A stretch of DNA of 64,000 nt from Arthrobacter sp. AQ5-06 (GTDB lineage Bacteria > Actinomycetota > Actinomycetes > Actinomycetales > Micrococcaceae): NCBI RefSeq assembly GCF_003287955.1, contig NZ_QMKP01000004.1:124001-188000 (forward strand), read 5' to 3'. The notes under the pieces are model-generated. The model was not told where the DNA came from. It was given only the letters and a program-made list of their open reading frames with translations, and searched no databases. Positions 1-64,000 of this stretch are shown one piece after another (the stretch's first letter is position 1; each line of letters starts with the position of its first letter). Both the position numbers and the translations under genes were made by a program.

Positions 1-1335
1 CGCACGTATGGTCCGGACGTCATCGAGACCTATATCATTTCCATGACCCGTGGCGCGGACGATGTCCTGGCCGCGGCCGTCCTGGCCCGCGAGGCGGGCC
101 TCATCAACCTGTTCGGCGAAACTCCCTACGCCAAGATCGGGTTCGCGCCCCTGCTGGAGACCGTGGAGGAGTTGCGTGCCTCGGCCGAGATCGTGGACCA
201 GCTGCTGTCCGTTCCGTCCTACCGCGACCTGGTCCGGCTGCGCGGCGACGTCCAGGAAATCATGCTGGGCTACTCGGACTCCAACAAGGAATCCGGCGTA
301 ATGACCAGCCAGTGGGAGATCCACAAGACCCAGCGGAAGCTGCGCGACGTTGCAGCCAAGCATGGCGTGCGCGTCCGGTTGTTCCACGGCCGCGGCGGTT
401 CCGTGGGCCGCGGCGGCGGACCCACCTACGACGCCATCATGGCCCAGCCCCACGGCGTGCTGGAAGGCGAGATCAAGTTCACCGAACAGGGTGAGGTCAT
501 CTCGGACAAGTACTCGCTGCCCGAGCTGGCCCGGGAAAACCTGGAGCTGTCCCTCGCGGCAGTGCTCCAGGGCTCGGCTCTGCACCGGGATCCGCGCACG
601 TCCGATGACCAGCGCGAACGGTTCGGGCACGTTATGGAAATCATCTCCGACGGTGCCTTCGACCGGTACCGGAAGCTGATTGATGATCCGGACCTGCCCG
701 CGTATTTCCTGGCGTCCACTCCGGTAGAGCAGCTGGGCTCGCTAAACATCGGCTCGCGCCCGTCCAAACGCCCGGATTCCGGGGCGGGGCTTGGCGGACT
801 GCGTGCCATCCCCTGGGTGTTCGGCTGGACGCAGTCCCGGCAGATCGTGCCAGGCTGGTTCGGTGTGGGCTCGGGCCTGAAGGCCGCCCGTGAGGCCGGA
901 AACTCCGCGCAGCTGCTGGAGATGATGGAAAACTGGCACTTCTTCCGGTCAGTACTGTCCAACGTGGAGATGACCCTGGCCAAGACAGACCTGGACATCG
1001 CCGGGTACTATGTGGCAACCCTGGTTCCCGAGGACCTGCACCACATTTTCCGTGCCATCCGTGAAGAGTTCGAACTCACCGTCGCCGAGGTCCAGACCCT
1101 TACCGGCGAGAACGTGCTCCTGGACGCCCAGCCGACGCTCAAGCGTTCGCTGGAGATCCGGGACCAGTACCTGGACCCCATCAGCTACCTGCAGGTGGAG
1201 TTGCTCCGCCGCGTGCGGGCTGCCCAGGGCGCCGAAGGCGAGAGCATCAGCGGCGCCGAGATCGACGAACGGCTCCAGCGGGCCATGCTGATCACCGTCA
1301 ACGGCGTGGCGGCCGGCCTGCGCAACACCGGCTAA
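1..1335 (+). CDS. ppc: Phosphoenolpyruvate carboxylase, C-terminal part (5' end outside window)
   Basis: This enzyme carboxylates phosphoenolpyruvate with bicarbonate to oxaloacetate, an anaplerotic step in the cytoplasm. The reading frame is open from base 1, so the N-terminal half lies outside the window and the first in-frame ATG at 43 is internal. Visible family signatures are [13 protein letters not shown] at the very start, [10 protein letters not shown], the glycine-rich catalytic loop [14 protein letters not shown] (bases about 373-423), SRPSKR, and the [14 protein letters not shown] block. The protein ends in the usual RNTG-type carboxy terminus. The gene converges on an ABC transporter gene, with a long inverted repeat between them. 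Identification is secure. Confidence 0.97.
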
Positions 1336-1403
1336 CCCCGGACGCTTTCTGCCCTCTCACCCGTGTCACCCGCGTCACCCGTGGGCGCGACCCTCGGAAC
1401 CCC

Positions 1404-1466
1404 GCGCGAACTGGCAGCTAATACCCTCTGCGGCCCCTTTTGACGTCATTAGCTGCCAGTTCGCGC
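1404..1466. repeat. 19-bp perfect inverted repeat between convergent genes
   Basis: The arm GCGCGAACTGGCAGCTAAT at 1404-1422 is repeated as its exact reverse complement at 1448-1466, around a 25-base loop. It lies between the ends of ppc and the ABC ATPase gene, so it could act as a bidirectional terminator, although there is no T run. Its architecture resembles the inverted repeat at 19336-19403, which sits between divergent genes, so a dispersed palindromic element is an alternative. Confidence 0.7.
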
Positions 1467-1470
1467 AAAC

Positions 1471-2214
1471 TCACTGGCTGCCGTAGTGCACCACCACGGT
1501 CCGGCGGGTGCTGCGGCCATCGGCGTAGGGCACCGTGCTGACGCCGACGCCATAAAGGGCTGTGAGTTCCTTTTCGCTCAGGAGTTCCATGGCGTCGCCC
1601 GTCCGGGGGCCGCTGGGCGTGAGCAGGACTGCCCGGTCCGCGAGGTACAGCGCGTGGTCCGGGTGGTGGGTGCTGAGGAGCACCGCCATTCCGTCCGACA
1701 TCAGTTCGCGCAGGAGCCGCAGGACGCGGACCTGGTTCTTGAGGTCCAGGCCGGTGGCGGGCTCGTCCAGCACCAGGACGGGACTGCCGGCCGCAATGGC
1801 CCGGGCGATCAGGACAAGCTGCTGTTCGCCGCCGCTGAGCGTGGGGAAGAACCTGCTGCGGAGGCCGGCGATGCCCACCCTGTCCATCGCCTCCAGGGAA
1901 GCAGCCCGGTCAGCGGCACCAGGCGAACGGAAGAGGCCGATCTGGCGGGCACGTCCCATCAGCACCATGTCCAGGGCCCGGTAGGCGAAGGTACTGCCAT
2001 GGGCCTGCGGGACGTAGCCGGCCCTAGCCGCCCGGGTGACAATTCCCTCTACTGGGGCCAGCAGGCCGGCGGCGCAGCGCACCAGCGTGGTCTTGCCGCT
2101 GCCGTTGGGTCCCAGGACGGCGGTGGCGGTTCCCGGGAGGACCTGAAAGCTGACATCCCGGAAGACCCAATCCGTCCGGCCGTATCCGAAGCCCACGCCG
2201 TTCAGCTCAAGCAC
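1471..2214 (-). CDS. FecE/BtuD-type ABC transporter ATP-binding protein
   Basis: This is the ATPase of an importer for iron-siderophore, haem, cobalamin or a similar metal complex; it powers the permease encoded just upstream. Visible motifs are Walker A GPNGSGKTT, the signature LSGGEQQ, Walker B VLVLDEP and the switch region STHHPDH. I chose the GTG at 2214 because it overlaps the permease stop codon and has an AGGA ribosome-binding site nine bases upstream. An in-frame ATG at 2253 would add 13 residues. Substrate cannot be told from the sequence. Confidence 0.88.
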   Translation of the reverse strand: MLELNGVGFGYGRTDWVFRDVSFQVLPGTATAVLGPNGSGKTTLVRCAAGLLAPVEGIVTRAARAGYVPQAHGSTFAYRALDMVLMGRARQIGLFRSPGAADRAASLEAMDRVGIAGLRSRFFPTLSGGEQQLVLIARAIAAGSPVLVLDEPATGLDLKNQVRVLRLLRELMSDGMAVLLSTHHPDHALYLADRAVLLTPSGPRTGDAMELLSEKELTALYGVGVSTVPYADGRSTRRTVVVHYGSQ

Positions 2215-3304
2215 TTTCCCAGATCCTGTCCCGGTTCCGGCGCAGCAGGACAAAAAACACTGGCGCTCCGATCAGCGCCGTCAGCACGCCGAGCGGGATC
2301 TCGCCCGCCGTCGCGGTGCGTGCCACAGTGTCCACGAGCATGATGTAGGCACCGCCCAGGAGGAATGACACCGGCAGCAGGACCCGATGGTCCGGTCCCA
2401 CCCACATCCTTGCCAGGTGCGGGACCACCAGGCCCACCCAACTCACTGCGCCGCTTACGGCCACAGCCCCGGCCACGATCAGTGCCACCGAGACCAGCAC
2501 CACCCAGCGCAGCGGGCGGGGCCGGATCCCGAGCGCAGTGGCGTCGTCGTCGCCCAGTGAGAGCACGTTGATGCGCCAGCGCAGGGCCACGAGCACCAGC
2601 GCGCCACCGACGACGGGAATCAGTGCCACTGCCACCTTGCCGAAGGTGGCAGTGGCTACGCTCCCCAAGAGCCAGAAAACGATGGCCGGCAAGGTGGTGT
2701 TGGGATCCGCGATGTAAGTCACCAGGGCTACCAGCGCGGAAAAGAACGATCCCGTGACCACGCCGCCCAACACGATCATGAGCAGGGGAGTCCCGCCGCG
2801 CCCGGACGTGATGAGGAACAGGGTGGCCAGGGCGACCAGTCCGAAGGCGAAGGAACTGGTGATCAGCGCGAACGTCCCCAACCCCAGGAGCAGAGCCAGC
2901 GCCCCGCCGAAGGACGCGCCCGCGGAAACACCGATGATGTCCGGGCTGACGAGCGGATTGTGGAAGATGGCCTGCAGCGCGGCGCCGCCGATCGCCAGGC
3001 CGCCGCCCACCAGCAGCGCCAGCAGCACGCGGGGCAGCCTGACCAGGAGCACCACATTCTCCTCCGTGGCGGTTGCCTCCACCGGGATGGGGACCACATG
3101 CCCCGCCAGGATCTGGACAACGTGCCAGAGCGGCACGTTGTAACGGCCCACCGCCAAAGCCACCAGCGCCACGGCAACCAGGAAGACTGTGCTGATGGCA
3201 ATAGGCTTCAGGGCCGATGGTCCGTGCCTTTTGTCTTCGTCTCGGACCGTAGACGTCCGGCCTCGGCGGGTATCAAGCCGTTCGTCGCTGGCGTCATGCA
3301 GCAT
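2207..3304 (-). CDS. FecCD-family ABC transporter permease
   Basis: This multi-spanning inner-membrane permease of the FecCD/BtuC family has 365 residues, with a soluble N-terminal stretch of about 30 residues followed by many hydrophobic segments. Family features include GGGLAIGGAALQAIFHNPL, the conserved segment after the first helices, and a C-terminal GLVVPHLARMWVGPDHR block. It overlaps the substrate-binding protein gene by 11 bases and the ATPase gene by about 8, so the three form one translationally coupled operon in the order binding protein, permease, ATPase. The transported metal complex is unknown. Confidence 0.92.
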   Translation of the reverse strand: MLHDASDERLDTRRGRTSTVRDEDKRHGPSALKPIAISTVFLVAVALVALAVGRYNVPLWHVVQILAGHVVPIPVEATATEENVVLLVRLPRVLLALLVGGGLAIGGAALQAIFHNPLVSPDIIGVSAGASFGGALALLLGLGTFALITSSFAFGLVALATLFLITSGRGGTPLLMIVLGGVVTGSFFSALVALVTYIADPNTTLPAIVFWLLGSVATATFGKVAVALIPVVGGALVLVALRWRINVLSLGDDDATALGIRPRPLRWVVLVSVALIVAGAVAVSGAVSWVGLVVPHLARMWVGPDHRVLLPVSFLLGGAYIMLVDTVARTATAGEIPLGVLTALIGAPVFFVLLRRNRDRIWESA

Positions 3305-4454
3305 TGAACTGCCGGTAGTGGTCAGATTCGGCGTTCGCCGCGGTCCACAGGACCTTGTCCAGCTCTGCCGCGGTCGGCTTGTGGCTGTACAGGAAATCGA
3401 AGTACTCGGTGACTTTGCTCCGGAGAAGGGAACGCTGCCGGGGGAACGCTATGTCGCTGAGCCAGTGCCACATCAGCGGTGATTCCTGCCCGGGGGGATC
3501 CCACCGGTACCCACCCAGCGGCACCTTGTACACGCGCCGGTTCTTTACCGCGGACGCGGTCTGCCAGACGGGGTCCGAGTAGAGGTCCTGGGGCATGGCG
3601 CCGTCGAAATTTCCCAGCAGGATGATCTCCGGATCCCACCGCAGCACCTGCTCGACGTCCAGGCCCACCATTCCCGATCCTTGGAGCGGATCGTCCCCGG
3701 TGGCGGGATTCGTGCCACCCACCAGCTTGATGTAGAAATCGTTGTAGCTGTTGGCCGCGGCCACCTTCAGGCCGCCGGTGAACCGGTTGAAGTACAGGAT
3801 GCTGGGCCCGGTGGAGTTCCGGCCAGCCGCCAGCTCCTTGATAGCGGCCAGTTCCAGGTCGCTCCGGGACTTCATATCCACGGCGCGTTCGGGCTTCCCC
3901 AGCATCGTGGCGAACATGGCCACCCAGGCGTCCACATCCTCCTGCTTGCCGGTGTTGGTCAGCCCGATGACGTTCAGGCCGGCCTCTTCCAGCGGCTCGA
4001 TGAGCTGGGCGTCTGACCATTGGATCACCACGTCGGGATCCAGGGCACGCACGCTCTCCACGTTGGCGGTGAAGTCCTGGGTGGCGATCTCGTGCGGCAG
4101 CTCCAAGGCTTTGGGAAACATCGTGCCCATGATGCCGTCGCGCATAGCCACCCAGGACGCGTTGTGCATGGCAGCGAGATGGTCAGCGGTACGGTCCACG
4201 GCCACCAGCAGCGACGCCGACGGCATGGGAATGGTCACCACCCGCGTCACGGGCCGGGCGAAGGTGATGGTCTTGCCGCGCTGGTCGGTGACGCTGATCC
4301 TGGTGCCTCCGGTGCCTCCGGTCCCGCCGCTCACAGAAGGGCCCGACGACGGCGGGGAACCGGGGGTGCCGGCGCATCCGGCAAGGAGGGCTGCAGAGCC
4401 GCTCGCCGCAAGGAGTTGAAGGGCGGTGCGCCGGTTCAGATCAGTGGTTGCCAT
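3294..4454 (-). CDS. ABC transporter substrate-binding lipoprotein (FecB/FepB type)
   Basis: This is the extracytoplasmic binding component of the metal-complex importer. The N terminus has a twin-arginine-like start (NRRTALQLLAAS) and a lipobox LLAGC at about residues 23-27, so export and lipid anchoring are predicted. A Gly/Ser/Pro/Thr-rich linker follows, then a periplasmic-binding domain with the typical opening ISVTDQRGKTITFARPVTRV. It is the first gene of the three-gene operon and diverges from the gene at 4607. Its nearness to the hydrogenase island is suggestive, but the substrate could equally be a siderophore. Confidence 0.9.
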   Translation of the reverse strand: MATTDLNRRTALQLLAASGSAALLAGCAGTPGSPPSSGPSVSGGTGGTGGTRISVTDQRGKTITFARPVTRVVTIPMPSASLLVAVDRTADHLAAMHNASWVAMRDGIMGTMFPKALELPHEIATQDFTANVESVRALDPDVVIQWSDAQLIEPLEEAGLNVIGLTNTGKQEDVDAWVAMFATMLGKPERAVDMKSRSDLELAAIKELAAGRNSTGPSILYFNRFTGGLKVAAANSYNDFYIKLVGGTNPATGDDPLQGSGMVGLDVEQVLRWDPEIILLGNFDGAMPQDLYSDPVWQTASAVKNRRVYKVPLGGYRWDPPGQESPLMWHWLSDIAFPRQRSLLRSKVTEYFDFLYSHKPTAAELDKVLWTAANAESDHYRQFNAA

Positions 4455-4606
4455 GGTGTGTGCCCCCTGTGCGTCGGTCTACACAGCATCCGCTCGTGCG
4501 TGGAGGCTGTCAACGGTTTTTGTCGTGCCCTGAAGGCCCTCCGGCCCTTGCCCGGCCTGCGTCGTGGTGCTACGTTCAAAAGACTCTCGGAGAAGGTGGC
4601 CACGCG

Positions 4607-5380
4607 ATGGTTGTCGATGGTGCCCAGTTGTTTGTCCGGTATGCCTACCCGCCCAATTCCCGTGGCAGCTGCGGCCCTCCCGACAGCGACGCCCTGTTGC
4701 ACTATGGCCAGTCCGGCGTCACAGACCAGGGCCTCCGGGAACTCGCGAAGGGCTTTGCCGGTGCCTGGCCGTACCTGGAACTCATTGCCGGCGCCCACGG
4801 CATCCCCGACCCGCTCGACGCGCGCGTAGTGGAGGCCTACTGGGTGGGAAACAGGCTGCTGGACACCGTGGGCATCAGCACCATGGGCAACTCGATGGAA
4901 GACCGGTTCCGGGCACGCACCGGCCGGCAGTTTCCGCACCTCGTGGAAGGGGTCCTAGCCGGCGGCGTTCCGCACCACAGCTTCCACGTCTTTGAAATCT
5001 ATCCTTGGCTGGGACTGCTGCGTGATGACCGCCGGTACGCCACCGCGCTGAACGTGCTTGACCGCTGCCGGATCCGGTGGGGCGAGGTCCTGGCCATCAC
5101 CGGCGACGAAGCCGTGGTGAAGTCGCGTCCCCTGACCTGGGACGGCACATCCCTGACTGTGGGGGATCCCGTGGTGGAGTCCGCCAAATACGCCGTGAAC
5201 GGGACCGGCTTTGTTGCCGGGCTGGCGGCGGGCGATGTGGTGTCGCTCCACTGGGACTGGGTCTGTGACCGGCTGACACCCCATCAGTTGCAGCACTTGA
5301 AGTACTTCACCGGCCGGCATCTCACGATCGCCAACAGCGGCGTGGAGCACCGCGGCGCAGCCATCGCATTGGAGCGCTGA
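4607..5380 (+). CDS. Uncharacterised protein beside hydrogenase genes (possibly DUF6390)
   Basis: The product is a soluble-looking protein of 257 residues without signal peptide or membrane segments. The ATG at 4607 was chosen because GGAGAAGG lies about ten bases upstream; the frame is open further 5' but that part looks non-coding. It opens with MVVDGAQLFVRYAYPPNS and contains the segment FHVFEIYPWLGLLR. I believe it belongs to the uncharacterised DUF6390 family often found near actinobacterial hydrogenases, but I recall this only loosely. It converges on the end of the hydrogenase operon, which supports a hydrogenase-related role. Confidence 0.75.
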   Translation: MVVDGAQLFVRYAYPPNSRGSCGPPDSDALLHYGQSGVTDQGLRELAKGFAGAWPYLELIAGAHGIPDPLDARVVEAYWVGNRLLDTVGISTMGNSMEDRFRARTGRQFPHLVEGVLAGGVPHHSFHVFEIYPWLGLLRDDRRYATALNVLDRCRIRWGEVLAITGDEAVVKSRPLTWDGTSLTVGDPVVESAKYAVNGTGFVAGLAAGDVVSLHWDWVCDRLTPHQLQHLKYFTGRHLTIANSGVEHRGAAIALER

Positions 5381-5430
5381 GCCCTGGAACACTAGGCCTT
5401 GGAAGCCTGGAGCTAGTGCGGTCCCCGTGG

Positions 5431-5769
5431 CTACGGCGACTGGGGTGACGCAGTATCGGAGTCGTCCGGAGGTTGGACGGCGGTCGAATCACGCGGTGAG
5501 GATTCGCCGGTAGGGCGTTCCGCCGGGCCCGCATCCGTGCCGGTGTCCTCGCGGCCTGGTTCCTTGCCTTCCTCCTTGATGACGTCTTCACCGTGCCGGG
5601 TGGTGCTCGCGCCCACTCCTTCCGGAGCCATCGCGGCGTCCTCAGGGGTTTCGTCGGAACCCGGGTGGGCGGGCTCCTTCAGCGGCGGCTCGCTGCCCCA
5701 GGCGCGCGCTGTGCCCGGCGAGGTCCCCTGCTCCTCGTCAGTTGGTTCGGACGGATTCATCGGTGTCAT
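5431..5769 (-). CDS. Acidic, low-complexity protein at the end of the hydrogenase operon
   Basis: The product has 112 residues rich in Pro, Glu, Asp, Ser, Thr and Gly, with no hydrophobic segment, and is predicted to be intrinsically disordered. It starts with a strong AAGGAG ribosome-binding site and overlaps the 3' end of hypC by about 30 bases, so it is likely translated with the operon. I do not recognise the family. The good start site and codon pattern argue that it is real, but no function can be inferred beyond hydrogenase association. Confidence 0.55.
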   Translation of the reverse strand: MTPMNPSEPTDEEQGTSPGTARAWGSEPPLKEPAHPGSDETPEDAAMAPEGVGASTTRHGEDVIKEEGKEPGREDTGTDAGPAERPTGESSPRDSTAVQPPDDSDTASPQSP

Positions 5770-6070
5770 GGTGTTCTCCTTGATCGTGGTGGTGGTCAGC
5801 CGGCGGCGGAACGTCGTTGCCGTCGTAGCCGGGTTGCCGTGGGCGCCCCATCAGTTCGAGGCCGCTCATTGCCTGGTCAGCGCCTGCGTCGTCCACCCGC
5901 TCCAGCGCGAACCCCATGTGGATGAGGACCCAGCTGCCCGGTGGGAGCGGACCGTCGTCCAGGAGCCCGATGTTGATCTTGCGCTGCACGCCAGCCACGT
6001 TCACCAGGGCAAGCTGGTTGCCGTAACCATCAATCGGGCCGATGACCTGGCCGGGGATTCCGAGGCACAT
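5738..6070 (-). CDS. hypC: Hydrogenase assembly chaperone HypC
   Basis: HypC carries the Fe(CN)2CO intermediate with HypD and docks to the immature hydrogenase large subunit. The 110-residue protein begins MCLGIPGQV, with the essential Cys2 exposed after methionine removal, and has the conserved VNVAGVQRKINIGLL and VLIHMGFALERV segments. The C-terminal tail is longer than in minimal HypC and is rich in His and Asp (ADHHHDQGEHHD). An AAGGCGGA site precedes the ATG. It follows the maturation protease gene by about 12 bases. Its partner hypD is not in this window. Confidence 0.95.
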   Translation of the reverse strand: MCLGIPGQVIGPIDGYGNQLALVNVAGVQRKINIGLLDDGPLPPGSWVLIHMGFALERVDDAGADQAMSGLELMGRPRQPGYDGNDVPPPADHHHDQGEHHDTDESVRTN

Positions 6071-6082
6071 GGTTGGTCCGCC

Positions 6083-6688
6083 TTAGGTCTGCTTGGAGGT
6101 GTGCTGGCTGAGGAGACTGACGACGGCGGCCATCGCCCCCGGGAGGGCGGCCGACACCGGCGGCGTCAGGCCGATGCCCTCGGTGACGTCGGCAGGAACG
6201 CAGCCCACTACGTAGGTCACGGGAACCTCGCCGCCCAGCGTCCGGAGCTTGCCCAGGACGGCGGCAGGGTCCATGCCGTGCGGGTCCAGGGAGGCACCGC
6301 CGTCGAGATCCTCGCTACGGATCCGGAGTACACGCAGGCTGCCCGGGGACGTACCGCCGTCGCCCTCTGTGACCGGGTTGGGAGGTACAGCTGAGTCCGG
6401 CGGCACGGCATCCACGAGCACCAGCACATCCACTCCGGCAAGGAGGTCGTACGTGAGGTGCATGCCGCGGATGCCGTAGTCCACCACCTCCACGCCGGGC
6501 GGAAGGTGTCCGTCCGAGGCCAGCCGGCGGGCGACTTCGGGCCCGAAGCCGTCGTCGCGCAGGAACATGTTGCCCACGCCTGCCACCAGCACACGTGAAG
6601 CGTTCTGCGCAGGCCCGGGCGCGCCGGGAGGTGCAGAAGCCGGTGCGGTTGGTGCGGATAACGCGGCGGAGGACGCCATGCCGGTCAC
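6083..6688 (-). CDS. [NiFe] hydrogenase maturation protease (HyaD/HybD type)
   Basis: This endopeptidase removes the C-terminal tail of the large subunit once nickel is inserted. The 201-residue protein has a Pro/Ala-rich leader of about 30 residues, then the family core GVGNMFLRDDGFGPEVARRL, with the acidic nickel-sensing position in the RDDGFG stretch, and VVDYGIRGMHLTYDLL. The start is GTG at 6688, overlapping the stop of the upstream 39-residue gene as GTGA, so it is translationally coupled. The target is most likely the large subunit encoded at 10505-12298. Confidence 0.93.
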   Translation of the reverse strand: MTGMASSAALSAPTAPASAPPGAPGPAQNASRVLVAGVGNMFLRDDGFGPEVARRLASDGHLPPGVEVVDYGIRGMHLTYDLLAGVDVLVLVDAVPPDSAVPPNPVTEGDGGTSPGSLRVLRIRSEDLDGGASLDPHGMDPAAVLGKLRTLGGEVPVTYVVGCVPADVTEGIGLTPPVSAALPGAMAAVVSLLSQHTSKQT

Positions 6689-6804
6689 ATCCGCCGTGCC
6701 CTCAGATAGCGCTGGACGTCAGGGACCGAACGGATCCCGACGTAGATGGCGCCGAGTGCCAGCGCCGCCAGCAACCCTACCGTGGACATTCCTATGATTC
6801 TCAT
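6685..6804 (-). CDS. 39-residue single-span membrane peptide in hydrogenase operon (DUF6893-like)
   Basis: This gene encodes MRIIGMSTVGLLAALALGAI followed by YVGIRSVPDVQRYLRARRM. One hydrophobic helix (about residues 7-23) precedes a short basic tail with the pattern PDVQRYLRARRM. The ATG at 6804 overlaps the stop of the preceding gene as ATGA, and its own stop overlaps the next start as GTGA, so it is locked into the operon. It resembles the small actinobacterial DUF6893 family as I recall it. A role in anchoring or assembling the hydrogenase at the membrane is an inference. Confidence 0.8.
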   Translation of the reverse strand: MRIIGMSTVGLLAALALGAIYVGIRSVPDVQRYLRARRM

Positions 6805-8213
6805 GGCGGACTTTCCTTTCCATCCTGCCCCAGGGGTTCGAGCTCTTCCGGCGAATAATAGAAGGACCTGCCGTAGCCTTCGTGGAGGTCTGCGGCCGGG
6901 TCCTGTTCGAGGACCAGGCCTACGTGGGTGCTGCCGTCAACATCGAAGTGGACGCTGGTGACGCGTCCCGTCTGCCCGGCGAAGAACAAGTCCTGGGCAT
7001 CGGCGCGCCTGCTCGGATTCACCCTGACCCTGCTGCCGCGGGCCACCGGGACCCCGTTGATCAGGACGGCGTCCATGTGCGGCTGGACCAGGGCTTCGGC
7101 TTCGGGTGTCCACCACGCGTTTTCCTCGCCGGCGACTCCGGTGATTCGGGTGGGTCCGGTGCCGGGAGGTTCCGGGATGGCCAGGGCATGGGGATTGCGC
7201 AGGATGCCGTGCAGCTGCTGCAGCTCCTCGGGGGACATGGCCTCGCACCGGTCGATGATGGCTGCCGCCCGTGGATCCGTGGCGCGGGCTTCGGCTTTTT
7301 CCTCCTCGGTCAGTGTCAGCACGCGCAGGGTGAGGATCTCGTCGATTTCCGTGGAGTCGTAAAGCGCCACCGAGCTTTCCGGGGCCACCGCCGGGTGGTC
7401 GTACAGGATGATCGGGGACACCAGCAACACGTCCGACTGCCCTTCCGGGCCAGCCAAAACCGGCCAGCACCGGTGCTGTTTGCAGGTTCCCGCCGCAGTC
7501 TGGGCTTCTGGTGGCGGCTCGAGCAGAGAAACAAAATCCGCGTCCTGGAGGCACAGCAGCAGATGCGTGCCAATGAAGGACCGGGCGATCGCATCCTGCC
7601 TGGTCCAGGCACCCGCCGTGCCTGACGCAGTGTTCGCAGCCCTATTAATTGTGCCGACGCGCAGCCTGACCAGAGCCCCGCCGGCAGGCGCAGCTTCCAG
7701 TCTCACTTCTCCCCGGAGCGGACGACGACGGCGGACCAGCTTCCCAGCCAGCCGCCCCGAGGCATCACGGAGTTCCTCGGCGTCCTCTCCGCCGGGAATC
7801 TCCACGGGCACCACCATTTCCCGCCCGCTGAGCCCGGCCACGGGGAACGGTCCCAGCGTGACTTCCCGCTCCACTGCCTCGTCCCAGCTCAGCCAGCGGG
7901 CGGCACCGACCGTGAGCTCATCCACCGCCGTGAACCCGCCGTCGTCGTCCATCCTCTCGGCGGACCGGCTCTGGAGCTGCAGAAAGCGCACATGGACTTC
8001 GACGGCAGCCTGCGGGCCGGGGGAGAGCAGGCAGTCCGCGAACATGTCCGGTTCTTCGCCGGTGCCGGCAGCGGCGGCGCCCGGCGGGCCGAGGATGCCG
8101 AACTGCCACCGGGCCTGGTTCTTCTGCGAGGACGCGCGGTACGGGTAGAGCAGGTAGCCCTCGTACAGGACGGCATCTGCCACGGCCCGGGCAAGGCTCA
8201 GACTCATGTTCAT
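6801..8213 (-). CDS. Uncharacterised hydrogenase-operon protein, 470 residues
   Basis: I do not recognise a named domain. The start at 8213 was chosen because its ATG overlaps the upstream stop as ATGA, although the frame stays open further 5'. The protein is soluble and acidic, opens with a conserved-looking AVLYEGYLLYPYRASSQKNQ segment, and ends with the pattern GYGRSFYYSPEELEPL. Four residues overlap into the 39-residue gene's start. Its fixed place between the next upstream gene and the maturation genes suggests a role in hydrogenase assembly or electron transfer, which is inference. Confidence 0.8.
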   Translation of the reverse strand: MNMSLSLARAVADAVLYEGYLLYPYRASSQKNQARWQFGILGPPGAAAAGTGEEPDMFADCLLSPGPQAAVEVHVRFLQLQSRSAERMDDDGGFTAVDELTVGAARWLSWDEAVEREVTLGPFPVAGLSGREMVVPVEIPGGEDAEELRDASGRLAGKLVRRRRPLRGEVRLEAAPAGGALVRLRVGTINRAANTASGTAGAWTRQDAIARSFIGTHLLLCLQDADFVSLLEPPPEAQTAAGTCKQHRCWPVLAGPEGQSDVLLVSPIILYDHPAVAPESSVALYDSTEIDEILTLRVLTLTEEEKAEARATDPRAAAIIDRCEAMSPEELQQLHGILRNPHALAIPEPPGTGPTRITGVAGEENAWWTPEAEALVQPHMDAVLINGVPVARGSRVRVNPSRRADAQDLFFAGQTGRVTSVHFDVDGSTHVGLVLEQDPAADLHEGYGRSFYYSPEELEPLGQDGKESPP

Positions 8214-8875
8214 GGCACCGGGTCTCCTGACAGTGCCGGGGATACCGCGGCGGCATTCGCCAGCAGGCTTTCCACGGTGGCATCCCAGGAGGTCAGGCCC
8301 CGGGCCGCCTTGTAGTGCGACAGGGCCGCGAGCACATCCCGGTCCAGCCGGAGCCACCCCGTGTTGGGAAAGTACTGGTCCATCAGCCGGTGCCAGGCGT
8401 CCACGGGAAGCCGGTAGGAGGCTTCGAGGTCCCAGGGCACCTGTTCCACACCGAAGCCGGTCTGGCCCTTGGTGAAGACGGTGCCGGAGAACAGCAGTTC
8501 CAGCGGGACCAGTCCGTCACGCAGGGACTGCAGGTATTTGGCGGCGGAAACCTCGAAGTCAAAGGTGCAGGGCAGCGGGAGTCCCACCTCGGTTTCGCCG
8601 GTGAAACCCTGGACCATAGTGCTGCACTGCTGCCAAAGGAAGGACTTCAGGGTTGTGGGCCAGCGGCTGCGCTCGCCGAAGAGGTCCAGCAGGCCTGCTT
8701 CTTCCTCGGGCGTGTAGCCGCGGCGCTGGGGCAGGATCCGGACCTGGCACCGCAAGGCGATGGCGTGTACCGCGGCACCGGTGGATTCGGTCACGCGCAG
8801 CTTCGCGGTGAGCTGGGGCGCCGCCGCGTACGGTTCGGGCTGGATGTCCAGGACCTCGAACGCCAGCGCAGTCAC
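8210..8875 (-). CDS. Uncharacterised hydrogenase-operon protein (DUF6084-like)
   Basis: The product has 221 residues and is predicted to be soluble. The GTG start at 8875 overlaps the stop of the preceding gene as GTGA, so I preferred it to the upstream in-frame ATG at 8998. The N-terminal half reads like a beta-rich domain (FEVLDIQPEPYAAAPQLTAK) and the C-terminal half contains FPNTGWLRLDRDVLAALSHY. I associate it with the uncharacterised DUF6084 family seen in actinobacterial hydrogenase operons, from memory. No catalytic motif is visible. Confidence 0.82.
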   Translation of the reverse strand: MTALAFEVLDIQPEPYAAAPQLTAKLRVTESTGAAVHAIALRCQVRILPQRRGYTPEEEAGLLDLFGERSRWPTTLKSFLWQQCSTMVQGFTGETEVGLPLPCTFDFEVSAAKYLQSLRDGLVPLELLFSGTVFTKGQTGFGVEQVPWDLEASYRLPVDAWHRLMDQYFPNTGWLRLDRDVLAALSHYKAARGLTSWDATVESLLANAAAVSPALSGDPVP

Positions 8876-9543
8876 TGCAGGCTCCCGGACACGCGTCCAT
8901 CGGTGTCCTCGCGTACCGGCTTGCTGCGGCTGCTGACCCGGTCGAAAAAAGCGGCGAGCTGGTCGCGGGCCTCCTGGCCGCCGTCGAACCCGCGCCACAG
9001 GCGCCGCAGGTGCCCCACCAGCTCGTAGCAGGCGTCCACGGGGACCAGGTGGCAGTCTGCCTGCGCCCGGTCGTTGCCGGGTCCCCGGATCAGGAGCGCT
9101 TCCGTGTCAGGGGCCGCCACGGACAGGGCAGGATTGCGCGCCTTCACGGCATCCCAGGCGTCCAGGGGCAGCTCGGATTCGGTGGCGCCGGCAGGGCCGG
9201 GATAGAACGCAACCGTCCGCTCCATCGTGGAACTGCGGAAGAAGAACGCCAGCCCCACCGGAATCTCCAGCTCGTCCCACTGGCCCGGGCCAAGCTCAAA
9301 ATCGGGGAAGGAAAGGTACCGGTCCGGCACCGACCTGTACCTCAGGTGGGCGTCGCTGTCAGTGAAGAGCAGGTAGCACGGCCGGCAGGTGCACATCATG
9401 GCGTGGCTGTCCAGGTCCACCACGTGCTGGTGTTCGGCCGCGATGGGCTCCCCGCACATTTCGCAGCGCTCGCCGGCGGGAGCGGCCGGCGCGGTGGCGG
9501 CGATCCGGCGCAGCAAGGCGACCGGCAGACCGGGCGCGTTCAT
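8872..9543 (-). CDS. Uncharacterised Cys-rich hydrogenase-operon protein (DUF5947-like)
   Basis: The product has 223 residues. It carries a putative four-cysteine metal site near the N terminus: a CEMC motif at about residues 28-31, and CTCRPC at about 51-56, with nearby histidines (AAEHQHVVDLDSH). This suggests a zinc or iron site. The rest is a soluble alpha/beta-looking domain (VPDRYLSFPDFELGPGQWDE). The ATG at 9543 lies one base after the stop of the NifU/Rieske-like gene. I associate it from memory with the uncharacterised DUF5947 family that accompanies group 1h hydrogenases. Confidence 0.85.
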   Translation of the reverse strand: MNAPGLPVALLRRIAATAPAAPAGERCEMCGEPIAAEHQHVVDLDSHAMMCTCRPCYLLFTDSDAHLRYRSVPDRYLSFPDFELGPGQWDELEIPVGLAFFFRSSTMERTVAFYPGPAGATESELPLDAWDAVKARNPALSVAAPDTEALLIRGPGNDRAQADCHLVPVDACYELVGHLRRLWRGFDGGQEARDQLAAFFDRVSSRSKPVREDTDGRVSGSLQ

Positions 9544-9544
9544 C

Positions 9545-10498
9545 TCAGCCGCCCTTCCCTGCCGCAACCGGTACGGCCACGGACATCACGCCGCCGCGCA
9601 TCAGCAGCGGGAGCGGGTCCAGATGCAGGCTCCGGTCCTCGAGGCAGGCGCCGGCCTGGCGGACGTCGAAGTGGCCGCGGCAGGTGGGGCAGCGCAACAG
9701 GCCTCCGCCTGATGGTGCGGCGAGGGCGCGCTGCAGGGCTGCGCCCGACATGGAACCGGTGCAGCGCGGGCAGTAGTCCCGGTAGGCGTAGACGTCCTGG
9801 CCGGTCCGGCAGGCAAGGACCGGGTAGCCACCCACCTGGAACCCGGCCACGTCGCCGGGTTCCAGATCGGCTATGCCGGGGACGGGCTCCCAGGATCCTT
9901 CCGGCTGGTCATGCCAGCCGTTGCCCGCTGCCCCACCGCCCGGGTCTGCGTGGTTCATCCGCACCAGCAGGGCGTCCACGGGGATCAAGGCAGGGGTGGC
10001 GGCGTGCTTTTCCGCTTCCACCACTTCGATGGCCGTGACCTCCGGAGCCGCCGTTTCAATCGCCTCTTCGACGGCGAACTTGAGGGTAACGGACGACGAC
10101 GGGCAGCCCTGGCAGGTGCCGAGCAGCTTCAGCCGCACCACGCCCTCCGGGCTGATGTCCAGCAGTTCCACGTCCCCGCCGTGGGAGCCCAGATAGGGCC
10201 GAACACTGTCCAGGGCTCCGGCCACCCGCGTCTCCATCGACTCGGGATGGAGACCGTGGATGATCAGCAGGCCAGAAACCAGTTCGTCGGAGGCGAGCGC
10301 CGCCAGCGTCCCGTCGTCGAGCTTTCCCTGCTCGTCAAGGATTTCCAGGATACGTCCCAGCCCCGAGCCGTACATGTCGGTGACTTGCCGTACCAGGTCT
10401 TCGGCCCGGCCGCGTGCCACCGCACCGCCGGCTCCGAGGGCGTCAAGGAGAGTGCCTATCCGCTCGCCGGTCTGCAGCGGCCGGTCCCCGCCGTGCAT
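9545..10498 (-). CDS. hhyE: NifU/Rieske-like iron-sulfur protein of group 1h hydrogenase
   Basis: This two-domain 317-residue protein is proposed to pass electrons from the hydrogenase toward the respiratory chain. Residues about 90-165 form a NifU C-terminal domain with the cluster motif GTCQGCPSS (Cys129 and Cys132). Residues about 205-290 look like a Rieske/rubredoxin fold with CPRC (243-246) and CPTCRGH (270-276). A classical Rieske protein has CxH and CxxH, so here one or both histidines are replaced by cysteine. It follows the large subunit gene by six bases. The name follows usage for the mycobacterial homologue and is tentative. Confidence 0.88.
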   Translation of the reverse strand: MHGGDRPLQTGERIGTLLDALGAGGAVARGRAEDLVRQVTDMYGSGLGRILEILDEQGKLDDGTLAALASDELVSGLLIIHGLHPESMETRVAGALDSVRPYLGSHGGDVELLDISPEGVVRLKLLGTCQGCPSSSVTLKFAVEEAIETAAPEVTAIEVVEAEKHAATPALIPVDALLVRMNHADPGGGAAGNGWHDQPEGSWEPVPGIADLEPGDVAGFQVGGYPVLACRTGQDVYAYRDYCPRCTGSMSGAALQRALAAPSGGGLLRCPTCRGHFDVRQAGACLEDRSLHLDPLPLLMRGGVMSVAVPVAAGKGG

Positions 10499-10504
10499 GG
10501 CCTG

Positions 10505-12298
10505 TTACTCGCCGGTGAGGATCTGGGTGGGTGAGTGCAGCTTGTCCAGGGTCTGGCCGTTGCCCAGGTACATGTGGACACCGCACGGCAGGCACGGGTC
10601 AAAGCTTCGGACGGTCCGCATGATGTCGATGCCTTTGAAGTGCTCGCGGTCGTTCTCCTCGAAGATCGGCTGGCCCTGTACCGCGTCCTCGTAGGGGCCG
10701 GCGGTCCCGGACGAGTCCGTGGGGCTGGCGTTCCAGGGGGTGGGCGGGTAGGGATGGTAGTTGGCGATCTTGCCGTCCCGGATCACCATGTGGTGCGAGA
10801 GGACACCGCGGACCGCTTCGGTGAAGCCGCAACTGATGGCCTCGTCCGGAACCGTGAAGGTCTCCCAGGTCTTGGTCCGGCCGGCCCGGATTTCCTCCAG
10901 TGCCTTCTCGGCGAAGTGCAGCGCCGCTGCGGCCGCGTAGGCCTGGAAGTAGGTGCGGGCCCGGTTGCGTTCCAGGGTGTTGCTCCACTGGGGGATGTTC
11001 CATTCAAAGGAGACCGGGCCCTTGAGCGCCGTCTTGGGGAGGTTAATCTGGACGCTCCTGCCGGTCGCCTTGATGTAGCCGATGTCCACCAGGCCGGCGA
11101 GCGCCGTGGCCCAGAGCCGTGCCAGGGGTCCTCCGCCGGTGTCCAGTGCCAGGTTGTCCTGGCCGTCGAACCAGCGCGGGGACATGACCCAGCTGTACTT
11201 CTCTTTGAGGTCCCTCTTCTGAGGCCTGGGGTTGGTGTGCTGGTTCCAGGGGTGGCGGCGGTCCACCGGGTTGCCCAGGGGATCGTGGGTCACGAACATC
11301 TCCTGGTCTTCCCAGTCCTCGTAGTAGGAGGAGCCAAGCATGATCCTGATGCCCAGGTTGATCCGCACCAGGTCGGTGGTGACCAGTTTGCCGTCCACCA
11401 CCACGCCCGGGGTGACGAACATCTTCCGGCCCCACTGGGTCATGTCCTTGTATTCGAAGTTGCAGTAGTCGGGATCCTGGAAGGAGCCCCAGCAGCCCAG
11501 CAGCGTCCGGCGCAGGCCTACCTGTTCGTAGCCCGGCAGCGCCTCGTAAAAGAAATCGAAAAGGTCGTTGTGCATGGGGACTACCTTTTTCATGAACTCT
11601 ACGTACCGCATGAGCCGGGTGATGTAGTCAGTCATGAGCTGGATGGTGGCCACCGTGCCAACGCCGCCCGGGTAGAGCGTGGAAGGGTGCACGTGGCGGC
11701 CTTCCATCAGGCAGAACATCTCGCGGGTGGCGCGGCTGACCTGCAGCGCCTCGCGGTAGAACTCCCCGGTGAAGGGGTTCAGCGAGCGCATGATGTCCGC
11801 GATGGTCCGGTAGCCGTGCTCGCCTTCATGGGGGGCCCGGGTGTTCTCGGCCTTGGCCAGGACTCCGGGGTTGGTTTCGGACACCATCTTTTCGCAGTAG
11901 TCCACGCCTACCAGGTTTTCCTGGAAGATGTTGTGGTCGAACATGTACTCGGCCGCTTCGCCGAGGTTCACGATCCATTCGCCCAGGTTGGGTGGCTTCA
12001 CGCCGTAGGCCATGTTCTGCGCATAGCAGGAGCAGGTGGCGTGGTTGTCGCCGCAGATCCCGCAGATGCGGCTCGTAATGAAATGGGCGTCCCGCGGGTC
12101 CTTGCCCTTCATGAAGATGGAGTAGCCACGGAAAATCGAGGAGGTGCTCTTGCACTCCACCACCTGTTTGTTCGCGAAATCGATCTTGGTGTAGATGCCC
12201 AGGCTACCGACAATCCTGGTGATGGGATCCCAGGCCATCTCCACCAGGTTGTTGTTGTCCGGCCCGCTCCCGGACGGCATTGGAATCGTTGAGGTCAT
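10505..12298 (-). CDS. hhyL: [NiFe] hydrogenase large subunit, group 1h type
   Basis: This catalytic subunit carries the NiFe centre and oxidises H2. The two metal-binding motifs are present: RICGIC at about residues 77-82, followed by GDNHATCSC, and DPCLPCGVH at about 567-575. About 22 residues follow the CGVH motif, forming the tail expected to be cut by the maturation protease. The ATG at 12298 is preferred because AGGTGAAG lies six bases upstream; an in-frame GTG at 12307 would add three residues. The motif context and gene order match the high-affinity, oxygen-tolerant actinobacterial group that scavenges atmospheric hydrogen. Confidence 0.96.
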   Translation of the reverse strand: MTSTIPMPSGSGPDNNNLVEMAWDPITRIVGSLGIYTKIDFANKQVVECKSTSSIFRGYSIFMKGKDPRDAHFITSRICGICGDNHATCSCYAQNMAYGVKPPNLGEWIVNLGEAAEYMFDHNIFQENLVGVDYCEKMVSETNPGVLAKAENTRAPHEGEHGYRTIADIMRSLNPFTGEFYREALQVSRATREMFCLMEGRHVHPSTLYPGGVGTVATIQLMTDYITRLMRYVEFMKKVVPMHNDLFDFFYEALPGYEQVGLRRTLLGCWGSFQDPDYCNFEYKDMTQWGRKMFVTPGVVVDGKLVTTDLVRINLGIRIMLGSSYYEDWEDQEMFVTHDPLGNPVDRRHPWNQHTNPRPQKRDLKEKYSWVMSPRWFDGQDNLALDTGGGPLARLWATALAGLVDIGYIKATGRSVQINLPKTALKGPVSFEWNIPQWSNTLERNRARTYFQAYAAAAALHFAEKALEEIRAGRTKTWETFTVPDEAISCGFTEAVRGVLSHHMVIRDGKIANYHPYPPTPWNASPTDSSGTAGPYEDAVQGQPIFEENDREHFKGIDIMRTVRSFDPCLPCGVHMYLGNGQTLDKLHSPTQILTGE

Positions 12299-12325
12299 GT
12301 TCTTCACCTGTCTGGAATGGGATGG

Positions 12326-13384
12326 TTACCAGGTGCGCTGTGCGCCGGTAAGGAGTTCGCGTCCGGGCCGGCGCCACTTGGGCTCCTGGTCCAGCGTGTG
12401 GGTGGTGATGCCGCGCAACGCCCTGATGGCGGCCCCGTACGGGCGGATGGTGCTGGTGGAGAGCTTGCCGCCGGGAGGCTCGTCCATAAACGGCATGAAC
12501 TTGTCCGGGAAGCCCGGCATGGTGCAGCCGATGCAGATGCCGCCAACGTTCGGGCAGCCGCCGATCCCGTTCATCCAGCCACGCTTGGGAACGTTGCACT
12601 TGACCACCGGACCCCAGCAGCCAAGCTTGACGATGCACTTGGGGGAGCCGTACTCGGTGGCGAAGTCGCCCTGCTCGTAGTAGCCCGCCCGGTCACAGCC
12701 CTCGTGGACTGTTTTCCCGAACAGCCAGGTGGGCCGAAGCGCGTCGTCCAGGGGGATCATCGGGGCCTGGCCGGTGGCCTGGTACAGGAGGTAGGTCATG
12801 GTTTCCGAGAGGTTGTCAGGCTGGATGGGGCACCCGGGCACGCAGACGATGGGGATGCCCGCCTTGGATTTCCAGTCGTAGCCGAGGTAGTCCGGGACGC
12901 CCATGGCGCCGGTGGGGTTACCCGCCATGGCATGGATGCCGCCGTACGTTGCGCAGGTGCCCGCGGCGATGATGGCCGTGGCTTTGGGCGCCAGGCGGTC
13001 CAGCCATTCGCTGGTGGTAATCGGCTGGCCGGTCTCGAGATCGTTGCCGAACCCGCACCAGTAGCCGCCGGCGTCGTGCAGTTTTTCGTTCGGGATGGAT
13101 CCCTCCACCACCAGGACGAACGGCTCCAGCTCGCCGCGGTCCGCCTTACGGAACCACTCGAGGAAGTCGTCCGCCCCTTCTTGGGGGCCGCACTCGAAGT
13201 CGATCAGGGGCCAGTGCATGGCGATGCGGGGCAGGCCGGGCAGTGCTCCGAGGGCGATCTCCTCCACGCTGGGCTGGGTTGCCGCGGTTAAGGCGACGGA
13301 ATCGCCGTCGCAGCTCAGTCCGGCGTTGATCCACAGCACGTGGATCAGCGTTTCTTCGGCCTTGAGGGAAGTTTCGGTAGGCAT
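12326..13384 (-). CDS. hhyS: [NiFe] hydrogenase small subunit, group 1h type
   Basis: This is the iron-sulfur subunit that relays electrons away from the NiFe site. It has 352 residues with no Tat signal peptide, so the enzyme is not exported by the classical route. The proximal-cluster motif is GLSCDGD (Cys25, Asp28), where an Asp replaces the usual second Cys, as reported for the related Ralstonia actinobacterial-type enzyme. Other cluster ligands are visible in AAGTCATYGG, VCVPGCPIQPDN, EGCDRAGYY and GGCPNVGGICIGCTMPGFP. A GGAAAGAG site precedes the ATG. Confidence 0.96.
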   Translation of the reverse strand: MPTETSLKAEETLIHVLWINAGLSCDGDSVALTAATQPSVEEIALGALPGLPRIAMHWPLIDFECGPQEGADDFLEWFRKADRGELEPFVLVVEGSIPNEKLHDAGGYWCGFGNDLETGQPITTSEWLDRLAPKATAIIAAGTCATYGGIHAMAGNPTGAMGVPDYLGYDWKSKAGIPIVCVPGCPIQPDNLSETMTYLLYQATGQAPMIPLDDALRPTWLFGKTVHEGCDRAGYYEQGDFATEYGSPKCIVKLGCWGPVVKCNVPKRGWMNGIGGCPNVGGICIGCTMPGFPDKFMPFMDEPPGGKLSTSTIRPYGAAIRALRGITTHTLDQEPKWRRPGRELLTGAQRTW

Positions 13385-13414
13385 CGTTGGCTCTTTCCGC
13401 GGCCCGCGGGGGGC

Positions 13415-14335
13415 TCAGTGTGCGTCTGTCAGGGACTCTTCCAGGGACCCTGTCAAAGACCCTGTCCGGGTCTCTGTCGGGGAAGTGCGGCCGTCCAGCC
13501 AGTCAAACCAGGCGGCAAGGCCGTCGCCGGTAGTGGCCGAGAGGACCAGGAATTGCGCGTGGGCGTTGAGGTGACGGATGCGGTGCAGGCACTCGTCGAC
13601 GTCGAAATCAACATAGGGGAGCAGGTCTGACTTGTTGATGATCACGAGGTCAGCTGCGATAAACATGTGCGGGTACTTCTGTGGTTTGTCATCACCTTCC
13701 GTCACTGAGACAACTACTACTTTGGCTGCTTCGCCCAGGTCGAAAAGGGCGGGGCAGACGAGATTTCCCACGTTCTCGATGAACACGGTTGAATCCATCG
13801 GGGGATCGAGCGCGTCGAGCCCCCGGCGGAGCATATCGGCGTCGAGGTGGCAACCCGCCCCCGTGTTGATCTGCACCGCGGGCCGGCCGGCGGCTCGGAT
13901 GCGGTCGGCGTCGAGGGAGGTCTCCTGGTCACCTTCGATGACCCCGGCCCGCAGCCGGTCTCCCAGCTCCGTGAGGGTGCGCACCAGCAGCGTGGTCTTG
14001 CCGGCGCCTGGGGAGCTCATCATGTTCAGGGCCCGGACCTTCCGTCCCGCGAGCCAGCCGCGGTTCCGTTCCGCGAGCAGGTCGTTTTTGGCCAGCAGGT
14101 TCTGCTCCATGGAGATGAGTTCCGGCGCGTGACTGTGTCCGTCGCCGTGCGGGTCGGAGGGCGTGTGTTCGTGGCTGTGGTCGTCATGGGTGTGTTCGTG
14201 CCCGTCATGGGTGTGACCGTCGTGCGTGTGCCCGTGTCCATCTTCGTGGGAATGCCCATGCGCCTGCGCACCCGGGACGTCCAGGGCGTAGACCCTGGGG
14301 GTGGCGTCCTCGCCGCAGCCGCAGGTTGCGCACAT
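13415..14335 (-). CDS. hypB: Hydrogenase nickel-insertion GTPase HypB with His-rich nickel store
   Basis: HypB binds nickel and GTP and delivers nickel to the large subunit together with HypA. The 306-residue protein has the N-terminal high-affinity nickel motif CATCGCG (Cys2, 5, 7). A segment at residues 26-69 contains 17 histidines in HxH and HDGH patterns. The SIMIBI GTPase domain follows, with P-loop SSPGAGKTT near residue 107, EGDQ, and NKSDLL as base-recognition motif. The His-rich stretch suggests nickel storage. It starts three bases after hypA ends. Confidence 0.97.
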   Translation of the reverse strand: MCATCGCGEDATPRVYALDVPGAQAHGHSHEDGHGHTHDGHTHDGHEHTHDDHSHEHTPSDPHGDGHSHAPELISMEQNLLAKNDLLAERNRGWLAGRKVRALNMMSSPGAGKTTLLVRTLTELGDRLRAGVIEGDQETSLDADRIRAAGRPAVQINTGAGCHLDADMLRRGLDALDPPMDSTVFIENVGNLVCPALFDLGEAAKVVVVSVTEGDDKPQKYPHMFIAADLVIINKSDLLPYVDFDVDECLHRIRHLNAHAQFLVLSATTGDGLAAWFDWLDGRTSPTETRTGSLTGSLEESLTDAH

Positions 14336-14338
14336 GGC

Positions 14339-14668
14339 CTATGCCACCTCCACCGAAACGAGCTTGAGTTCGCGCCCGGTGACCACTTCGACGTCGGCGC
14401 TGCCGCACGGACACAGGAGGAACATGTCCGTCAGCGCGAAGTCGTTGCCGCACGTGCGGCACAGCCCGCGGCCCTGCGGCTCATCGATCCGTAGCCGCGC
14501 CCCGGCCAGGGTGGTTCCCGCCGAGGCAACATCAAAACAGAAACGGAGGGCATCCGGGAGTACACCTGACAGCGGCCCGATCCGAAGGTTGACGCCCGTG
14601 ACTGCCCGGCCGCCTGTCCTGTCCAGAACCGCGTCTATGAGGCTTTGTACGATTGAGAGTTCGTGCAT
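14339..14668 (-). CDS. hypA: Hydrogenase nickel metallochaperone HypA
   Basis: HypA passes nickel to the hydrogenase with HypB. The 109-residue protein begins MHELSIVQSL, giving the nickel ligands at the N terminus through His2. The structural zinc site uses CRTC (Cys70, Cys73) and CPCGS (Cys86, Cys88); the second pair is CxC rather than the commoner CxxC. A strong GGAAGGGGG ribosome-binding site lies just upstream. It is the first gene of the hydrogenase operon, divergent from the nickel permease gene, so the operon promoter should lie in the 14669-14806 gap. Confidence 0.97.
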   Translation of the reverse strand: MHELSIVQSLIDAVLDRTGGRAVTGVNLRIGPLSGVLPDALRFCFDVASAGTTLAGARLRIDEPQGRGLCRTCGNDFALTDMFLLCPCGSADVEVVTGRELKLVSVEVA

Positions 14669-14806
14669 GGGATTGCCCCCTTCCTGTCAAGATAGGCTCG
14701 TCCCGGCCATAACGCAACCCAAATATTTGACAGCTGCGCACTCATCGAGTGAAGGCGTATAGTCGTCTCATTATTCTGCAAGGACGCGGAAGCCGGAGGC
14801 TCGGAA
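14669..14806. promoter_or_regulatory. Divergent hypA/nickel-permease control region with small palindrome
   Basis: This 138-base gap must hold the promoters for both the hydrogenase operon and the nickel permease. A TTGACA lies at 14727-14732, but the nearest good -10 (TATAGT, 14758-14763) is 25 bases away, too far for a standard promoter. Between them sits the 13-base palindrome CACTCATCGAGTG (14739-14751), a plausible regulator site. I cannot assign the regulator. Confidence 0.4.
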
Positions 14807-16012
14807 GTGAAGCAACCGGAAGCTGAAAACATCAGGCAGCCGAGGGGATGGGCCGGCCGGTCCGGGACCGCGCTGACCGGCCGGGAACGAGCATCGATCG
14901 GTGGAATGGCGGCCGTTGTGCTGCTCCTGCATGCCGTGGGCTGGGGTGTGCTGCTGGCGGTTGTTGCACCGGAGAATCTTCCGGTGGGCTCGTCCGGTGT
15001 TTTCGGAGTTGGCCTGGGCGTCGCCGCCTACACGCTGGGGCTCCGCCATGCATTCGACGCCGACCACATCGCCGCCATCGACAACACCACCCGGAAACTC
15101 GCGGGCGATAGCCAGCGGGGCGGCGGGCACCGGGGCAGCGGGCACAGCGGCGACGATGAGGCGCGGGCCGGGCACAGGCCCATGACTGTGGGCTTCTGGT
15201 TCTCCCTGGGCCACTCGAGCGTCGTCTTTGGCCTGTGTGCGTTGCTGGCGGCCGGAATCCGGAGCCTGTCGGACCAGGGCGGGATGGTTTCGGGCGAAAC
15301 GCAGGCTGGCCTGCAGATCTTCGGGACGGCAGTCTCGGGCGTCTTTTTGTACCTGATCGGTGTCCTGAACTTGGTGATCCTGCTGGAAGTGCTCCGCTCG
15401 GCGCGGCGGCTGCGGTCCAGTCAGGACAACGGCGCCGGACTGGAAAACCTTCCTGCCGCAGGTGGCCTGATGTCGCGGCTCTTCGGCCGGTTGACAGGAC
15501 TGATCACCAGGCCTTGGCAGATGTACGGCGTCGGACTGTTGTTCGGGCTGGGGTTTGATACCGCGACTGAGGTCAGCCTGCTGATCCTGGCCGCCGGTGC
15601 CGCTGCTTCGGCACTGCCGTGGTACGCGATCCTCACGCTGCCGGTCCTCTTCGCGGCGGGCATGAGCTTGCTGGACTCGCTCGACGGCTGCTTCATGACG
15701 TTCGCCTACCGCTGGGCGCTTTCCAGGCCGGTCCGCAGGATCTATTACAACGTGGTGGTGACCGGACTATCCGTGACAGTTGCGCTGGGCATCGGCTCGG
15801 TGCAGCTGATTTCCCTGCTGGTGGACAGCGCCGGGATCCGGTCCGGGCCGCTGGCTGTGATCGGCGGATTGGACCTGGCAGCCGTCGGATACACCACGGT
15901 GGCCCTGTTCATTTTCACGTGGCTCCTTGCCTTGGGCGTGTGGCGTTTCGGCCGTATCGAGGAGCGCTGGTCAGTGCCCGTCCCGGAGGGCGGCCCCCAG
16001 CAGCGGGATTAG
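14807..16012 (+). CDS. NixA/HoxN-family nickel permease
   Basis: This high-affinity nickel (or cobalt) importer of the NiCoT family has 401 residues and about eight hydrophobic segments. The selectivity motif RHAFDADHI in helix II supplies the HX4DH nickel-binding signature. LGFDTATEV and SLGHSSVVF are further family blocks, and a His-rich loop (HRGSGHSGDDEARAGH) follows helix II. It diverges from hypA, so nickel supply and nickel insertion are placed side by side. Its coupling to hydrogenase expression is inferred from position. Confidence 0.95.
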   Translation: MKQPEAENIRQPRGWAGRSGTALTGRERASIGGMAAVVLLLHAVGWGVLLAVVAPENLPVGSSGVFGVGLGVAAYTLGLRHAFDADHIAAIDNTTRKLAGDSQRGGGHRGSGHSGDDEARAGHRPMTVGFWFSLGHSSVVFGLCALLAAGIRSLSDQGGMVSGETQAGLQIFGTAVSGVFLYLIGVLNLVILLEVLRSARRLRSSQDNGAGLENLPAAGGLMSRLFGRLTGLITRPWQMYGVGLLFGLGFDTATEVSLLILAAGAAASALPWYAILTLPVLFAAGMSLLDSLDGCFMTFAYRWALSRPVRRIYYNVVVTGLSVTVALGIGSVQLISLLVDSAGIRSGPLAVIGGLDLAAVGYTTVALFIFTWLLALGVWRFGRIEERWSVPVPEGGPQQRD

Positions 16013-16047
16013 CCGGACCAGACAGCGGTCGGGATAGGGTTGACGGC

Positions 16048-16353
16048 ATGCCTTCGTTCCAGACCCGCCTGAAAATCACCGGACTGAAACCTGGCAACCC
16101 GCCGGAAGCCGTGATGGCCGCGGCTGTCGAGGCATTGGAGACCCGTCACCATGTGGAATCCAACCAGATCGAACTTGCCGCCGGCGTCCCGCAGCTGAAC
16201 CTCCGCTTCCTCGTGGAGGCGACCGAATACAGCGGTGAGAACCAGCAGGCGCGCGAGTCGGCAGCGATGATGCGCGACGCCGTCGAACAGGTTGCGCTCA
16301 CCGGCCCGCTGACAGTGCTACGCCGCAACCGCGGCCGCTGGGCGCCTGTCTAG
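16048..16353 (+). CDS. Hypothetical protein, 101 residues
   Basis: The ATG at 16048 opens a 101-residue frame directly after the nickel permease gene. The product begins MPSFQTRLKITGLKPGNPPE and is predicted to be a small soluble alpha/beta protein with no signal peptide. I do not recognise the family. It may be co-transcribed with the permease (35-base gap) but nothing ties it to nickel. It ends two bases before the convergent DedA gene's stop. Confidence 0.65.
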   Translation: MPSFQTRLKITGLKPGNPPEAVMAAAVEALETRHHVESNQIELAAGVPQLNLRFLVEATEYSGENQQARESAAMMRDAVEQVALTGPLTVLRRNRGRWAPV

Positions 16354-16354
16354 C

Positions 16355-16990
16355 TCAATCGCCGGGGGCGGGCTCGTCCACGGGCGATCGGGTGCCGCGC
16401 CGGCGGGTGACAATGATGCCGACGACGGCGCCGATCACCAGGCCCAACACCACGCCGATCAGCGAACTCGCCCAGAAAGGCAGCTTGGTTGCCGATCCCG
16501 TGAAGTAGCCCAGGCCCACCAGCCAACTGGCCCAGAGGACGGCGCCGAGGGCAGCGCACAGGCTGAACCCCCTTGCCGAAACGTCCGCGATGCCGGACGC
16601 TGCCGACGTCGCCAGCCGCCCGCCCGGGATGAAGCGGGCACCGATGATGGTCCCGTAGGTGGAGGAACGCCCGGCCTTGGCGATGCCCTGATGGATGCCG
16701 TGGTGGACTTTGCGGCCCCAGCCCCAGCGGTCCAGGACATGGCTGAGCCGGCGTTTGAAGAGCTGGAACACCACCATGTCGCCGATCCAGGACGCCGCCG
16801 CGGACAGTGCCGCCACCAGGAAGACGTTGGCCCGGCCGTCGGCCGAGAGTGCGCCGCCGGTGATCACCACCATCTCTGACGGGATGGGCGGGAAGATGGC
16901 ATCGCCGAGGACCACGGGGATGATCCAGAAGTAGATCGCCGCCCCCCAGCTGTCGGCGTTGCCAAAGTCCATGGCCACAAAGTACCGCAC
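16355..16990 (-). CDS. DedA/SNARE-associated family membrane protein
   Basis: This integral membrane protein belongs to the DedA family, whose members take part in lipid flipping and membrane homeostasis. Supporting features are the early FPPIPSEMVVITGGAL segment and the later GARFIPGGRLATSAASGI block containing the conserved arginine-glycine motif. Four to five hydrophobic stretches and a basic C-terminal tail (RRRGTRSPVDE) are visible. GTG at 16990 gives 211 residues; GTG at 16978 or ATG at 16972 are alternatives, and none has a strong ribosome-binding site. Confidence 0.88.
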   Translation of the reverse strand: MRYFVAMDFGNADSWGAAIYFWIIPVVLGDAIFPPIPSEMVVITGGALSADGRANVFLVAALSAAASWIGDMVVFQLFKRRLSHVLDRWGWGRKVHHGIHQGIAKAGRSSTYGTIIGARFIPGGRLATSAASGIADVSARGFSLCAALGAVLWASWLVGLGYFTGSATKLPFWASSLIGVVLGLVIGAVVGIIVTRRRGTRSPVDEPAPGD

Positions 16991-17060
16991 TTTTGCGCGG
17001 CAGCACGGCTTGAGCCGGCCGGCGGCACGGACTTGCCCGGCGTTGGGTCCAGCGAGTGCT

Positions 17061-17688
17061 TCAGGACCCGGCGCCGATGTTCCGACGGCGTGGCCGTGGG
17101 GCTCCTCCGCGAACTTCCTTGGGAACGTGGCTGAGGTGCCGGGCGGCCAGGAAATACCAGTACGGCCAGGCGATCCACGCGGTGGCTCCCAGGGTTATTC
17201 CGGCCCCGCCGATGCCCCAGCGGATCCAGGCCGGCGCCTGTTCGACGGCGGCCAGCGCGGCCGGGGGCAGCGCCACCACCAAGGCGCCGCCGATGAACTG
17301 TCCCAGCTTCGCGAGATCCCGGGGGTAGCCGCCGGTCTTGGACAATGCCCGGTGGGCCAGCAGGAACCAGCCGGCCTGGACCACCATTGCCCCCACCGAG
17401 ATGCCGGTGGACACCTTGAAATCGAGCTTCTTCGCGACGAGGAGGAACGAGCTTGCCGATCCTGCGGCGCAGGCGCCGGTGGACCTGGACGATCACCGGA
17501 ATGATCGCCAGGTTGAAGACGCCGCCGGTGGCGTCGTTGATGGTGCCGAAGATGAAGGGGCCGTTCTTGGGGACCTCGATGGCGTACATGGCGCCGAGCG
17601 TAGCTACGCCCACGACGCCAAGGCCCGCCGCCGCGTAGGCAAATTTGGCCGCTGTGCGGTCCCCGGGGATTTCGATAAGCGTGTCCAT
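17061..17688 (-). pseudogene. Small multi-span membrane protein split by a frameshift
   Basis: Two adjacent frames complement each other. The first (from ATG 17688) reads AAKFAYAAAGLGVVGVATLG through VFNLAIIPVIVQVHRRL. The second resumes with AGSASSFLLVAKKLDF near 17475 and runs through IGGALVVALPPAALAAV to the stop at 17061. One extra base, or two missing bases, near the GCGCCTGCGCCGC stretch would explain it. Together they would form a four- to five-helix membrane protein of about 209 residues. The family is unknown to me. It could be a real pseudogene or a sequencing error. Confidence 0.7.
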
Positions 17689-17777
17689 GGGTTCTCCTCA
17701 CCTGTGCGCGAACCCTTCTCACAGGATATTCCTGCTCCAGCCTGTCATCCAGAGGGTTCCGGTGGGACACTTTCCGC

Positions 17778-18308
17778 ATGCGGATCACCATCCTCCAAGG
17801 CGATATCACCACCCGTCACGTGGATGCGATCGTGAACGCGGCCAACTCCACCTTGCTGGGCGGCGGAGGTGTGGACGGGGCAATCCACCGTGCTGCGGGG
17901 CCGGAACTGCTGGCCGTCTGCCGCGAACTCCGCGAAACGGTCCTGCCGCACGGGCTGGCACCGGGAGCCGCCGTCGCCACTCCCGGATTCCGGCTCCCGG
18001 CACGCTGGCTCATCCACACCGTGGGGCCCAACCGGCACGCCGGGCAGACCAACCCGGCACTGTTGGTTTCGTGCTTCAGCGAAAGCCTGCGGCTGGCGGA
18101 TTCGCTGGGCGCGGCTTCTATCGCCTTACCCGCGGTGGGCGGGGGAGTCTACGGCTGGCACGGCCGTCAGGTGGCGGAGGCCGCGTACGATGCCGTCACA
18201 GGGTTTGGTGCCTCACATCCGGCCAGCGCGCTCGAGTTGGTGGAGTTTGTGCTGTTCGGCCCCGAGATGGAGCAGGCCTTCAAGACCGTGTTTGAGCATC
18301 CTCGCTGA
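17778..18308 (+). CDS. Macrodomain (ADP-ribose-binding/hydrolase) protein
   Basis: This single-domain macro protein of 176 residues is expected to bind ADP-ribose and hydrolyse O-acetyl-ADP-ribose or ADP-ribosyl modifications. Diagnostic segments are GDITTRHVDAIVNAANSTLL, the glycine-rich GGGGVDGAIHRAAGPEL, and PAVGGGVYGWHG near the second binding loop. The fold is complete and the length is usual for bacterial macro proteins. Its 3' end overlaps the convergent pseudouridine synthase gene by 29 bases. No ADP-ribosyltransferase or sirtuin gene is nearby, so the partner is unknown. Confidence 0.95.
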   Translation: MRITILQGDITTRHVDAIVNAANSTLLGGGGVDGAIHRAAGPELLAVCRELRETVLPHGLAPGAAVATPGFRLPARWLIHTVGPNRHAGQTNPALLVSCFSESLRLADSLGAASIALPAVGGGVYGWHGRQVAEAAYDAVTGFGASHPASALELVEFVLFGPEMEQAFKTVFEHPR

Positions 18309-19293
18309 GGTGGAGCCCGCTGCGATACTCTACCGGCTTTTTGCTGATGGGGTCCACGAAGCGGATGCCGCGGGCCAGAAGCTGCAGCGGTTTGGAGTAG
18401 TCGTCCGGTGCCTTGTCCAGCAGGTCCGGGTAAAACGCGTCGTTCACGATGCCCAGGCCCAGCGAGGCCATGTGCACCCTCAGCTGGTGCGTCTTTCCGG
18501 AGTGGGGCTCCAGCCGGTACCGCGCCAAGCGGGCTGAGTGGGTTTCGGCGATGTCGGCGCCGGCTGCACTGGTGCCCGGCGCGCGGGTGCCAGCGGCGCC
18601 CGCCCAAGTGCCGCCGTCGAACGTTTCCAGCCGTTCAATCCGGGTCTCCGCGTTCGGTTCGCCCTGGATCACTTCAGCCAGCAGGTAGCTGCGCGACTTG
18701 GTCATCCGGTTCCGGACCACCACGGGGAAGTCAACGGCGGGGTGTCCGGCGGCGGGCTCCGCGGCGGACACGCACTCGTATTCCTTCTGCACCTGCCGCT
18801 TCTCGAAGAGCACCTGGTAATTTCCGCGGGTTTCCGGGTTGGTGGACAGCAGCAGCACGCCGGCGGTCATCCGGTCCAGGCGGTGCATGGGGATCAAGTC
18901 CGGCAGGTTGAGCTGGTTCCGGAGCCGGACGAGGGCCGATTCCTGGATGTAGGTGCCGCCGGGGGTGGTGGGCAGGAAGTGCGGCTTGTCCACCACGAGG
19001 AGGTGGTCGTCCTGGTGCAGGATGGCCAGCTCCACCGGGATGCGGGTCTCCGGCGGCAGTGTGCGGTAGTACCAGATGAATGTGTGGTCCTCCAGCCTGG
19101 TGGCCCGGTCCAGGGGGACGCCGCGCTCACCGACAATCTCGCCGGCGTCGAACCTGTCCTCGATGCCCTGCGGATCGATGTGGCCCCAGCGGTGCATCAT
19201 GTAGTCCATCGCGGTGGTCCACGGTCCCTCGTCCGGGAGGCGCAGGCGGGTGGCGTTGACGCCGTCGCGCACAGGGAGGGGGGATTGCATCAC
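18280..19293 (-). CDS. RluA-family RNA pseudouridine synthase
   Basis: This enzyme isomerises uridine in rRNA or tRNA to pseudouridine. The catalytic motif HRLDRMTAGVLL is present, with the conserved Asp. The VVDKPHFLPTTPGG segment before it and GKTHQLRVHMASLGL near the C terminus are standard for the RluA group. It has 337 residues and no separate S4 domain is evident. It diverges from an ArsR-type regulator gene and is read toward the macrodomain gene, overlapping its end. Exact target site is unknown. Confidence 0.92.
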   Translation of the reverse strand: MMQSPLPVRDGVNATRLRLPDEGPWTTAMDYMMHRWGHIDPQGIEDRFDAGEIVGERGVPLDRATRLEDHTFIWYYRTLPPETRIPVELAILHQDDHLLVVDKPHFLPTTPGGTYIQESALVRLRNQLNLPDLIPMHRLDRMTAGVLLLSTNPETRGNYQVLFEKRQVQKEYECVSAAEPAAGHPAVDFPVVVRNRMTKSRSYLLAEVIQGEPNAETRIERLETFDGGTWAGAAGTRAPGTSAAGADIAETHSARLARYRLEPHSGKTHQLRVHMASLGLGIVNDAFYPDLLDKAPDDYSKPLQLLARGIRFVDPISKKPVEYRSGLHLSEDAQTRS

Positions 19294-19335
19294 CGGTCCA
19301 TTCTACTTTGCCGGCTCCTTTGGCTCCGCCCGCGC

Positions 19336-19403
19336 CCGTTTAGACGGTTCCCTGCTCACTCGACGTCCAGGAGCATCGATCCGGCAGGGAACCGTCTAAA
19401 CGG
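19336..19403. repeat. 20-bp perfect inverted repeat between divergent genes
   Basis: Arms at 19336-19355 and 19384-19403 are perfectly complementary (core CGTTTAGACGGTTCCCTGC) around a 28-base loop. The repeat lies between the starts of two divergent genes, so termination is an unlikely role. It shares architecture, not sequence, with the repeat at 1404-1466. Confidence 0.7.
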
Positions 19404-19421
19404 AACGCCGACGGAAAAAAA

Positions 19422-19461
19422 GTTCTTGACAATAAAAGTTGTCGGTAGGCATGATGGAAGC
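19422..19461 (+). promoter_or_regulatory. Promoter with overlapping ArsR-type operator
   Basis: A TTGACA box at 19426-19431 and a CATGAT box at 19450-19455 with an 18-base spacer put the transcription start at or next to the ATG at 19462, so the mRNA may be leaderless. The palindrome GACAATAAAAGTTGTC (19428-19443) overlaps the -35 region and is a good candidate for autorepression by the ArsR protein. Confidence 0.6.
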
Positions 19462-20154
19462 ATGTTGGACATCGAAGTGATCGAGGACCCGGCCGCGGCG
19501 GAAGCCTCGCTGGACCCGATCCGCACGCGCATCCTCCAGGAGTTGGCAGAGCCCGGGTCGGCCACGCAGCTCGCAGCCAAGGTTGGCCTGCCGCGGCAGA
19601 AGGTCAACTACCACCTCAAGGCCCTCGAGCGGCATGGGCTGGTGGAACTCGTGGAGGAACGGCGTAAGGGGAACGTCACCGAGCGCGTCCTCCAGGCGAC
19701 GGCGGCCTCGTACCTGATTTCCCCCGTGGCCCTCGCGTCTGTGGCGCCGGATCCGCACAGGTTCTCGGACCGCTTCTCGGCCTTCTGGCTGCTGGCGCTC
19801 GCGGGGCGGCTGGTCCAGGAAGTGGGCAAGCTGATCGCCGGCGCCGCTGCGGCCAGGCAGAAACTGGCCACGTTCGCGATCGACGGCGAAATCACGTTCC
19901 GCACGGCAGCGGACCGTGCCGCATTTGCCGAGGAGCTCGGCGTTGCCGTGACCCGCCTGGTGGACAAATATCACGACGACGGCAGCGTCGCCGGCGCGGG
20001 CGGCACCCCGGCGGGCGGCTCTCCCCCAAGTGGCACTTCAGCGCGTGGCGGACGAAAACACCGGCTCGTCGTCGCCCTTCACCCCATGCTCAAAACCCCA
20101 AGCAAACCCCTTTCAGCGAAGGAGCAGGACAATGACTCACAATCGCGAATTTGA
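19462..20154 (+). CDS. ArsR-family winged-helix regulator with C-terminal extension
   Basis: This is a transcription regulator of 230 residues. The N-terminal ~90 residues are a winged helix (LDPIRTRILQELAEPGSATQ, then LPRQKVNYHLKALERHGLVE); no metal-binding ELCVCDL motif is seen. The C-terminal half is helical and ends in a disordered Gly/Pro/Ser tail. It is followed by an SRPBCC-domain gene overlapping by 23 bases. This ArsR-SRPBCC pairing is common in actinobacteria. The upstream palindrome suggests autoregulation. The ligand is unknown. Confidence 0.88.
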   Translation: MLDIEVIEDPAAAEASLDPIRTRILQELAEPGSATQLAAKVGLPRQKVNYHLKALERHGLVELVEERRKGNVTERVLQATAASYLISPVALASVAPDPHRFSDRFSAFWLLALAGRLVQEVGKLIAGAAAARQKLATFAIDGEITFRTAADRAAFAEELGVAVTRLVDKYHDDGSVAGAGGTPAGGSPPSGTSARGGRKHRLVVALHPMLKTPSKPLSAKEQDNDSQSRI

Positions 20155-20824
20155 GATCGTCTACGACACCGAACTGCCCGGCACGCCCGAGCGCGTCTGG
20201 GAAGCCGTGACCAGTGGAACGCCGGCGTGGATGTTCCCCACGGACCAGTGGCCGGACGTCAAGACCGTGCAGGAGCACCCCACGCATCTCGTCTCCCGGA
20301 TGGACGGGCCGGATGGCTGGTTCAACCAGCTGGAGCACGTCCTGGAACCGCTCGACGGCGGCCGCGCCCGGCTCCACTATGTCCACAGCGGGATTTTTGC
20401 CGACAACTGGGACGAACAGTATGACGGCGCGAGCAAGCACACGGCGTTCTACCTGCACACGCTGGGCCAGTACCTGCAGCATTTCGACGGTAAGCCGGCG
20501 GTGTTCACGGACATCCAGGCGCCCGCGGCGTCGCAGACCCCGGACGGATTTGAGCGCCTGAAGAAGGCGCTGGGCGTTGACTCCGCCACCCAGGGTTCCG
20601 CTGTTGAGGTGGAGCTCGACGGCGTGGGGCCGCTGTCCGGGGAAGTGGACTTCTCCAGCGAGCACTTCCTGGGCCTCCGTATGTCGGATGCCATGTACCG
20701 GTTCTTCGGCCGCAACGCCTTTGGCGCTCCGGTGGGCATGACTGTCCACGACTTCAGTGGCAGCGGTGACTCTTCAACGACCGCCGAGGCCTGGGGCAGC
20801 TTCCTCGAAAAGGTCTACGCGTAG
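20132..20824 (+). CDS. SRPBCC/AHSA1-domain protein
   Basis: This soluble 230-residue protein of the START-like (AHSA1) fold opens with the typical FEIVYDTELPGTPERVWEAV. Such domains bind hydrophobic ligands in a deep cavity. A GAAGGAG ribosome-binding site lies within the end of the ArsR gene, and the genes overlap, so they are co-expressed. The likely arrangement is that the regulator controls this protein. The long C-terminal part (about 90 residues beyond the usual domain) continues with GPLSGEVDFSSEHFLGLRMS, perhaps a second half-domain. Confidence 0.87.
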   Translation: MTHNREFEIVYDTELPGTPERVWEAVTSGTPAWMFPTDQWPDVKTVQEHPTHLVSRMDGPDGWFNQLEHVLEPLDGGRARLHYVHSGIFADNWDEQYDGASKHTAFYLHTLGQYLQHFDGKPAVFTDIQAPAASQTPDGFERLKKALGVDSATQGSAVEVELDGVGPLSGEVDFSSEHFLGLRMSDAMYRFFGRNAFGAPVGMTVHDFSGSGDSSTTAEAWGSFLEKVYA

Positions 20825-20844
20825 GGTCCTGAGGCCGGCAACGT

Positions 20845-20912
20845 TCTCGACTCGCAAAATACCTGACGCGGTGGTATTCCACGGGCGCCAGGTATTGTGC
20901 GTGTCGAGGGTG
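20845..20912. terminator. Imperfect long hairpin between convergent genes
   Basis: CTCGACTCGCAAAATACCTG (from about 20848) pairs imperfectly with the reverse complement of the downstream segment CAGGTATTGTGCGTGTCGAG. The hairpin lies between the convergent SRPBCC and TetR genes and could stop transcription from both sides. There is no T run. Confidence 0.45.
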
Positions 20913-20947
20913 AATCGGCGCCTCGGGAATCCAAGCGGAGGGTAGCC

Positions 20948-21532
20948 TCAGGCGGCCCAACCGCGCGCGACGGCGTCGAGGGCAGCGCTGTAAGCTGCAG
21001 CCCAGTTTGCGTCCGGCGGGCCCACCTGTGCCAGTTCCAGGCTCACCAGGCCGTGGACCTGGCCCCAGATTGCGACGGCGACCATTTCCACGGGTGCCTG
21101 CAGTACAGTGCCGGCGGACTGGGCGGAAGCCACTGCTTGCATCAGGGGCTCCATGGCATCGGCGGCAGCTGCGGGGCTTGGCTGGCAATCGACGTATGCG
21201 GCCAGCGCGCCACCGAACATCAGCCGGTAGAGCGCCCGATGCTCCAGCGCCCAGGTGCGGTAGGCCGCGCCGAGTCCACGAAGCCCGCCCGGGGCCGCGG
21301 CCACCTGTGAGTCGCGGAAGGATCGGAACCCGTCGTCCACGACGGCGGTCAGGAGCTGGGATTTTCCGCCGAACAGCGAGTAGACGGCCGTGGTGGACGT
21401 TCCGGCGGCCGCTGCCACATCCCGCAGATTCACGCGCGCGGGACCGTCGCGGTCCACCAGGTCAGCCGTGGCGGCCAGCAGGTCCTGCCTGAGGGAATCG
21501 GTGTGCACTACAGGTCTTGCCATGGGGTCCAT
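20948..21532 (-). CDS. TetR-family transcriptional regulator
   Basis: This repressor-type regulator has 194 residues. The N-terminal helix-turn-helix reads VNLRDVAAAAGTSTTAVYSL followed by FGGKSQLL. The C-terminal half (ALYRLMFGGALAAYVDCQPS) matches the TetR_C domain that recognises hydrophobic ligands. Start ATG 21532 was chosen; ATG 21523 is an alternative, and the frame stays open further upstream. A 47-base near-perfect palindrome lies immediately upstream, in the gap shared with the divergent DUF4188 gene, so both are probably under its control. Confidence 0.88.
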   Translation of the reverse strand: MDPMARPVVHTDSLRQDLLAATADLVDRDGPARVNLRDVAAAAGTSTTAVYSLFGGKSQLLTAVVDDGFRSFRDSQVAAAPGGLRGLGAAYRTWALEHRALYRLMFGGALAAYVDCQPSPAAAADAMEPLMQAVASAQSAGTVLQAPVEMVAVAIWGQVHGLVSLELAQVGPPDANWAAAYSAALDAVARGWAA

Positions 21533-21534
21533 TG

Positions 21535-21581
21535 TTTCATAACCTTGTTTCGTAACAGTGTTATGAAACAAGGTTATGAAA
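21535..21581. promoter_or_regulatory. TetR operator: 47-base palindrome with repeated TTTCATAAC/GTTATGAAA half-sites
   Basis: The segment reads from TTTCATAACCTTGTTTCG to the near-exact inverse ending in AAGGTTATGAAA, centred on 21558 with one mismatched pair. Each arm itself contains two copies of a TTTC(A/G)TAAC half-site, so two nested or overlapping operators are likely. It lies between the divergent TetR and DUF4188 genes. Confidence 0.8.
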
Positions 21582-21602
21582 CCGCGAACCGAAGGAGTTT
21601 CC

Positions 21603-22106
21603 ATGGTGCAGAAGGTATTTCCGGGCCGGTACACGGCTGACCCGGGCCGCGACTCAGTGACGGTTTTCTTGATCGGCATGCGGGCGAACCGATGGTGGAA
21701 GGTCGGGACCGTCGGCAAGGTGGCTGCGGCCATGCCGCGGATGCTCCAACACCTGGGCGCCGACCCCGCGGCAGGAATGCTCGGATATGAGCAGTGGTTC
21801 GGGCGCACTACTGTGCTGCTCAGCTACTGGGAGAGCCCCGAGCATCTGCGGAAGTTCGCCGCGGACCGGGAATCCCCTCACCTGGAACCGTGGCGCCGAT
21901 TTATGAAGGAACTCTCCGGGACAGGGGACGTCGGCGTCTGGCATGAGACGTACCAGGTGCCGGCCGGCGGGATCGAGGTTGTCTACAACGGGATGCCGCA
22001 GTTCGGGCTGGCGAAAGCCACGACGCATGTCCCGGTCGGGGCCGGGACCAACACCGCAAAGCAGCGCATGGGCCGGACCGCAGTGCAGGGTACCGGCGCC
22101 GCTTGA
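21603..22106 (+). CDS. DUF4188-type monooxygenase-like protein
   Basis: This 167-residue protein has the dimeric alpha-beta barrel look of the DUF4188 group: VFPGRYTADPGRDSVTVFLI, GMRANRWWKVG, and GYEQWFGRTTVLLSYWESPE. Relatives are annotated as monooxygenase-like or transcription-linked stress proteins, without proven reactions. The ATG at 21603 is preceded by GAAGGAG. It diverges from the TetR gene across a strong palindromic operator, so it is the probable regulated target. Confidence 0.85.
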   Translation: MVQKVFPGRYTADPGRDSVTVFLIGMRANRWWKVGTVGKVAAAMPRMLQHLGADPAAGMLGYEQWFGRTTVLLSYWESPEHLRKFAADRESPHLEPWRRFMKELSGTGDVGVWHETYQVPAGGIEVVYNGMPQFGLAKATTHVPVGAGTNTAKQRMGRTAVQGTGAA

Positions 22107-22179
22107 TCCCGAAGGGAGTCGTGCCCCGAAGGTGCCGGCGCCCAGTAATGGCGGTGTACACGCCCGTGGCGCAAACGGT

Positions 22180-22208
22180 ACAAGCGGGCGCTCGGTGCGC
22201 CCGCTTGT
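22180..22208. terminator. 12-bp perfect hairpin between convergent genes
   Basis: ACAAGCGGGCGC (22180-22191) pairs perfectly with GCGCCCGCTTGT (22197-22208) across the five-base loop TCGGT. It separates the convergent DUF4188 and MocR-type genes and touches the stop codon of the latter. It is a likely bidirectional terminator, but lacks a long T run. Confidence 0.6.
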
Positions 22209-23746
22209 CACGCGATAGCCAGAGCCGGCGCGTTTTTCAGCGTCCGGCGGAGCTGCGGGGCGGCGTCGAGCCGGTCCTGGGCTGAGCGCAGGGCCAGGAC
22301 AGCGGTCTCCAGCTGCTCCGGTGGAAGGGTGAATGGCACCCGGAGGTAGCGTTCGAACGCGCCGCCGATACCGAAGCGAGGCCCAGCGGCCAGCCGGATG
22401 CCAAAATCCGGAGCGATCACCGTCAGCGCAGTGCTGACCGGTGCGGGCAGCCTGCACCAGACGGACAGGCCGCCGGCCGGGCGTCCCGTTTCCCAGCCCG
22501 GGAGGTGTCCGGCAAGGAGTTCCAGAAGCGCGGCGCGGTTGTCCCGGAGGGCGCTGAGCCGTGCGGGAAGCGGCTCGTCGAGTGCGCGGACCAAGTGGGC
22601 CGCCGCCAACTGTTCCATGACCGGTCCGCCCAGATCCAGTGACGTCCGTGCCGCCGCAAACCGCTGGATCATGGTTTCGGAGGCTCGGATCCAGCCCGTA
22701 CGAAGGCCGCCCCAGTGGGATTTGCTGAGCGAGCCGATGGTGACCACGGCGGGACTGAAGGCTGCCACGGGACTGGTTTCGGCGCCGTCGAGGTTCAGCT
22801 CGCGGAGGGTCTCGTCAACCACCAGGACCGTCCCCGCCGCCGCGGCCGCCCGGACCAGCTGGCGGCGCTGGACGTCGGGCATCAGCTGCCCGGTGGGGTT
22901 GTGGAAGTCCGGCACCACGTACGCCATCGTGGGACGCTGCTGCGTCATGGTTGCCTGCAGGGCGTGCATGTCCCACGCCAAGGCGGGCGGACCGCCGTCG
23001 GCCCTGTCAGTGCCTGCGTCATGGGCGGCGGTGAACGCCACCGGAATGGCCCGGCAACCGGCCGCGCGGATGGCATCGAGGGCGTTCGGGTAGCTGGGGT
23101 GTTCCACCAGCACCCTGTCCTGCCGCCCCGCCACGGCGCGGATGATGATGTTCAGGGCGTGCTGCGCGCCCGATGTCACCAGGATCTGTTCGGCAGTGGT
23201 CGGCACGCCGGCAGCTGCGTAGCGCGCGGCCACCGCCTCGCGCAGGGGGAGCAGCCCCATGGCGTCGTATCCGAATCCCGGCAGCAGTGCGGGAAGCTCA
23301 GTGAGGGCTGCCGCGAACGCACGATGTACCACCTCACCACTGGCGGGCAGCGAAGCGTACGCGAGGTCGATCAGCCCCTCCGGTGCCGCGAGCCCGGGAG
23401 ATGTTGCTCCGGGCGTCCGCCCCGTGGTTGTAAGGCCCGGGTCCGAGAGCACCGTGGTACCCAGCGGCGTCAGACGCGGAATCCGGGTCCGGCCCCTGCT
23501 GCCTTGCCCGCTGCTGAGGAAACCCTGCTCGCGGAGGTGCCTGTAGGCGGCTGTCACGGTGGTGCGGCTGACGCCCAGCGACTCGGACAGTGTCCGCTCG
23601 CTGGGCAGTGCCGTGTCCAAGGCCACCCGGCCGTCCAGGACCAGGAGGCGGACGACGTCGGCCAGTTCGCGGTAGGCGGGCTCGACGCCGAGGTTCCACT
23701 CGCCCAGGAGACGTGCCAAGGCGGACGGGTTCAGCGAAGGGGACAT
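22208..23746 (-). CDS. MocR-type regulator (GntR helix-turn-helix fused to aminotransferase fold)
   Basis: This 512-residue transcription factor senses pyridoxal phosphate or an amine-type ligand. Residues about 20-90 form a GntR winged helix (LPSERTLSESLGVSRTTVTA, then AYRHLREQGFL). The remainder has the class I aminotransferase fold, with YVVPDFHNPTGQLMP and the PLP-lysine region SKSHWGGLRTGWIRA. It diverges from a YczE-like membrane protein gene, and GCCAGT/ACTGGC repeats lie between them. This pairing is known for MocR regulators. The likely target is the membrane protein gene, and vitamin B6 salvage is one possibility. Confidence 0.92.
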   Translation of the reverse strand: MSPSLNPSALARLLGEWNLGVEPAYRELADVVRLLVLDGRVALDTALPSERTLSESLGVSRTTVTAAYRHLREQGFLSSGQGSRGRTRIPRLTPLGTTVLSDPGLTTTGRTPGATSPGLAAPEGLIDLAYASLPASGEVVHRAFAAALTELPALLPGFGYDAMGLLPLREAVAARYAAAGVPTTAEQILVTSGAQHALNIIIRAVAGRQDRVLVEHPSYPNALDAIRAAGCRAIPVAFTAAHDAGTDRADGGPPALAWDMHALQATMTQQRPTMAYVVPDFHNPTGQLMPDVQRRQLVRAAAAAGTVLVVDETLRELNLDGAETSPVAAFSPAVVTIGSLSKSHWGGLRTGWIRASETMIQRFAAARTSLDLGGPVMEQLAAAHLVRALDEPLPARLSALRDNRAALLELLAGHLPGWETGRPAGGLSVWCRLPAPVSTALTVIAPDFGIRLAAGPRFGIGGAFERYLRVPFTLPPEQLETAVLALRSAQDRLDAAPQLRRTLKNAPALAIA

Positions 23747-23749
23747 AAT

Positions 23750-23787
23750 GCCAGTATCTCAGACTGGCTATGTAATTCAATGCCAGT
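23750..23787. promoter_or_regulatory. MocR-type operator: GCCAGT/ACTGGC repeats
   Basis: GCCAGT at 23750-23755 is inverted as ACTGGC at 23763-23768, and a direct copy GCCAGT follows at 23782-23787. On the minus strand, TTGAAT and GATACT boxes with a 16-base spacer predict a start at the MocR ATG, again a leaderless transcript. Direct plus inverted copies are typical of MocR sites. Confidence 0.6.
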
Positions 23788-23807
23788 TATCTGTCAGAGT
23801 TGTCGTT

Positions 23808-24479
23808 ATGTTGACTCGCAGACTCCTCCAGCTCTTAATCGGCCTCGCCATGTACGGCATCTCCCTGGCCATGTTCATCCGTGCCGGACTTGGACTGGAT
23901 CCGTGGGATGTGTTCCATCAGGGAGTGGCCGCCAGGACGGGGCTGAGCATCGGCGTGGTGGTCATCATTGTGAGTTTCCTGGTGCTCCTGCTCTGGATCC
24001 CGCTCCGGCAGTGGCCAGGGTTTGGCACGCTCTGCAACGCCGTGCTGGTGGGCGTTTTCGCGGACATCGGCCTGGCCTTGATCCCCGCGTTCTCGCATCT
24101 TGGCGGCCAGCTCGGCATGCTCGCAGGCGCCGTGCTGCTGAACGGCATCGCGTCCGCCTGCTACATCGGCGCACGGTTCGGTCCGGGAGCCAGGGATGGC
24201 CTGATGACCGGTCTGGCGCGGCGCACCGGCTGGTCCGTGCGGGTCTCGCGCACCCTGATCGAAGTGGTGGTGTTGGGAGTCGGCTGGCTGCTGGGCGGTT
24301 CCGTGGGAGTGGGCACGGTGGTCTACGCCCTCGCCATCGGGCCCTTGGTCCAGCTGTTGATGCCGTGGTTCATGGTGCCCGCAGCGCTTCCACCCGAACC
24401 CGCCGTCCTCGAACCGGCCGCTGGCGAGTTGGACGCTGGCGAGCCGGTCGCCGTCGAACCCGCGGCCAGGACTTCCTAG
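23808..24479 (+). CDS. YczE/YyaS/YitT-family membrane protein
   Basis: This 223-residue protein has five hydrophobic segments and opens with LLQLLIGLAMYGISLAMFIR, then AGLGLDPWDVFHQG, the family hallmark. The ATG at 23808 was chosen because the upstream in-frame ATG overlaps the operator region. The C-terminal ~40 residues form an Ala/Glu/Pro-rich tail (EPAAGELDAGEPVAVEP). Family members sit beside MocR regulators in many genomes and may be transporters, though the substrate is unproven. Its end overlaps the convergent DNA glycosylase gene by four bases. Confidence 0.88.
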   Translation: MLTRRLLQLLIGLAMYGISLAMFIRAGLGLDPWDVFHQGVAARTGLSIGVVVIIVSFLVLLLWIPLRQWPGFGTLCNAVLVGVFADIGLALIPAFSHLGGQLGMLAGAVLLNGIASACYIGARFGPGARDGLMTGLARRTGWSVRVSRTLIEVVVLGVGWLLGGSVGVGTVVYALAIGPLVQLLMPWFMVPAALPPEPAVLEPAAGELDAGEPVAVEPAARTS

Positions 24480-25306
24480 GACACGACCGGCTGGCACTGA
24501 GGACAGAAATAGATGTCCCGCTCTTCCTCACCGTTGGGTTTGCCCAGCACGCCGCGGCGGATGGGGGTACGGCATTTCAGGCACGGCTGGTGTTCGCGAC
24601 GGTAAACCCAATAGCCCGGACGGCCCGCCATCCGCCCGACGGGCATGCCTCGCGGATTGAGGATGGTCACCCGGCGCCCCGGGCCCAGGTTGGCTTCGAG
24701 CAGCTGTTTGGCATCCGTCATCAGGGTCCTGAGGTCGTGGACAGCTGAGACCGGAGTCGCCGGGTGCACACCCGACAGGAAGCAGGCTTCGCAGCGATAA
24801 ATGTTGCCGATGCCCGCCAGGTTGCGCTGGTCCAGCAGGGCGACGCCGATGGGTACGTCGGGTGCCGCGCGGATCCGCTGCTCTGCTTCGGCCAGGTCCC
24901 AGTCCGGACCCAGCAGGTCCGGGCCCAGGTGGCCCACGATGGTGTCCTCGTCCGCGGTGCGGACCACTTCCAGGATGCCGAGGGAAAATCCGACGGCGTC
25001 GGCCGCTGCCGTGCGCAGTACGCATCGGGCGGTGAATCCCGGCTTCCGCCAGCGTCCGCCGGGCAGATAGACCTGCCAGGTGCCTTCCATCTTCAGGTGC
25101 GAGTGGATAGTGAGTTTACGCTCCTCCGGTCCCACCACGCGCATCAGGAGGTGCTTGCCGCGGGGGACGACTTCCTCCACGGTCCAGCCGGCCAGGTTGA
25201 GCGTGGCGAACCTCGGCACGCGGAAGTCTGACGCCGTGAGCGTCTGCCCCGCCAAGGCCTGGTGCAGTTCGGCGGCCGCCCGCCAGACGGAATCACCTTC
25301 AGGCAC
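24476..25306 (-). CDS. nei: Fpg/Nei-family DNA glycosylase (endonuclease VIII type)
   Basis: This base-excision repair enzyme removes oxidised pyrimidines with lyase activity. It starts PEGDSVWRAAAELH after Met, giving catalytic Pro2 and Glu3. GIGNIYRCEACF is the helix-two-turn-helix, and a C-terminal zinc finger uses CLKC and CPQC. The start is GTG at 25306 inside the last codons of lhr, with GAGGATCC upstream, so translation is coupled to the helicase gene. The lhr-nei pairing suggests joint action in repair. Which nei paralogue it is cannot be decided. Confidence 0.94.
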   Translation of the reverse strand: MPEGDSVWRAAAELHQALAGQTLTASDFRVPRFATLNLAGWTVEEVVPRGKHLLMRVVGPEERKLTIHSHLKMEGTWQVYLPGGRWRKPGFTARCVLRTAAADAVGFSLGILEVVRTADEDTIVGHLGPDLLGPDWDLAEAEQRIRAAPDVPIGVALLDQRNLAGIGNIYRCEACFLSGVHPATPVSAVHDLRTLMTDAKQLLEANLGPGRRVTILNPRGMPVGRMAGRPGYWVYRREHQPCLKCRTPIRRGVLGKPNGEEERDIYFCPQCQPVVS

Positions 25307-28300
25307 GGATCCTCAGACCCTTGGGCGTGGAGTATGCCCCGGCGGCGGCGAGTGCGGCCGCCACCGGGGTGTCCAGGATGCCGTGACCATTGACCTTTTC
25401 CATGATGAGCTTGTCCACGGCTCCCCGGGTGACCACACCTACCAAAGCCGCGCCGGCGGCGGACAGCACGGCCGCGTCCTCGCTGAAGGCCAGCAGCGTT
25501 TTGCCGCCGCGCTCCACGTAGAGGACCAGGGCGCCGTCCACCATGACCACCAGCGCGCCGGCTTTCCGCCCGGGCCGGTGCCCCGTCCCGGCTTCCTCGT
25601 TGAGTGCCGGCCACGGCAGCGCCGCGCCATAGGGGTTAGCGGGATCCGTGGCCGCAAGGGCCAGCGCCGTTGGCTCGGGCTTGGCCAGCTGAGTGTCCTC
25701 GGAATAGGAGCGCAGCCGGTCCACGGTTGCGGGGACAGCGAACTGTGCGGCCCCAAGGTGCTCGATGAAATACCCGCGGCGGCAGCGTCCAGCCTCTTCC
25801 AGTCGGGCCAGCACCTTGTACATCAGGCCGAACCCACCCAGGATCTGCTCCGCCATGACCGATCCCCGGGTCACCACGCCATACCGGTCCAGCAGAAGTT
25901 CAGCGGTGGCACGGGCGTGGATGGTGGCGTCGAGTTCGGGCGAGGGCAGGGCAGACCAACGCCCCGCGGCCAGCGGGGGTGTTGCCGCCGTTCCCGACAA
26001 CGAGCCGTACCGTCCGCCGCCGAGTCCAGGGGAGCCCAACCCAGGGGAGCCCAACCCAGGGGAGCCCAACCCGGGCGATCCCAGCATGCCGGTGCCGTGC
26101 GGGCGGCCGAGTCTGCTCAGCCTGGGGGCACGGGCGCGGGGCGAGCGGGCCACTTGGCGGTGCGCCGTGTGGCCGCCGGCGATGAGGGCGCGGACCGGGG
26201 CGAACGTGTCTCCGGTGATGCGGCCCGCCCACGCCAGATCCCACAGCGCGGACACCACTTCCTGGTCGCTGAGCACCGAGTCCATGCCACCGGCCACGTC
26301 CTTCAGTTGGCGGAAGAAATAACCGCCGCCGTTGTTCCTCAGGTGGTCAAGCAGGCGCTGCTGCGCGTCCCCAGGTTCATATTCGACGGCGGGATTCATC
26401 GTCAGTTCGGCGGAATCGGCCAGGTGGAGGCTGACCCAGCCGTCGTTTCCAGGCAGCGCTCCCGCCCCGGACCAGAGGACCTCGCCGGCGGCCATGAGCT
26501 CGTCCAGCATGGCGGGCTGGTAGTTGGAAACCCTGCTTGCCAGGATCAGCGGCTCCCACGCCGAAGCAGGTACCGGTACGCCGGAAAGCTGGTCGATCGC
26601 GGTGACAATACCGTCCAGCCCCCGCAGGGACGGCTGCCCGCGCCCGGCTCCTGGGGTGCGGACATGCTGCCAGGCCGGCAGGAAACGCCCATAGGCAGCG
26701 GCGTCCACCGGTTCCACTTCGGCGCGCAGTGCTGCGAGCGAACGACGGCGGAGCTTGCGGAGCACTTCGGCGTCGCACCATTCGCTGGTGGTGGGTGCGG
26801 GAAGGTGCGTCTGCGTGGATTCTGCCGGGAGCGGCTGAGTCGTTTGGACATCCTCAACCGGTGTTTCGTCCGATGGCCCATAGCTGGCCGCCTGTTCCGG
26901 TGGGGCAGCGTGCGGCCGGAACTCGCCTTCCACCACCCGGCCGTCCGCGGCGAGCCGGTTCAGCGCAGTGCTGACCACGGCGACCCCGAGCCCCAGCCGG
27001 GCCGCGGCTTCCGCCGCCGTGAAGGGTCCGTGCGTGCGGGCGTACCGGGAGACGAGGTCGCCCAGGGGGTCCGCCACCGGTTCGATGAAGGCAAGGGGGA
27101 CGCCCATGGGCAGCGGAACGCCGATGGCATCACGAAGCCGGGCGGCATCTTCGACGGCGGCGTAGCGCTCGGCCCCGCCGATGTTGACTTTGATGGCCCG
27201 GTTGGCCCGCAGCAGTGTGGTCAGGTGCGTCGTGGCCAGCGGGGTGTCTGCATGCTGGGTTTCGGCGGGTTCAACCACCGGCGCCGGCTCCACCAGCGGC
27301 GCAGCCTCCAAGCGCGCGGCGACTTCTTCCGGGGTCAGCGGACCCAGCAACCGGAGCAGGTCGGCAACGCCTTCCATGCCGCGGGCCCGGCGGTCCGGCA
27401 GGAGGCGCTGGAGTTCAAGCTCGGTGGCCTCGATGACTTTCGGGTCGAGCAGTTCGCGGAGTTCAACCCGGCCGAGCAACTCGTTCAGGAGCGTCGAGTC
27501 CAGGGCCAGGGCTGCGGCCCGGCGCTCGGCCAGGGGCGAGTCCCCTTCATACAGGAACTGGGCCACGTACCCAAACAGCAGGGACTTGGCGAACGGCGAG
27601 GGCTGCTGCGTGGTGGTCTGCACGATCCTGAGTTCGCGGCGTTCCACCGACGCCGCAATGTCCTTCAGGGCCGGAAGGTCGTACACGTCCTGGAGGCATT
27701 CGCGTACGGTCTCCAGCACGATGGGAAACGTGGGGTATTTCCGTGCGACATCGAGCAGCTGCGCGGATCGCTGGCGCTGCTGCCAGAGCGGTTGCCGCTT
27801 GCCGGGGGTTTGCCGGGGAAGCAGCAGGGCGCGCGCGGCGCACTCCCGGAAACGCGAGGCAAAAAGCGCGCTGCCGCCCACTTCGGCGGTGACAATCTGC
27901 TCCAGTTCGTCGGGATCAAACAGGAAGAGGTCGGCACCGGGCGGCTCGTCCTCCATCATGGGGACCCGCAGCACGATGCCGTCGTCAGCCGCCATGGCCG
28001 ACCCGTCCAGGCCGTACCGCTGGTGGAGACGCTGCCCGACCGCGAGTGCCCAGGGAGCGTGCACCGGCATCCCGAAGGGGCTATGCAGGATCACCCGCCA
28101 ATCGCCCAGTTCGTCATGGAAGCGCTCCACCACCAGCGTGGTGTCGCAGGGGACCACCTCGGTGGCGAGCTTCTGTTCACCGAGGTACTGGATCAGGTTG
28201 TTAGCGGCGAATTCATCCAGCCCGCTGGCCTTGCAGCGTTCGGTGGCAGGGCCGACGTCAGACGCGGACAGCTCACGCACGAAGGCGCCCAGCGCACGGC

Positions 28301-30368
28301 CCAGGTCAACGGGCCGACCCAGCGAGTCACCTTTCCAGAACGGGAGTTTGCCCGGCTGGCCGAAGGCGGGGGAGACCAGGACGCGGTCATGGGTGATGTC
28401 CTCGATCTTCCAACTGGTGGCGCCCAGCGCAAAAATGTCACCCACCCGGGACTCGTAGACCATCTCCTCGTCCAGTTCGCCCACGCGGCGGCCGCCTTTT
28501 GCCGGTGACGCGGCGGGTTTGCCGTCTGCTCCCGGCGCACCGGAGCCTTCCACCTCGGTGCCGATGATGTACACACCGAAGAGGCCGCGGTCCGGGATGG
28601 TGCCGCCGGACGTCACGGCAAGCCGCTGGGCCCCGGGCCTGCCTTCGATGGTGCCGGCGTTCCGGTCCCAGATGATCCGGGGCCGCAGTTCGGCGAATTC
28701 ATCCGACGGGTACCGGCCGGCCAGCAGGTCAAGGGTCGCCTCGAAGGCGGACCGGGGGAGGGCCGCGAAGGGGGCGGACCGCCGGACAGTAGCGAACCAT
28801 TCCTCCACATCGATGCTGCCCAGGGCGGTGGCCGCGACGGTCTGCTGGGCCAGGATGTCCAACGGATTGGCCGGGACAAAGAGCCGCTCGATCTTCCCTT
28901 CGAGCATCCGCTCCACGGTGATGGCCGTGTGCACCAGGTCTGCGCGGTGCTTGGGAAAAAGCACTCCCTGCGAAATTTCTCCCACCTGGTGCCCGGCCCG
29001 GCCTACGCGTTGGAGTCCGCTGGCCACCGACGGCGGTGATTCAACCTGAACCACGAGGTCCACGGCACCCATGTCGATGCCGAGCTCCAGGGACGAAGTG
29101 GCCACGACGCAGCGCAGGCGGCCGGACTTGAGGTCGTCCTCAATGAGTGCCCGTTGGTCTTTGGAAACGGAGCCGTGGTGGGCGCGGGCCAGCAAGGGAT
29201 CGGCTCCCGCCGTGCTGCCGGCCTGCGCCATCATGTGGGCCGGAGTCGCGGTGGAAACAGGAATGGATGCAGGACTGAGAGCAGGGGCGCCGGGCGAAAA
29301 CCCGGGGTCTGCGGCAGCCGCGGCAGGCGAGTCCCAGCCGCCGCCGACCGCGATCAGTTGCCGTTCTGCGTAGATCTCATTAAGGCGGGCGGTGAGCCGC
29401 TCCGCCAGCCGGCGTGAGTTGGCGAAAACGATGGTGGACTGGTTGGCCAGCACCAGGTCAACGATCTTCTCCTCCACATGGGGCCAGATTGATGCCTGGG
29501 GCTGCAGTCCTGACGCGGGACCGGAGTCAAAGGCGCCCGCAGCGCCCGGAAGATCGGACATGTCCTCCACCGGGACGGACACGGTGAGGTCCCAGTTTTT
29601 CCGCGACGGTGGGGCCACGATTTCCACCGGCGCTGAACCCGCCAGGAACTGGGCCACCAGTTCGCGCGGCTCCACGGTGGCGGAGAGTCCGATCCGTTGG
29701 GCGGGCTTTGGCAGCAGCGCATCCAGCCGTTCCAAGGAAACGGCCAGGTGGGCGCCCCGTTTGGTGCCCGCTACGGCATGGACCTCGTCAACGATAATGG
29801 TGTCCACCTCGGTGAGGGTCTCGCGCGCCCTGGAGGTGAGCATCAGGAACAGCGATTCCGGCGTGGTGATGAGGATGTCCGGCGGGTTGCTCAGGAGGGA
29901 GCGACGGTCCGCCGTCGTGGTGTCACCGGACCGGACCCCCACCGTGATCAGCGGCGCCGGAAGCCCCAGCCGCTTGGCAGTCTGGGTGATCCCGATCAGG
30001 GGCGAGCGGAGGTTGCGTTCCACGTCCACGCCGAGGGCTTTCAACGGCGAGATATACAGGACGCGGGTCTTGCGTTTGGGCGGGCGGGGGCGCTTTCCTT
30101 TGACCGCCCCCTTGACGGGCCCACTGACCGACCCCTCGACCGGCACAGCATCCAGGCCGGGCAATTCCGGGTCAGGGGCCGGCGCGTCAACGAGCAAACG
30201 ATCCAAAGCCCAGAGGAACGCCGCGAGCGTTTTTCCCGAACCGGTGGGCGCCACCACCAGGGCGTGCGTGCCGGACGAGATGGCGCTCCAGGCGCCGGTC
30301 TGCGCAGGGGTTGGCTCCGCAAAGGCGCCCAGGAACCAGTCCCGCGTGGGCCGGCTGAAACGGCCCAT
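25299..30368 (-). CDS. lhr: Lhr-type ATP-dependent DNA/RNA helicase
   Basis: This large superfamily-2 helicase of 1689 residues is implicated in DNA repair. Motifs visible are Walker A APTGSGKT, the DEVH box (VDEVHAVAGTKRGAH), SATV, and motif VI QRVGRAGHQ; the remaining ~800 residues are the Lhr core and C-terminal winged-helix parts. ATG 30368 was chosen because GAGGAA lies five bases upstream; the frame is open to 30584 but the extra part is low-complexity. A Gly-Ser-Pro-Gly-Leu tandem repeat lies near 26026-26070, and a GGTTTCG palindromic element is embedded near 27258. It overlaps nei by eight bases. Confidence 0.95.
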   Translation of the reverse strand: MGRFSRPTRDWFLGAFAEPTPAQTGAWSAISSGTHALVVAPTGSGKTLAAFLWALDRLLVDAPAPDPELPGLDAVPVEGSVSGPVKGAVKGKRPRPPKRKTRVLYISPLKALGVDVERNLRSPLIGITQTAKRLGLPAPLITVGVRSGDTTTADRRSLLSNPPDILITTPESLFLMLTSRARETLTEVDTIIVDEVHAVAGTKRGAHLAVSLERLDALLPKPAQRIGLSATVEPRELVAQFLAGSAPVEIVAPPSRKNWDLTVSVPVEDMSDLPGAAGAFDSGPASGLQPQASIWPHVEEKIVDLVLANQSTIVFANSRRLAERLTARLNEIYAERQLIAVGGGWDSPAAAAADPGFSPGAPALSPASIPVSTATPAHMMAQAGSTAGADPLLARAHHGSVSKDQRALIEDDLKSGRLRCVVATSSLELGIDMGAVDLVVQVESPPSVASGLQRVGRAGHQVGEISQGVLFPKHRADLVHTAITVERMLEGKIERLFVPANPLDILAQQTVAATALGSIDVEEWFATVRRSAPFAALPRSAFEATLDLLAGRYPSDEFAELRPRIIWDRNAGTIEGRPGAQRLAVTSGGTIPDRGLFGVYIIGTEVEGSGAPGADGKPAASPAKGGRRVGELDEEMVYESRVGDIFALGATSWKIEDITHDRVLVSPAFGQPGKLPFWKGDSLGRPVDLGRALGAFVRELSASDVGPATERCKASGLDEFAANNLIQYLGEQKLATEVVPCDTTLVVERFHDELGDWRVILHSPFGMPVHAPWALAVGQRLHQRYGLDGSAMAADDGIVLRVPMMEDEPPGADLFLFDPDELEQIVTAEVGGSALFASRFRECAARALLLPRQTPGKRQPLWQQRQRSAQLLDVARKYPTFPIVLETVRECLQDVYDLPALKDIAASVERRELRIVQTTTQQPSPFAKSLLFGYVAQFLYEGDSPLAERRAAALALDSTLLNELLGRVELRELLDPKVIEATELELQRLLPDRRARGMEGVADLLRLLGPLTPEEVAARLEAAPLVEPAPVVEPAETQHADTPLATTHLTTLLRANRAIKVNIGGAERYAAVEDAARLRDAIGVPLPMGVPLAFIEPVADPLGDLVSRYARTHGPFTAAEAAARLGLGVAVVSTALNRLAADGRVVEGEFRPHAAPPEQAASYGPSDETPVEDVQTTQPLPAESTQTHLPAPTTSEWCDAEVLRKLRRRSLAALRAEVEPVDAAAYGRFLPAWQHVRTPGAGRGQPSLRGLDGIVTAIDQLSGVPVPASAWEPLILASRVSNYQPAMLDELMAAGEVLWSGAGALPGNDGWVSLHLADSAELTMNPAVEYEPGDAQQRLLDHLRNNGGGYFFRQLKDVAGGMDSVLSDQEVVSALWDLAWAGRITGDTFAPVRALIAGGHTAHRQVARSPRARAPRLSRLGRPHGTGMLGSPGLGSPGLGSPGLGSPGLGGGRYGSLSGTAATPPLAAGRWSALPSPELDATIHARATAELLLDRYGVVTRGSVMAEQILGGFGLMYKVLARLEEAGRCRRGYFIEHLGAAQFAVPATVDRLRSYSEDTQLAKPEPTALALAATDPANPYGAALPWPALNEEAGTGHRPGRKAGALVVMVDGALVLYVERGGKTLLAFSEDAAVLSAAGAALVGVVTRGAVDKLIMEKVNGHGILDTPVAAALAAAGAYSTPKGLRIRA
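26026..26085. repeat. 15-bp tandem repeat inside lhr
   Basis: Three exact copies of the unit CCAGGGGAGCCCAAC run from 26026 to 26070, followed by a degenerate fourth copy (CCGGGCGATCCC...). On the minus strand it encodes repeated Gly-Ser-Pro-Gly-Leu. The protein region is likely a flexible linker of variable length. Confidence 0.85.
27258..27281 (+). repeat. 24-bp GGTTTCG...CAACCACCGG element inside lhr
   Basis: The segment GGTTTCGGCGGG-TTCAACCACCGG (no gap) matches the reverse complement of 30785-30808 at 20 of 24 positions. On the minus strand of lhr it encodes part of PVVEPAETQ. It looks like one copy of a dispersed palindromic element that inserted in frame. Confidence 0.6.
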
Positions 30369-30537
30369 GGGTTCCTCTTTGCTGCCGGCCGGGCGGGCTG
30401 CCGGGCGTGCCGCTTGACGGGCTGCCTGGCCCGCGTCCGCTGGCTGATCCTCCTGCATGCCTCCATCATGCCCTAACCCACCGACAGGATTGCCTGCCTG
30501 GCCAGGGCGCCGGCCAGCCTGCCGGGCAGGGTCCGGA

Positions 30538-32076
30538 TCAGGCAGGGTCGAGCCTCGGGAGATCCTTTGTGGCGGGTCCTTCAAGGAGCTTGCCGTCGGG
30601 GCTGAAGCGCGAGCCGTGGAGCGGGCAGTCCCAGGTCAGTTCGCTGTCGTTCCAGTGAACGATCCCGCCCAGATGCGTGCAGACGGCGGAGAGCCTGCAC
30701 GTGGTGCCGCCCACTGTGGAGACTGCCGCCGGCCGGGCGCCGTCGCGGTAAACCTTCGCGTCGCCGTCGGCCGGTATGGGACCTCCGGTGGTTGGGCCGG
30801 TCGAAACCGCGGTTTCGACCGGGACAGCCACCGACTTGCCAACCGCCAGCTTCCCCCAGTCGGCGGCCAGCCGCGCCGCCACGCCCGCGTTTACGGCGAC
30901 GGCGGTCAGCGCCCCGCCGGGAGACGTCACGCGGTGATGGATCGTGTTGGCCCAGCGGAGGCTGCCGCCGAGGATATCCGCGGAGATGCCCAGGGCGGCG
31001 GCCACCGCGTTGGTCATGCCCCACTTGTTGTAACCGGTGCCGAAGAAGATGTGGCCCCGGCCTCGAGGCAACTTGCCAAAGAAGGGCATGAGGTTCGTGG
31101 CCTGGTAGTCCTGGGCAGACCACGTGTGGGTGGCTACCGCGCCCGTGAAGTGCCCGGTAGCCCAGTCCAACAGACCCGACAGATGGGACTTTTCCGATTC
31201 CGTCCGCCCCACCTGATGCCCGTGCCCGCCGACCAGCAGGAACCTGCGGCCGTCAGCCTCATAGTCGCGCAGCGAATGGGTGGGTTCCTCGGCCGACAGG
31301 TACATGCCCGGCGGCGCGGTGACTCCGGCGGGCAGTTCCAGGGCTGCGGCGTAGGAGCGCAGGGGCTTGAGTTTGGTGAAGTAGAGTCCGCGGTCCAGGA
31401 CGGGGATTCCGGTGGCCAGCACAACGTCGTTGGCGGTGACGGTGCCCTGGTCCGTGTGGACTGTTAATGGCCCGTTCCCGGAGACATTCCGCAGCCGGGT
31501 CCCGCCCACGACGCTCCCGCCGCGGGCCCGGACGTCCAGCAGTAGCGTGTCCAGGACGTCCATGGGATTGATCTGGGCCTGATCGGTCAGCAGGAGGGCG
31601 CTTTGGATGGAGAAGGGGAGGCGTGCATCGCGCACGTACTCGACGTCCAGGCCGGCGGTGGTCGCTGCGCCGAGTTCCTCAAGCAGCCGCTCGGTCCCCT
31701 GGGCGGTGGTGGCGTACGTGTAAGCATCCCGGCGCTGATACGGCACGTGGTGTTCGTCGAGGTAGCGGAGCAGCCACGACTGCCCCTCCCGGTTGGCCTC
31801 CACATAGGCCCCAATCTGCTTCTGCGCATACTGCCTGGCCAGGCCGGACAGGACGGTTCCCTGCAGCAGGCTGACTTTCGCCGTTGTGTTTCCCGTGGTC
31901 ACGGCCCCCGGAAACCTGGCCTCCAGGACCAGGACTCGCTGCCCGGACCTGGCCAGCAGCAGCGCGGTGACCAGCCCGGTCAGCCCGGCCCCGGCCACCA
32001 CAGTGTCATAGCTGCCGCCTGCCTCGAACGGGTCAGTGCTGAAGGATTGCCCACGGTCCAACCAGAACGACGTCAT
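30538..32076 (-). CDS. FAD-dependent oxidoreductase with C-terminal Rieske domain
   Basis: This 512-residue protein joins a DAO-type FAD oxidoreductase to a Rieske [2Fe-2S] domain. The N terminus has the dinucleotide fold VVAGAGLTGLVTALLLARSG. The C-terminal ~95 residues have the Rieske motifs CTHLGG and CPLHGSRF, so both the CxH and CxxH ligand sets are complete. The combination is widespread in actinobacteria with unproven substrate. The linker holds a 26-bp palindrome at 30797-30822, encoding ETAVSTGP. It diverges from nothing close and is followed downstream by lhr on the same strand. Confidence 0.9.
   Translation of the reverse strand: MTSFWLDRGQSFSTDPFEAGGSYDTVVAGAGLTGLVTALLLARSGQRVLVLEARFPGAVTTGNTTAKVSLLQGTVLSGLARQYAQKQIGAYVEANREGQSWLLRYLDEHHVPYQRRDAYTYATTAQGTERLLEELGAATTAGLDVEYVRDARLPFSIQSALLLTDQAQINPMDVLDTLLLDVRARGGSVVGGTRLRNVSGNGPLTVHTDQGTVTANDVVLATGIPVLDRGLYFTKLKPLRSYAAALELPAGVTAPPGMYLSAEEPTHSLRDYEADGRRFLLVGGHGHQVGRTESEKSHLSGLLDWATGHFTGAVATHTWSAQDYQATNLMPFFGKLPRGRGHIFFGTGYNKWGMTNAVAAALGISADILGGSLRWANTIHHRVTSPGGALTAVAVNAGVAARLAADWGKLAVGKSVAVPVETAVSTGPTTGGPIPADGDAKVYRDGARPAAVSTVGGTTCRLSAVCTHLGGIVHWNDSELTWDCPLHGSRFSPDGKLLEGPATKDLPRLDPA
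30785..30822. repeat. Palindromic element inside the Rieske oxidoreductase gene
   Basis: Bases 30797-30822 form a perfect 26-base palindrome whose left half is CCGGTCGAAACCG. Bases 30785-30808, read on the minus strand, match the 24-bp element at 27258-27281 in 20 of 24 positions. The insertion lies in the linker between the FAD and Rieske domains and keeps the frame. Confidence 0.65.
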
Positions 32077-32118
32077 GGAAGCTAAGTGTACTTATCATGA
32101 GCGGTCAGGCCCAGAGCA

Positions 32119-32742
32119 TCAGGCGGGCTGGAAAGCTCCGACGCTCAGGAGCGTGATGTTTGCGTTGCTGCACGCGCTGGTGGGCTGCGGCAGGAACAAC
32201 GACGCCGTGTCTTCCGGCGGGTAAATGCGGTAACCGGCCGCGTCTGTCAGCGTGCAGTCGCTGTAGTTCGCGGCCTGGGTGTAGCGGAGCACGGCGGATC
32301 CGGTCTGGCCCGGCGCCAGAAGGACGTCCGCTATTGGGGTGGCCTCGTCACGGGACGCCGCCGCGCCAATCGGTGCACCGTCGGCGTCAGCGGTCAGCGA
32401 CACCCCCGGGTAGCCCTTGAGCAGGCAGGGCGCCGTGCCCGTGTTCGTGAGGTTCAGCTTCATGTAGACGCTGCCCGCCGCGCCCCCGCCGGAGGCATCG
32501 GTAGCCGCCGACAGTGTGGCCGCCTTGCAGAGCGCAGGACCGGCCTGAGTGGTGCCGGACGACGACGGCGACTGGGACGCGTCCGGAGACGCCGGCGTGG
32601 TGGACGGGCTGGCGGAGTTGGTCCCCGGCGACGTCGTCCCCTGCGTCTGCGGCCGGCTCGGTCCGCAGGCGGTGAGCATCAGCGCCGCCGCCGCGACCGC
32701 CGTCGTAATAACAAACCCTTGTGAAATGCGCTGAGACGTCAT
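32119..32742 (-). CDS. DUF4232 lipoprotein
   Basis: This secreted lipoprotein of 207 residues has a signal peptide with lipobox LTAC at about residue 23-26. A Ser/Thr/Pro-rich linker (about residues 30-68) follows, and then a DUF4232 beta-sandwich domain (AGSVYMKLNLTNTGTAPCLL, then GYPGVSLTADADG). Such proteins are common on actinobacterial cell surfaces and their function is unknown. It lies alone, with a hairpin terminator for the upstream minus-strand gene between them. Confidence 0.88.
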   Translation of the reverse strand: MTSQRISQGFVITTAVAAAALMLTACGPSRPQTQGTTSPGTNSASPSTTPASPDASQSPSSSGTTQAGPALCKAATLSAATDASGGGAAGSVYMKLNLTNTGTAPCLLKGYPGVSLTADADGAPIGAAASRDEATPIADVLLAPGQTGSAVLRYTQAANYSDCTLTDAAGYRIYPPEDTASLFLPQPTSACSNANITLLSVGAFQPA

Positions 32743-32799
32743 GGCACAACCATTGTTGCTGCTGTGACGGGAGTCAACGATGCCACGGGCAGGCGGGAC

Positions 32800-32838
32800 G
32801 ATTTGATGCCCGGATCGTGATCATCCGGGCATCAAATC
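32800..32838 (-). terminator. 16-bp hairpin downstream of ycnI
   Basis: GATTTGATGCCCGGAT at 32800-32815 is the exact inverse of ATCCGGGCATCAAATC at 32823-32838, with a seven-base loop. It lies just after the stop of the YcnI gene on the minus strand and upstream of the DUF4232 gene. No T run follows, so it is a likely but unproven terminator. Confidence 0.6.
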
Positions 32839-32846
32839 CCGCGATG

Positions 32847-33611
32847 TTACGTGGCGGATTCCTGCCGGCGCTTCGAGCCGCTGCGCGCGAAGGCCACCCC
32901 GCCAAGGGCGAGTCCGCCCAGCCCGGCAGCAAGCCCCGCCCAGCTGCGGGCGTCCGCGCTGCTGTCAGTCACCGCGGCTGCCTGCTCGGTGTCCTGCGGT
33001 TCGCTGGCGTGCGGTTCGCCGGTGTGCGCCGAGGAAGCAGCCGCGCCGTGGCCGTCCGCGCTCGCCGCCTCGGTGATGGTGATGGACGGCGCCGGCGCTT
33101 TCAGGGAGTGCGGGTCCTGGCCGTCCTTGGCGATCTCCGACCAGTCAGTCTGCCCGGTTTCGCACGACTGCAGCGTGGGGAAGTAGAGCGTGGAGCCGGC
33201 CGCGTCGGGCAGCTTGACGGACAGCACCAGGGCATCGCGCAGCTCGTGCTCCAGCGGAGCCCTGGCCGTGTACACAATCTGGCTGGTGCGTTTGGTGATG
33301 GAGGTGCCGTCGGCCAGCTTCTTGGGCTCGGCGAGCTGCTCGGTCACTTTTTCCACAGTCCAGTTGGGGTTAACCGTGGGCTGGGCGTCGTTGAGTTCGG
33401 CCGGCAGGGTGATGGCCACCTTGGTGGTACCGGACTCCTCGCAGCCGTGCGGGATGCCGAAGGTGAGCAGGGCGTAGGAATTGGCGGCGGTCTTGTCCGG
33501 TGTGACGCCGACGTGGGCCGACGCGCCTGCTGCGGCGGTCAGGATCAGGACGGCTGCGCCGCCGGTGGCTGCTGCCGCGGTGAGGGTGCGGCGAAGGAAT
33601 GTGGTGGTCAT
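32847..33611 (-). CDS. ycnI: YcnI-family copper-associated secreted protein (DUF1775)
   Basis: This exported, membrane-anchored protein is linked to copper handling. The signal peptide ends near ...GASA, so the mature protein begins with His in HVGVTPD, the copper-binding position described for this family. DUF1775 follows (VTPDKTAANSYALLTFGIPH, then LPAELNDAQPTVNPNWTVEK). The tail holds a Ser/Ala/His-rich spacer, one membrane helix (WAGLAAGLGGLALGGVAFAR) and a basic end. It lies downstream of a membrane protein gene on the same strand. Confidence 0.92.
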   Translation of the reverse strand: MTTTFLRRTLTAAAATGGAAVLILTAAAGASAHVGVTPDKTAANSYALLTFGIPHGCEESGTTKVAITLPAELNDAQPTVNPNWTVEKVTEQLAEPKKLADGTSITKRTSQIVYTARAPLEHELRDALVLSVKLPDAAGSTLYFPTLQSCETGQTDWSEIAKDGQDPHSLKAPAPSITITEAASADGHGAAASSAHTGEPHASEPQDTEQAAAVTDSSADARSWAGLAAGLGGLALGGVAFARSGSKRRQESAT

Positions 33612-33698
33612 GGGTTGCCTTTCGGGCGCACGCCGGATGGGCGTACGGAAGTACGGGGGGTGGGGCCCGGGGCCTGCGGAAGTGCGGTGCGGGCGGAG

Positions 33699-34322
33699 TC
33701 AGGAAAGTACGACGGCGGAAGGCGGGCCGCGCCGGCTGTGTTGCCTGAGGTTCCGCCAGGGGCGGAGGGGCAGAACCGCCGGTGGGCCGGCCACCGCCGG
33801 CGGGGTGCCGTCGTCGGGCGTTACTGCTTCGGGGAGCCGGACGAGGGGCCTCAGCCACGCGGCCAGTGCCCACAGTGCGGCCTCACCCTTGGCAAGCAGG
33901 AGGGCGCACGCGGCGGTGGCGAGGGCGTGGGCCAGGAGCATCAGGATGCCCGCGGATCCGGAATCGTGGACGTGTCCGGTGCCCGCGATGACAGGTGCGG
34001 CGGCGTGGGCGAGGTGGGTGTTATGGAGCCCGGAGGCAGCAGCGCTGACAGCCGTGCCCGACGAACTGAAGGCCGTGAAGGCTTCGTGCAGGATGAACTG
34101 GCCCGCGCCGAGGACGGTGAGCATGGCCGGGAAATTGAGCCGCAGCCTCGTGGCGGTGGTGGCTGCCAGCGCTGTCAGTGCGAGCACGGCCAGCAGGATG
34201 CCTGGGGAGGGAAGGTCGCCACCGCCAGCCACGTGGGCGCCTGCGGCAAGAGTCAGGACTCCCGTGGAGAGGGACGCGGCGCGGAGGAAATGGAAGGGTG
34301 GCCGGGCGTGGTTGGTGCGCAC
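33699..34322 (-). CDS. Multi-span membrane protein upstream of ycnI
   Basis: The product has 207 residues with four or five hydrophobic segments, including LSTGVLTLAAGAHVAGGG and LAVLALTALAATTATRLRL. The GTG at 34322 is chosen because GGAGG lies four bases upstream; the frame is open further. A His-rich patch (LHNTHLAHAAAPVIAGTGHVH) lies near the middle. I do not recognise a named family. Its position upstream of ycnI suggests a shared copper-related role, as neighbours of ycnI often are. Confidence 0.7.
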   Translation of the reverse strand: MRTNHARPPFHFLRAASLSTGVLTLAAGAHVAGGGDLPSPGILLAVLALTALAATTATRLRLNFPAMLTVLGAGQFILHEAFTAFSSSGTAVSAAASGLHNTHLAHAAAPVIAGTGHVHDSGSAGILMLLAHALATAACALLLAKGEAALWALAAWLRPLVRLPEAVTPDDGTPPAVAGPPAVLPLRPWRNLRQHSRRGPPSAVVLS

Positions 34323-34397
34323 GGATCCTCCATATTTCGGCCGCCGGTGACGGGTTTCAGCCGCGCTCTTCCAGTGTTCTTCGGCGACGTTCAAATT

Positions 34398-35744
34398 CTA
34401 CCGGCCTTTAGGCGGGCTACCGGTCCGTGATGGGCCGTGCAGGGCGATCACGTTGGACGGTGATTCTGTCGCGTCTGACGGCTCGTCGGCCAAGTTGAAG
34501 AAACCCATTGCCATGTCGAGGCACTGAATAGCCACCGGGGAAACTCGGTAATCAGTCGCCGCCTCCACCAATCCCAGTTCGGCGAGCAGGGACAGCTTCT
34601 GCCGTGCCTGCAGGGCTGCGAACGACGCGTAGATCTCTTCGAGTGCTGTGTCTTCGAGTTCGGTGTCCTCGAGGTCTATGTCCTGAAGCAAGGCGCCCTC
34701 AAGGTCCGGCGACGCCATCCTTTCGAGTTCCGCCACGGGCATCCATTCATTGGTGGTGCCATAGGTGAGGACGGCCAGCAGTGTCCCGGCCACCGCCTCC
34801 TGGTCCCACACCGGGTCCGCGTCGGTGAGCACTCCAACCAGAAGGACCACCGACAGCATCCGGCGGATGTCCAGCCGTTCCTCGATCCTCGTACTGTTCC
34901 AGGCGGCAACTTCCGGGCCGGGAATGGCTTTGGTGGATCCGAGCCTGATCAGATTTGCCCCCACCAGGGCTGACCAGATCTCGCGGAGTACCGGTACGTC
35001 GTGCATGGTTCCGACTTCCAGCAGCGTTTCGGGCTGGTTCTTGGCAGTTTCCAGATCGAAAAGTGGCACGGCTCGACTCGCGGCCCGCTTTCCACGGGCC
35101 TGCACTCCTACGGCTGCGGCTGCCGGCTCGATGTCCTTCAGCCGCAGGGCACCCGTGCTGGTGATTTCTTTGCCGGTACCGATCCAGTCCAGCAGGGACG
35201 TGGCACGCTGGATCAGCGGCATGGCATTGAACGCAGCATCCTGGTGTGCGTCGCTGAGGTCAGGCACCTGGATAACCGGCAATGGCGGGACTGCCGCTGC
35301 GATACCCCTTCCCAGTGCTGAGTGGAGTTCCTCATAGGCGGCGTCCGTGCCGCTCCAGCGGCCGGTCGCTTCCAGGAAATGGACGTACGAGTGAAGGGCG
35401 AAGTAGACGTCGTCGAAGGCCTCATCCGTTTCGTCGGGGTCCAACGACGCCGCAATTGCTCCGGCCGCCTGCTCCACGCTTTCACTGTCGAGAGCGGTGG
35501 CCGAACTCGAACCGTTGATGGCGTGCTGGGCCGTGAGGAAGAGTTTGACCAGCTCGAGGCACTCGAAGGCACCGGCAGGGTCAGGGTCTTCCGTAGCGTG
35601 CCATTGAATGAAGTCAACAGCCATGGAATCCACCACGCGATGGTTCAGGACCAGCTGCAGGGGCATCTTGGGGGCCGAGGGCACGGCCTTGAGGTGCCGC
35701 TGGTCCTTGTTCCTGCTCTTGGATTTGCCGGTCTTTTTGGTCAA
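34398..35744 (-). CDS. Hypothetical acidic cytoplasmic protein, 448 residues
   Basis: I do not recognise a domain. The TTG at 35744 has GGAGG nine bases upstream and gives a basic N terminus (TKKTGKSKSRNKDQRHLKAV), while the frame is open to 35870. The body is helical, with an acidic repeat-like stretch (DIDLEDTELEDTALEEIYAS) and a helix-turn-helix-like PVAIQCLDMAMGFFN tail. Neither signal peptide nor membrane helix is visible. The quality of the start site and length support a real gene. Confidence 0.75.
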   Translation of the reverse strand: MTKKTGKSKSRNKDQRHLKAVPSAPKMPLQLVLNHRVVDSMAVDFIQWHATEDPDPAGAFECLELVKLFLTAQHAINGSSSATALDSESVEQAAGAIAASLDPDETDEAFDDVYFALHSYVHFLEATGRWSGTDAAYEELHSALGRGIAAAVPPLPVIQVPDLSDAHQDAAFNAMPLIQRATSLLDWIGTGKEITSTGALRLKDIEPAAAAVGVQARGKRAASRAVPLFDLETAKNQPETLLEVGTMHDVPVLREIWSALVGANLIRLGSTKAIPGPEVAAWNSTRIEERLDIRRMLSVVLLVGVLTDADPVWDQEAVAGTLLAVLTYGTTNEWMPVAELERMASPDLEGALLQDIDLEDTELEDTALEEIYASFAALQARQKLSLLAELGLVEAATDYRVSPVAIQCLDMAMGFFNLADEPSDATESPSNVIALHGPSRTGSPPKGR

Positions 35745-35814
35745 GGATGTGCCTCCAGTCTGAGTTGCCGGTCGCCCCAGATTCACTCGTGGGATGACCG
35801 CGGACGTAACGAGC

Positions 35815-36921
35815 TTACAAAACCGGGCTGCCGGCGAGCAGTTCGGCCAGGACATCAGCGGCGGAGTCATGCCGGATCAGCGGTGTGGCCTGCCCCGCCC
35901 AAAGCGACATGAGGTCCGTGTTTCCCTGGGCGGCTGCCTCCGGGCGGAAGCGGCCTGTGAGCCAGTTCTGTGCGGGGAACGGGGCTATTCTTCTTTCCGA
36001 GAGTCCAGCCTCCGAAAGTTCGGCCACTGACAGTTCAGCGATGATGCGGTTGGGGATGCCGCGGGCAAGCCGTCCGCTGAGGGCCCTGGTCAGCACGGTT
36101 TCCCGCGCGGCCGGGCTGTGGAGGATGGCCCGGTAGGCCGGCACGGCCGCGGATTCGCGGGTGGCCAGGAACGCCGAGCCCACCTGGACCGCGTCGGCGC
36201 CGAGGGCTCGTGCAGCAGCGTAGCCGCGGCGGTCTGCAATGCCGCCGGCGGCGATGACCGGAATGCCGACGGCGTCAACCACCTGCGGAACCAGTGCAAA
36301 AGTTCCGATCAGGGACTCCTCCGCGGGCTTCAGGAACGAGACGCGGTGGCCGCCGGATTCCATGCCGCTGGCAACCACGGCATCCACGCCGCCTGCTTCC
36401 AGGGCAACGGCTTCCGCGATCGTGGTGGCGGTTCCCGCCACCACGATTCCACGTCGGTGCGCCTCCTCAACCAGTTCCGGCGCGGGCACACCGAACACAA
36501 AGCTGACGACGGCGGGACGCGCCTCCAGGGTTGCCTCCACCTGTTCTTCGTAGTCGGGCAGGTAGCGGTCCGGCATGTGCGGAAGAGGAAGGCCCACCTC
36601 GTCGAAGTAGGGCTTCAGGGCTTCGAGGTACTGGTCGAAGTCCGCTTGGGGGAGCGACGTGGTTTCATCGCCGGTGGGAATCCAGAGGTTGAGGGCGAAT
36701 GGCTTCGCCGTTGCCTTCTTGAGCTCAGTTGCCGTGTTCCGAATGGCGTCGGCGCCGTAACCGTAGAGGCCGTAGGAACCCAGCCCGCCGCCGTCGCTCA
36801 CGGCTGCTGTCAGCTCCACGGAAGAGACGCCGCCGAAGGGGCCCAGCACCACCGGAACGTCCGTACCGAAGAGTTCGGTGATGCGGTTTGGCCTGGCTGA
36901 GGTGCTGTTCTCGGGCGTCAT
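35815..36921 (-). CDS. Nitronate monooxygenase-type flavin oxidoreductase
   Basis: This FMN-dependent TIM-barrel enzyme of 368 residues resembles nitronate monooxygenases and 2-nitropropane dioxygenases. Family features are PVVLGPFGGVSSVELTAAVS near the start, VVASGMESGGH with the catalytic His region, and IPVIAAGGIADRRGYAAARA followed by LGADAVQVGSAFL. The physiological substrate may be propionate-3-nitronate or another toxic nitronate, but quinone reductase relatives exist, so the name is approximate. It lies alone. Confidence 0.9.
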   Translation of the reverse strand: MTPENSTSARPNRITELFGTDVPVVLGPFGGVSSVELTAAVSDGGGLGSYGLYGYGADAIRNTATELKKATAKPFALNLWIPTGDETTSLPQADFDQYLEALKPYFDEVGLPLPHMPDRYLPDYEEQVEATLEARPAVVSFVFGVPAPELVEEAHRRGIVVAGTATTIAEAVALEAGGVDAVVASGMESGGHRVSFLKPAEESLIGTFALVPQVVDAVGIPVIAAGGIADRRGYAAARALGADAVQVGSAFLATRESAAVPAYRAILHSPAARETVLTRALSGRLARGIPNRIIAELSVAELSEAGLSERRIAPFPAQNWLTGRFRPEAAAQGNTDLMSLWAGQATPLIRHDSAADVLAELLAGSPVL

Positions 36922-37056
36922 GCGGCGGCTCCTGGCAGGTCAACGTTGGCTTCAGGACCCAGTCTCGCAGGGCTGGGCTCCGCTGCCCAACCTGTGGCTG
37001 GGTTCAGTCTGTTTCCGGGCCTGAGCAGTAATGGCAGTCGTCGGGGCAGGTGTCGG

Positions 37057-37275
37057 TCACGGCCGGCTCCAGGTGAGTTCGAAGCCGTCGCTGACATGGA
37101 AGAGCCTGCGGCCGCCCACCGGCATCGTCACCCAGACGGTCTCGCCGTCCGTTGTCCTGTTATCCACGGCGCCGGCGTACTCGGTGTGGCCGTTCCGGGT
37201 CAGCAGAACGGTGTCGCCCACCTGGACGTCGTCCCATTGGCCAGGGGTATTAACGCGATTCGTCATCGAAGTCAC
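37057..37275 (-). CDS. Small protein with a short beta-rich pattern
   Basis: This 72-residue protein starts from GTG 37275 with GAGGAAG four bases upstream; an ATG nine bases later is an alternative. The pattern DTVLLTRNGHTEYAGAVDNR, then DGETVWVTMPVGGRRLFHVS, then DGF, matches the general layout of the small protein near 63098 (TADGSTMWIHL...GRVMIHQDDGID). It is one of a set of small proteins in this stretch. Function is unknown. Confidence 0.6.
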   Translation of the reverse strand: MTSMTNRVNTPGQWDDVQVGDTVLLTRNGHTEYAGAVDNRTTDGETVWVTMPVGGRRLFHVSDGFELTWSRP

Positions 37276-37475
37276 GGTTCTTCCTCTAAAGATCGGGTGC
37301 CGGGCAGGTGTGCCGGTTCTTTTCATCCAACCCGAAGAGCTACGGTCGGCTCAATGGAGGATGTGACCACTCTTGCCGCGCCCGTTTGTGCAGGCATCCA
37401 ATAGGGCCATGTACCGCGACATGGGGCGGGGCTAGACTGCTGGCGTAAGTGGCCAACTACCTCAGGGAGCACATG

Positions 37476-37817
37476 ATGAACTACTCAGGAAGTGGCAACG
37501 AAAAAGCCACCCCGGCCAGCGAACTCAACAGGACCCACGTGGGTCAGACCGTCAGTTTTGAACCAGACGAATTCACGCTGGTGTTCGGAAAAATCGCGGC
37601 CATCGCGCGCAAGGAAGGCAGCGTGACCATCGCACTGCAAGGGGTGGGAGGCAGCGGCGGCCTGCAGTCCAGTTACAGCCTCCCGGGCAGTCAACACGTC
37701 TACCTTCAGCCGGACATGCTGACGAATACCGAATCCACCATCAAGGATCTCTTCGGCAAGGTCCAGGAAAACCTGCGCGGCGGGCACAAGGGAGATGACA
37801 AGACGGACAAGCTCTAG
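37476..37817 (+). CDS. Small hypothetical protein, 113 residues
   Basis: The ATG at 37476 follows GGGAG by about seven bases; an adjacent ATG at 37473 or a GTG at 37449 could also serve. The core VGQTVSFEPDEFTLVFGKIA followed by GSVTIAL looks like a compact beta domain, and the end is charged and lysine-rich (GHKGDDKTDKL). I do not recognise the family. It belongs to the local set of small proteins. Confidence 0.6.
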   Translation: MNYSGSGNEKATPASELNRTHVGQTVSFEPDEFTLVFGKIAAIARKEGSVTIALQGVGGSGGLQSSYSLPGSQHVYLQPDMLTNTESTIKDLFGKVQENLRGGHKGDDKTDKL

Positions 37818-37920
37818 TACTACAGTCGCGTTTGTTTTCTTCTTGCCGGCGTTTTATTTTAGCCGGATTTCCGGCTTAACCTGGGGCGCGAGATCCGGAA
37901 CAGCCACAGGATAAGTCGGC

Positions 37921-38139
37921 TCACTTCCACGCGATTCTTTCGCGCGTGGTGCCGTAGGGGACATCCTGATCCACGCTGACGGTGAATGTGTGCGGGCCGC
38001 TGCGTGTGACCATTAGGCCGTTTCGTCGGGCCATTGCCTGGGGCCTGAGGATTCGCACGGCGTCGTCCAGTGTGCTGTCCATCGATGCCCTTTCGCGGAT
38101 GGTCAGGGTGATCGAATCAAGGGTCCACGTGTTTGTCAT
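37921..38139 (-). CDS. Small hypothetical protein, 72 residues
   Basis: The product begins MTNTWTLDSITLTIRERASM and ends DVPYGTTRERIAWK, with a predicted beta-rich stretch GPHTFTVSVDQDVPYG. ATG 38139 has AAGGACGGACC upstream, a convincing ribosome-binding site. No known motif. It converges on the gene at 37476 over about 100 bases. The next 290 bases upstream (38140-38429) hold no convincing gene. Confidence 0.6.
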   Translation of the reverse strand: MTNTWTLDSITLTIRERASMDSTLDDAVRILRPQAMARRNGLMVTRSGPHTFTVSVDQDVPYGTTRERIAWK

Positions 38140-38429
38140 GGTCCGTCCTTTATATGGGTGTGTCAGAGAGGGCGACGGGAGATGAAGACTGATGCCGCAA
38201 CGGACAGGACGGCACCTGCCGCCATAGTCCGAGTCGCCAGGATCAGCGACCTGCCGGTGAGCGACGGCTGGCGGACCCGGCAACCAGGCATCAGGGTTCG
38301 GCAGGTTCGGACCAACCCGAACCGGATTGCAGGCCTTCGGATTCGAGCAGAGACACAACATCGCTGTACGTGTTCCGAGGGCATCAGGGGCGTTGGCCTC
38401 TTCTTGGGGCACGAGATGCTGCTACCGGA

Positions 38430-38785
38430 TTACCCGCCCAGCGGCGGTGTTCGCGCGGGTGCGGTACGGCGGTCTCCGGTGGCCTCGACGGCGGCTGCCA
38501 GGTGCAGGAGGGCGGTATCGTCGTAGGCCCGGCCAGCGATAGTGACCCCGAAGGGCATGCCGGTGTCGGCCATGGTGCCCATCGGCACGGTCACGGTCGG
38601 TATGGCGAGGTGCCGGGGCACGAGGTTGCCATTGGCCACCCACACGCCGTTGCGCCAGGCGACGGTGGCCGATGCCTCATTCACGTCAGCGTCCGCCGGG
38701 CCGACGTCGGCGCCGGCCGGGAAGACGACGGCGTCCAGGCCGCGCTCGTCCATCCATTCCTCGAGGTCCACTCGGTGGGGGCGGG
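38430..38785 (-). pseudogene. Amidase-signature-family fragment (C-terminal end only)
   Basis: Only the last ~115 residues of an amidase remain: HRVDLEEWMDERGLDAVVFP, then PTVTVPMGTMADTGMPFGVT, ending DRRTAPARTPPLGG. This is the C-terminal end of an amidase-signature enzyme. The Ser-Ser-Lys catalytic core lies upstream and is missing. Its 5' edge abuts a deiminase fragment in a different frame, which indicates a deletion that joined two neighbouring genes. The original substrate is unknown. Confidence 0.75.
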
Positions 38786-39648
38786 GACGTCGACGATGCG
38801 GAGGCGGCGCCCGGCTGCGTCGACGGCCTGCTCAAGAGCCGCACGGATCTGCAGGCAGACGTCGAAGTCGGGATGGCGCGGGTCATCCTGCCGGTGCACC
38901 AGGACCGTGCCCGGACCCGCGAACGCGGCGACAATGTCCAATTGGCCGCGGGTGCCGAACGGGTCATTAGTCGCGACTCAGCCCGCGCGGCAGCCAGATC
39001 GCTTTGGTGGTGCCGAGTCGGGCGTGGATCTCTGCCTCCACCTCGCCCTTGGTCGCCCCAGGGTTCCGGCCGGGGTCCAGTTGCACGGTCTCGGTCAGTA
39101 GCACGGTGCCCTCGCCGTCGACATGGAAGCCACCCCCCTCGTTGACGAGGGTGCTGGACCGCAGGCCGGCGCCGGCCTCGGAGGCGACGAACCCGCCGAG
39201 GTGCTGGTCGTATTCCCAGGCTGCCCAATCCTGGGCGCCCCAGCCGTTGAACACCCAGTCCACGGCCCCCAACGGCGCCGTCGGGTCCGGGGATGAAGGT
39301 GGGCCCGGAGTCGCGCAGCCATGCGTCGTCCAGCGGCGCCTCCACGACCGTGATCCCCTCGCCCAGCGCGGCGCGGGCCGCTTCGGCGTCGGCGGGGTCC
39401 GCCACCACGGTCACGGGTTCGTGGCGGGCAATGGTCCTGGCGACGGCCGCCCATGCGCGCCGGGCCCGCTCCAGGGTGTCGCTGCCGGCGGCGCCGAAGG
39501 TGTCGTTGGGCGTGGGGAAGGCGATCCAGGTCCTGTCCTGGGGGTACCACACGGCGGGCATTACCGTGTCCGTCGCGGCGGCAGGATTCATGGCGGGGCA
39601 GTTCTTTCGTTTCATGGGGGACAGGGAGACGGGCGGAGACGTCGTCAT
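38786..39648 (-). pseudogene. Agmatine deiminase, frameshifted and truncated
   Basis: The N-terminal part MPAVWYPQDRTWIAFPTPND and WLRDSGPTFIPGPDG is intact. A run of five G near 39285 shifts the frame before AVDWVFNGWGAQDW. A second shift near 38968 adds one base in GACTAAT, cutting off at GLSRD. The third piece ends DVPAPTE at the junction with the amidase fragment. The catalytic C-terminal region with its Cys is gone. ATG 39648 overlaps the amidohydrolase stop as ATGA. The intact enzyme would convert agmatine to N-carbamoylputrescine. Confidence 0.8.
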
Positions 39649-41285
39649 CGTGCGACCGCCGCAACGGCGGCGTCGAAGGCGACGCGCCCGCCCACAACGG
39701 TCAGGCGCGTCCGGTTCGTCAGCAGTTGCTCGGCTTCGGAGAGAAAGGGGTCGGTGTCCAGGACGGTGAAGTCGGCGAGGTGGCCGGCGATGATGCGGCC
39801 CTCGCTGTCTTCGGCACGGCAGGAGTAGGCGGCGTCGCGGGTTGCGTGGCAAAGGGCGTCGGCCAGGTCAAGGGCATAGTCCGGCCGGTTTGGTGGCAGT
39901 GAGGGGTCCAGAGCGGACTTCCGGGTGGTGGCGACATACATGTTGGGCAATGGCTCATGCGGCGCGGTGGGCGCGTCCGTGCTCAGGGCCAGGGTTGCTC
40001 CGGCTGCGAGGAATTCGGTCCAGGGGTAGGCCCGCTCGACGCGGTCGTCGCCCAGCACGGACTTCCAGTTGACCTGGATCGCCGGGTCGGCGTGGACCGG
40101 TTGCATGGAGGCCACCACACCAAGGTCAGCCAGCCGCAGCACGTTGCCCCTAGTGACGGTCTCGAGGTGTTCGATGCGGTGCCGGCGGTCCTTCGGGCCG
40201 TTGATCCGGTGCGCCTCTTCGAGGGCGTCCAGAGCGATATCGGAGGCTTCGTCGCCGATGGCGTGGAGGGCGATCTGCATCCCGGCGGCGTCGGCGGCGA
40301 CCACCACCGGGATCAGGGACTCCCGGTCCCAGATGGGTTCGCACCGGCTGCCGTCGGCGTAGGGCTCCTTCATGGCTGCGGTGCAGCTGTCGATGACGCC
40401 GTCGATGACGATCTTGATTCCGCAGATTCGCAGCCATGGGCCGGAGAGCTCGGTCATCAAGCCGGCCGCCGTGGCGACCTGGGCGAGGTTGTCCTTCTTG
40501 GTGGCCCGGCGGGTGACGAGCCAGTGGCCCTTCACACGTAGGGGCAGGGAGCCGCCGCGGCGGCCCAGGGCACGCCGGAAGGCGTCCAGGTCGTCGTCCT
40601 GGACGGCCATGTCCACGCCGCCGGTGACACCGACGGCGAGGTAGTGTTCGAATGCGGACTCGAGGTGGGCGTCGCGGTCGGCGTCGCTGGCGGCGCGGGC
40701 GAGGGTGGGCCAGACGATCTGCTGCGCCGCGGTTTCGTAGAGCATCCCGTCGGCAGCCCCGGTGTCCGGGTCTCTGCCTATGCGACCGCCGATCGGGTCC
40801 GGCGTCGCGTCGTCAATGCCCAGCTCGATCAGGGCCGCGCTGTTGACCCAGACAGAGTGCAGGTCGTTGGCATCAAGGTAGACGGGACGGTCGGACACGG
40901 CTTCGTCAAGCATCTGTCGGGTCGGGGCCTCACCTGCCAGTGCACTGTAAAGCCAACCAGCCCCGAGGATCCGGGGAGACTTCGAGTTCTCCGCGGCCGC
41001 CTCCCGCAGACGCCGCTGGATGTCGGAAAGGTCCGAGGCGTCGCGCAGGGCGACCTTTTGCAGAGCCTGTCCCATCATCAGGAGGTGCGTGTGGGCGTCG
41101 ACGAACCCGGGTAGGACGAAGCCCCCGGCCAGATCGACCTCCGCAGCATCATTACCGGCGGCCCGGCGCGCTTCGGCCTCCATCCCGACGTAGTGGAAGC
41201 GTGAGCCCTCGACGACGAAGGCATCGGCGCCCGTGCCGTCGGCGGTAAAGATCGTGGCATTTGTGTAGAGAATGCGGTGTGTCAT
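39645..41285 (-). CDS. Amidohydrolase of the YtcJ type
   Basis: This metal-dependent hydrolase of 546 residues has the metal motif DAHTHLLMMG (residue ~66-75), GVTGGVDMAVQDDD, the active-site region MQIALHAIGDEASD, a later HRIEHLETVTRG, and ASMQPVHADP, typical of YtcJ/amidohydrolase-3 proteins. The start ATG is 41285, supported by its position after the MFS gene; the frame extends to 41435. It is the middle gene of a TetR-controlled operon with a transporter and a decayed agmatine deiminase, so a guanidine- or amide-type substrate is possible. Confidence 0.9.
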   Translation of the reverse strand: MTHRILYTNATIFTADGTGADAFVVEGSRFHYVGMEAEARRAAGNDAAEVDLAGGFVLPGFVDAHTHLLMMGQALQKVALRDASDLSDIQRRLREAAAENSKSPRILGAGWLYSALAGEAPTRQMLDEAVSDRPVYLDANDLHSVWVNSAALIELGIDDATPDPIGGRIGRDPDTGAADGMLYETAAQQIVWPTLARAASDADRDAHLESAFEHYLAVGVTGGVDMAVQDDDLDAFRRALGRRGGSLPLRVKGHWLVTRRATKKDNLAQVATAAGLMTELSGPWLRICGIKIVIDGVIDSCTAAMKEPYADGSRCEPIWDRESLIPVVVAADAAGMQIALHAIGDEASDIALDALEEAHRINGPKDRRHRIEHLETVTRGNVLRLADLGVVASMQPVHADPAIQVNWKSVLGDDRVERAYPWTEFLAAGATLALSTDAPTAPHEPLPNMYVATTRKSALDPSLPPNRPDYALDLADALCHATRDAAYSCRAEDSEGRIIAGHLADFTVLDTDPFLSEAEQLLTNRTRLTVVGGRVAFDAAVAAVAR

Positions 41286-41322
41286 GGGAAGGCTTTCGGA
41301 TGTTGGGAAGTGGCGGGGAGCA

Positions 41323-42573
41323 TCAGACGATCGCTGTCTGGGGGAAGTCGGTCTCCGGCGCAGATCGGGGGACCGAGTCGGTCTCGCCCCGGACGGAGAC
41401 GCGGGAGATGACGAGGAAGGGAACCAGCAGGGCAAAGGTCATCCCGGCGAGGACCATGCCCATCCCGGCATAGCCGATCGCGGCCGACAGGGAAGTGCCG
41501 AAGACGGGGGCGAAGGAGGAGCCGATGAGGTAGACGCCGAGCAGCGGCGCCGACCACCGCCCCGAGGCGTCCAGTGCGGCGGCGACAGCGATGATGTAGA
41601 CGAACGCGGCCGCGTAAAGCGTATTCCAGGCGATGATGACCACCAAATACCAGCCCGGGTCGGTCACGGCCCCGGCGAGAAGTTTAAGCAGGCCGCCGGC
41701 CACCAGGGCGACCGCAAGGGGGAAGGTGCGTCCCAGGCTCCGCCCGAAGAAGCTCACGACGGCTGTGGCGAGCAAACCCCCCAAGGTGGACAGGCTGAGT
41801 GCCAGTCCCATGCCGGTTTCATCGAGACCGGCCTGCTCAGCCCCCATGGTGCCCGCCACGGCCCACAGCGAGTCTTCGCTCAGCGCCCACAGGGCAAAGC
41901 AGATCAACAGCCCGACCCCGGCCATTGTCGGAGTACGCAAAGGCTTTTTGGCTGCGGTCGGCGATGACGCAGCAGAGGCGTATGTTGCCGTGGGAACGGG
42001 ACGGTCCGGCAGCCACCCTGTTGTGAGCAGGGCCGCCAGGGCCAGGCCGGCGAGCAACCCGAATGCGCTGCCCATCCCGGCTCCAAGCGCCGGGATCGCG
42101 AACAGGACAACCGACACGATCGTGCGGTTAGTGAACCCGTTGATGCCCGAGGCACGGTCCGGATTACGCAGGGCCCCCAAGGCAGCGCCACCGGCGGAGA
42201 CAGCCCCGCCCGCACCCAAGCCGCCCAGCACGACTCCTGCGACGACCACCGGCACGGAGGGGACGAACGCGGCGGCTCCGAAGCCCAGAGCAGCAAGGGC
42301 AAGGCCGGCGCGGGCGACGACGTACCGCCCGCCGTGCGCGGACCAGCGAGAGGTCGCCAGACAGGAGGCAGCGCAGGCCAGCAGGGAGGCCGTCATCAGG
42401 GTGCCCGCCTCGGTGACGGACAATCCCAACTCCCCGGTCAGGGCAACGATCAAAACCGGAACCAGGTTGGCGGTCATAAAACCCACCACGCTGATCCCAA
42501 AGACAGAGACGGCGCGCTTCGCCGTCAGCGGCACTCGGCCGGAACCCTCCGGCTCCACAGGGTTTTCAGACAT
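41323..42573 (-). CDS. MFS transporter
   Basis: This 12-helix major-facilitator protein of 416 residues has hydrophobic segments such as VSVFGISVVGFMTANLVPVL and VVVAGVVLGGLGAGGAVSAG. Its closest family cannot be told; the charged loop between helices 6 and 7 (TATYASAASSPTAAKKPL) is standard. Two operator palindromes lie between this gene and the TetR gene. It is probably the first gene of an operon with the amidohydrolase and deiminase genes, importing or exporting their substrate. Confidence 0.9.
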   Translation of the reverse strand: MSENPVEPEGSGRVPLTAKRAVSVFGISVVGFMTANLVPVLIVALTGELGLSVTEAGTLMTASLLACAASCLATSRWSAHGGRYVVARAGLALAALGFGAAAFVPSVPVVVAGVVLGGLGAGGAVSAGGAALGALRNPDRASGINGFTNRTIVSVVLFAIPALGAGMGSAFGLLAGLALAALLTTGWLPDRPVPTATYASAASSPTAAKKPLRTPTMAGVGLLICFALWALSEDSLWAVAGTMGAEQAGLDETGMGLALSLSTLGGLLATAVVSFFGRSLGRTFPLAVALVAGGLLKLLAGAVTDPGWYLVVIIAWNTLYAAAFVYIIAVAAALDASGRWSAPLLGVYLIGSSFAPVFGTSLSAAIGYAGMGMVLAGMTFALLVPFLVISRVSVRGETDSVPRSAPETDFPQTAIV

Positions 42574-42610
42574 GGCTACCTCCGGGGGATGGTCTGGATG
42601 TGAATGCCGT

Positions 42611-42637
42611 CACTAAATGAAAGGCATTCATTTAGTG
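42611..42637. promoter_or_regulatory. TetR operator 1 upstream of the MFS operon
   Basis: CACTAAATGA (42611-42620) is the exact inverse of TCATTTAGTG (42628-42637) with a seven-base spacer. The half-site shares CACTAA/TTAGTG with the second palindrome at 42667. It lies just upstream of the MFS start, where a repressor would block transcription. Confidence 0.7.
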
Positions 42638-42666
42638 TGACGCGTGTCCCGGTCGGGCACAAGAGG

Positions 42667-42687
42667 TTAGTGAAAGACTTTCACTAA
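42667..42687. promoter_or_regulatory. TetR operator 2 upstream of the MFS operon
   Basis: TTAGTGAAAG (42667-42676) mirrors CTTTCACTAA (42678-42687) around a single A at 42677: a perfect 21-base palindrome. It lies between the stop of the TetR gene and the MFS start and shares its outer half with the 42611 site. Confidence 0.75.
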
Positions 42688-42690
42688 AAC

Positions 42691-43299
42691 TTATGTAATT
42701 GCCTGGGCATGTACGCCGGCGATGAGCAGTTCGAGGCCGAACACGAAGGCCGCTTCGGCCCGCTCCTCCACGGAGCCGGAATTTGCGACCGCGCGATGCA
42801 GCGCAGGGAATTGACCCTCGGGCGGGGACCAGACGACATCCGGGGCGGTCAGGTCAAGGGCCGCACCCAGGGCAAGGTAGTCAATCGTGGCAATCGCCGG
42901 GCCGATCTGGCCCTGGTCAAGGCCGGCACTCTCGAGCGTGACGGCAATTTCCTCGTAGAAGCCCACGACGCCGAGGTCCTGCACCGTTTGCGTGATCAGC
43001 AGGGGTACGAGCCGAGGGTGGGCGGCGAATCGGTCACGGTAGGCGCGCACGAGTGCGCGCAGGGCGTCCGCCCAAGAGAGATTTTCAATCCGTGGCGGAA
43101 CCTGGACGGCGAAAAGCCGGCCCCGCATCAGCTCAATGATGTGCTCACGGTTGTCGATGTGGTTATACAGGGCGGACTGGCTGACGCCGAGCCGGCGCGC
43201 CATCTTGGGGAAGCTGAAGTCCCCCGCCTCATCTACAAGCGTCATCGCCGCGGTGACGATTGCATCGACGGACAACAGCGGTGATTGGGGACGAGGCAT
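42691..43299 (-). CDS. TetR-family repressor of the MFS operon
   Basis: The regulator has 202 residues. The helix-turn-helix runs FSFPKMARRLGVSQSALYNH followed by IDNREHIIELM. ATG 43299 is supported by CCAAGGAG; an upstream in-frame start at 43443 gives an unconvincing extension. The C-terminal domain is typical of ligand-binding TetR proteins. It is encoded upstream of the MFS gene on the same strand, and two operators sit between them, so the protein likely represses the MFS operon and possibly senses its substrate. Confidence 0.88.
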   Translation of the reverse strand: MPRPQSPLLSVDAIVTAAMTLVDEAGDFSFPKMARRLGVSQSALYNHIDNREHIIELMRGRLFAVQVPPRIENLSWADALRALVRAYRDRFAAHPRLVPLLITQTVQDLGVVGFYEEIAVTLESAGLDQGQIGPAIATIDYLALGAALDLTAPDVVWSPPEGQFPALHRAVANSGSVEERAEAAFVFGLELLIAGVHAQAIT

Positions 43300-43706
43300 C
43301 AGAGACTCCTTGGGTAGCGCAACTCCGTTGAATCTACTCAATAAGTCTCGAATGCATCTGCTACGACTGGTCGAGACATCCAACAACCGATGTGGTCCGC
43401 ATCCATCGGCGTTGGACTCTGACCCCTCGAGGGCCGCCCCCAACTGTAGTGGTCAGGTTGATCGGATTCCTCCAGACGCGGCTAGAACCAGGGAAGGAAT
43501 CCCTAACGGGTTTAGTGAACCAGGACTTTGCATTCGGATTCCGTGTGCTCCCGACGACGTTCCTCGGCATGAAAGCGGCCACGACGATTCACAATTCGCG
43601 TGTTTCCCCCGCTGCTCTGCGTCATACGGCGCGGAGCAGCTACGGTGCCAGCGCCAGTCGAGCGGTTGCTGGTGGTGCTGATGGCCGTTGGCCCACAAAC
43701 AATCCG
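43300..43706. other. Stretch with no recognisable gene
   Basis: About 400 bases between the TetR start and the amino-sugar remnants. Both strands have short open frames, but I see no family motif or good ribosome-binding site. Given the neighbouring remnants, it may be further decayed coding DNA. Confidence 0.4.
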
Positions 43707-43826
43707 CCGATTAAGGAAGGGGCCTTCCAAATGACTGCCCAGGATTGTCTCATCCCTGGCAGACAGATCTGCGACGGCTTGCAAGCCGAGAGCGCGCCAG
43801 GAGCCGCCCGACCCTGTGGCAGCGAT
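43707..43826 (-). pseudogene. nagA-like fragment (HLEGPF motif)
   Basis: A minus-strand stretch reads LQAVADLSARDETILGSHLE followed by GPFLN. The motif HLEGPFL is the signature of N-acetylglucosamine-6-phosphate deacetylase (NagA). Only about 40 residues are recognisable. It lies directly downstream of the nagB remnant, in the order found in amino-sugar operons. It is too short to be functional. Confidence 0.55.
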
Positions 43827-43880
43827 TCGGCCGCCGTCGAAGTGACCATTACCCATCTACCGAACGTCATCTCCGGACTC

Positions 43881-44494
43881 TCAGAGCCGTTGCCATGCCG
43901 GTTTGTTCTCGTAGGTGTACCGGTAGTAGGCGGCCAAGGCCAGTTGCGACGCAGCCGCCTCATCGAGAATGACCACGATATTCGGGTGCAGTTGCAGGAT
44001 GGAACCGGGGCACATGGCCGATATAGGCCCCTCCGCCAGCCAGGCGATGGTTTCGGGTTTCTGCTCTCCGGTGGCCATGAGGACAATGCGTCGGGCTTCC
44101 ATGATGGTGCCGAGCCTTGGGTGATGACATGGTGAGGGACATCCGTCGGATCGCCAAAGAAGCGCGCATTGTCCCGCCGGGTCTTGGGAAGGAGAGTTTT
44201 CACCCGCGTCCGCGACCCTAAAGACGATCCTGGTTCATTGAAACCAATATGGCCGTTCGATCCGACGCCGAGGACTTGGACGTCGATGCCGCCGGCGTCG
44301 GTGATCGCTCTCTCAAAGTCCGCAGCCTCAACCTCCAGATCGAGGGCGTTCCCGTTGGGTCCGAGCACTCTCCCTGGATCGATATCCACACGCGTGGTGA
44401 ATTCCTTGTAGACCACCTCGCTGTAGGTTTCGGGGTGCCCTGCTGGCAGGCCGATGTATTCATCCAGGCCGAAGGCGCGCACCTCACGAAACTG
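43881..44494 (-). pseudogene. Glucosamine-6-phosphate deaminase (nagB) remnant
   Basis: The middle section reads FREVRAFGLDEYIGLPAGHP, then VQVLGVGSNGHIGFNEPGSS, the catalytic core of NagB. A missing base near 44127 (in CAAGGCTCGGC) breaks the frame; the last part resumes as GTIMEARRIVLMATGEQKPE and runs to the stop at 43881. The first ~55 residues of a normal NagB are absent and replaced by the end of a ROK kinase. The intact enzyme converts glucosamine-6-phosphate to fructose-6-phosphate and ammonia. Confidence 0.85.
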
Positions 44495-44700
44495 TCCAGG
44501 AGCTCCCGGGCGTTGAGCCCTGAGCCGACCAGTCCAGCATTCTGACCCAGTTCCGCCGGAACGATCCGTGGCCGCGGCTGGAACGTCAGCAGCTGATCCA
44601 CACGGGCGATAACCGGGGCAAAGAGTGCTTCCCGCGCCTCCGCCAGGCCGCCGCCAAGCACCACGGTCTCCGTACCCAGGATGGCCACGGTGTTCTTCGG
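44495..44700 (-). pseudogene. ROK-family sugar kinase, C-terminal fragment
   Basis: The stretch NTVAILGTETVVLGGGLAEA, then LTFQPRPRIVPAELGQNAGL and VGSGLNARELLD, is the C-terminal end of a ROK sugar kinase (glucokinase or N-acetylmannosamine kinase type). The ATP-binding and zinc regions are missing. It runs into the nagB fragment, so a deletion appears to have joined two neighbours of an amino-sugar operon. Confidence 0.75.
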
Positions 44701-44756
44701 CGCCGGCAGCACCCTCGGTGGCGGCGGCACTCTCGGTGGCGGCGGCAGCGCGGGGC

Positions 44757-44965
44757 GGGCGTGCCTCTGGGCGTACAGCCGCGCCACCCAGACCTTCACG
44801 CAGGTCACCCTCTCGGAGATGTTGGCGGATCCCAGCATCCGGGAACTGGCCATCCTGGGAGACAAGCTCGTGGTCAGTTCCGCCGCGTCGACCCAACAAT
44901 CCAAGGTGGCCCTCCTGAGCCTGGACAACCTCGCCTCCTATTCCGTGGCGGGAAATGCCGGATAG
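44757..44965 (+). pseudogene. Plus-strand gene fragment next to the sugar-kinase remnant
   Basis: The frame reads LWAYSRATQTFTQVTLSEML, then RELAILGDKLVVSSAASTQQ, ending LLSLDNLASYSVAGNAG. It resembles the repeated strands of a beta-propeller or surface protein, but I cannot name the family. It lacks a credible start, with a Gly-rich stretch upstream, and is on the opposite strand to the ROK fragment. It is probably the tail of a gene cut by rearrangement. Confidence 0.45.
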
Positions 44966-45028
44966 GCCACGGAGGGAGGGCCCGAATTGGGCTGGGCGTA
45001 GGGTGGAAGTTGACGGAAGGAGCACTTC

Positions 45029-45808
45029 ATGAAGAAAATCCTCATGGTACTGACCAGCGTTTCCGAGATCGGCGATACCGGAGAGAAGACCGGGTACAAC
45101 GTGGCCGAGGCTGCACATCCCTGGAAGGTCTTCAAGGATTCAGGGCATTTCGTCGACTTCGCGTCCATCCAGGGCGGCCAGCCCCCGCGTGACGAGGTGG
45201 ACTCAAAAGATCCCATACAGGTCGCCTTCACGGAGGACGAGACCACGCGCGCCGGTCTCTACAACACTGCCCGGGTCGACGTCGTTGATCCCGACCAGTA
45301 CGACGCCGTCTTCCTCGTGGGAGGCCACGGCACCATGTGGGACTTCCCGGACAGCGAAGGCTTGCAGAACCTCGTAGCCAGCGTCTACAACGACGGCGGC
45401 GTTGTGGGCGCTGTCTGTCACGGGCCGGCCGGACTGCTGAACGTCGAGTTGGCCAACGGCTTTCGGCTGGTCGAGGGCAGGAAGGTCGCTGCCTTCACCA
45501 ACGACGAGGAGGTTGCCGCAGGGAAGGACAAGGTCATCCCGTTCTTTTTGGCAGACCGGCTTGAGGAACAGGGTGCCACCCACGTCTCCGCTGGTGTCTT
45601 TGAGGAAAAGATCGTGGTCGACGACCGGCTGGTGACCGGCCAGAACCCAGCGTCAGCGGCCGGCGTGGCCAAGGAGATGGAGAAGCTCCTGGCAGAGGTC
45701 ATCCACCAGGAAAAAGCCGAGGAGCAGCACGAGGCTGAGGCTCTGCGCGCCGAGAAGGATGCCGAGAAGAACGCCAAGAAGGCTGCTGCGGCAGGCACCG
45801 AGCACTAA
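45029..45808 (+). CDS. DJ-1/PfpI-family protein (glyoxalase III/protease-like) with charged tail
   Basis: This 259-residue protein has a class I glutamine-amidotransferase-like fold. The nucleophile Cys lies in GAVCHGPAGLLNVELA, and the GHGTMWDF segment supplies the upstream acid region. Relatives are glyoxalases, chaperones or stress proteins. The last ~40 residues are a charged Glu/Lys/Ala stretch (HEAEALRAEKDAEKNAKKAA) likely to form a helix or coiled coil. A GGAAGGAG site precedes the ATG. Confidence 0.9.
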   Translation: MKKILMVLTSVSEIGDTGEKTGYNVAEAAHPWKVFKDSGHFVDFASIQGGQPPRDEVDSKDPIQVAFTEDETTRAGLYNTARVDVVDPDQYDAVFLVGGHGTMWDFPDSEGLQNLVASVYNDGGVVGAVCHGPAGLLNVELANGFRLVEGRKVAAFTNDEEVAAGKDKVIPFFLADRLEEQGATHVSAGVFEEKIVVDDRLVTGQNPASAAGVAKEMEKLLAEVIHQEKAEEQHEAEALRAEKDAEKNAKKAAAAGTEH

Positions 45809-45827
45809 CGCCCGCAGCGCACTGAAA

Positions 45828-45861
45828 CTGGAGGCCGCCCCGCCGACGGCGCGGCCTCCAG
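45828..45861 (+). terminator. 11-bp hairpin after the DJ-1 family gene
   Basis: CTGGAGGCCGC (45828-45838) pairs with GCGGCCTCCAG (45851-45861) across a 12-base loop, 20 bases after the stop. GC-rich, without a T run; a plausible terminator. Confidence 0.5.
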
Positions 45862-45974
45862 TCGGCGTACGTGCGCCGGCAACCACACTGTCCAACGCAT
45901 CGCCGACCTGCTTCCGGTTCCGCGCTCCCACGATCTACGGCCATCTCAACAAATCAAGGGGCCAAGTTTGGGGC

Positions 45975-46018
45975 AAAACAAAACCCCCACTTCCCTTTGT
46001 TTATAAGGAAAGTGGGGG
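45975..46018 (-). terminator. Intrinsic terminator of tRNA-Ser
   Basis: On the minus strand CCCCCACTTTCC pairs with GGGAAGTGGGGG (12 pairs with one G-T) and is followed by TTTTGTTTT. It lies about ten bases beyond the tRNA end, exactly where the tRNA transcript should stop. Confidence 0.9.
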
Positions 46019-46028
46019 CCTTGCCAAC

Positions 46029-46118
46029 TGGCGGTGACGGTGGGATTTGAACCCACGTTGGCTTTGACACCAAACAACATTTCGAGTGTTGCACCTTCGG
46101 CCGCTCGGACACGTCACC
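46029..46118 (-). tRNA. tRNA-Ser (anticodon CGA)
   Basis: On the minus strand the RNA starts GGTGACGTGTCCGAGCGGCC and ends CGTCACCG followed by an encoded CCA. The acceptor arms GGTGACG/CGTCACC pair perfectly. The anticodon loop CTCGAAA in a CAACA/TGTTG stem gives anticodon CGA (46082-46084), reading UCG serine codons. The long variable arm (TTTGGTGTCAAAGCCAA) and GTTCAAATC T-loop confirm a class II tRNA-Ser. Confidence 0.96.
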
Positions 46119-46355
46119 AACCTGAATAGGTTACCGGAGCATACCGCCCATCCACAAAACGGCAGGCGTTCAGCCCCCGGATGGTGCGAAGGGACACTTA
46201 AGCCCCCTCCAGCGCCCGAGGGACACATGAGGCTCTCAACTGCAGTGACGCGGCGGGCGGTTCGGATGGCAACCTTGAGGTGCGGATGATCAGGGTTATG
46301 CACATAGCCATTCAGCCTCGCCGTTATTGTCACACCCTCCGGGGATGATTTGAGT
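46119..46355. other. Intergenic region without a recognised gene
   Basis: About 230 bases between tRNA-Ser and the HNH gene. I see neither an integrase att repeat nor a direct copy of the tRNA end. It should contain the tRNA promoter and the HNH gene promoter, but no clear -35/-10 pair stands out. Confidence 0.5.
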
Positions 46356-48026
46356 ATGGATAGCAGAGCAGCTGTAGAGACGGCGGAGGCCCTTGCGGCG
46401 TCCTTCGCTGAGCTGGCCTTTGTCATTCGTGGCGCTGCCGATTCCTCAGGTTCCGGTGGTGTTGATCCGTTGCGTCGGAGGGCCGAGATTGCCTTGCAGG
46501 CTCTGGCTGGAGTCGCCCGCGCGGAGGCGAAGATGGCGGCCCTGAAGGTTCACGCGGCCGCCGTGTACGCCGACGCCGCCGAGGCCCTGGAGGGTCCTGC
46601 TGAGTCGCCGCAGGACCACACCGGACAAGAGATGGCCGTGATCGCTGAGGTCGCCTGCGTCCTGACGGTCAGCGAACGCACCGCGGGGGCGCTGCTGGCC
46701 GAGGCGCACGCGCTGACCACCGCCCTGCCGTTGACCCTGTCGGCGTTGCAGGCCGGGACGATTTCGTGGCAGCATGCCCGGATCATGGTCGACGAAACCG
46801 TGAACCTAGACCCTGCCGGCGCCCAAGCCCTCGAGGCGCACTTCCTGGACCCCGACGCACCAAACCCTGCGAGGGGTTGCCCGGCGGGAGAGCTCATCCC
46901 TGGGCGGTTCCGGCACAAGGCCCGGACGTGGCGGGAACGGCATCACCCGGTAAGCATCGAAAAGCGCCACGTATGTGGTGTCCAAAATCGGCGATTGGAG
47001 TATGCGCCGGAGCGTGACGGTATGGCCTGGCTCTCCGCCTACCTGCCTGCCGATCAGGCCGCGGGGATCTGGGACCGCACCACCACCGCAGCCCGCGCCC
47101 TTCAAGGGCCTCATGAGGACCGGAACCTCAGCCAACTCCGCGCCGACACCGTCGCCGACTGGCTCATTGGCACCAACACCGCTGGCAGTAATGACCTAAC
47201 CCGCGGTGAGCCCGGGGAAATAGGTGACGGGACCCCGTCGCCGCGGGCGCAGGTCCTGATCACGGTCCCGGTGTTCTCGCTGCTGGGCCTCACGGATGAA
47301 GCAGCCACCCTCGACGGATACGGGCCGATCCCGCCATCCATGGCCCGCCAACTCATCGCCGACGGCGCCGAATCATTCCACCGCGTCCTGATCGATCCCT
47401 GTGACGGCGCACCGCTGGAGATCGGGCGGACCAGCTACCGCGTCACGAAAGCCCAACGCCAATGGCTACGGCTACGGGACGGAAAGTGTCCATTCCCGGG
47501 CTGCAGCAACCAGTCCTTGGACAACGAGGCGGACCACCTCCTCGCCTGGGCACGCGGCGGCAGCACCGGCATCTCAAATCTCGGCCAGCCATGCCCCAAG
47601 CACCACAGGCTGAAATGCGCCAGCGGCTGGACACCCAAAGCAGCCAGCAAGAACGAACCACCCGGCTGGATATCACCGTCCGGGCGCCACTACCAAAGCG
47701 AACACCCCGACTGGGAACCACCCGTGTGGCCAAAACCCTGGCCGCAACAACAGCCGGGCCAAAGGTCAGAGCTGGCGCTCCATGCTGCTCCGCGCGGACT
47801 CATAGATCCAGGTGCACCCGAATGCGAAAGTCCCGTTGGCGCCCTTGAGCACGATCCCATTCCAGAGCTGTACCGTGCCAACTCTCACCGTGCCGACCCC
47901 AATGAGCCCGCCGATGAACTGCCCGACGATGCGTTGCTCCCGGATAACATACTGCCGGACGGACCGAAGCTCGAAGACCCCTACCCGAACTGGGACTTCT
48001 CCCGCGCTGCCCACAGCACTGTCTGA
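46356..48026 (+). CDS. DUF222/HNH endonuclease-domain protein
   Basis: This 556-residue protein is of a kind very abundant in actinobacteria. The N-terminal ~300 residues are DUF222 (ARAEAKMAALKVHAAAVYAD, then VSERTAGALLAEAH). The C-terminal part is an HNH nuclease: LRDGKCPFPGCSNQ, EADHLLAWARGGSTGISNL and CPKHHRLKCA. The ATG at 46356 is chosen over a TTG six bases upstream. Its role is unknown, possibly a homing-like or mobile-element endonuclease. It follows a tRNA gene. Confidence 0.9.
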   Translation: MDSRAAVETAEALAASFAELAFVIRGAADSSGSGGVDPLRRRAEIALQALAGVARAEAKMAALKVHAAAVYADAAEALEGPAESPQDHTGQEMAVIAEVACVLTVSERTAGALLAEAHALTTALPLTLSALQAGTISWQHARIMVDETVNLDPAGAQALEAHFLDPDAPNPARGCPAGELIPGRFRHKARTWRERHHPVSIEKRHVCGVQNRRLEYAPERDGMAWLSAYLPADQAAGIWDRTTTAARALQGPHEDRNLSQLRADTVADWLIGTNTAGSNDLTRGEPGEIGDGTPSPRAQVLITVPVFSLLGLTDEAATLDGYGPIPPSMARQLIADGAESFHRVLIDPCDGAPLEIGRTSYRVTKAQRQWLRLRDGKCPFPGCSNQSLDNEADHLLAWARGGSTGISNLGQPCPKHHRLKCASGWTPKAASKNEPPGWISPSGRHYQSEHPDWEPPVWPKPWPQQQPGQRSELALHAAPRGLIDPGAPECESPVGALEHDPIPELYRANSHRADPNEPADELPDDALLPDNILPDGPKLEDPYPNWDFSRAAHSTV

Positions 48027-48206
48027 CCGCCAACGCCTAAAGGACCGCAGCGTTCGGGCTCTGGCAAGGCTAAGACGGGCAGAACGGGGCTCCTACCAGC
48101 AACAGCGCCAACGGACAGTTATGGCCCCGATTACAAGGGCTCCAAGTGTCCGTTAGTGCCGGGTGGGTGTCGCGGAGAGCCCCCGCCGACTAGATTCGTA
48201 AGCAAG

Positions 48207-49268
48207 ATGACTAATTCAGGCAAAGAGGCACAGGCGACCGCGTACTGGACTACGGGCCCGGAGCATGGCGAGCTCCGGAACGAGGCACTGCCAGCGCCCG
48301 GGCCCGGCGAAGCTTTGGTCCGCACGCTGTATTCAGGCATCAGCAAGGGCACGGAAATTGTGGTCCACACCGGCTCCGTCCCGCCCCGCGTGGCTGAGGA
48401 GATGCGCGCGCCGCACCAGGAGGGCACCTTCCCCTCGCCCGTGAAGTTCGGTTATCTCTCGGTGGGCATCGTGGAGGAGGGGCAAGACGGATGGGAGGGC
48501 CAGAAGGTCTTCTGCCTCAATCCACATCAGGACCGCTACGTCATTTCCACTGACGCCCTCACCAGGATTCCCGACGGCGTCCCGGCTCGCCGCGCCGTCC
48601 TCACTGGCACCGTGGAAACCGCCGTCAATGCCCTCTGGGAGGCCGGACCGAGGCTGGGGGACCGGATCGCCGTGGTCGGTGCCGGTCTGGTGGGCGGCAT
48701 GGTGGCCACGCTCCTGCGCACGTTCCCGCTGGCCCGCCTCCAGCTCGTCGACGTGGACCCGGAACGTAAGCACTTGGCGGACCAGCTTGGCGTGGAGTTT
48801 GCCCACCCCGATGACGCCAAACCGGACTGCGACATCGTGTTCCACTGCTCCGCGTCCCAGGAAGGCCTCGAACGCAGCCTGCAGCTGGCCGGCGATGAGG
48901 GCGAGGTCATCGAGATGTCCTGGTACGCCAACCGCAAGGTCACGCTGCCGCTGGGTGAGGACTTTCACGCACGCCGGCTCTCCGTCCGGGCCAGTCAGGT
49001 GGGGGTGGTTGCCCGCGCACGGCGGCACCGCCGGACCACGGCCGAGCGCCTGGAATTGGCTGTTGAGCTCCTCAAGGACCCGGTCTTCGATGCCTTCCTC
49101 ACAGGAGCCTCTCCCTTCACGGACCTGCCGGCAGTAGTCCAGAACCTGGCCGACGGCACGCTCGAAGCCCTGTGCCATGTGATCGAATACCCCAACGCTG
49201 ACAGCCCAGGACGGTACAACCCCAGGCAGGACGGCCGTTCGGAAGCCGACCCCAAAGACAGGAAGTAG
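48207..49268 (+). CDS. MDR-family dehydrogenase, first gene of a pterin-like operon
   Basis: The 353-residue protein is a medium-chain dehydrogenase/reductase. It has LRTLYSGISKGTE-type opening (VRTLYSGISKGTEIVVHTGS) and the NAD(P) fold IAVVGAGLVGGMVATLLRTF. Such proteins resemble the BchC branch, which lacks the structural zinc lobe. The ATG at 48207 is preceded by a weak AGCAAG. Three bases after its stop starts a pterin-synthase-like gene, then a glycosyltransferase. Substrate is unknown; sugar or pterin oxidation is inference from the operon. Confidence 0.85.
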   Translation: MTNSGKEAQATAYWTTGPEHGELRNEALPAPGPGEALVRTLYSGISKGTEIVVHTGSVPPRVAEEMRAPHQEGTFPSPVKFGYLSVGIVEEGQDGWEGQKVFCLNPHQDRYVISTDALTRIPDGVPARRAVLTGTVETAVNALWEAGPRLGDRIAVVGAGLVGGMVATLLRTFPLARLQLVDVDPERKHLADQLGVEFAHPDDAKPDCDIVFHCSASQEGLERSLQLAGDEGEVIEMSWYANRKVTLPLGEDFHARRLSVRASQVGVVARARRHRRTTAERLELAVELLKDPVFDAFLTGASPFTDLPAVVQNLADGTLEALCHVIEYPNADSPGRYNPRQDGRSEADPKDRK

Positions 49269-49271
49269 CCA

Positions 49272-49667
49272 GTGTTCAGCCTGACCGTCCGACGCCACTT
49301 TATGATCGCCCACAGCCTCCCGCGGGAGGCATTTGGCCCGGCCCAGGCCCTCCATGGGGCGACGTTCGTGGCGGAGGTGACGTTCCGCCGTCGTGCGCTG
49401 AACCAAGACTCGATCGTCCTGGACATCGGGGCTGCAGGCGGCATCATCGAGAACGTGCTGTCGGGCCTTAACTACAAAAACTTGGACGAGCACCCGGAGT
49501 TCGAAGGCAAGCTCAGCACCACCGAGGCACTTGCCGAGTACATCGCCCACGCCGTCGCAGCCAAGCTCAAAGATGACGACGACGGCCGCGAGCTCGCGGG
49601 GATCGACGTCACCCTGCGCGAAAATCCGGACGCGTGGGCAACCTGCACCTTCGACCTGTCCGCCTGA
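49272..49667 (+). CDS. PTPS/QueD-like protein with altered active-site residues
   Basis: This 131-residue member of the 6-pyruvoyl/6-carboxytetrahydropterin synthase family starts from GTG 49272 with CAGGAAG upstream. The first zinc His is in FMIAHSL. The usual HGH pair is replaced by LHGATF, so a zinc ligand is missing, and the catalytic Cys that normally precedes it is absent. VLDIGAAGGIIENVL and LSTTEALAEYIAHAV keep the fold's order. The change suggests a new reaction or loss of catalysis. It sits between the dehydrogenase and glycosyltransferase genes. Confidence 0.85.
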   Translation: MFSLTVRRHFMIAHSLPREAFGPAQALHGATFVAEVTFRRRALNQDSIVLDIGAAGGIIENVLSGLNYKNLDEHPEFEGKLSTTEALAEYIAHAVAAKLKDDDDGRELAGIDVTLRENPDAWATCTFDLSA

Positions 49668-49671
49668 CCCC

Positions 49672-50874
49672 ATGCTGGTCAGGTTCCTGGTCCCCGCTAA
49701 CGTCCGCCACAACTCCGGCGGCAACGTCTACAACGCGCGGCTCATCCAAGGCCTGAGGACGTTGGGCGTTGCCGTGGAGACTCTGGCGGTAGACGGCTCC
49801 TGGCCAGAGGCCAGCGCTAGCGAACGACGGCGGCTGGGCGTCCTGCTGGGCGCCGGGGACCCCGGGGTGGACCAACTGCGGGTGGAAATTACCCCAGAAA
49901 CCGTCACCCTCGTGGATGGGCTGATTGCGTGCGGTGCCCCTGACGAACTGGAGTACGCCGCGGCCGCCGGACAACACATCTGGGTCCTGCAGCACATGCC
50001 GTCGCCCAGCCATCCCGATGGCGAAGGGCGGTCACTGCGGGCGGCCGCCGGAGTGATCTGCACCAGTTCGTCCGCAGCGGCCTCGGCGTCAGAAAAGCAC
50101 GGGCTCCCCGCCAGCCGGGTCGCCTTGCCCGGGACGGACCCTGCACCGGTGGCGTCAGGTACGGCCCCGCCCCACATCATTGCGGTGGCCGCGCTGCTGC
50201 CCAACAAGGACCAGCTGCTGACCGTGGCCGCGCTGGCCAGGCTCCAGGACCTGCCGTGGTCGGCATCGCTGGTAGGAACGGACGACGCCGACCCCGCCTA
50301 TGCGTCGCGGGTCCGGGCAGCCATTGCCTCCTATGGAATGGAGGGCAGGGTGCGCGTGACCGGCCAGCTCGTCGGGACCGCCCTGGCGGACGAATGGGAC
50401 CGGACGGACCTGAGCCTGCTTGTGTCCCGGGCCGAAGCCTTTGGGCTTGTGGTGACGGAATCGCTGGCCCGCGGGATTCCCGTCATCGTGCGGGAGGGGA
50501 CCGGTGCCGTGGACGCGTTGGGTTTGGCCGGCAGGCTCGCGGGAAGACTGGCCGGCAGACTGGACGGCAAGCCTGGTGGCGGGTCATACGCGGTGCCAGG
50601 CGCCGCCGTCGGACTCGCCGGACCTGAAGGTAACCTCCCGGACGTGCTCGCTGCCGTGATCCGGCAGTGGCTGGTGGACGGATCTCTCCGTGTCGGCTGG
50701 CGTGCGGCTGCGCTGGCTGCACGGGAACAGTTGCCCGGCTGGAACTCCACCGCTCGGAACGTCCTGGAGATCCTCGGTGTGCCAACCGAAGAAGCGCCCG
50801 CTGAAGAAATGCCAGCCGAAGAAGCGCCCGCTGAAGGGACGCCTACCGCCGCGGCGACTGCCGGTGGACAATAA
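49672..50874 (+). CDS. GT4-family glycosyltransferase, third gene of the pterin-like operon
   Basis: This glycosyltransferase of 400 residues has the GT-B fold (FLVPANVRHNSGGNVYNARL) and the C-terminal EAFGLVVTESLARGIPVIVR signature with both glutamates, as in GT4 retaining enzymes. ATG 49672 lies four bases after the preceding stop. Two low-complexity repeats are seen: LAGRLAGRLAGRLDGK in the C-terminal domain, and EEAPAEEMPAEEAPAEGTP at the end. Together with the preceding genes it suggests that a sugar is added to a pterin- or purine-derived product. Confidence 0.88.
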   Translation: MLVRFLVPANVRHNSGGNVYNARLIQGLRTLGVAVETLAVDGSWPEASASERRRLGVLLGAGDPGVDQLRVEITPETVTLVDGLIACGAPDELEYAAAAGQHIWVLQHMPSPSHPDGEGRSLRAAAGVICTSSSAAASASEKHGLPASRVALPGTDPAPVASGTAPPHIIAVAALLPNKDQLLTVAALARLQDLPWSASLVGTDDADPAYASRVRAAIASYGMEGRVRVTGQLVGTALADEWDRTDLSLLVSRAEAFGLVVTESLARGIPVIVREGTGAVDALGLAGRLAGRLAGRLDGKPGGGSYAVPGAAVGLAGPEGNLPDVLAAVIRQWLVDGSLRVGWRAAALAAREQLPGWNSTARNVLEILGVPTEEAPAEEMPAEEAPAEGTPTAAATAGGQ

Positions 50875-50877
50875 GCC

Positions 50878-52116
50878 ATGACCACGCATGCGATCTCCGC
50901 CGCCGGCCTGGGCGCGCAAGCCCCGGATCCGCAGATGCTCACCCCTGAACTCCTCAGGGCATGGGCCTGGCACAAGCAGGGCTTGGACGGCACGCTGCAG
51001 GGCGCGGACGCCGCCGACGTATTTACCAGAGCAGGCTGGGCCCGTTCCGTCGGCGGCGCCAACCCGTACCTCACACTCTTTGCCCGCGCCGGCACAAGCC
51101 GCGCGCAGGCGGATGCCGACGTTCTGTCCCTGAAAATCCATGAGCTGCCCACCGCCCGCGGCTGCACCTATGTGCTGGGACACGATGACTTTTCCTGGGG
51201 CCTCCAGATCGGTCGGGACGCCGCCGTGGCGCCGTTCCGTGTGCTGGCGAGAATGGGCGTTGAGCGCGGTGAGATCACGCTGCTGGAAGAACAGATCCTC
51301 CACGCCCTGGCCGAAGCCGGCGGCCCGCTGGATCCGAAGCAGCTCAAGGATGTGCTGGGCGATTCGGTCCGGAACCTCGGCGAAGAGGGCAAAAAGAAGG
51401 GCGCCGCCACCACCTTGCCCACTGCTCTGGGCCTCCTGCAGGCGGACGGCCGGATCCGGCGAGTGCCCCTCAACGGCCGGCTGGATCAGCAGCGCTACGC
51501 CTACACGCTGTGGGGGCTGCCTGGCACCGCCATGGACGACGACGCCGCCCGCGGCCTCCTGCTGGAGTGCTATCTCGGCTGGACTGGAGGTGCCACAGTC
51601 AAACAGTCGCAATGGTTCACGGGGTTCACCCTGGCCCACACCAAGGCGGCGTTGACCACCATTGGGGCGGTACAGGTTCCCACCCCCAGCGGCGAGGTGC
51701 TGTGGATGATGCCCGACGACGTCGGGCGCCTTGCGTCGTTCGAGGCGCCGGCGGAGGAGCAGATTCAGTTGCTGGCCGGTACGGATTCGTTGGTCCTGCT
51801 CCGCAGGAACTCAGGGGATCTGTTTGCCGACCAGGACAAGGGAAAGAAAGTCCTGGGTTCCGCCTTGGCTTTGCAGGCTGACCTGCCGGACCATCCCATC
51901 TTCGACCGGGGCCGGATCATCGGGCTGTGGCAATTCGATCCCGGGAAAGCGCGGATTGCCCACTGGATCTTTGACTGGGCCACGCCAGCGGTATCCCGGC
52001 GCATCGCCGAGGTGGAGGCTTGGATCCGGGACGAACTGGGCGACTTCCGCTCGTTCAGCCTGGACTCACCGGCCTCGCGCCAGGACAGGATCGACGCCCT
52101 GGATTCCGCCGGGTGA
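50878..52116 (+). CDS. Winged-helix (AlkZ-type, HTH_42) DNA-binding protein
   Basis: This 412-residue protein is of the winged-helix group that includes the DNA glycosylase AlkZ. The N-terminal part is LRAWAWHKQGLDGTLQGADA with the AlkZ-like AWHKQGL opening, and near the C terminus HPIFDRGRIIGLWQFDPGKA. The AlkZ catalytic QxQ-type motif is here QFDP, so glycosylase activity is uncertain. The ATG lies three bases after the glycosyltransferase stop, so it may be co-transcribed. It converges on tadA. Confidence 0.8.
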   Translation: MTTHAISAAGLGAQAPDPQMLTPELLRAWAWHKQGLDGTLQGADAADVFTRAGWARSVGGANPYLTLFARAGTSRAQADADVLSLKIHELPTARGCTYVLGHDDFSWGLQIGRDAAVAPFRVLARMGVERGEITLLEEQILHALAEAGGPLDPKQLKDVLGDSVRNLGEEGKKKGAATTLPTALGLLQADGRIRRVPLNGRLDQQRYAYTLWGLPGTAMDDDAARGLLLECYLGWTGGATVKQSQWFTGFTLAHTKAALTTIGAVQVPTPSGEVLWMMPDDVGRLASFEAPAEEQIQLLAGTDSLVLLRRNSGDLFADQDKGKKVLGSALALQADLPDHPIFDRGRIIGLWQFDPGKARIAHWIFDWATPAVSRRIAEVEAWIRDELGDFRSFSLDSPASRQDRIDALDSAG

Positions 52117-52142
52117 GACTGGTTACAGCCGGCTGCGACCTG

Positions 52143-52649
52143 TTACGGCCTGCTGCGGTGTGCTGCGAAAAAGTCCTTAAGGACCGCGCCGCACTCCTCT
52201 TCCCTGACGCCGCCGTACACCTCAACCCAGTGATTGAGCCGGCGCTCGCGGAGGACATCGAACACGGAGCCCGCCGCTCCGGCTTTCTCATCCCACGCGC
52301 CAAAGACCACACGGGGAATCCTGGCCAGCACCACCGCGCCGGCGCACATGGCGCACGGCTCCAGAGTCACCACGAGCGTGCAGTCCGCCAGCCGCCAGCC
52401 GTCCCCGGTGCCGCCGTCGAGCTTGGACAAGGCACGCAACCGGTCCGCCGCCTGGCGGATGGCCACCACCTCAGCGTGGGCAGTGGGGTCCCCCAGCTCC
52501 TCCCGCTGATTCCGTCCGGAACCCAGCACGGCGCCGTCGGGCCCGATCACTACCGCGCCGATGGGCACGTCCTCGGTGGCAAGCGCGCGGCGGGCTTCGT
52601 CCAGGGCAAGACCCATCCATTCGAAGTGGTTCTTTTCTGCGGGGACCAT
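52143..52649 (-). CDS. tadA: tRNA-specific adenosine deaminase/nucleoside deaminase (TadA-like)
   Basis: This 168-residue cytidine-deaminase-fold enzyme has the zinc motif THAEVVAIRQAADRL and the PCAMCAGAVVLARIPRVVFG block. It likely converts adenosine-34 to inosine in tRNA-Arg. The length fits TadA. An AGCC-containing spacer precedes the ATG. It is encoded opposite to the neighbouring genes. Other deaminase paralogues exist, so the tRNA assignment is probable rather than certain. Confidence 0.92.
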   Translation of the reverse strand: MVPAEKNHFEWMGLALDEARRALATEDVPIGAVVIGPDGAVLGSGRNQREELGDPTAHAEVVAIRQAADRLRALSKLDGGTGDGWRLADCTLVVTLEPCAMCAGAVVLARIPRVVFGAWDEKAGAAGSVFDVLRERRLNHWVEVYGGVREEECGAVLKDFFAAHRSRP

Positions 52650-52711
52650 GGCTCAATGATAGTTTCGAAGAATATCCAGCCTTACAAAGCATTGAGGCCA
52701 GGGAGGGCACC

Positions 52712-53467
52712 GTGGACACACGCAGAGACCGTCTGAGCCAATGGTTCAAACCGTATGCCGCACTGTGGACCACGCTCCTGGTGGGCGGCACACTCGTCGT
52801 TACCATGGCGCTGCTGGGTGCTGAGGTGTACGACAATGTGGTGGATGACAGGGGCCTGACGGCCTTGGATCTGCCCGCGCTGGAGGTGTCCCAGAACTTG
52901 CGGAGCTCTGCATTGGATGCCGTGGTAACGGCTTTCACCAATATCGGCGGGGGCATCGGCATGCCCATCCTGGCCAGCATCCTGACCGCATGGCTCACGT
53001 TCCTGAGCCGGACCTGGCGGCCCGTCATCCTGGTGGGCGGCGCGGCCGCCGTATCCACTTTCGCAACTACCGTCGGCAAGCGGCTGGTTGGCCGCACCCG
53101 CCCGGACCACTCCGAAGCGGTCCCGCCGTACGAAACCACGCCGTCCTTTCCCAGCGGCCACACCCTGAATACGACGGTGGTGATCGGGGTTCTGGTGTAC
53201 ATCATGTGCCTCCAGTTCGAAATGCTCTGGGCACGCATCACTGCCATCACCGCCGGGGTGATCTTCATCGTTGCGATGGGCCTGAGCCGGGTGTTCCTGG
53301 GCCACCACTGGCTGACGGACGTGATGGCCGGCTGGTTCCTGGGGCTTGCCTGGGTGGGCATGGTGATCCTGGCGCACCGGCTGTTCCATCTGCTGCGGAA
53401 ACGAGAGCACGCGGGCCCGGCGCCCACGTTCGAACACCCCGCCCTGCGGGATGATCCGTCGAGCTGA
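52712..53467 (+). CDS. PAP2-superfamily membrane phosphatase
   Basis: This integral membrane phosphatase of 251 residues has six hydrophobic segments. All three catalytic motifs are present: KRLVGRTRP, PSFPSGHT and SRVFLGHHWLTDV, the last with the catalytic His. It acts on lipid phosphates such as phosphatidic acid or undecaprenyl diphosphate outside the membrane. The GTG at 52712 is used, with GGGAGG a few bases upstream. It precedes the upp gene. Confidence 0.93.
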   Translation: MDTRRDRLSQWFKPYAALWTTLLVGGTLVVTMALLGAEVYDNVVDDRGLTALDLPALEVSQNLRSSALDAVVTAFTNIGGGIGMPILASILTAWLTFLSRTWRPVILVGGAAAVSTFATTVGKRLVGRTRPDHSEAVPPYETTPSFPSGHTLNTTVVIGVLVYIMCLQFEMLWARITAITAGVIFIVAMGLSRVFLGHHWLTDVMAGWFLGLAWVGMVILAHRLFHLLRKREHAGPAPTFEHPALRDDPSS

Positions 53468-53509
53468 TTCCGGGCCGGAGGCTGTCCGGACGGGTGATAG
53501 TTTTGACAT

Positions 53510-54145
53510 ATGCGCACTCTCGTTGTGGACCACCCGCTGGTCGCCCATAAGCTCACCGTCCTCCGGGACAAGAACACTCCGTCGCCGGTCTTCCGGCAGT
53601 TGACGGAAGAGCTGGTGACCCTCCTGGCTTACGAGGCCACCCGCAAGGTCCGCACCCAGCCGGTCACAATCGAGACCCCGGTCAGCACCACAGTGGGCAC
53701 CGCTTTCACCAAGCCCACGCCTCTGGTGGTCCCCATCCTGCGCGCCGGGCTCGGCATGCTCGAAGGCATGACCAAGCTGGTCCCCACCGCCGAAGTGGGC
53801 TTCCTGGGCATGGCACGCGACGAAGAAACCCTGGACATCATCACCTACGCAGAGCGGCTCCCGGAAGACCTGGCTGACCGGCAGATCTTTGTGCTGGATC
53901 CCATGCTTGCCACCGGCGGAACGCTGCGCGAGGCCATCAAGTTCCTTTTCAAGCGCGGCGCCTCCGACGTCACGTGCATTTGCCTCCTGGCCGCGCCGGA
54001 AGGCCTGGCCAAGCTCGAAGAGGAACTTGCCGAGGCCAATGTGACCATCGTGCTGGCCTCCATTGACGAACGGCTCGACGAGAAGTCCTACATCGTTCCC
54101 GGCCTGGGCGACGCCGGCGACCGCCTGTACGGCATCGCCGGCTAG
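53510..54145 (+). CDS. upp: Uracil phosphoribosyltransferase
   Basis: This salvage enzyme makes UMP from uracil and PRPP. The 211-residue protein has the family segments [31 protein letters not shown] and the PRPP-binding [17 protein letters not shown]. The C-terminal [19 protein letters not shown] forms the uracil-binding end. It is complete and of standard length. It follows the PAP2 gene with a 42-base gap and precedes a VOC gene. Confidence 0.97.
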
Positions 54146-54207
54146 TACGGGACTGCTCCAGGATTTAGGTCTTCCGCTTTCCTGCGGCCGCCGTTAGCCT
54201 GTGGCGC

Positions 54208-54582
54208 ATGAACTGGAAACTTGAACTCGTTTTTGTGCCCGTATCGGACGTGGACCGCGCCAAGGATTTCTACGTCAACAAAGTTGGATTCAACCCGGAT
54301 TTCGACGAGCGGCCCATGGATGGCATCCGCTTCGTCCAGCTGACCCCGCCCGGATCCGCCTGCTCCATTTGTATTGGCGAGGGCCTCAATGACGCCCCTC
54401 CGGGTACGGCCCCAAGCCTGCAGATGGTGGTCAGTGACATCCAGGCCGCCCACGACCACCTCAAGGGCAACGGTGTGGAGGTCAGCGACATTGACGTGCA
54501 GGGCTGGGGGCACTTCGTCTATTTCGCCGATCCCGACGGCAACAAGTGGGCGGTGCAGTACATCCCGGGTCGTGACGCCTAA
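54208..54582 (+). CDS. VOC-family (glyoxalase-like) protein
   Basis: This 124-residue vicinal-oxygen-chelate protein opens with VFVPVSDVDRAKDFYVNKVG and ends with FADPDGNKWAVQYIPG. A metal-binding pattern of one Val/Glu site at each end is plausible. Such proteins include glyoxalases, dioxygenases and resistance proteins, so the reaction is not known. It is followed by the HAD gene with a six-base gap. Confidence 0.9.
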   Translation: MNWKLELVFVPVSDVDRAKDFYVNKVGFNPDFDERPMDGIRFVQLTPPGSACSICIGEGLNDAPPGTAPSLQMVVSDIQAAHDHLKGNGVEVSDIDVQGWGHFVYFADPDGNKWAVQYIPGRDA

Positions 54583-54588
54583 GGCAAA

Positions 54589-55279
54589 ATGGGCAGCATG
54601 AACATCCCCACACCTGCCGCCGCACGAACACTGACGTGCAGGGCCGTCCTTTTCGATATGGACGGCACGCTGGTGGACTCCACGGCAGTAGTGGAGGAGG
54701 TCTGGGGAGAATTCGCTGTCCGGTACGGTCTGGACATCGCCGAAATCCTGCGCACTTCGCACGGTGTCCAGGCTGCCGACACCGTGCGCCGGTTCGCGCC
54801 GGCTGGGGCCGACGTTGTGGCGCTCACTGCGGAACTCGGCTCGATGGAAAGGGTGCGGACTGCCGGTATCGTCGCGTTGCCGGGGGGCTGCCGAGATGCT
54901 CCGCAGCATCCCGGCCCAGGCGGTGGCGCTGGTGACCTCAGCGGACAGGAGCCTGGCGGACATCCGCATGGACGCTGCGGGACTGGCCATGCCGGCCACG
55001 GCCGTGACGGCGGACCTGGTCACATGGGGCAAGCCGCACCCGGAAGGGTATCTGAAGGCAGCCGGGCTGCTGGGCGTGGAGCCGGAGGACGCCGTGGTGT
55101 TCGAAGACGCGCCCGCCGGAATCGCGGCAGGTGTTGCCGCCGGTATCCGGACGGTGGCCGTGGGTCCCAGTACGGGCGATTTGCCGGCAGGCGTGCTCCA
55201 TATCCCGGACTACAGTGCTGTGAGCGTCTCCGTGGAAACGGACGCCGCGGGACGGCAGATCATTTCTTTCCGGCTTTGA
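54589..55279 (+). pseudogene. HAD-family sugar phosphatase split by a G-run frameshift
   Basis: The N-terminal half reads AVLFDMDGTLVDSTAVVEEV with the HAD nucleophile, then GIVALPGG. A run of six G near 54885 shifts the frame; the second half reads AAEMLRSIPAQAVALVTSAD, then VTWGKPHPEGYLKAAGLLGV and DAVVFEDAPAGIAAG, completing a beta-phosphoglucomutase or sugar-phosphatase-like HAD. One G fewer would restore a 230-residue protein. Because the only lesion is in a homopolymer, a sequencing error is quite possible. Confidence 0.8.
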
Positions 55280-55388
55280 GGTCCGGGACCTCGATGATGC
55301 GCTTGCCCGCGCCGAGAGCAGGGATGACCTCCTCCGGAACCTCAATCCCTGCCTTGTTGCCGCTGCCCAGGATGGTGGTGAATTTCAT
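55260..55388 (-). pseudogene. Truncated DUF1905-like gene
   Basis: A 42-residue frame starts MKFTTILGSGNKAGIEVPEE and ends IIEVPDLKAGKK. The first ~30 residues match the N terminus of DUF1905 proteins, which normally continue for about another 60 residues. The 3' end overlaps the convergent HAD frame. It looks like a gene cut short by deletion, though a genuine small protein cannot be excluded. Confidence 0.5.
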
Positions 55389-55468
55389 GGCCAAAGTATG
55401 GCCCGGAGCCGCTGGGCTGGGAACCCTGACCGCCACGCCGGGAAAGCCCGGGGGCCGGAAGGTTCGGC

Positions 55469-56185
55469 TCAGTACCAGTTGTTCGACAGGTGGAAGTTCA
55501 GCGCGCCGCACGGTGACTGGTAGCGCTCCTGGATGTAGTTCAGGCCCCAGCTGATCTGCGTGCGGTAGTTGGTGAGGTAGTCCGCTCCGGCGCTCGCCAT
55601 CTTCTCAGCGGGCAACGACTGGACGATGCCGTACGCGCCGCTGCTGGCGTTGGTGGCCGTGGTGGTCCAGTCGGATTCCTTGGTCCACAGCGTCTGCAGG
55701 CACTGCATCTGGTCAGCGGACCAGCCATAGGTCGCCAGCTGCCCGGCGGCGTAGGCCTGCGCTCCTGCGGGGTCATTGATGGCCACAACAGGGGCAGGGG
55801 CAGGGGCCGGGGCCGGTGCCGGGGCCGGGGCCGGTGCCGGGTCGGCAGCCTGGGGCGCGACGTTGATCTCGGCCGGTGCAGCTTCCGGAGTAGCCGGGGG
55901 CTGGATCTGGGCTGCTTCGAAGCTCAGCTTCGACTGGGCGCTGGTTTCTTCGGCGCCCTGGTCCGCACCGGCCGCAAGCGATGCAGACTCGGAAGCGTGT
56001 CCAGCGGCGCTGACTCCGATCAGCAGGGCGCACGCCGTGGCGAACACCGCGGCTCGCTGACCCACGGAGGGAATCCGGGCCACCTTGGACAGTGGGGACT
56101 TTGCTGCACCGAAGCGGGTCTGCTTGCGGTGGCTATCGGACTTTGGGCCGCCCTGCGGGCGCGTTTGTACCTTGAATTCAGACAT
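55469..56185 (-). CDS. Secreted lytic-transglycosylase-like protein under c-di-AMP riboswitch
   Basis: This exported 238-residue protein has a long basic N terminus before a signal helix (AAVFATACALLIGVSAAGHA). A Pro/Ala repeat linker (APAPAPAPAPAPAPAP) follows, then a transglycosylase-like domain of ~90 residues: YGWSADQMQCLQTLWTKESD, then YGIVQSLPAEKMASAGADYL and NYIQERYQSPCGALNFH, typical of aggregation-promoting or muralytic proteins in actinobacteria. The start codon is about 15 bases after the riboswitch, so c-di-AMP levels should control it. Confidence 0.88.
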   Translation of the reverse strand: MSEFKVQTRPQGGPKSDSHRKQTRFGAAKSPLSKVARIPSVGQRAAVFATACALLIGVSAAGHASESASLAAGADQGAEETSAQSKLSFEAAQIQPPATPEAAPAEINVAPQAADPAPAPAPAPAPAPAPAPVVAINDPAGAQAYAAGQLATYGWSADQMQCLQTLWTKESDWTTTATNASSGAYGIVQSLPAEKMASAGADYLTNYRTQISWGLNYIQERYQSPCGALNFHLSNNWY

Positions 56186-56199
56186 GATGGATCGCCTCT

Positions 56200-56360
56200 C
56201 ACGCCTGCGGAGTTAGATGTCGGGTTCGGATGAGGGCATCCGGCCACACGGCACAATCACGTGTTGGCTTAACCCCAAAGGGCGCACTTGGTGCCCGGGA
56301 CGGTGGGTCCCCCGCCTCTGCCTCTGAAAACGGAATCCGGGAAGCGGCAGAGCTTGGCGT
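56200..56360 (-). promoter_or_regulatory. c-di-AMP (ydaO/yuaA) riboswitch
   Basis: The minus strand shows the hallmark segments of the class: CGCCAAGCTCTGCC at the 5' end, GGGGGACCCACC, TTTGGGGTTAAGCC, GGCCGGATGCCCTCATCC, then CCGAACCCGACATCTAACTC and CGCAGGCG, near the start of the secreted muralytic gene. These match the consensus in order and spacing. Such riboswitches in actinobacteria precede cell-wall-remodelling genes. Confidence 0.88.
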
Positions 56361-56445
56361 CATCCGGATATGCGGCCCGAACGGGAACCGCACCTGTTCG
56401 ACGGTACAGGAGCTGGAAGCTTAAGTCACATTTTGGTAACAGGAA

Positions 56446-56960
56446 TCACGACGACGGCGTGTCGCCTTGCTGCGCTCGGGCGTCGGCTGGTCGCGCCGCG
56501 GCGCCGGCAGGGAGGAGCAAGGCGAACTCTGTCCGTCCGGCCCGCGATGTCACTTCTACGCTCCCGCCGTGGGCCTCCATGATGGACTGGACCATGGATA
56601 GGCCCAGGCCGCTGGTGCCCTCCGACGCCCCGGCGCCCGAGGCCGGCGCAGTGCCCATGCGGGCCGCGTCTGCGCGGGCAAACCGGTAGAAAACATGGTC
56701 CACGAACTCCGCAGGGATGCCGCCGCCGTCGTCCGTTACCGTCACCGCGCGCTGCCATCGGCAGACTTCGTGACAGCGGTGACCACGGTGGTCCCGGGCG
56801 GCGTGTGCTTGCGCGCATTGGAGAGCAGGTTGACCAAGGACGTGGTCGTTTCCAGCTTTGCTGTGACGTCAGGTCGCCTTTCTCCGCACGCAACGACAGC
56901 GGGCAGTGCCACACGTGGCCGCCTGCAATTCCAGCACCAAGAACGCTTCTTGCCCTGTCC
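56446..56960 (-). pseudogene. Histidine-kinase remnant (ATPase domain only)
   Basis: The end frame reads VTVTDDGGGIPAEFVDHVFY, then EGTSGLGLSMVQSIMEAHGG, which are the N and G boxes of a histidine-kinase ATPase domain. Upstream, the N box NLLSNARKHTPPG is in another frame, separated by single-base shifts near 56743 and 56865. No histidine box, sensor or membrane part remains before the adjacent plus-strand gene. It is a decayed C-terminal fragment. Confidence 0.8.
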
Positions 56961-57016
56961 AGTTCACGGGCGATTGCCTGGTGCGGGATGCGGCCGCACC
57001 GGTATGATCCGGGATC

Positions 57017-57868
57017 ATGAGCGCTGAGCCGACCACCACCGGAACCATCCGTGCCATCTTCCTCGATGTGGACGGTACCTATGCTGACTACGGCATCGTC
57101 CCGGACGGCCACGTACGGGCGGTCCGTGCAGCGCGGGAGGCCGGACACCGGGTCCTGCTATGCACCGGACGTCCCGTGTCGATGCTGCCTGGGAATATCC
57201 TGGGCGCGGGTTTCGACGGCCTCGTGGCCAGCGCGGGCGCCTACGTAGAAGTCGCGGGGGAGGTGCTCGTGGACCGGCGCTTCCCCGCGGACCTCGCGGC
57301 CCGGACGGTCGCGGCACTGGATGCACACGACGCCGTCTACGTCCTGGAAGCGCAGGAGTCTCTGCACGTGCCGCCGGCGGCGTCGGAGCGTCTGCGGGCC
57401 ATCCTCGACGAACATTTCCGGCACGCGCCGGATGGCCGACCGGCAGGTTCCTCCGCCATCCTGGACGCGCTGCGCCCCGCCTCGGACCGCGCCGCCGTGC
57501 CCTTCGCCAAGGTCTCCGTGTTCGACTCCCCGGTCGCCATGGAGCAGCTGGTCGAGGAAATCGGCGAGGGCATCGCCGTCGTCGCGAACTCCGTTGCCGA
57601 TGAAGGCCGGCATGCCGGCGAGCTGTACCAGCGCGGCATCAGTAAGGCGGACGGGGTCGCGTCCGCCATCGCGCATCTTGGCATTTCCCGCGAGGACACC
57701 ATCGCGGTGGGCGACGGCGAGAACGACCTTGAGATGATCGCTTTCGCGGGAACCGGCATCGCCATCGAGGGATCTTTCCCCGAGCTCGTGGCGCTGGCCG
57801 ACCGCACGGCCGCGCCTCCACAGCAGGAGGGGCTCGTGGCCGCCTTCGCCGAGCTCGGACTCATCTGA
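57017..57868 (+). CDS. Cof-type HAD-family hydrolase
   Basis: This 283-residue haloacid dehalogenase-fold phosphatase of the Cof class opens with IRAIFLDVDGTYADYGIVPD, then VLLCTGRPVSMLPG, and has the metal-binding DTIAVGDGENDLEMIAFAG near the end. These give HAD motifs I, II and IV. It most likely dephosphorylates a small sugar phosphate or cofactor. It begins close to the histidine-kinase remnant, and is followed by a terminator. Confidence 0.93.
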   Translation: MSAEPTTTGTIRAIFLDVDGTYADYGIVPDGHVRAVRAAREAGHRVLLCTGRPVSMLPGNILGAGFDGLVASAGAYVEVAGEVLVDRRFPADLAARTVAALDAHDAVYVLEAQESLHVPPAASERLRAILDEHFRHAPDGRPAGSSAILDALRPASDRAAVPFAKVSVFDSPVAMEQLVEEIGEGIAVVANSVADEGRHAGELYQRGISKADGVASAIAHLGISREDTIAVGDGENDLEMIAFAGTGIAIEGSFPELVALADRTAAPPQQEGLVAAFAELGLI

Positions 57869-58192
57869 GTCCGGCCGTGCCGGGCCCGGACGAGTCGACG
57901 ACTTGCCCGTGATACGAATCACGGCTCGGATTTCGTCAGCAGGCGATGCAGCCTGAAGGATTGTTACTCGGACACGGGGCAAGACCTGAGACACACGGTG
58001 ACTTGTGGCTTGGGTCTTTTTTTGTGCCCGGAAGACGGAATGGACAGAAAGGACTGCGAATGAAGAGCTGCTCGAATTCGTCAGTGACCTAATGCCCTCG
58101 CGTTCGATTGCTAGCCCGCCGAGGCAGATGACCAGGGCAGGGGCAGGCACTTAGCGGTATTGCGGGGCCTTCGCTGTGGGCCATGGTGCCGG
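57869..58192. other. Intergenic region, 320 bases
   Basis: Apart from the terminator at 57981-58023, I see no gene or strong motif. Short frames lack ribosome-binding sites. Confidence 0.5.
57981..58023 (+). terminator. Rho-independent terminator after the Cof-type HAD gene
   Basis: AAGACC (57981-57986) pairs with GGTCTT (58013-58018), with an inner CACA/TGTG stem, and a run of seven T covers 58017-58023. It is about 110 bases downstream of the HAD stop codon. Confidence 0.6.
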
Positions 58193-59290
58193 CTATCGAA
58201 TTCTGTTGCCGGCTATCCAGACGCCCTGGATGTTGCGGGTGGCGGCGATGTCGTCCGTCGGGTCTCCTTCCACGAGCAGGAGGTCGGCGCGGCGTCCGGC
58301 TTCAATGGAACCGCGGTCGGAGAGGCCGAACACTGCAGCGGCCAGGCTCGTGGCACTTCGTAGTGCTTCTGTCGGGGTGAGGCCGGCTTCCACGAGCAGG
58401 CCGAGTTCGGTGTGGAGCGACTCGCCGTGGGGAACGTTGAACGGGGAGCCTGGATCCATGTTCGCGTCGCTTCCGGCTAGGATCGTGACGCCGGCGTCGT
58501 GGAATTTCGCGACATTGATTCGGGCGTTGCCGAAGTCCGGGACCGGGACCCCGGGCGGGAATGCACCCTCTGAGATTCCCCGCATCATCGTCAGCGTCGG
58601 GGACGAGACGATGCCACGCTCAGCGAGCCGTGCTATGAAGTGATCATTGAAGACACGGTCCATGGGGGCATGGGTGAGGACGTCGACACCGGCCGCGCAC
58701 GCAATCTCTGCGGCGGCGGTATCGACAGCATGGGCGATAACAAGCAGGTTTGCCTCGTGGGCGGCCATGACGATCGCGGCTACGGTCTCTGTACTGATCG
58801 CTGCGGGCCCGAAATGTGCAGGATTCTCAACCACCACTTTGACGTAGTCCGATTCCTCCCAGAGACGGGCGGCGACAAAGGGCGAAGCATCCTGGGGCCC
58901 GGTGACCGTGCTGGAGGCGGGGAATCCCATTTTGACGGTGTGCCCGGCGCCCGGCGCGGTGGCCGGGATCCCGGCGCTCCGGACGTCGGGAAGCCTCTCG
59001 AGGTTGCGGAGGGCGTTGACGGCGTCGAGGTTCGGTGCTGCCATATCGAGCAGAGTCGTCAGGCCCCAGTCCAGAGAGCGCTCGAGGTGTTCGAGTTTGT
59101 CTACATGGACGTGTGTGTCGATGAGGCCGGGGAGGAGGGTGCCGCCACCGCCGTCGATCGTGGTGTCGGCGCTGGCCGGATCTCCGGATGAGATGAGGCC
59201 GTTTTCTATGAAGACTGTGCGCGGGGCGGTGAGTCCGGTGCCGTCAAAAACGCGGACGTTGGTGATTGCGGTCGCGGTGCTGTGTGCCAT
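58193..59290 (-). CDS. Metal-dependent amidohydrolase
   Basis: This 365-residue enzyme has the metal motif LLPGLIDTHVHVDKLEHLER, a later LVIAHAVDTAAAEIAC, a VDVLTHAPMDRV segment and the AGSDANMDPG end, as in the imidazolonepropionase/prolidase-like branch. It is the last gene of a three-gene operon with the NTF2-like and MFS genes. Substrate is unknown; catabolic use of a small cyclic amide or ester is inference from the neighbours. Confidence 0.9.
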   Translation of the reverse strand: MAHSTATAITNVRVFDGTGLTAPRTVFIENGLISSGDPASADTTIDGGGGTLLPGLIDTHVHVDKLEHLERSLDWGLTTLLDMAAPNLDAVNALRNLERLPDVRSAGIPATAPGAGHTVKMGFPASSTVTGPQDASPFVAARLWEESDYVKVVVENPAHFGPAAISTETVAAIVMAAHEANLLVIAHAVDTAAAEIACAAGVDVLTHAPMDRVFNDHFIARLAERGIVSSPTLTMMRGISEGAFPPGVPVPDFGNARINVAKFHDAGVTILAGSDANMDPGSPFNVPHGESLHTELGLLVEAGLTPTEALRSATSLAAAVFGLSDRGSIEAGRRADLLLVEGDPTDDIAATRNIQGVWIAGNRIR

Positions 59291-59334
59291 AGCGGATGAG
59301 TTCTTTCTGGTTGTGGATGCGTGCTGGCATGGGG

Positions 59335-59916
59335 CTAGTTACGCAGCCAGGCAAGGGTCTCTGCGTAGAAGGCGACGGTCTGTTCCGGCTGATCGTCACC
59401 GAGGAGGTCTTTGCCGACGCGGTAGCCGCGCTGGTTCAGATAGTAGGCGATCAGTGCGTAGGACGGCCGGAACTGGGCCAGGTCCTCAGCAGGAATGGTG
59501 ATCATTTCCCCAGGAACCGAGGGGGTGATGGTATCCCGTTCGTAGACTGCGTCAAGGGACAGGACACCCCAGACACCGTCATGGCGTTCGACGCGGTAAT
59601 TCAGGCGCGTGTAGGAGATCAGGTCGACGGCAACGTTGTCGAGGGTGATCTGGAACTCGACGGCGGCGGGGGCCTCGACGTAGCCCTTGTCACCGTGGAT
59701 CTGCACGACGGGCGCGGCCATGCGGTGCACTGACTTGTCCCCGCGGCCGCTCATGTTCTCAGATGCGGTGACGAAGTCCGGTCCCGTTCCGTTGAACCAG
59801 CTGAGGTTTACCGTCGAGTCGGGGAGGAAGGCTGCGCGCATCTGTTCCCACCAACCCCTGTCCCGCCCTTGGCGTTCGTGAAGGATGAGTTGGGTGATTA
59901 AAGCGATGTCATTCAT
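59335..59916 (-). CDS. NTF2/SnoaL-like fold protein
   Basis: This 193-residue protein has a cone-shaped NTF2-like fold, similar to small dehydratases, isomerases or the small subunits of dioxygenases. Visible parts are the N-terminal helices (QLILHERQGRDRGWWEQMRA), then beta-rich YVEAPAAVEFQITLDNVAVD. It has no Rieske partner here. It is encoded between the MFS and amidohydrolase genes, so probably acts in the same catabolic route. Confidence 0.82.
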   Translation of the reverse strand: MNDIALITQLILHERQGRDRGWWEQMRAAFLPDSTVNLSWFNGTGPDFVTASENMSGRGDKSVHRMAAPVVQIHGDKGYVEAPAAVEFQITLDNVAVDLISYTRLNYRVERHDGVWGVLSLDAVYERDTITPSVPGEMITIPAEDLAQFRPSYALIAYYLNQRGYRVGKDLLGDDQPEQTVAFYAETLAWLRN

Positions 59917-59950
59917 GGATAAAGTTCTCCTCTGGCGAGAGATATGGGAT

Positions 59951-61213
59951 TCAGGTAGTGATTCGGCTTTCGACGGCGCTCACCGGCTTCACGCTGAGCG
60001 AAGGCTTCCGCGGGACCAAGAGGAATATCAGGGCGCCGATGACTGCCGGGATGACGAAGGCGTAGAAACCCGCGTTGGGCTGGCTCGGAATCAAGGTGAT
60101 GACGAGGGCCAGATAAGTCGGGCCGACGATCGCGCCGAAGCGTCCGATGCCCAGGCTGAACCCCAGGGCAGTTCCCCTTATACGGTCGGGATAGTACTGC
60201 GCAACGAAAATGTTGATGACGTTCTGTGTTCCCAGTGTGCCCATGCCCGCCAGCGCTGAGAGTCCGAGCAACAGCCAGTAGGGCTGCTGTGTGGTGAGGC
60301 CGAGCATGGCGGCGGCCGCGGCGACGAAGCACAGGATCACCGTCATTTTGAGGTGGCCACGATCTGACAGGAGCGTAATGAGGATGGTGCCGACGATGGC
60401 GCCGATGTTGAAGGTCATGGAAAACTCGAGTGAAGATCCCAGACCATAGCCGCGCTCCATCATGAGCGTTGGCAGCCAGGTGCTCGCGCCGTAAACAAGC
60501 ACCAGCCCTAGGAAGGTTGCAACCCAAAAGAGGGGTGTTGCCAGCCTAAAGCCCGGGCTGAATAGCTCTGCGACTGTATTTTTCTGCGTTGATACGGATG
60601 GCGTCGCGGATTCGGCCTTTACCGCGCTGGGCAGGTAGGACGGCACCACGCGGAGGACGGCCGGTACTAGCAGCAACGGCAGCACCCCGAGCGCAAACAG
60701 CCATTGGAAGTCGGCCACTGGAAGCAACGCGCGGCCGATGAAGGCCGACAGCAGGCCACCGATCCCGATTCCGCTGAGGACAATGCCGGTACACAACGAC
60801 TTGCGCCGGGCCGGTGCCCAGTCCGAAACAAAGGCTACCGCTAGCGGAACAAGGGATCCGAGGGCGAGCCCGGTCAGGAAACGTGAGACCGTGAACGACG
60901 TTACGTCGGGGGCCAGCGCGCTGAAGAGCATGCAGAGTGAGATCCATACGAGCGAGATCGCAATGGGCAGCTTGCGGCCGAAACGGTCACCGGCCCAACC
61001 GGCCACGATGGCGCCCAAGGGCATGCCCAAAGATGTGACACTCCCGATGAGCCCGAGGGTGGTGATCTGTACATCCCAATCCGGATGTTTCAGCAGCGAC
61101 GGGCCGACTGCCCCGAGTAAGAAGAGATCGGATCCATCGATGCACAGGATTAGTGTGCCAAGGATTACTAGCGGTACGGTGCGGACACCCCGCGATGTTT
61201 CTTTAGTCGTCAT
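59951..61213 (-). CDS. AAHS-family MFS transporter
   Basis: This 420-residue major-facilitator protein has 12 hydrophobic segments. It has LILCIDGSDLFLLGAVGPSL, the helix-1 D-G-x-D-L signature of aromatic acid:H+ symporters, and GWAGDRFGRKLPI, the loop 2-3 motif. The loop FVSDWAPARRKSLCTGIVLS is also typical. It likely imports an aromatic or aliphatic acid that the following enzymes break down. Confidence 0.9.
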   Translation of the reverse strand: MTTKETSRGVRTVPLVILGTLILCIDGSDLFLLGAVGPSLLKHPDWDVQITTLGLIGSVTSLGMPLGAIVAGWAGDRFGRKLPIAISLVWISLCMLFSALAPDVTSFTVSRFLTGLALGSLVPLAVAFVSDWAPARRKSLCTGIVLSGIGIGGLLSAFIGRALLPVADFQWLFALGVLPLLLVPAVLRVVPSYLPSAVKAESATPSVSTQKNTVAELFSPGFRLATPLFWVATFLGLVLVYGASTWLPTLMMERGYGLGSSLEFSMTFNIGAIVGTILITLLSDRGHLKMTVILCFVAAAAAMLGLTTQQPYWLLLGLSALAGMGTLGTQNVINIFVAQYYPDRIRGTALGFSLGIGRFGAIVGPTYLALVITLIPSQPNAGFYAFVIPAVIGALIFLLVPRKPSLSVKPVSAVESRITT

Positions 61214-61339
61214 TGACCGGCCTTTGTGCGTTGTAGGAATTCAAGGAAGGTGCTATCTAGCAGGGGGTGAAAGCGAATGAAGCAGCACCGCGGACCTGAT
61301 CCAGGATTGCGGCGATGCTTTCCGGGGCAGGTGGCCGCG

Positions 61340-61705
61340 CGATGCTAAGACGGCGTCGAGTTCCAGGTCGTCCGGGTTCTCGAACTAATCCGGAGTGACC
61401 ACCCAGGGGGCCGACGGGTCCGAAGTCCGGGAAGGACTTGCCCAGGCCGAACTGCGGGGCCAGGCCCCGGAGCTGGGACATCCTCGGTGACCGCGCCCGT
61501 GATGCAGGTCGGGAAGTTGGTGAATACCGGCGTCTCGGGCTGGGCGAATCCGGACTGCTTTGCGTGATCGGAGTAGTTCAAACCGCTCATGCACCCCGGC
61601 CAGGTCCGGACCGAAACGGCCCCCACCGGCCTTCCACACATCGACACCCCGGTCATCGGCGGTGATGACAGTCGCACGGCGGGCATGATTGGCGAGACGC
61701 ATGGC
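61340..61705 (-). pseudogene. Fumarylacetoacetate hydrolase-family remnant
   Basis: The N-terminal part reads MRLANHARRATVITADDRGV, then GGGRFGPDLAGVHERFE. A later frame has GLNYSDHAKQSGFAQPETPV, the FAH metal-site region, then VFTNFPTCITG. A third part reads QFGLGKSFPDFGPVGP and the last degenerates near DDLELDAV. Frameshifts and deletions separate the parts, and the C-terminal half is lost. It lies directly upstream of the MFS operon, in the same orientation. Confidence 0.75.
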
Positions 61706-61862
61706 TCTCCTAAGGGTGATGGTGAGGATGGTGACGGGGCGGGCTGTGGAGGACTTCCTGACACGCTCCCGAACCGTCTGCACTGATAGTTGCATCACGT
61801 TCCATGACGATGTAGGAGACTTTCATTGATTGGCAGAATCGGAAAAATGAGGCAGAGCAGCG

Positions 61863-62675
61863 ATGAATGAGCAGCGAAAACCACGGGGCCGGCGGCCGGT
61901 TGTAGGAGAGCCGGTCCTGGATCGTGCCTTTAGGCTCCTAACGGCTTTCAGTGCCGAAGACGCCCAGCTTTCGCTGACATCGCTCAGTGCAAGGACGGGA
62001 ATTCCGTTGAGTTCGGTTCTTCGCCTTTGCCGCAAGCTCGGGGAACTTGGGATGCTTGAACGCACTACCGGCGGTGACTACGTCATCGGTTTAAAGCTCC
62101 TCGAAGTAGCCTCGCTGGCTCCTCGGGGCCACGGTCTTCGCGCGGTTGCCATGCCATTCATGGAAGATCTGCACCATGCCACGAATCACCATGTGCTGCT
62201 CGCTGTGAGGGATCGCGACGAGGCTGTCCTGGTCGAGCGGCTGTCCGCCCACGAAGCAGGAATGATCATGTACCGTATCGGTGGCAGGGTGCCGCTTCAT
62301 TCCACGAGCGTCGGTCTAGTGCTGCTGGCGTATGCCGATCCGGAATTAAAGGAGGAGATACTGAACCGCAAACTCACCCTGGAGCCCGAGGGGCAGGATG
62401 TTTCGTCAGTGGAGCTTCGGGCACGGTTAGCTTCGGTCCGTCAGCAGGGCTTTGCAGTTGCTACCAGGCCCTTGCCGGAACCTGCGACGTCGGTTGCGGC
62501 GCCTATTTTCGGCCCAGGTCAGCAGATTATCGGCGCAATGTCCGTCCTAGGTCCGGTGGGGGTCATCGAGCCGCGTGTCATCATCCCCGCCTTGGTGGCG
62601 GTGGCGCGCTCCATTTCACGCGCCGCAGCGTCGGGCAACACTGGTGCGACCGGACACGAAGGGGGCGCTGACTAG
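61863..62675 (+). CDS. IclR-family transcriptional regulator
   Basis: This 270-residue regulator has an N-terminal winged helix (LSLTSLSARTGIPLSSVLRL, then CRKLGELGMLERTTGG) and the IclR effector domain (DLHHATNHHVLLAVRDRDEA, then PLHSTSVGLVLLAY). It diverges from the FAH-MFS-amidohydrolase operon over about 150 bases, so it probably controls that operon in response to the catabolite. No clean palindrome is obvious, except GATTGGCAGAATC near 61829. Confidence 0.9.
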   Translation: MNEQRKPRGRRPVVGEPVLDRAFRLLTAFSAEDAQLSLTSLSARTGIPLSSVLRLCRKLGELGMLERTTGGDYVIGLKLLEVASLAPRGHGLRAVAMPFMEDLHHATNHHVLLAVRDRDEAVLVERLSAHEAGMIMYRIGGRVPLHSTSVGLVLLAYADPELKEEILNRKLTLEPEGQDVSSVELRARLASVRQQGFAVATRPLPEPATSVAAPIFGPGQQIIGAMSVLGPVGVIEPRVIIPALVAVARSISRAAASGNTGATGHEGGAD

Positions 62676-63097
62676 CCCCGCTGGCTTCAGTCAGTCGGAT
62701 ACTGCCGCGTCTGACCTTCCCGGCGTGGGCGCCGCCGGTTGGCCCCGGTGTGGATGTGCACGACGTCCCTGGCGCCTTCCCGGTCCCAGGCTTCCATGGC
62801 ATCGGCCCTCCGTTCGTCGAACTTGAATCTTTCTTCCAGAAGGCGCGGAAAACTCTGGTCCGCAGCTGCCGCAGCATAACCGTGTGTCGCTCGAGAATTT
62901 GAGCAAGCCCAGGAAGTCGCGAGATGAGGACGACGGGCTCTCGGGCACTTCGCCCGGCCCGTTCGGCTCACGTACGGGAGCTCTGCAAGTGCGAATAGAG
63001 GGATGTGAGCGGCGGGACGGCAGTTGTTGCGATAGGCGGCGATCCGGGTGATCGCCTTGTGCCGTCCCGCCGCAGTCTCTGGGGCTCTCTGAGCTTC
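62676..63097. other. Region without a convincing gene
   Basis: About 420 bases with overlapping short frames in several phases. One minus-strand frame (62687-62971) contains SFPRLLEERFKFDERRADAM, but no recognised domain. It may be decayed coding sequence. Confidence 0.4.
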
Positions 63098-63460
63098 TCA
63101 GGTCTGCGGTCGATCCTGAGATATTCGGGAATCCACCCGCCAGATGTCGATCCCATCGTCTTGATGAATCATGACGCGGCCGTTTCCACTGCACAGGTGG
63201 ATCCACATGGTGGAGCCGTCTGCGGTGATGTCGTCGATCCATCCGGTGCCGGCCGTTTTGGGTCCGCGGCGAAGCTCAACGAATTCCCCACGCCACAGGT
63301 GCTTCCACAGGCGTATCAGGAGTGGCTGGCTTCGCCGTTCCGGCAGGCTGCCTGCTCCCGTCGTCCGTGTGGTCGTTGAAAGCCTGCTGTCGGTCCTGGG
63401 CGACTGGGGCGTGGCGCTTTTCCTAGGGGGTGCCACGGCGACCGCGCCTTTTCCGTTCAT
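63098..63460 (-). CDS. Small hypothetical protein with GWIDDITADG-type pattern
   Basis: The C-terminal 60 residues (ELRRGPKTAGTGWIDDITAD, then GSTMWIHLCSGNGRVMIHQD, ending DGIDIWRVDSRI) resemble, in layout, the 72-residue protein encoded at 37057. The N-terminal 60 residues look like non-coding extension, and the true start is unclear; no strong ribosome-binding site was found for ATG 63460. I consider the C-terminal part real. Function unknown. Confidence 0.5.
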   Translation of the reverse strand: MNGKGAVAVAPPRKSATPQSPRTDSRLSTTTRTTGAGSLPERRSQPLLIRLWKHLWRGEFVELRRGPKTAGTGWIDDITADGSTMWIHLCSGNGRVMIHQDDGIDIWRVDSRISQDRPQT

Positions 63461-63494
63461 GTCGGTTCCCGTTCAGGTAGCAGCCGCGTTTAAT

Positions 63495-64000
63495 TTAGAC
63501 GGCTTCGAGGACGCTGACGTAGTTGGCGATGCCTACGCCGCCCATGTTCTGGACGGCGGCGCGGCTCGGGTTGGCGAGCTGCATGTCACCTGCCGTGCCG
63601 GTGAGCTGCATGGCGGCGATGACGTGTTGGGATACGCCGGTGGCGCCGACGGGGTGGCCCTTGGCTTTGAGTCCGCCGGAGACGTTGATGGGCAGCTTCC
63701 CGTCCTTGAAGACCCAGCCTTCCTGCACAGCGCGGGCGCCCTGGCCCGGTTCGGTCAGGCCCATGGCCTCGTACATGAGCAGTTCGGCGATGGTGAAGCA
63801 GTCGTGGACCTCAGCGAAGTCCAGGTCCCCGAGTTCGACGCCGGCCATCCCCAGCGCGCGCTGCCAGGACACCCGGGTGGCGGCGAAGGCGGTGGGGTCG
63901 CGGCGTTCGGCCGGGAAGAAGTCGTTGGCGTGGCCGAAACCGGCGAGCCTTACCGGCGCAGTTGCCCCACCGGTTGGTGAGACGGACAGCACGACGGCGG
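63495..64000 (-). CDS. Thiolase-family protein, C-terminal part (5' end outside window)
   Basis: The gene enters from the right edge; the frame is open there, so at least half the protein is missing. The remaining ~165 residues contain DLDFAEVHDCFTIAELLMYE, NVSGGLKAKGHPVGATGVSQ with the catalytic His-region, and NMGGVGIANYVSVLEAV. The pattern matches SCP2/acetyl-CoA acetyltransferase-like thiolases, acting in fatty-acid or sterol degradation. Substrate cannot be defined. Confidence 0.92.
   Translation of the reverse strand, partial: AVVLSVSPTGGATAPVRLAGFGHANDFFPAERRDPTAFAATRVSWQRALGMAGVELGDLDFAEVHDCFTIAELLMYEAMGLTEPGQGARAVQEGWVFKDGKLPINVSGGLKAKGHPVGATGVSQHVIAAMQLTGTAGDMQLANPSRAAVQNMGGVGIANYVSVLEAV

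Follow-up and report, generated by a model that had tools for sequence, protein, structure and literature searches.

A conserved dehydrogenase, PTPS-IV and glycosyltransferase gene trio in Arthrobacter as the candidate core of a pathway from GTP

Within COG0720, the PTPS-IV subfamily (cluster-node 62 of AGeNNT) is recognised by its FGPAQ signature, and its genes were placed in 2017 beside those for GCH II (PF00925) and RibD_C (PF01872), PF00925 being termed 'GTP cyclohydrolase I' in that article (PMC5445326). The wider PTPS family also contains QueD, the 6-carboxytetrahydropterin synthase of E. coli (b2765), and SCO6650 of Streptomyces coelicolor (3D7J), the closest solved relative of the protein described here. 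We analysed a window of 64,000 nucleotides from Arthrobacter sp. AQ5-06 in which a PTPS-IV gene lies between genes for an MDR-superfamily dehydrogenase and a GT4-type glycosyltransferase. As judged by sequence comparison, this trio is probably (at a probability of roughly 0.58) the conserved core of an uncharacterised pathway that would lead from GTP via the first riboflavin-type intermediates. The first-pass annotation had proposed a new pathway: it does appear to be uncharacterised, and our literature search, with most subscription journals outside its coverage, found no paper on the pathway product; novelty does not extend, however, to the PTPS-IV neighbourhood, already known from PMC5445326, whose partner genes are moreover absent at the window.

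The trio and its closest described relatives

The first-pass annotation had reported a tightly spaced set of an MDR dehydrogenase, a PTPS homologue and a GT4 glycosyltransferase, and the open reading frames together with Pfam and NCBIfam matches confirm it at that place, with all three genes on the + strand:

48207..49268, + strand: MDR-superfamily dehydrogenase without catalytic-zinc motifs (ATG start, TAG stop; sequence, curated-model match, alignment)
49272..49667, + strand: PTPS-IV (SCO6650-type) T-fold protein, 131 aa (GTG start, TGA stop; Pfam, PDB match, residues)
49332..49346, + strand: FGPAQ signature of PTPS-IV, residues 21-25 (motif reading)
49353..49361, + strand: HGA, residues 28-30, where QueD has HGH (alignment)
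49672..50874, + strand: GT4-type glycosyltransferase, 400 aa (ATG start, TAA stop; Pfam)
50434..50460, + strand: E-x7-E motif of the glycosyltransferase, E255/E263 (alignment, 17 members)

The intergenic gaps are 3 nt (MDR-PTPS) and 4 nt (PTPS-GT). An AlkZ-like gene (50878-52116) starts 3 nt after the glycosyltransferase gene; it was rejected as a pathway member because only some Arthrobacter-group loci have it, and in the others tadA adjoins the glycosyltransferase gene.

The PTPS protein matches PF01242 at 2.6e-25 (89.2 bits, cut-off 22.4), and at E <= 0.001 no other gene of the genome matches PF01242. It carries the FGPAQ signature, and its single distinct PDB match at E <= 0.1 is 3D7J, 'uncharacterized protein SCO6650' (3.8e-32, residues 1-124). 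Aligned with QueD of E. coli MG1655, to which it is 24% identical, it keeps H14 and H28, two of the three zinc histidines, as well as the pterin-anchoring glutamate, E117, but it has no cysteine, HGA in place of HGH and NY in place of DH, so that neither the CxxxHGH motif nor the catalytic Asp-His of QueD / PTPS-I is present. In line with the alignment, the protein scores 37.5 bits against the QueD / PTPS-I model TIGR03367, below its cut-off of 89.25.

The dehydrogenase gave no Pfam match at 1e-3. Its best curated match is BchC (TIGR01202, 4.5e-12), at 45.7 bits far under the model cut-off of 291. The zinc ligands of zinc-dependent MDR alcohol dehydrogenases (Cys motif and GHE) are missing: SKGTE and FGY occupy their places, and S-x-GTE and GY are invariant there across 13 aligned members. 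The glycosyltransferase combines a Glycos_transf_1 domain (PF00534, 5.6e-14) with an E-x7-E motif of which both glutamates are invariant in 17 aligned members; by sequence it has no close solved relative, the best PDB match reaching E 5.9e-4.

Conservation in the Arthrobacter group

The PTPS gene occurs in all 25 sampled genomes of this soil genus, which makes it a small and genetically tractable entry point, and in 4 of 14 other genomes of the order. Named relatives of the PTPS protein, of Arthrobacter/Pseudarthrobacter type, are up to 95% identical to it. Among the best 80 of 130 relatives, which define the Arthrobacter-group loci, the dehydrogenase gene adjoins the PTPS gene in 80/80 and the glycosyltransferase gene follows it in 79/80, the exception being L112 (the glycosyltransferase of L120, missed by the first search, was picked up by a more sensitive one). 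The conservation of the operon, on which the first-pass annotation had made its proposal depend, is thus borne out. In six more loci of this group, of up to 20 kb (L056-L058, L064-L066), the glycosyltransferase gene is absent from L064, and in the shorter same-genus loci L032-L049, searched with queries of other lineages, the dehydrogenase was found in 18/18 and the glycosyltransferase in 17/18. Median dN/dS values of the window genes are 0.137 for the dehydrogenase (80 relatives), 0.136 for the PTPS (80) and 0.29 for the glycosyltransferase (78); PTPS-IV is under strong purifying selection. Because dN/dS is low and the gene order is kept in 79/80 loci, the trio is not a chance assembly.

Unlike the PTPS-IV subfamily at large, for which a GCH II and RibD_C neighbourhood is a tendency, and as a criterion a loose one, the Arthrobacter form lacks linked GCH II and RibD_C genes at the window and in all of the 80 loci, only the MDR-PTPS-GT row being left. 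Altogether, none of the nine families tested that accompany the trio in the larger clusters described below was seen within 8 kb of the PTPS gene, or to the contig end, in any of the 80 loci. It may be argued from the lack of GCH II, RibD, methyltransferase and membrane genes in these 80 loci that the Arthrobacter trio was repurposed outside any GTP-derived pathway, PTPS-IV being a subunit without catalytic function that serves the dehydrogenase or the transferase in binding or as a scaffold, and SCO6650 is reportedly without PTPS activity. We consider this unlikely: the PTPS-IV of Arthrobacter is strongly constrained by dN/dS, and it has the same conserved residues as the members from full clusters. 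FGPAQ followed by xLHGA is found by regular expression in 74 of the 80 Arthrobacter-group PTPS proteins.

If the trio does belong to a GTP-derived pathway, as we propose, its linked steps in the window's genome comprise MDR, PTPS-IV and GT only, with no linked GCH II or RibD. Housekeeping RibA and RibD are encoded on contig C33 and GCH I gave one match in the genome. PF03706 had zero matches there, the same search being positive in 11 of 14 controls; the cluster methyltransferase and CDP-alcohol enzyme also had zero matches, in a search without positive control. A second GCH II on contig C64 is fused to an acyl-CoA-dehydrogenase-like domain and is 68% identical to the GCH II of the cluster at L054. 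Full-length relatives of this fusion occur in only 9 of 25 same-genus genomes (in G409 split into two neighbouring pieces), two more genomes having partial matches, and we therefore rejected it as an obligatory partner of the trio.

Larger clusters in other lineages

Outside the Arthrobacter group, 28 loci were read, 11 hand-picked from search matches and 17 from 18 plasmid records (out of 21 matches). Many cluster queries were drawn from these same loci, so that some of the matches counted below are self-matches; the families were verified by Pfam/NCBIfam on selected members. Three of the 28, the PTPS-IV-type genes L158, L178 and L179 of Streptomyces plasmids, stand without any cluster partner. 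A further plasmid record, L183, is an Arthrobacter with the bare trio.

In the remaining 25 of 25 loci the dehydrogenase gene lies within 480 nt of the PTPS gene, and 24 have a glycosyltransferase gene within 8 kb (L163 has none). These MDR-PTPS loci share with PTPS-IV of COG0720, as described in PMC5445326, the PF00925 and PF01872 neighbourhood: within 8 kb of PTPS, GCH II is found in 16/25 and a RibD-type reductase in 18/25, one or both in 23 and both in 11. L052 and L180 have neither, the contig of L052 stopping inside the glycosyltransferase gene. Where a cyclohydrolase recurs, it is GCH II and not GCH I. Further partners are a class I methyltransferase (23/25; in L063 it forms one ORF with the glycosyltransferase), a CDP-alcohol phosphatidyltransferase (18/25), a PF03706 membrane protein (17/25) and a creatininase-family protein (6/25). 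The CDP-alcohol enzyme of L162 is PgsA-like (47 bits, cut-off 109), and that of L157 matched zero NCBIfam models at 1e-5. Compared with SCO6650, the clusters of the Streptomyces type read here add a methyltransferase, PF03706, a creatininase, GCH II and a CDP-alcohol phosphatidyltransferase. Among the named hosts are Streptomyces, Microbacterium, Rhizobium, Agrobacterium, Peteryoungia, Methylosinus, Palleronia and Thiodictyon; the cluster ranges over Actinobacteria, Alphaproteobacteria and one gammaproteobacterial record (Thiodictyon). The first-pass annotation had suggested a survey for methyltransferase and cyclohydrolase genes recurring with the trio, and such genes do recur, the methyltransferase in 23/25 and GCH II and/or the reductase in 23/25 of these loci.

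These partners also bear on coenzyme F420/deazaflavin synthesis, to which Zallot et al. (2016) assign PTPS-IV in archaea, on the strength of unpublished work and in one sentence (PMC5041015). That PTPS-IV serves F420 here is exceedingly improbable: glycosyltransferase and methyltransferase genes are not obvious companions of such a pathway, and CofD (TIGR01819) had zero matches in the window's genome, although 6 of 14 control genomes were positive, 3 of them above the cut-off. We rejected the F420 link for this genome because CofD is unmatched.

A second lineage retains more of the zinc site. In 19 loci of the actinobacterial family f18, which are among the best 30 of 67 matches, PTPS reads FGPA-x-R-x-HGH; the HGH histidines are kept and the cysteine of the QueD position is absent. 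RibD_C, MDR, PTPS and GT genes stand in a row in 19/19 of them, two of which supplied queries. Of the other loci among these 30, L024 is a CxxxHGH (QueD-type) protein without the neighbours just named and L028 is cut off. Two of the 25 outside loci, L062 and L063, likewise have a zinc-keeping, HGH-type PTPS. Since the f18 operon comes with an HGH-type PTPS, comparison of these sequences suggests that the operon already existed when the third zinc histidine was lost.

Proposed route from GTP and its alternatives

From the gene content, gene order, conservation, residue losses and partner families observed at these loci, we infer enzymatic steps and a product as follows. A normal GCH II would convert GTP to 2,5-diamino-6-ribosylamino-4(3H)-pyrimidinone 5'-phosphate (DARoPP) in one step, or a formyl-retaining GCH II and a creatininase-family formamidase would reach DARoPP in two; a RibD_C-type reductase without deaminase domain would give the ribitylamino compound with the 2-amino group retained; the dehydrogenase, devoid of zinc motifs, would oxidise or reduce the side chain; PTPS-IV, without most QueD catalytic residues, would bind the 2-amino-4-oxo ring and rearrange or cyclise it; the glycosyltransferase would attach a sugar; and outside Arthrobacter a methyltransferase and membrane enzymes would complete the product. 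The window's genome would draw its ring precursor from housekeeping RibA/RibD or from GCH I.

The two entries are suggested by the cyclohydrolases themselves. At one position, presumably the FAPy-determining site, the 16 cluster GCH II proteins have Met (6) or Tyr (10), and the creatininase gene is present in 6/6 clusters of the Met type and 0/10 of the Tyr type. A change from Tyr to Met is said to make SCO6655 stop at the formylated intermediate. An expression table of PMC2853524 lists SCO6655 under the name GTP cyclohydrolase II. According to PMC9478397, a creatininase homologue of Sinorhizobium and its Brucella counterpart deformylate AFRPP to DARoPP; the BrbF formamidase of the Sinorhizobium riboflavin route is creatininase-homologous, like the protein of the six clusters, whereas the window has none. 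By analogy, the cluster creatininase is possibly a formamidase, a role we only infer because all model scores of the L157 protein lie below cut-off: the best model is mycofactocin MftE (141 of 172 bits), followed by creatininase, IolN and, weakly, ArfB (37 of 180 bits). Read most simply, clusters of either type would make DARoPP. The six Met-type clusters are all Streptomyces or Streptomyces-like, and the pairing of Met with creatininase may therefore be a single event. A strict rule that creatininase excludes RibD was rejected, since L184 (S. globisporus) carries both, together with GCH II, MDR and PTPS-IV.

The 2-amino group is present in pterins and lost in flavins. None of the cluster reductases tested (L054, L062, L162, L165) has a deaminase-domain match, and they would therefore keep this group. 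The closest PDB entry to the L162 reductase, the one searched, is the DARoPP reductase 6p8c; for L162 and L165 the top model is the general RibD C-terminal one, and in the three reductases so scored all RibD matches are below cut-off. These results bear on whether the trio modifies riboflavin, FMN or lumazine, giving a flavin that is glycosylated or secreted, in place of a pterin or pyrimidine. GCH II and RibD-type reductases are indeed common to the riboflavin pathway, but with the 2-amino group retained, and with lumazine and riboflavin synthase unlisted in nine annotated regions (whose gene tables are incomplete), such a flavin product is very unlikely.

The choice of GCH II by the clusters also separates our proposal from the one closest to the first-pass annotation, which had named dihydroneopterin triphosphate and 6-carboxytetrahydropterin as substrates. 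Dihydroneopterin triphosphate derived from GCH I would here be converted by PTPS-IV to a modified tetrahydropterin, which the glycosyltransferase would turn into a pterin glycoside of the cyanobacterial type. GCH I is found in the window's genome and PTPS-IV retains the pterin-anchoring glutamate and all but one of the three zinc histidines; against this, the clusters recur with GCH II and a RibD-type reductase, and QueD's cysteine, its third zinc histidine and its Asp-His pair are gone, for which reasons neither substrate is favoured and we hold this route to be improbable. The genomic context instead points to the riboflavin-type diaminopyrimidine branch. Of the glycosylated pterin-type product first suggested, the membership in a GTP-derived, glycosylated family is backed by context, while a pterin as end product is only possible.

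It is tempting to extend the proposed pathway and to see in the full cluster a GTP-cyclohydrolase-I-independent route to a pterin, ending as a glycopterin lipid; we consider this quite unlikely, its chemistry being transposed from established pathways, which is not evidence. GCH II and the RibD-type reductase would produce 2,5-diamino-6-ribitylamino-pyrimidinone 5'-phosphate, whose ribityl C2' would be oxidised by the dehydrogenase to an open-chain 1-deoxy-2-ketose; GCH I yields the same kind of 2-ketose by Amadori rearrangement. Ring closure by PTPS-IV would lead to dihydroneopterin monophosphate, the glycosyltransferase and methyltransferase would decorate it, and a PgsA-like enzyme would attach a membrane lipid to the polyol phosphate, the Arthrobacter trio being the minimal late part. 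Should the ring be a pterin, this would be an additional bacterial pterin route. More generally, the cluster offers a concrete pathway, open to testing, towards a compound that would derive from GTP, carry a sugar and perhaps be linked to a membrane. Most annotated records that we read label PTPS-IV '6-carboxytetrahydropterin synthase', often with a queuosine GO term, although the protein has neither the cysteine nor the full HGH nor the Asp-His of that enzyme.

PTPS genes in other lineages

In a separate actinobacterial family (loci L011-L023, L025-L027 and L029-L031), the PTPS protein keeps the HGH motif and lacks the QueD cysteine, and the genes are ordered RibD_C-MDR-PTPS-GT. To study how the third zinc histidine was lost, this lineage is an obvious group to compare with.

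PTPS-IV-type genes also occur, without the trio partners, on Streptomyces plasmids (L158, L178 and L179), where cupin, MBL-fold, sigma-70 and BTAD-regulator genes recur in their surroundings and a MEKHLA-domain gene lies nearby in two of the three.

Fused and possibly fused reading frames

In two loci from other genomes, a single ORF spans what are separate GT and AlkZ-like genes in the window, making these ORFs possible GT-AlkZ fusions:

L076, 10402-12792: one ORF, GT position plus AlkZ-like match
L131, 10409-12844: one ORF, GT position plus AlkZ-like match

Contig C64 of the window's own genome encodes a fusion protein of a different kind, with full-length relatives in 9 of 25 same-genus genomes:

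L166, 8537-10390 (-): GTP cyclohydrolase II and an acyl-CoA-dehydrogenase-like domain in a single protein of 617 aa

Irregular frames in the window

At 54589-55554, the reading frame of what we take to be a HAD-type phosphatase runs into a stretch of Gs, beyond which it seems to carry on in another frame (54764-55279). This looks like a frameshift or an error in the sequence read. At 43640-45118 (-), a longer ORF with seemingly unrelated ends encloses a presumably NagB-like stretch, and is possibly a broken glucosamine-6-phosphate deaminase gene.
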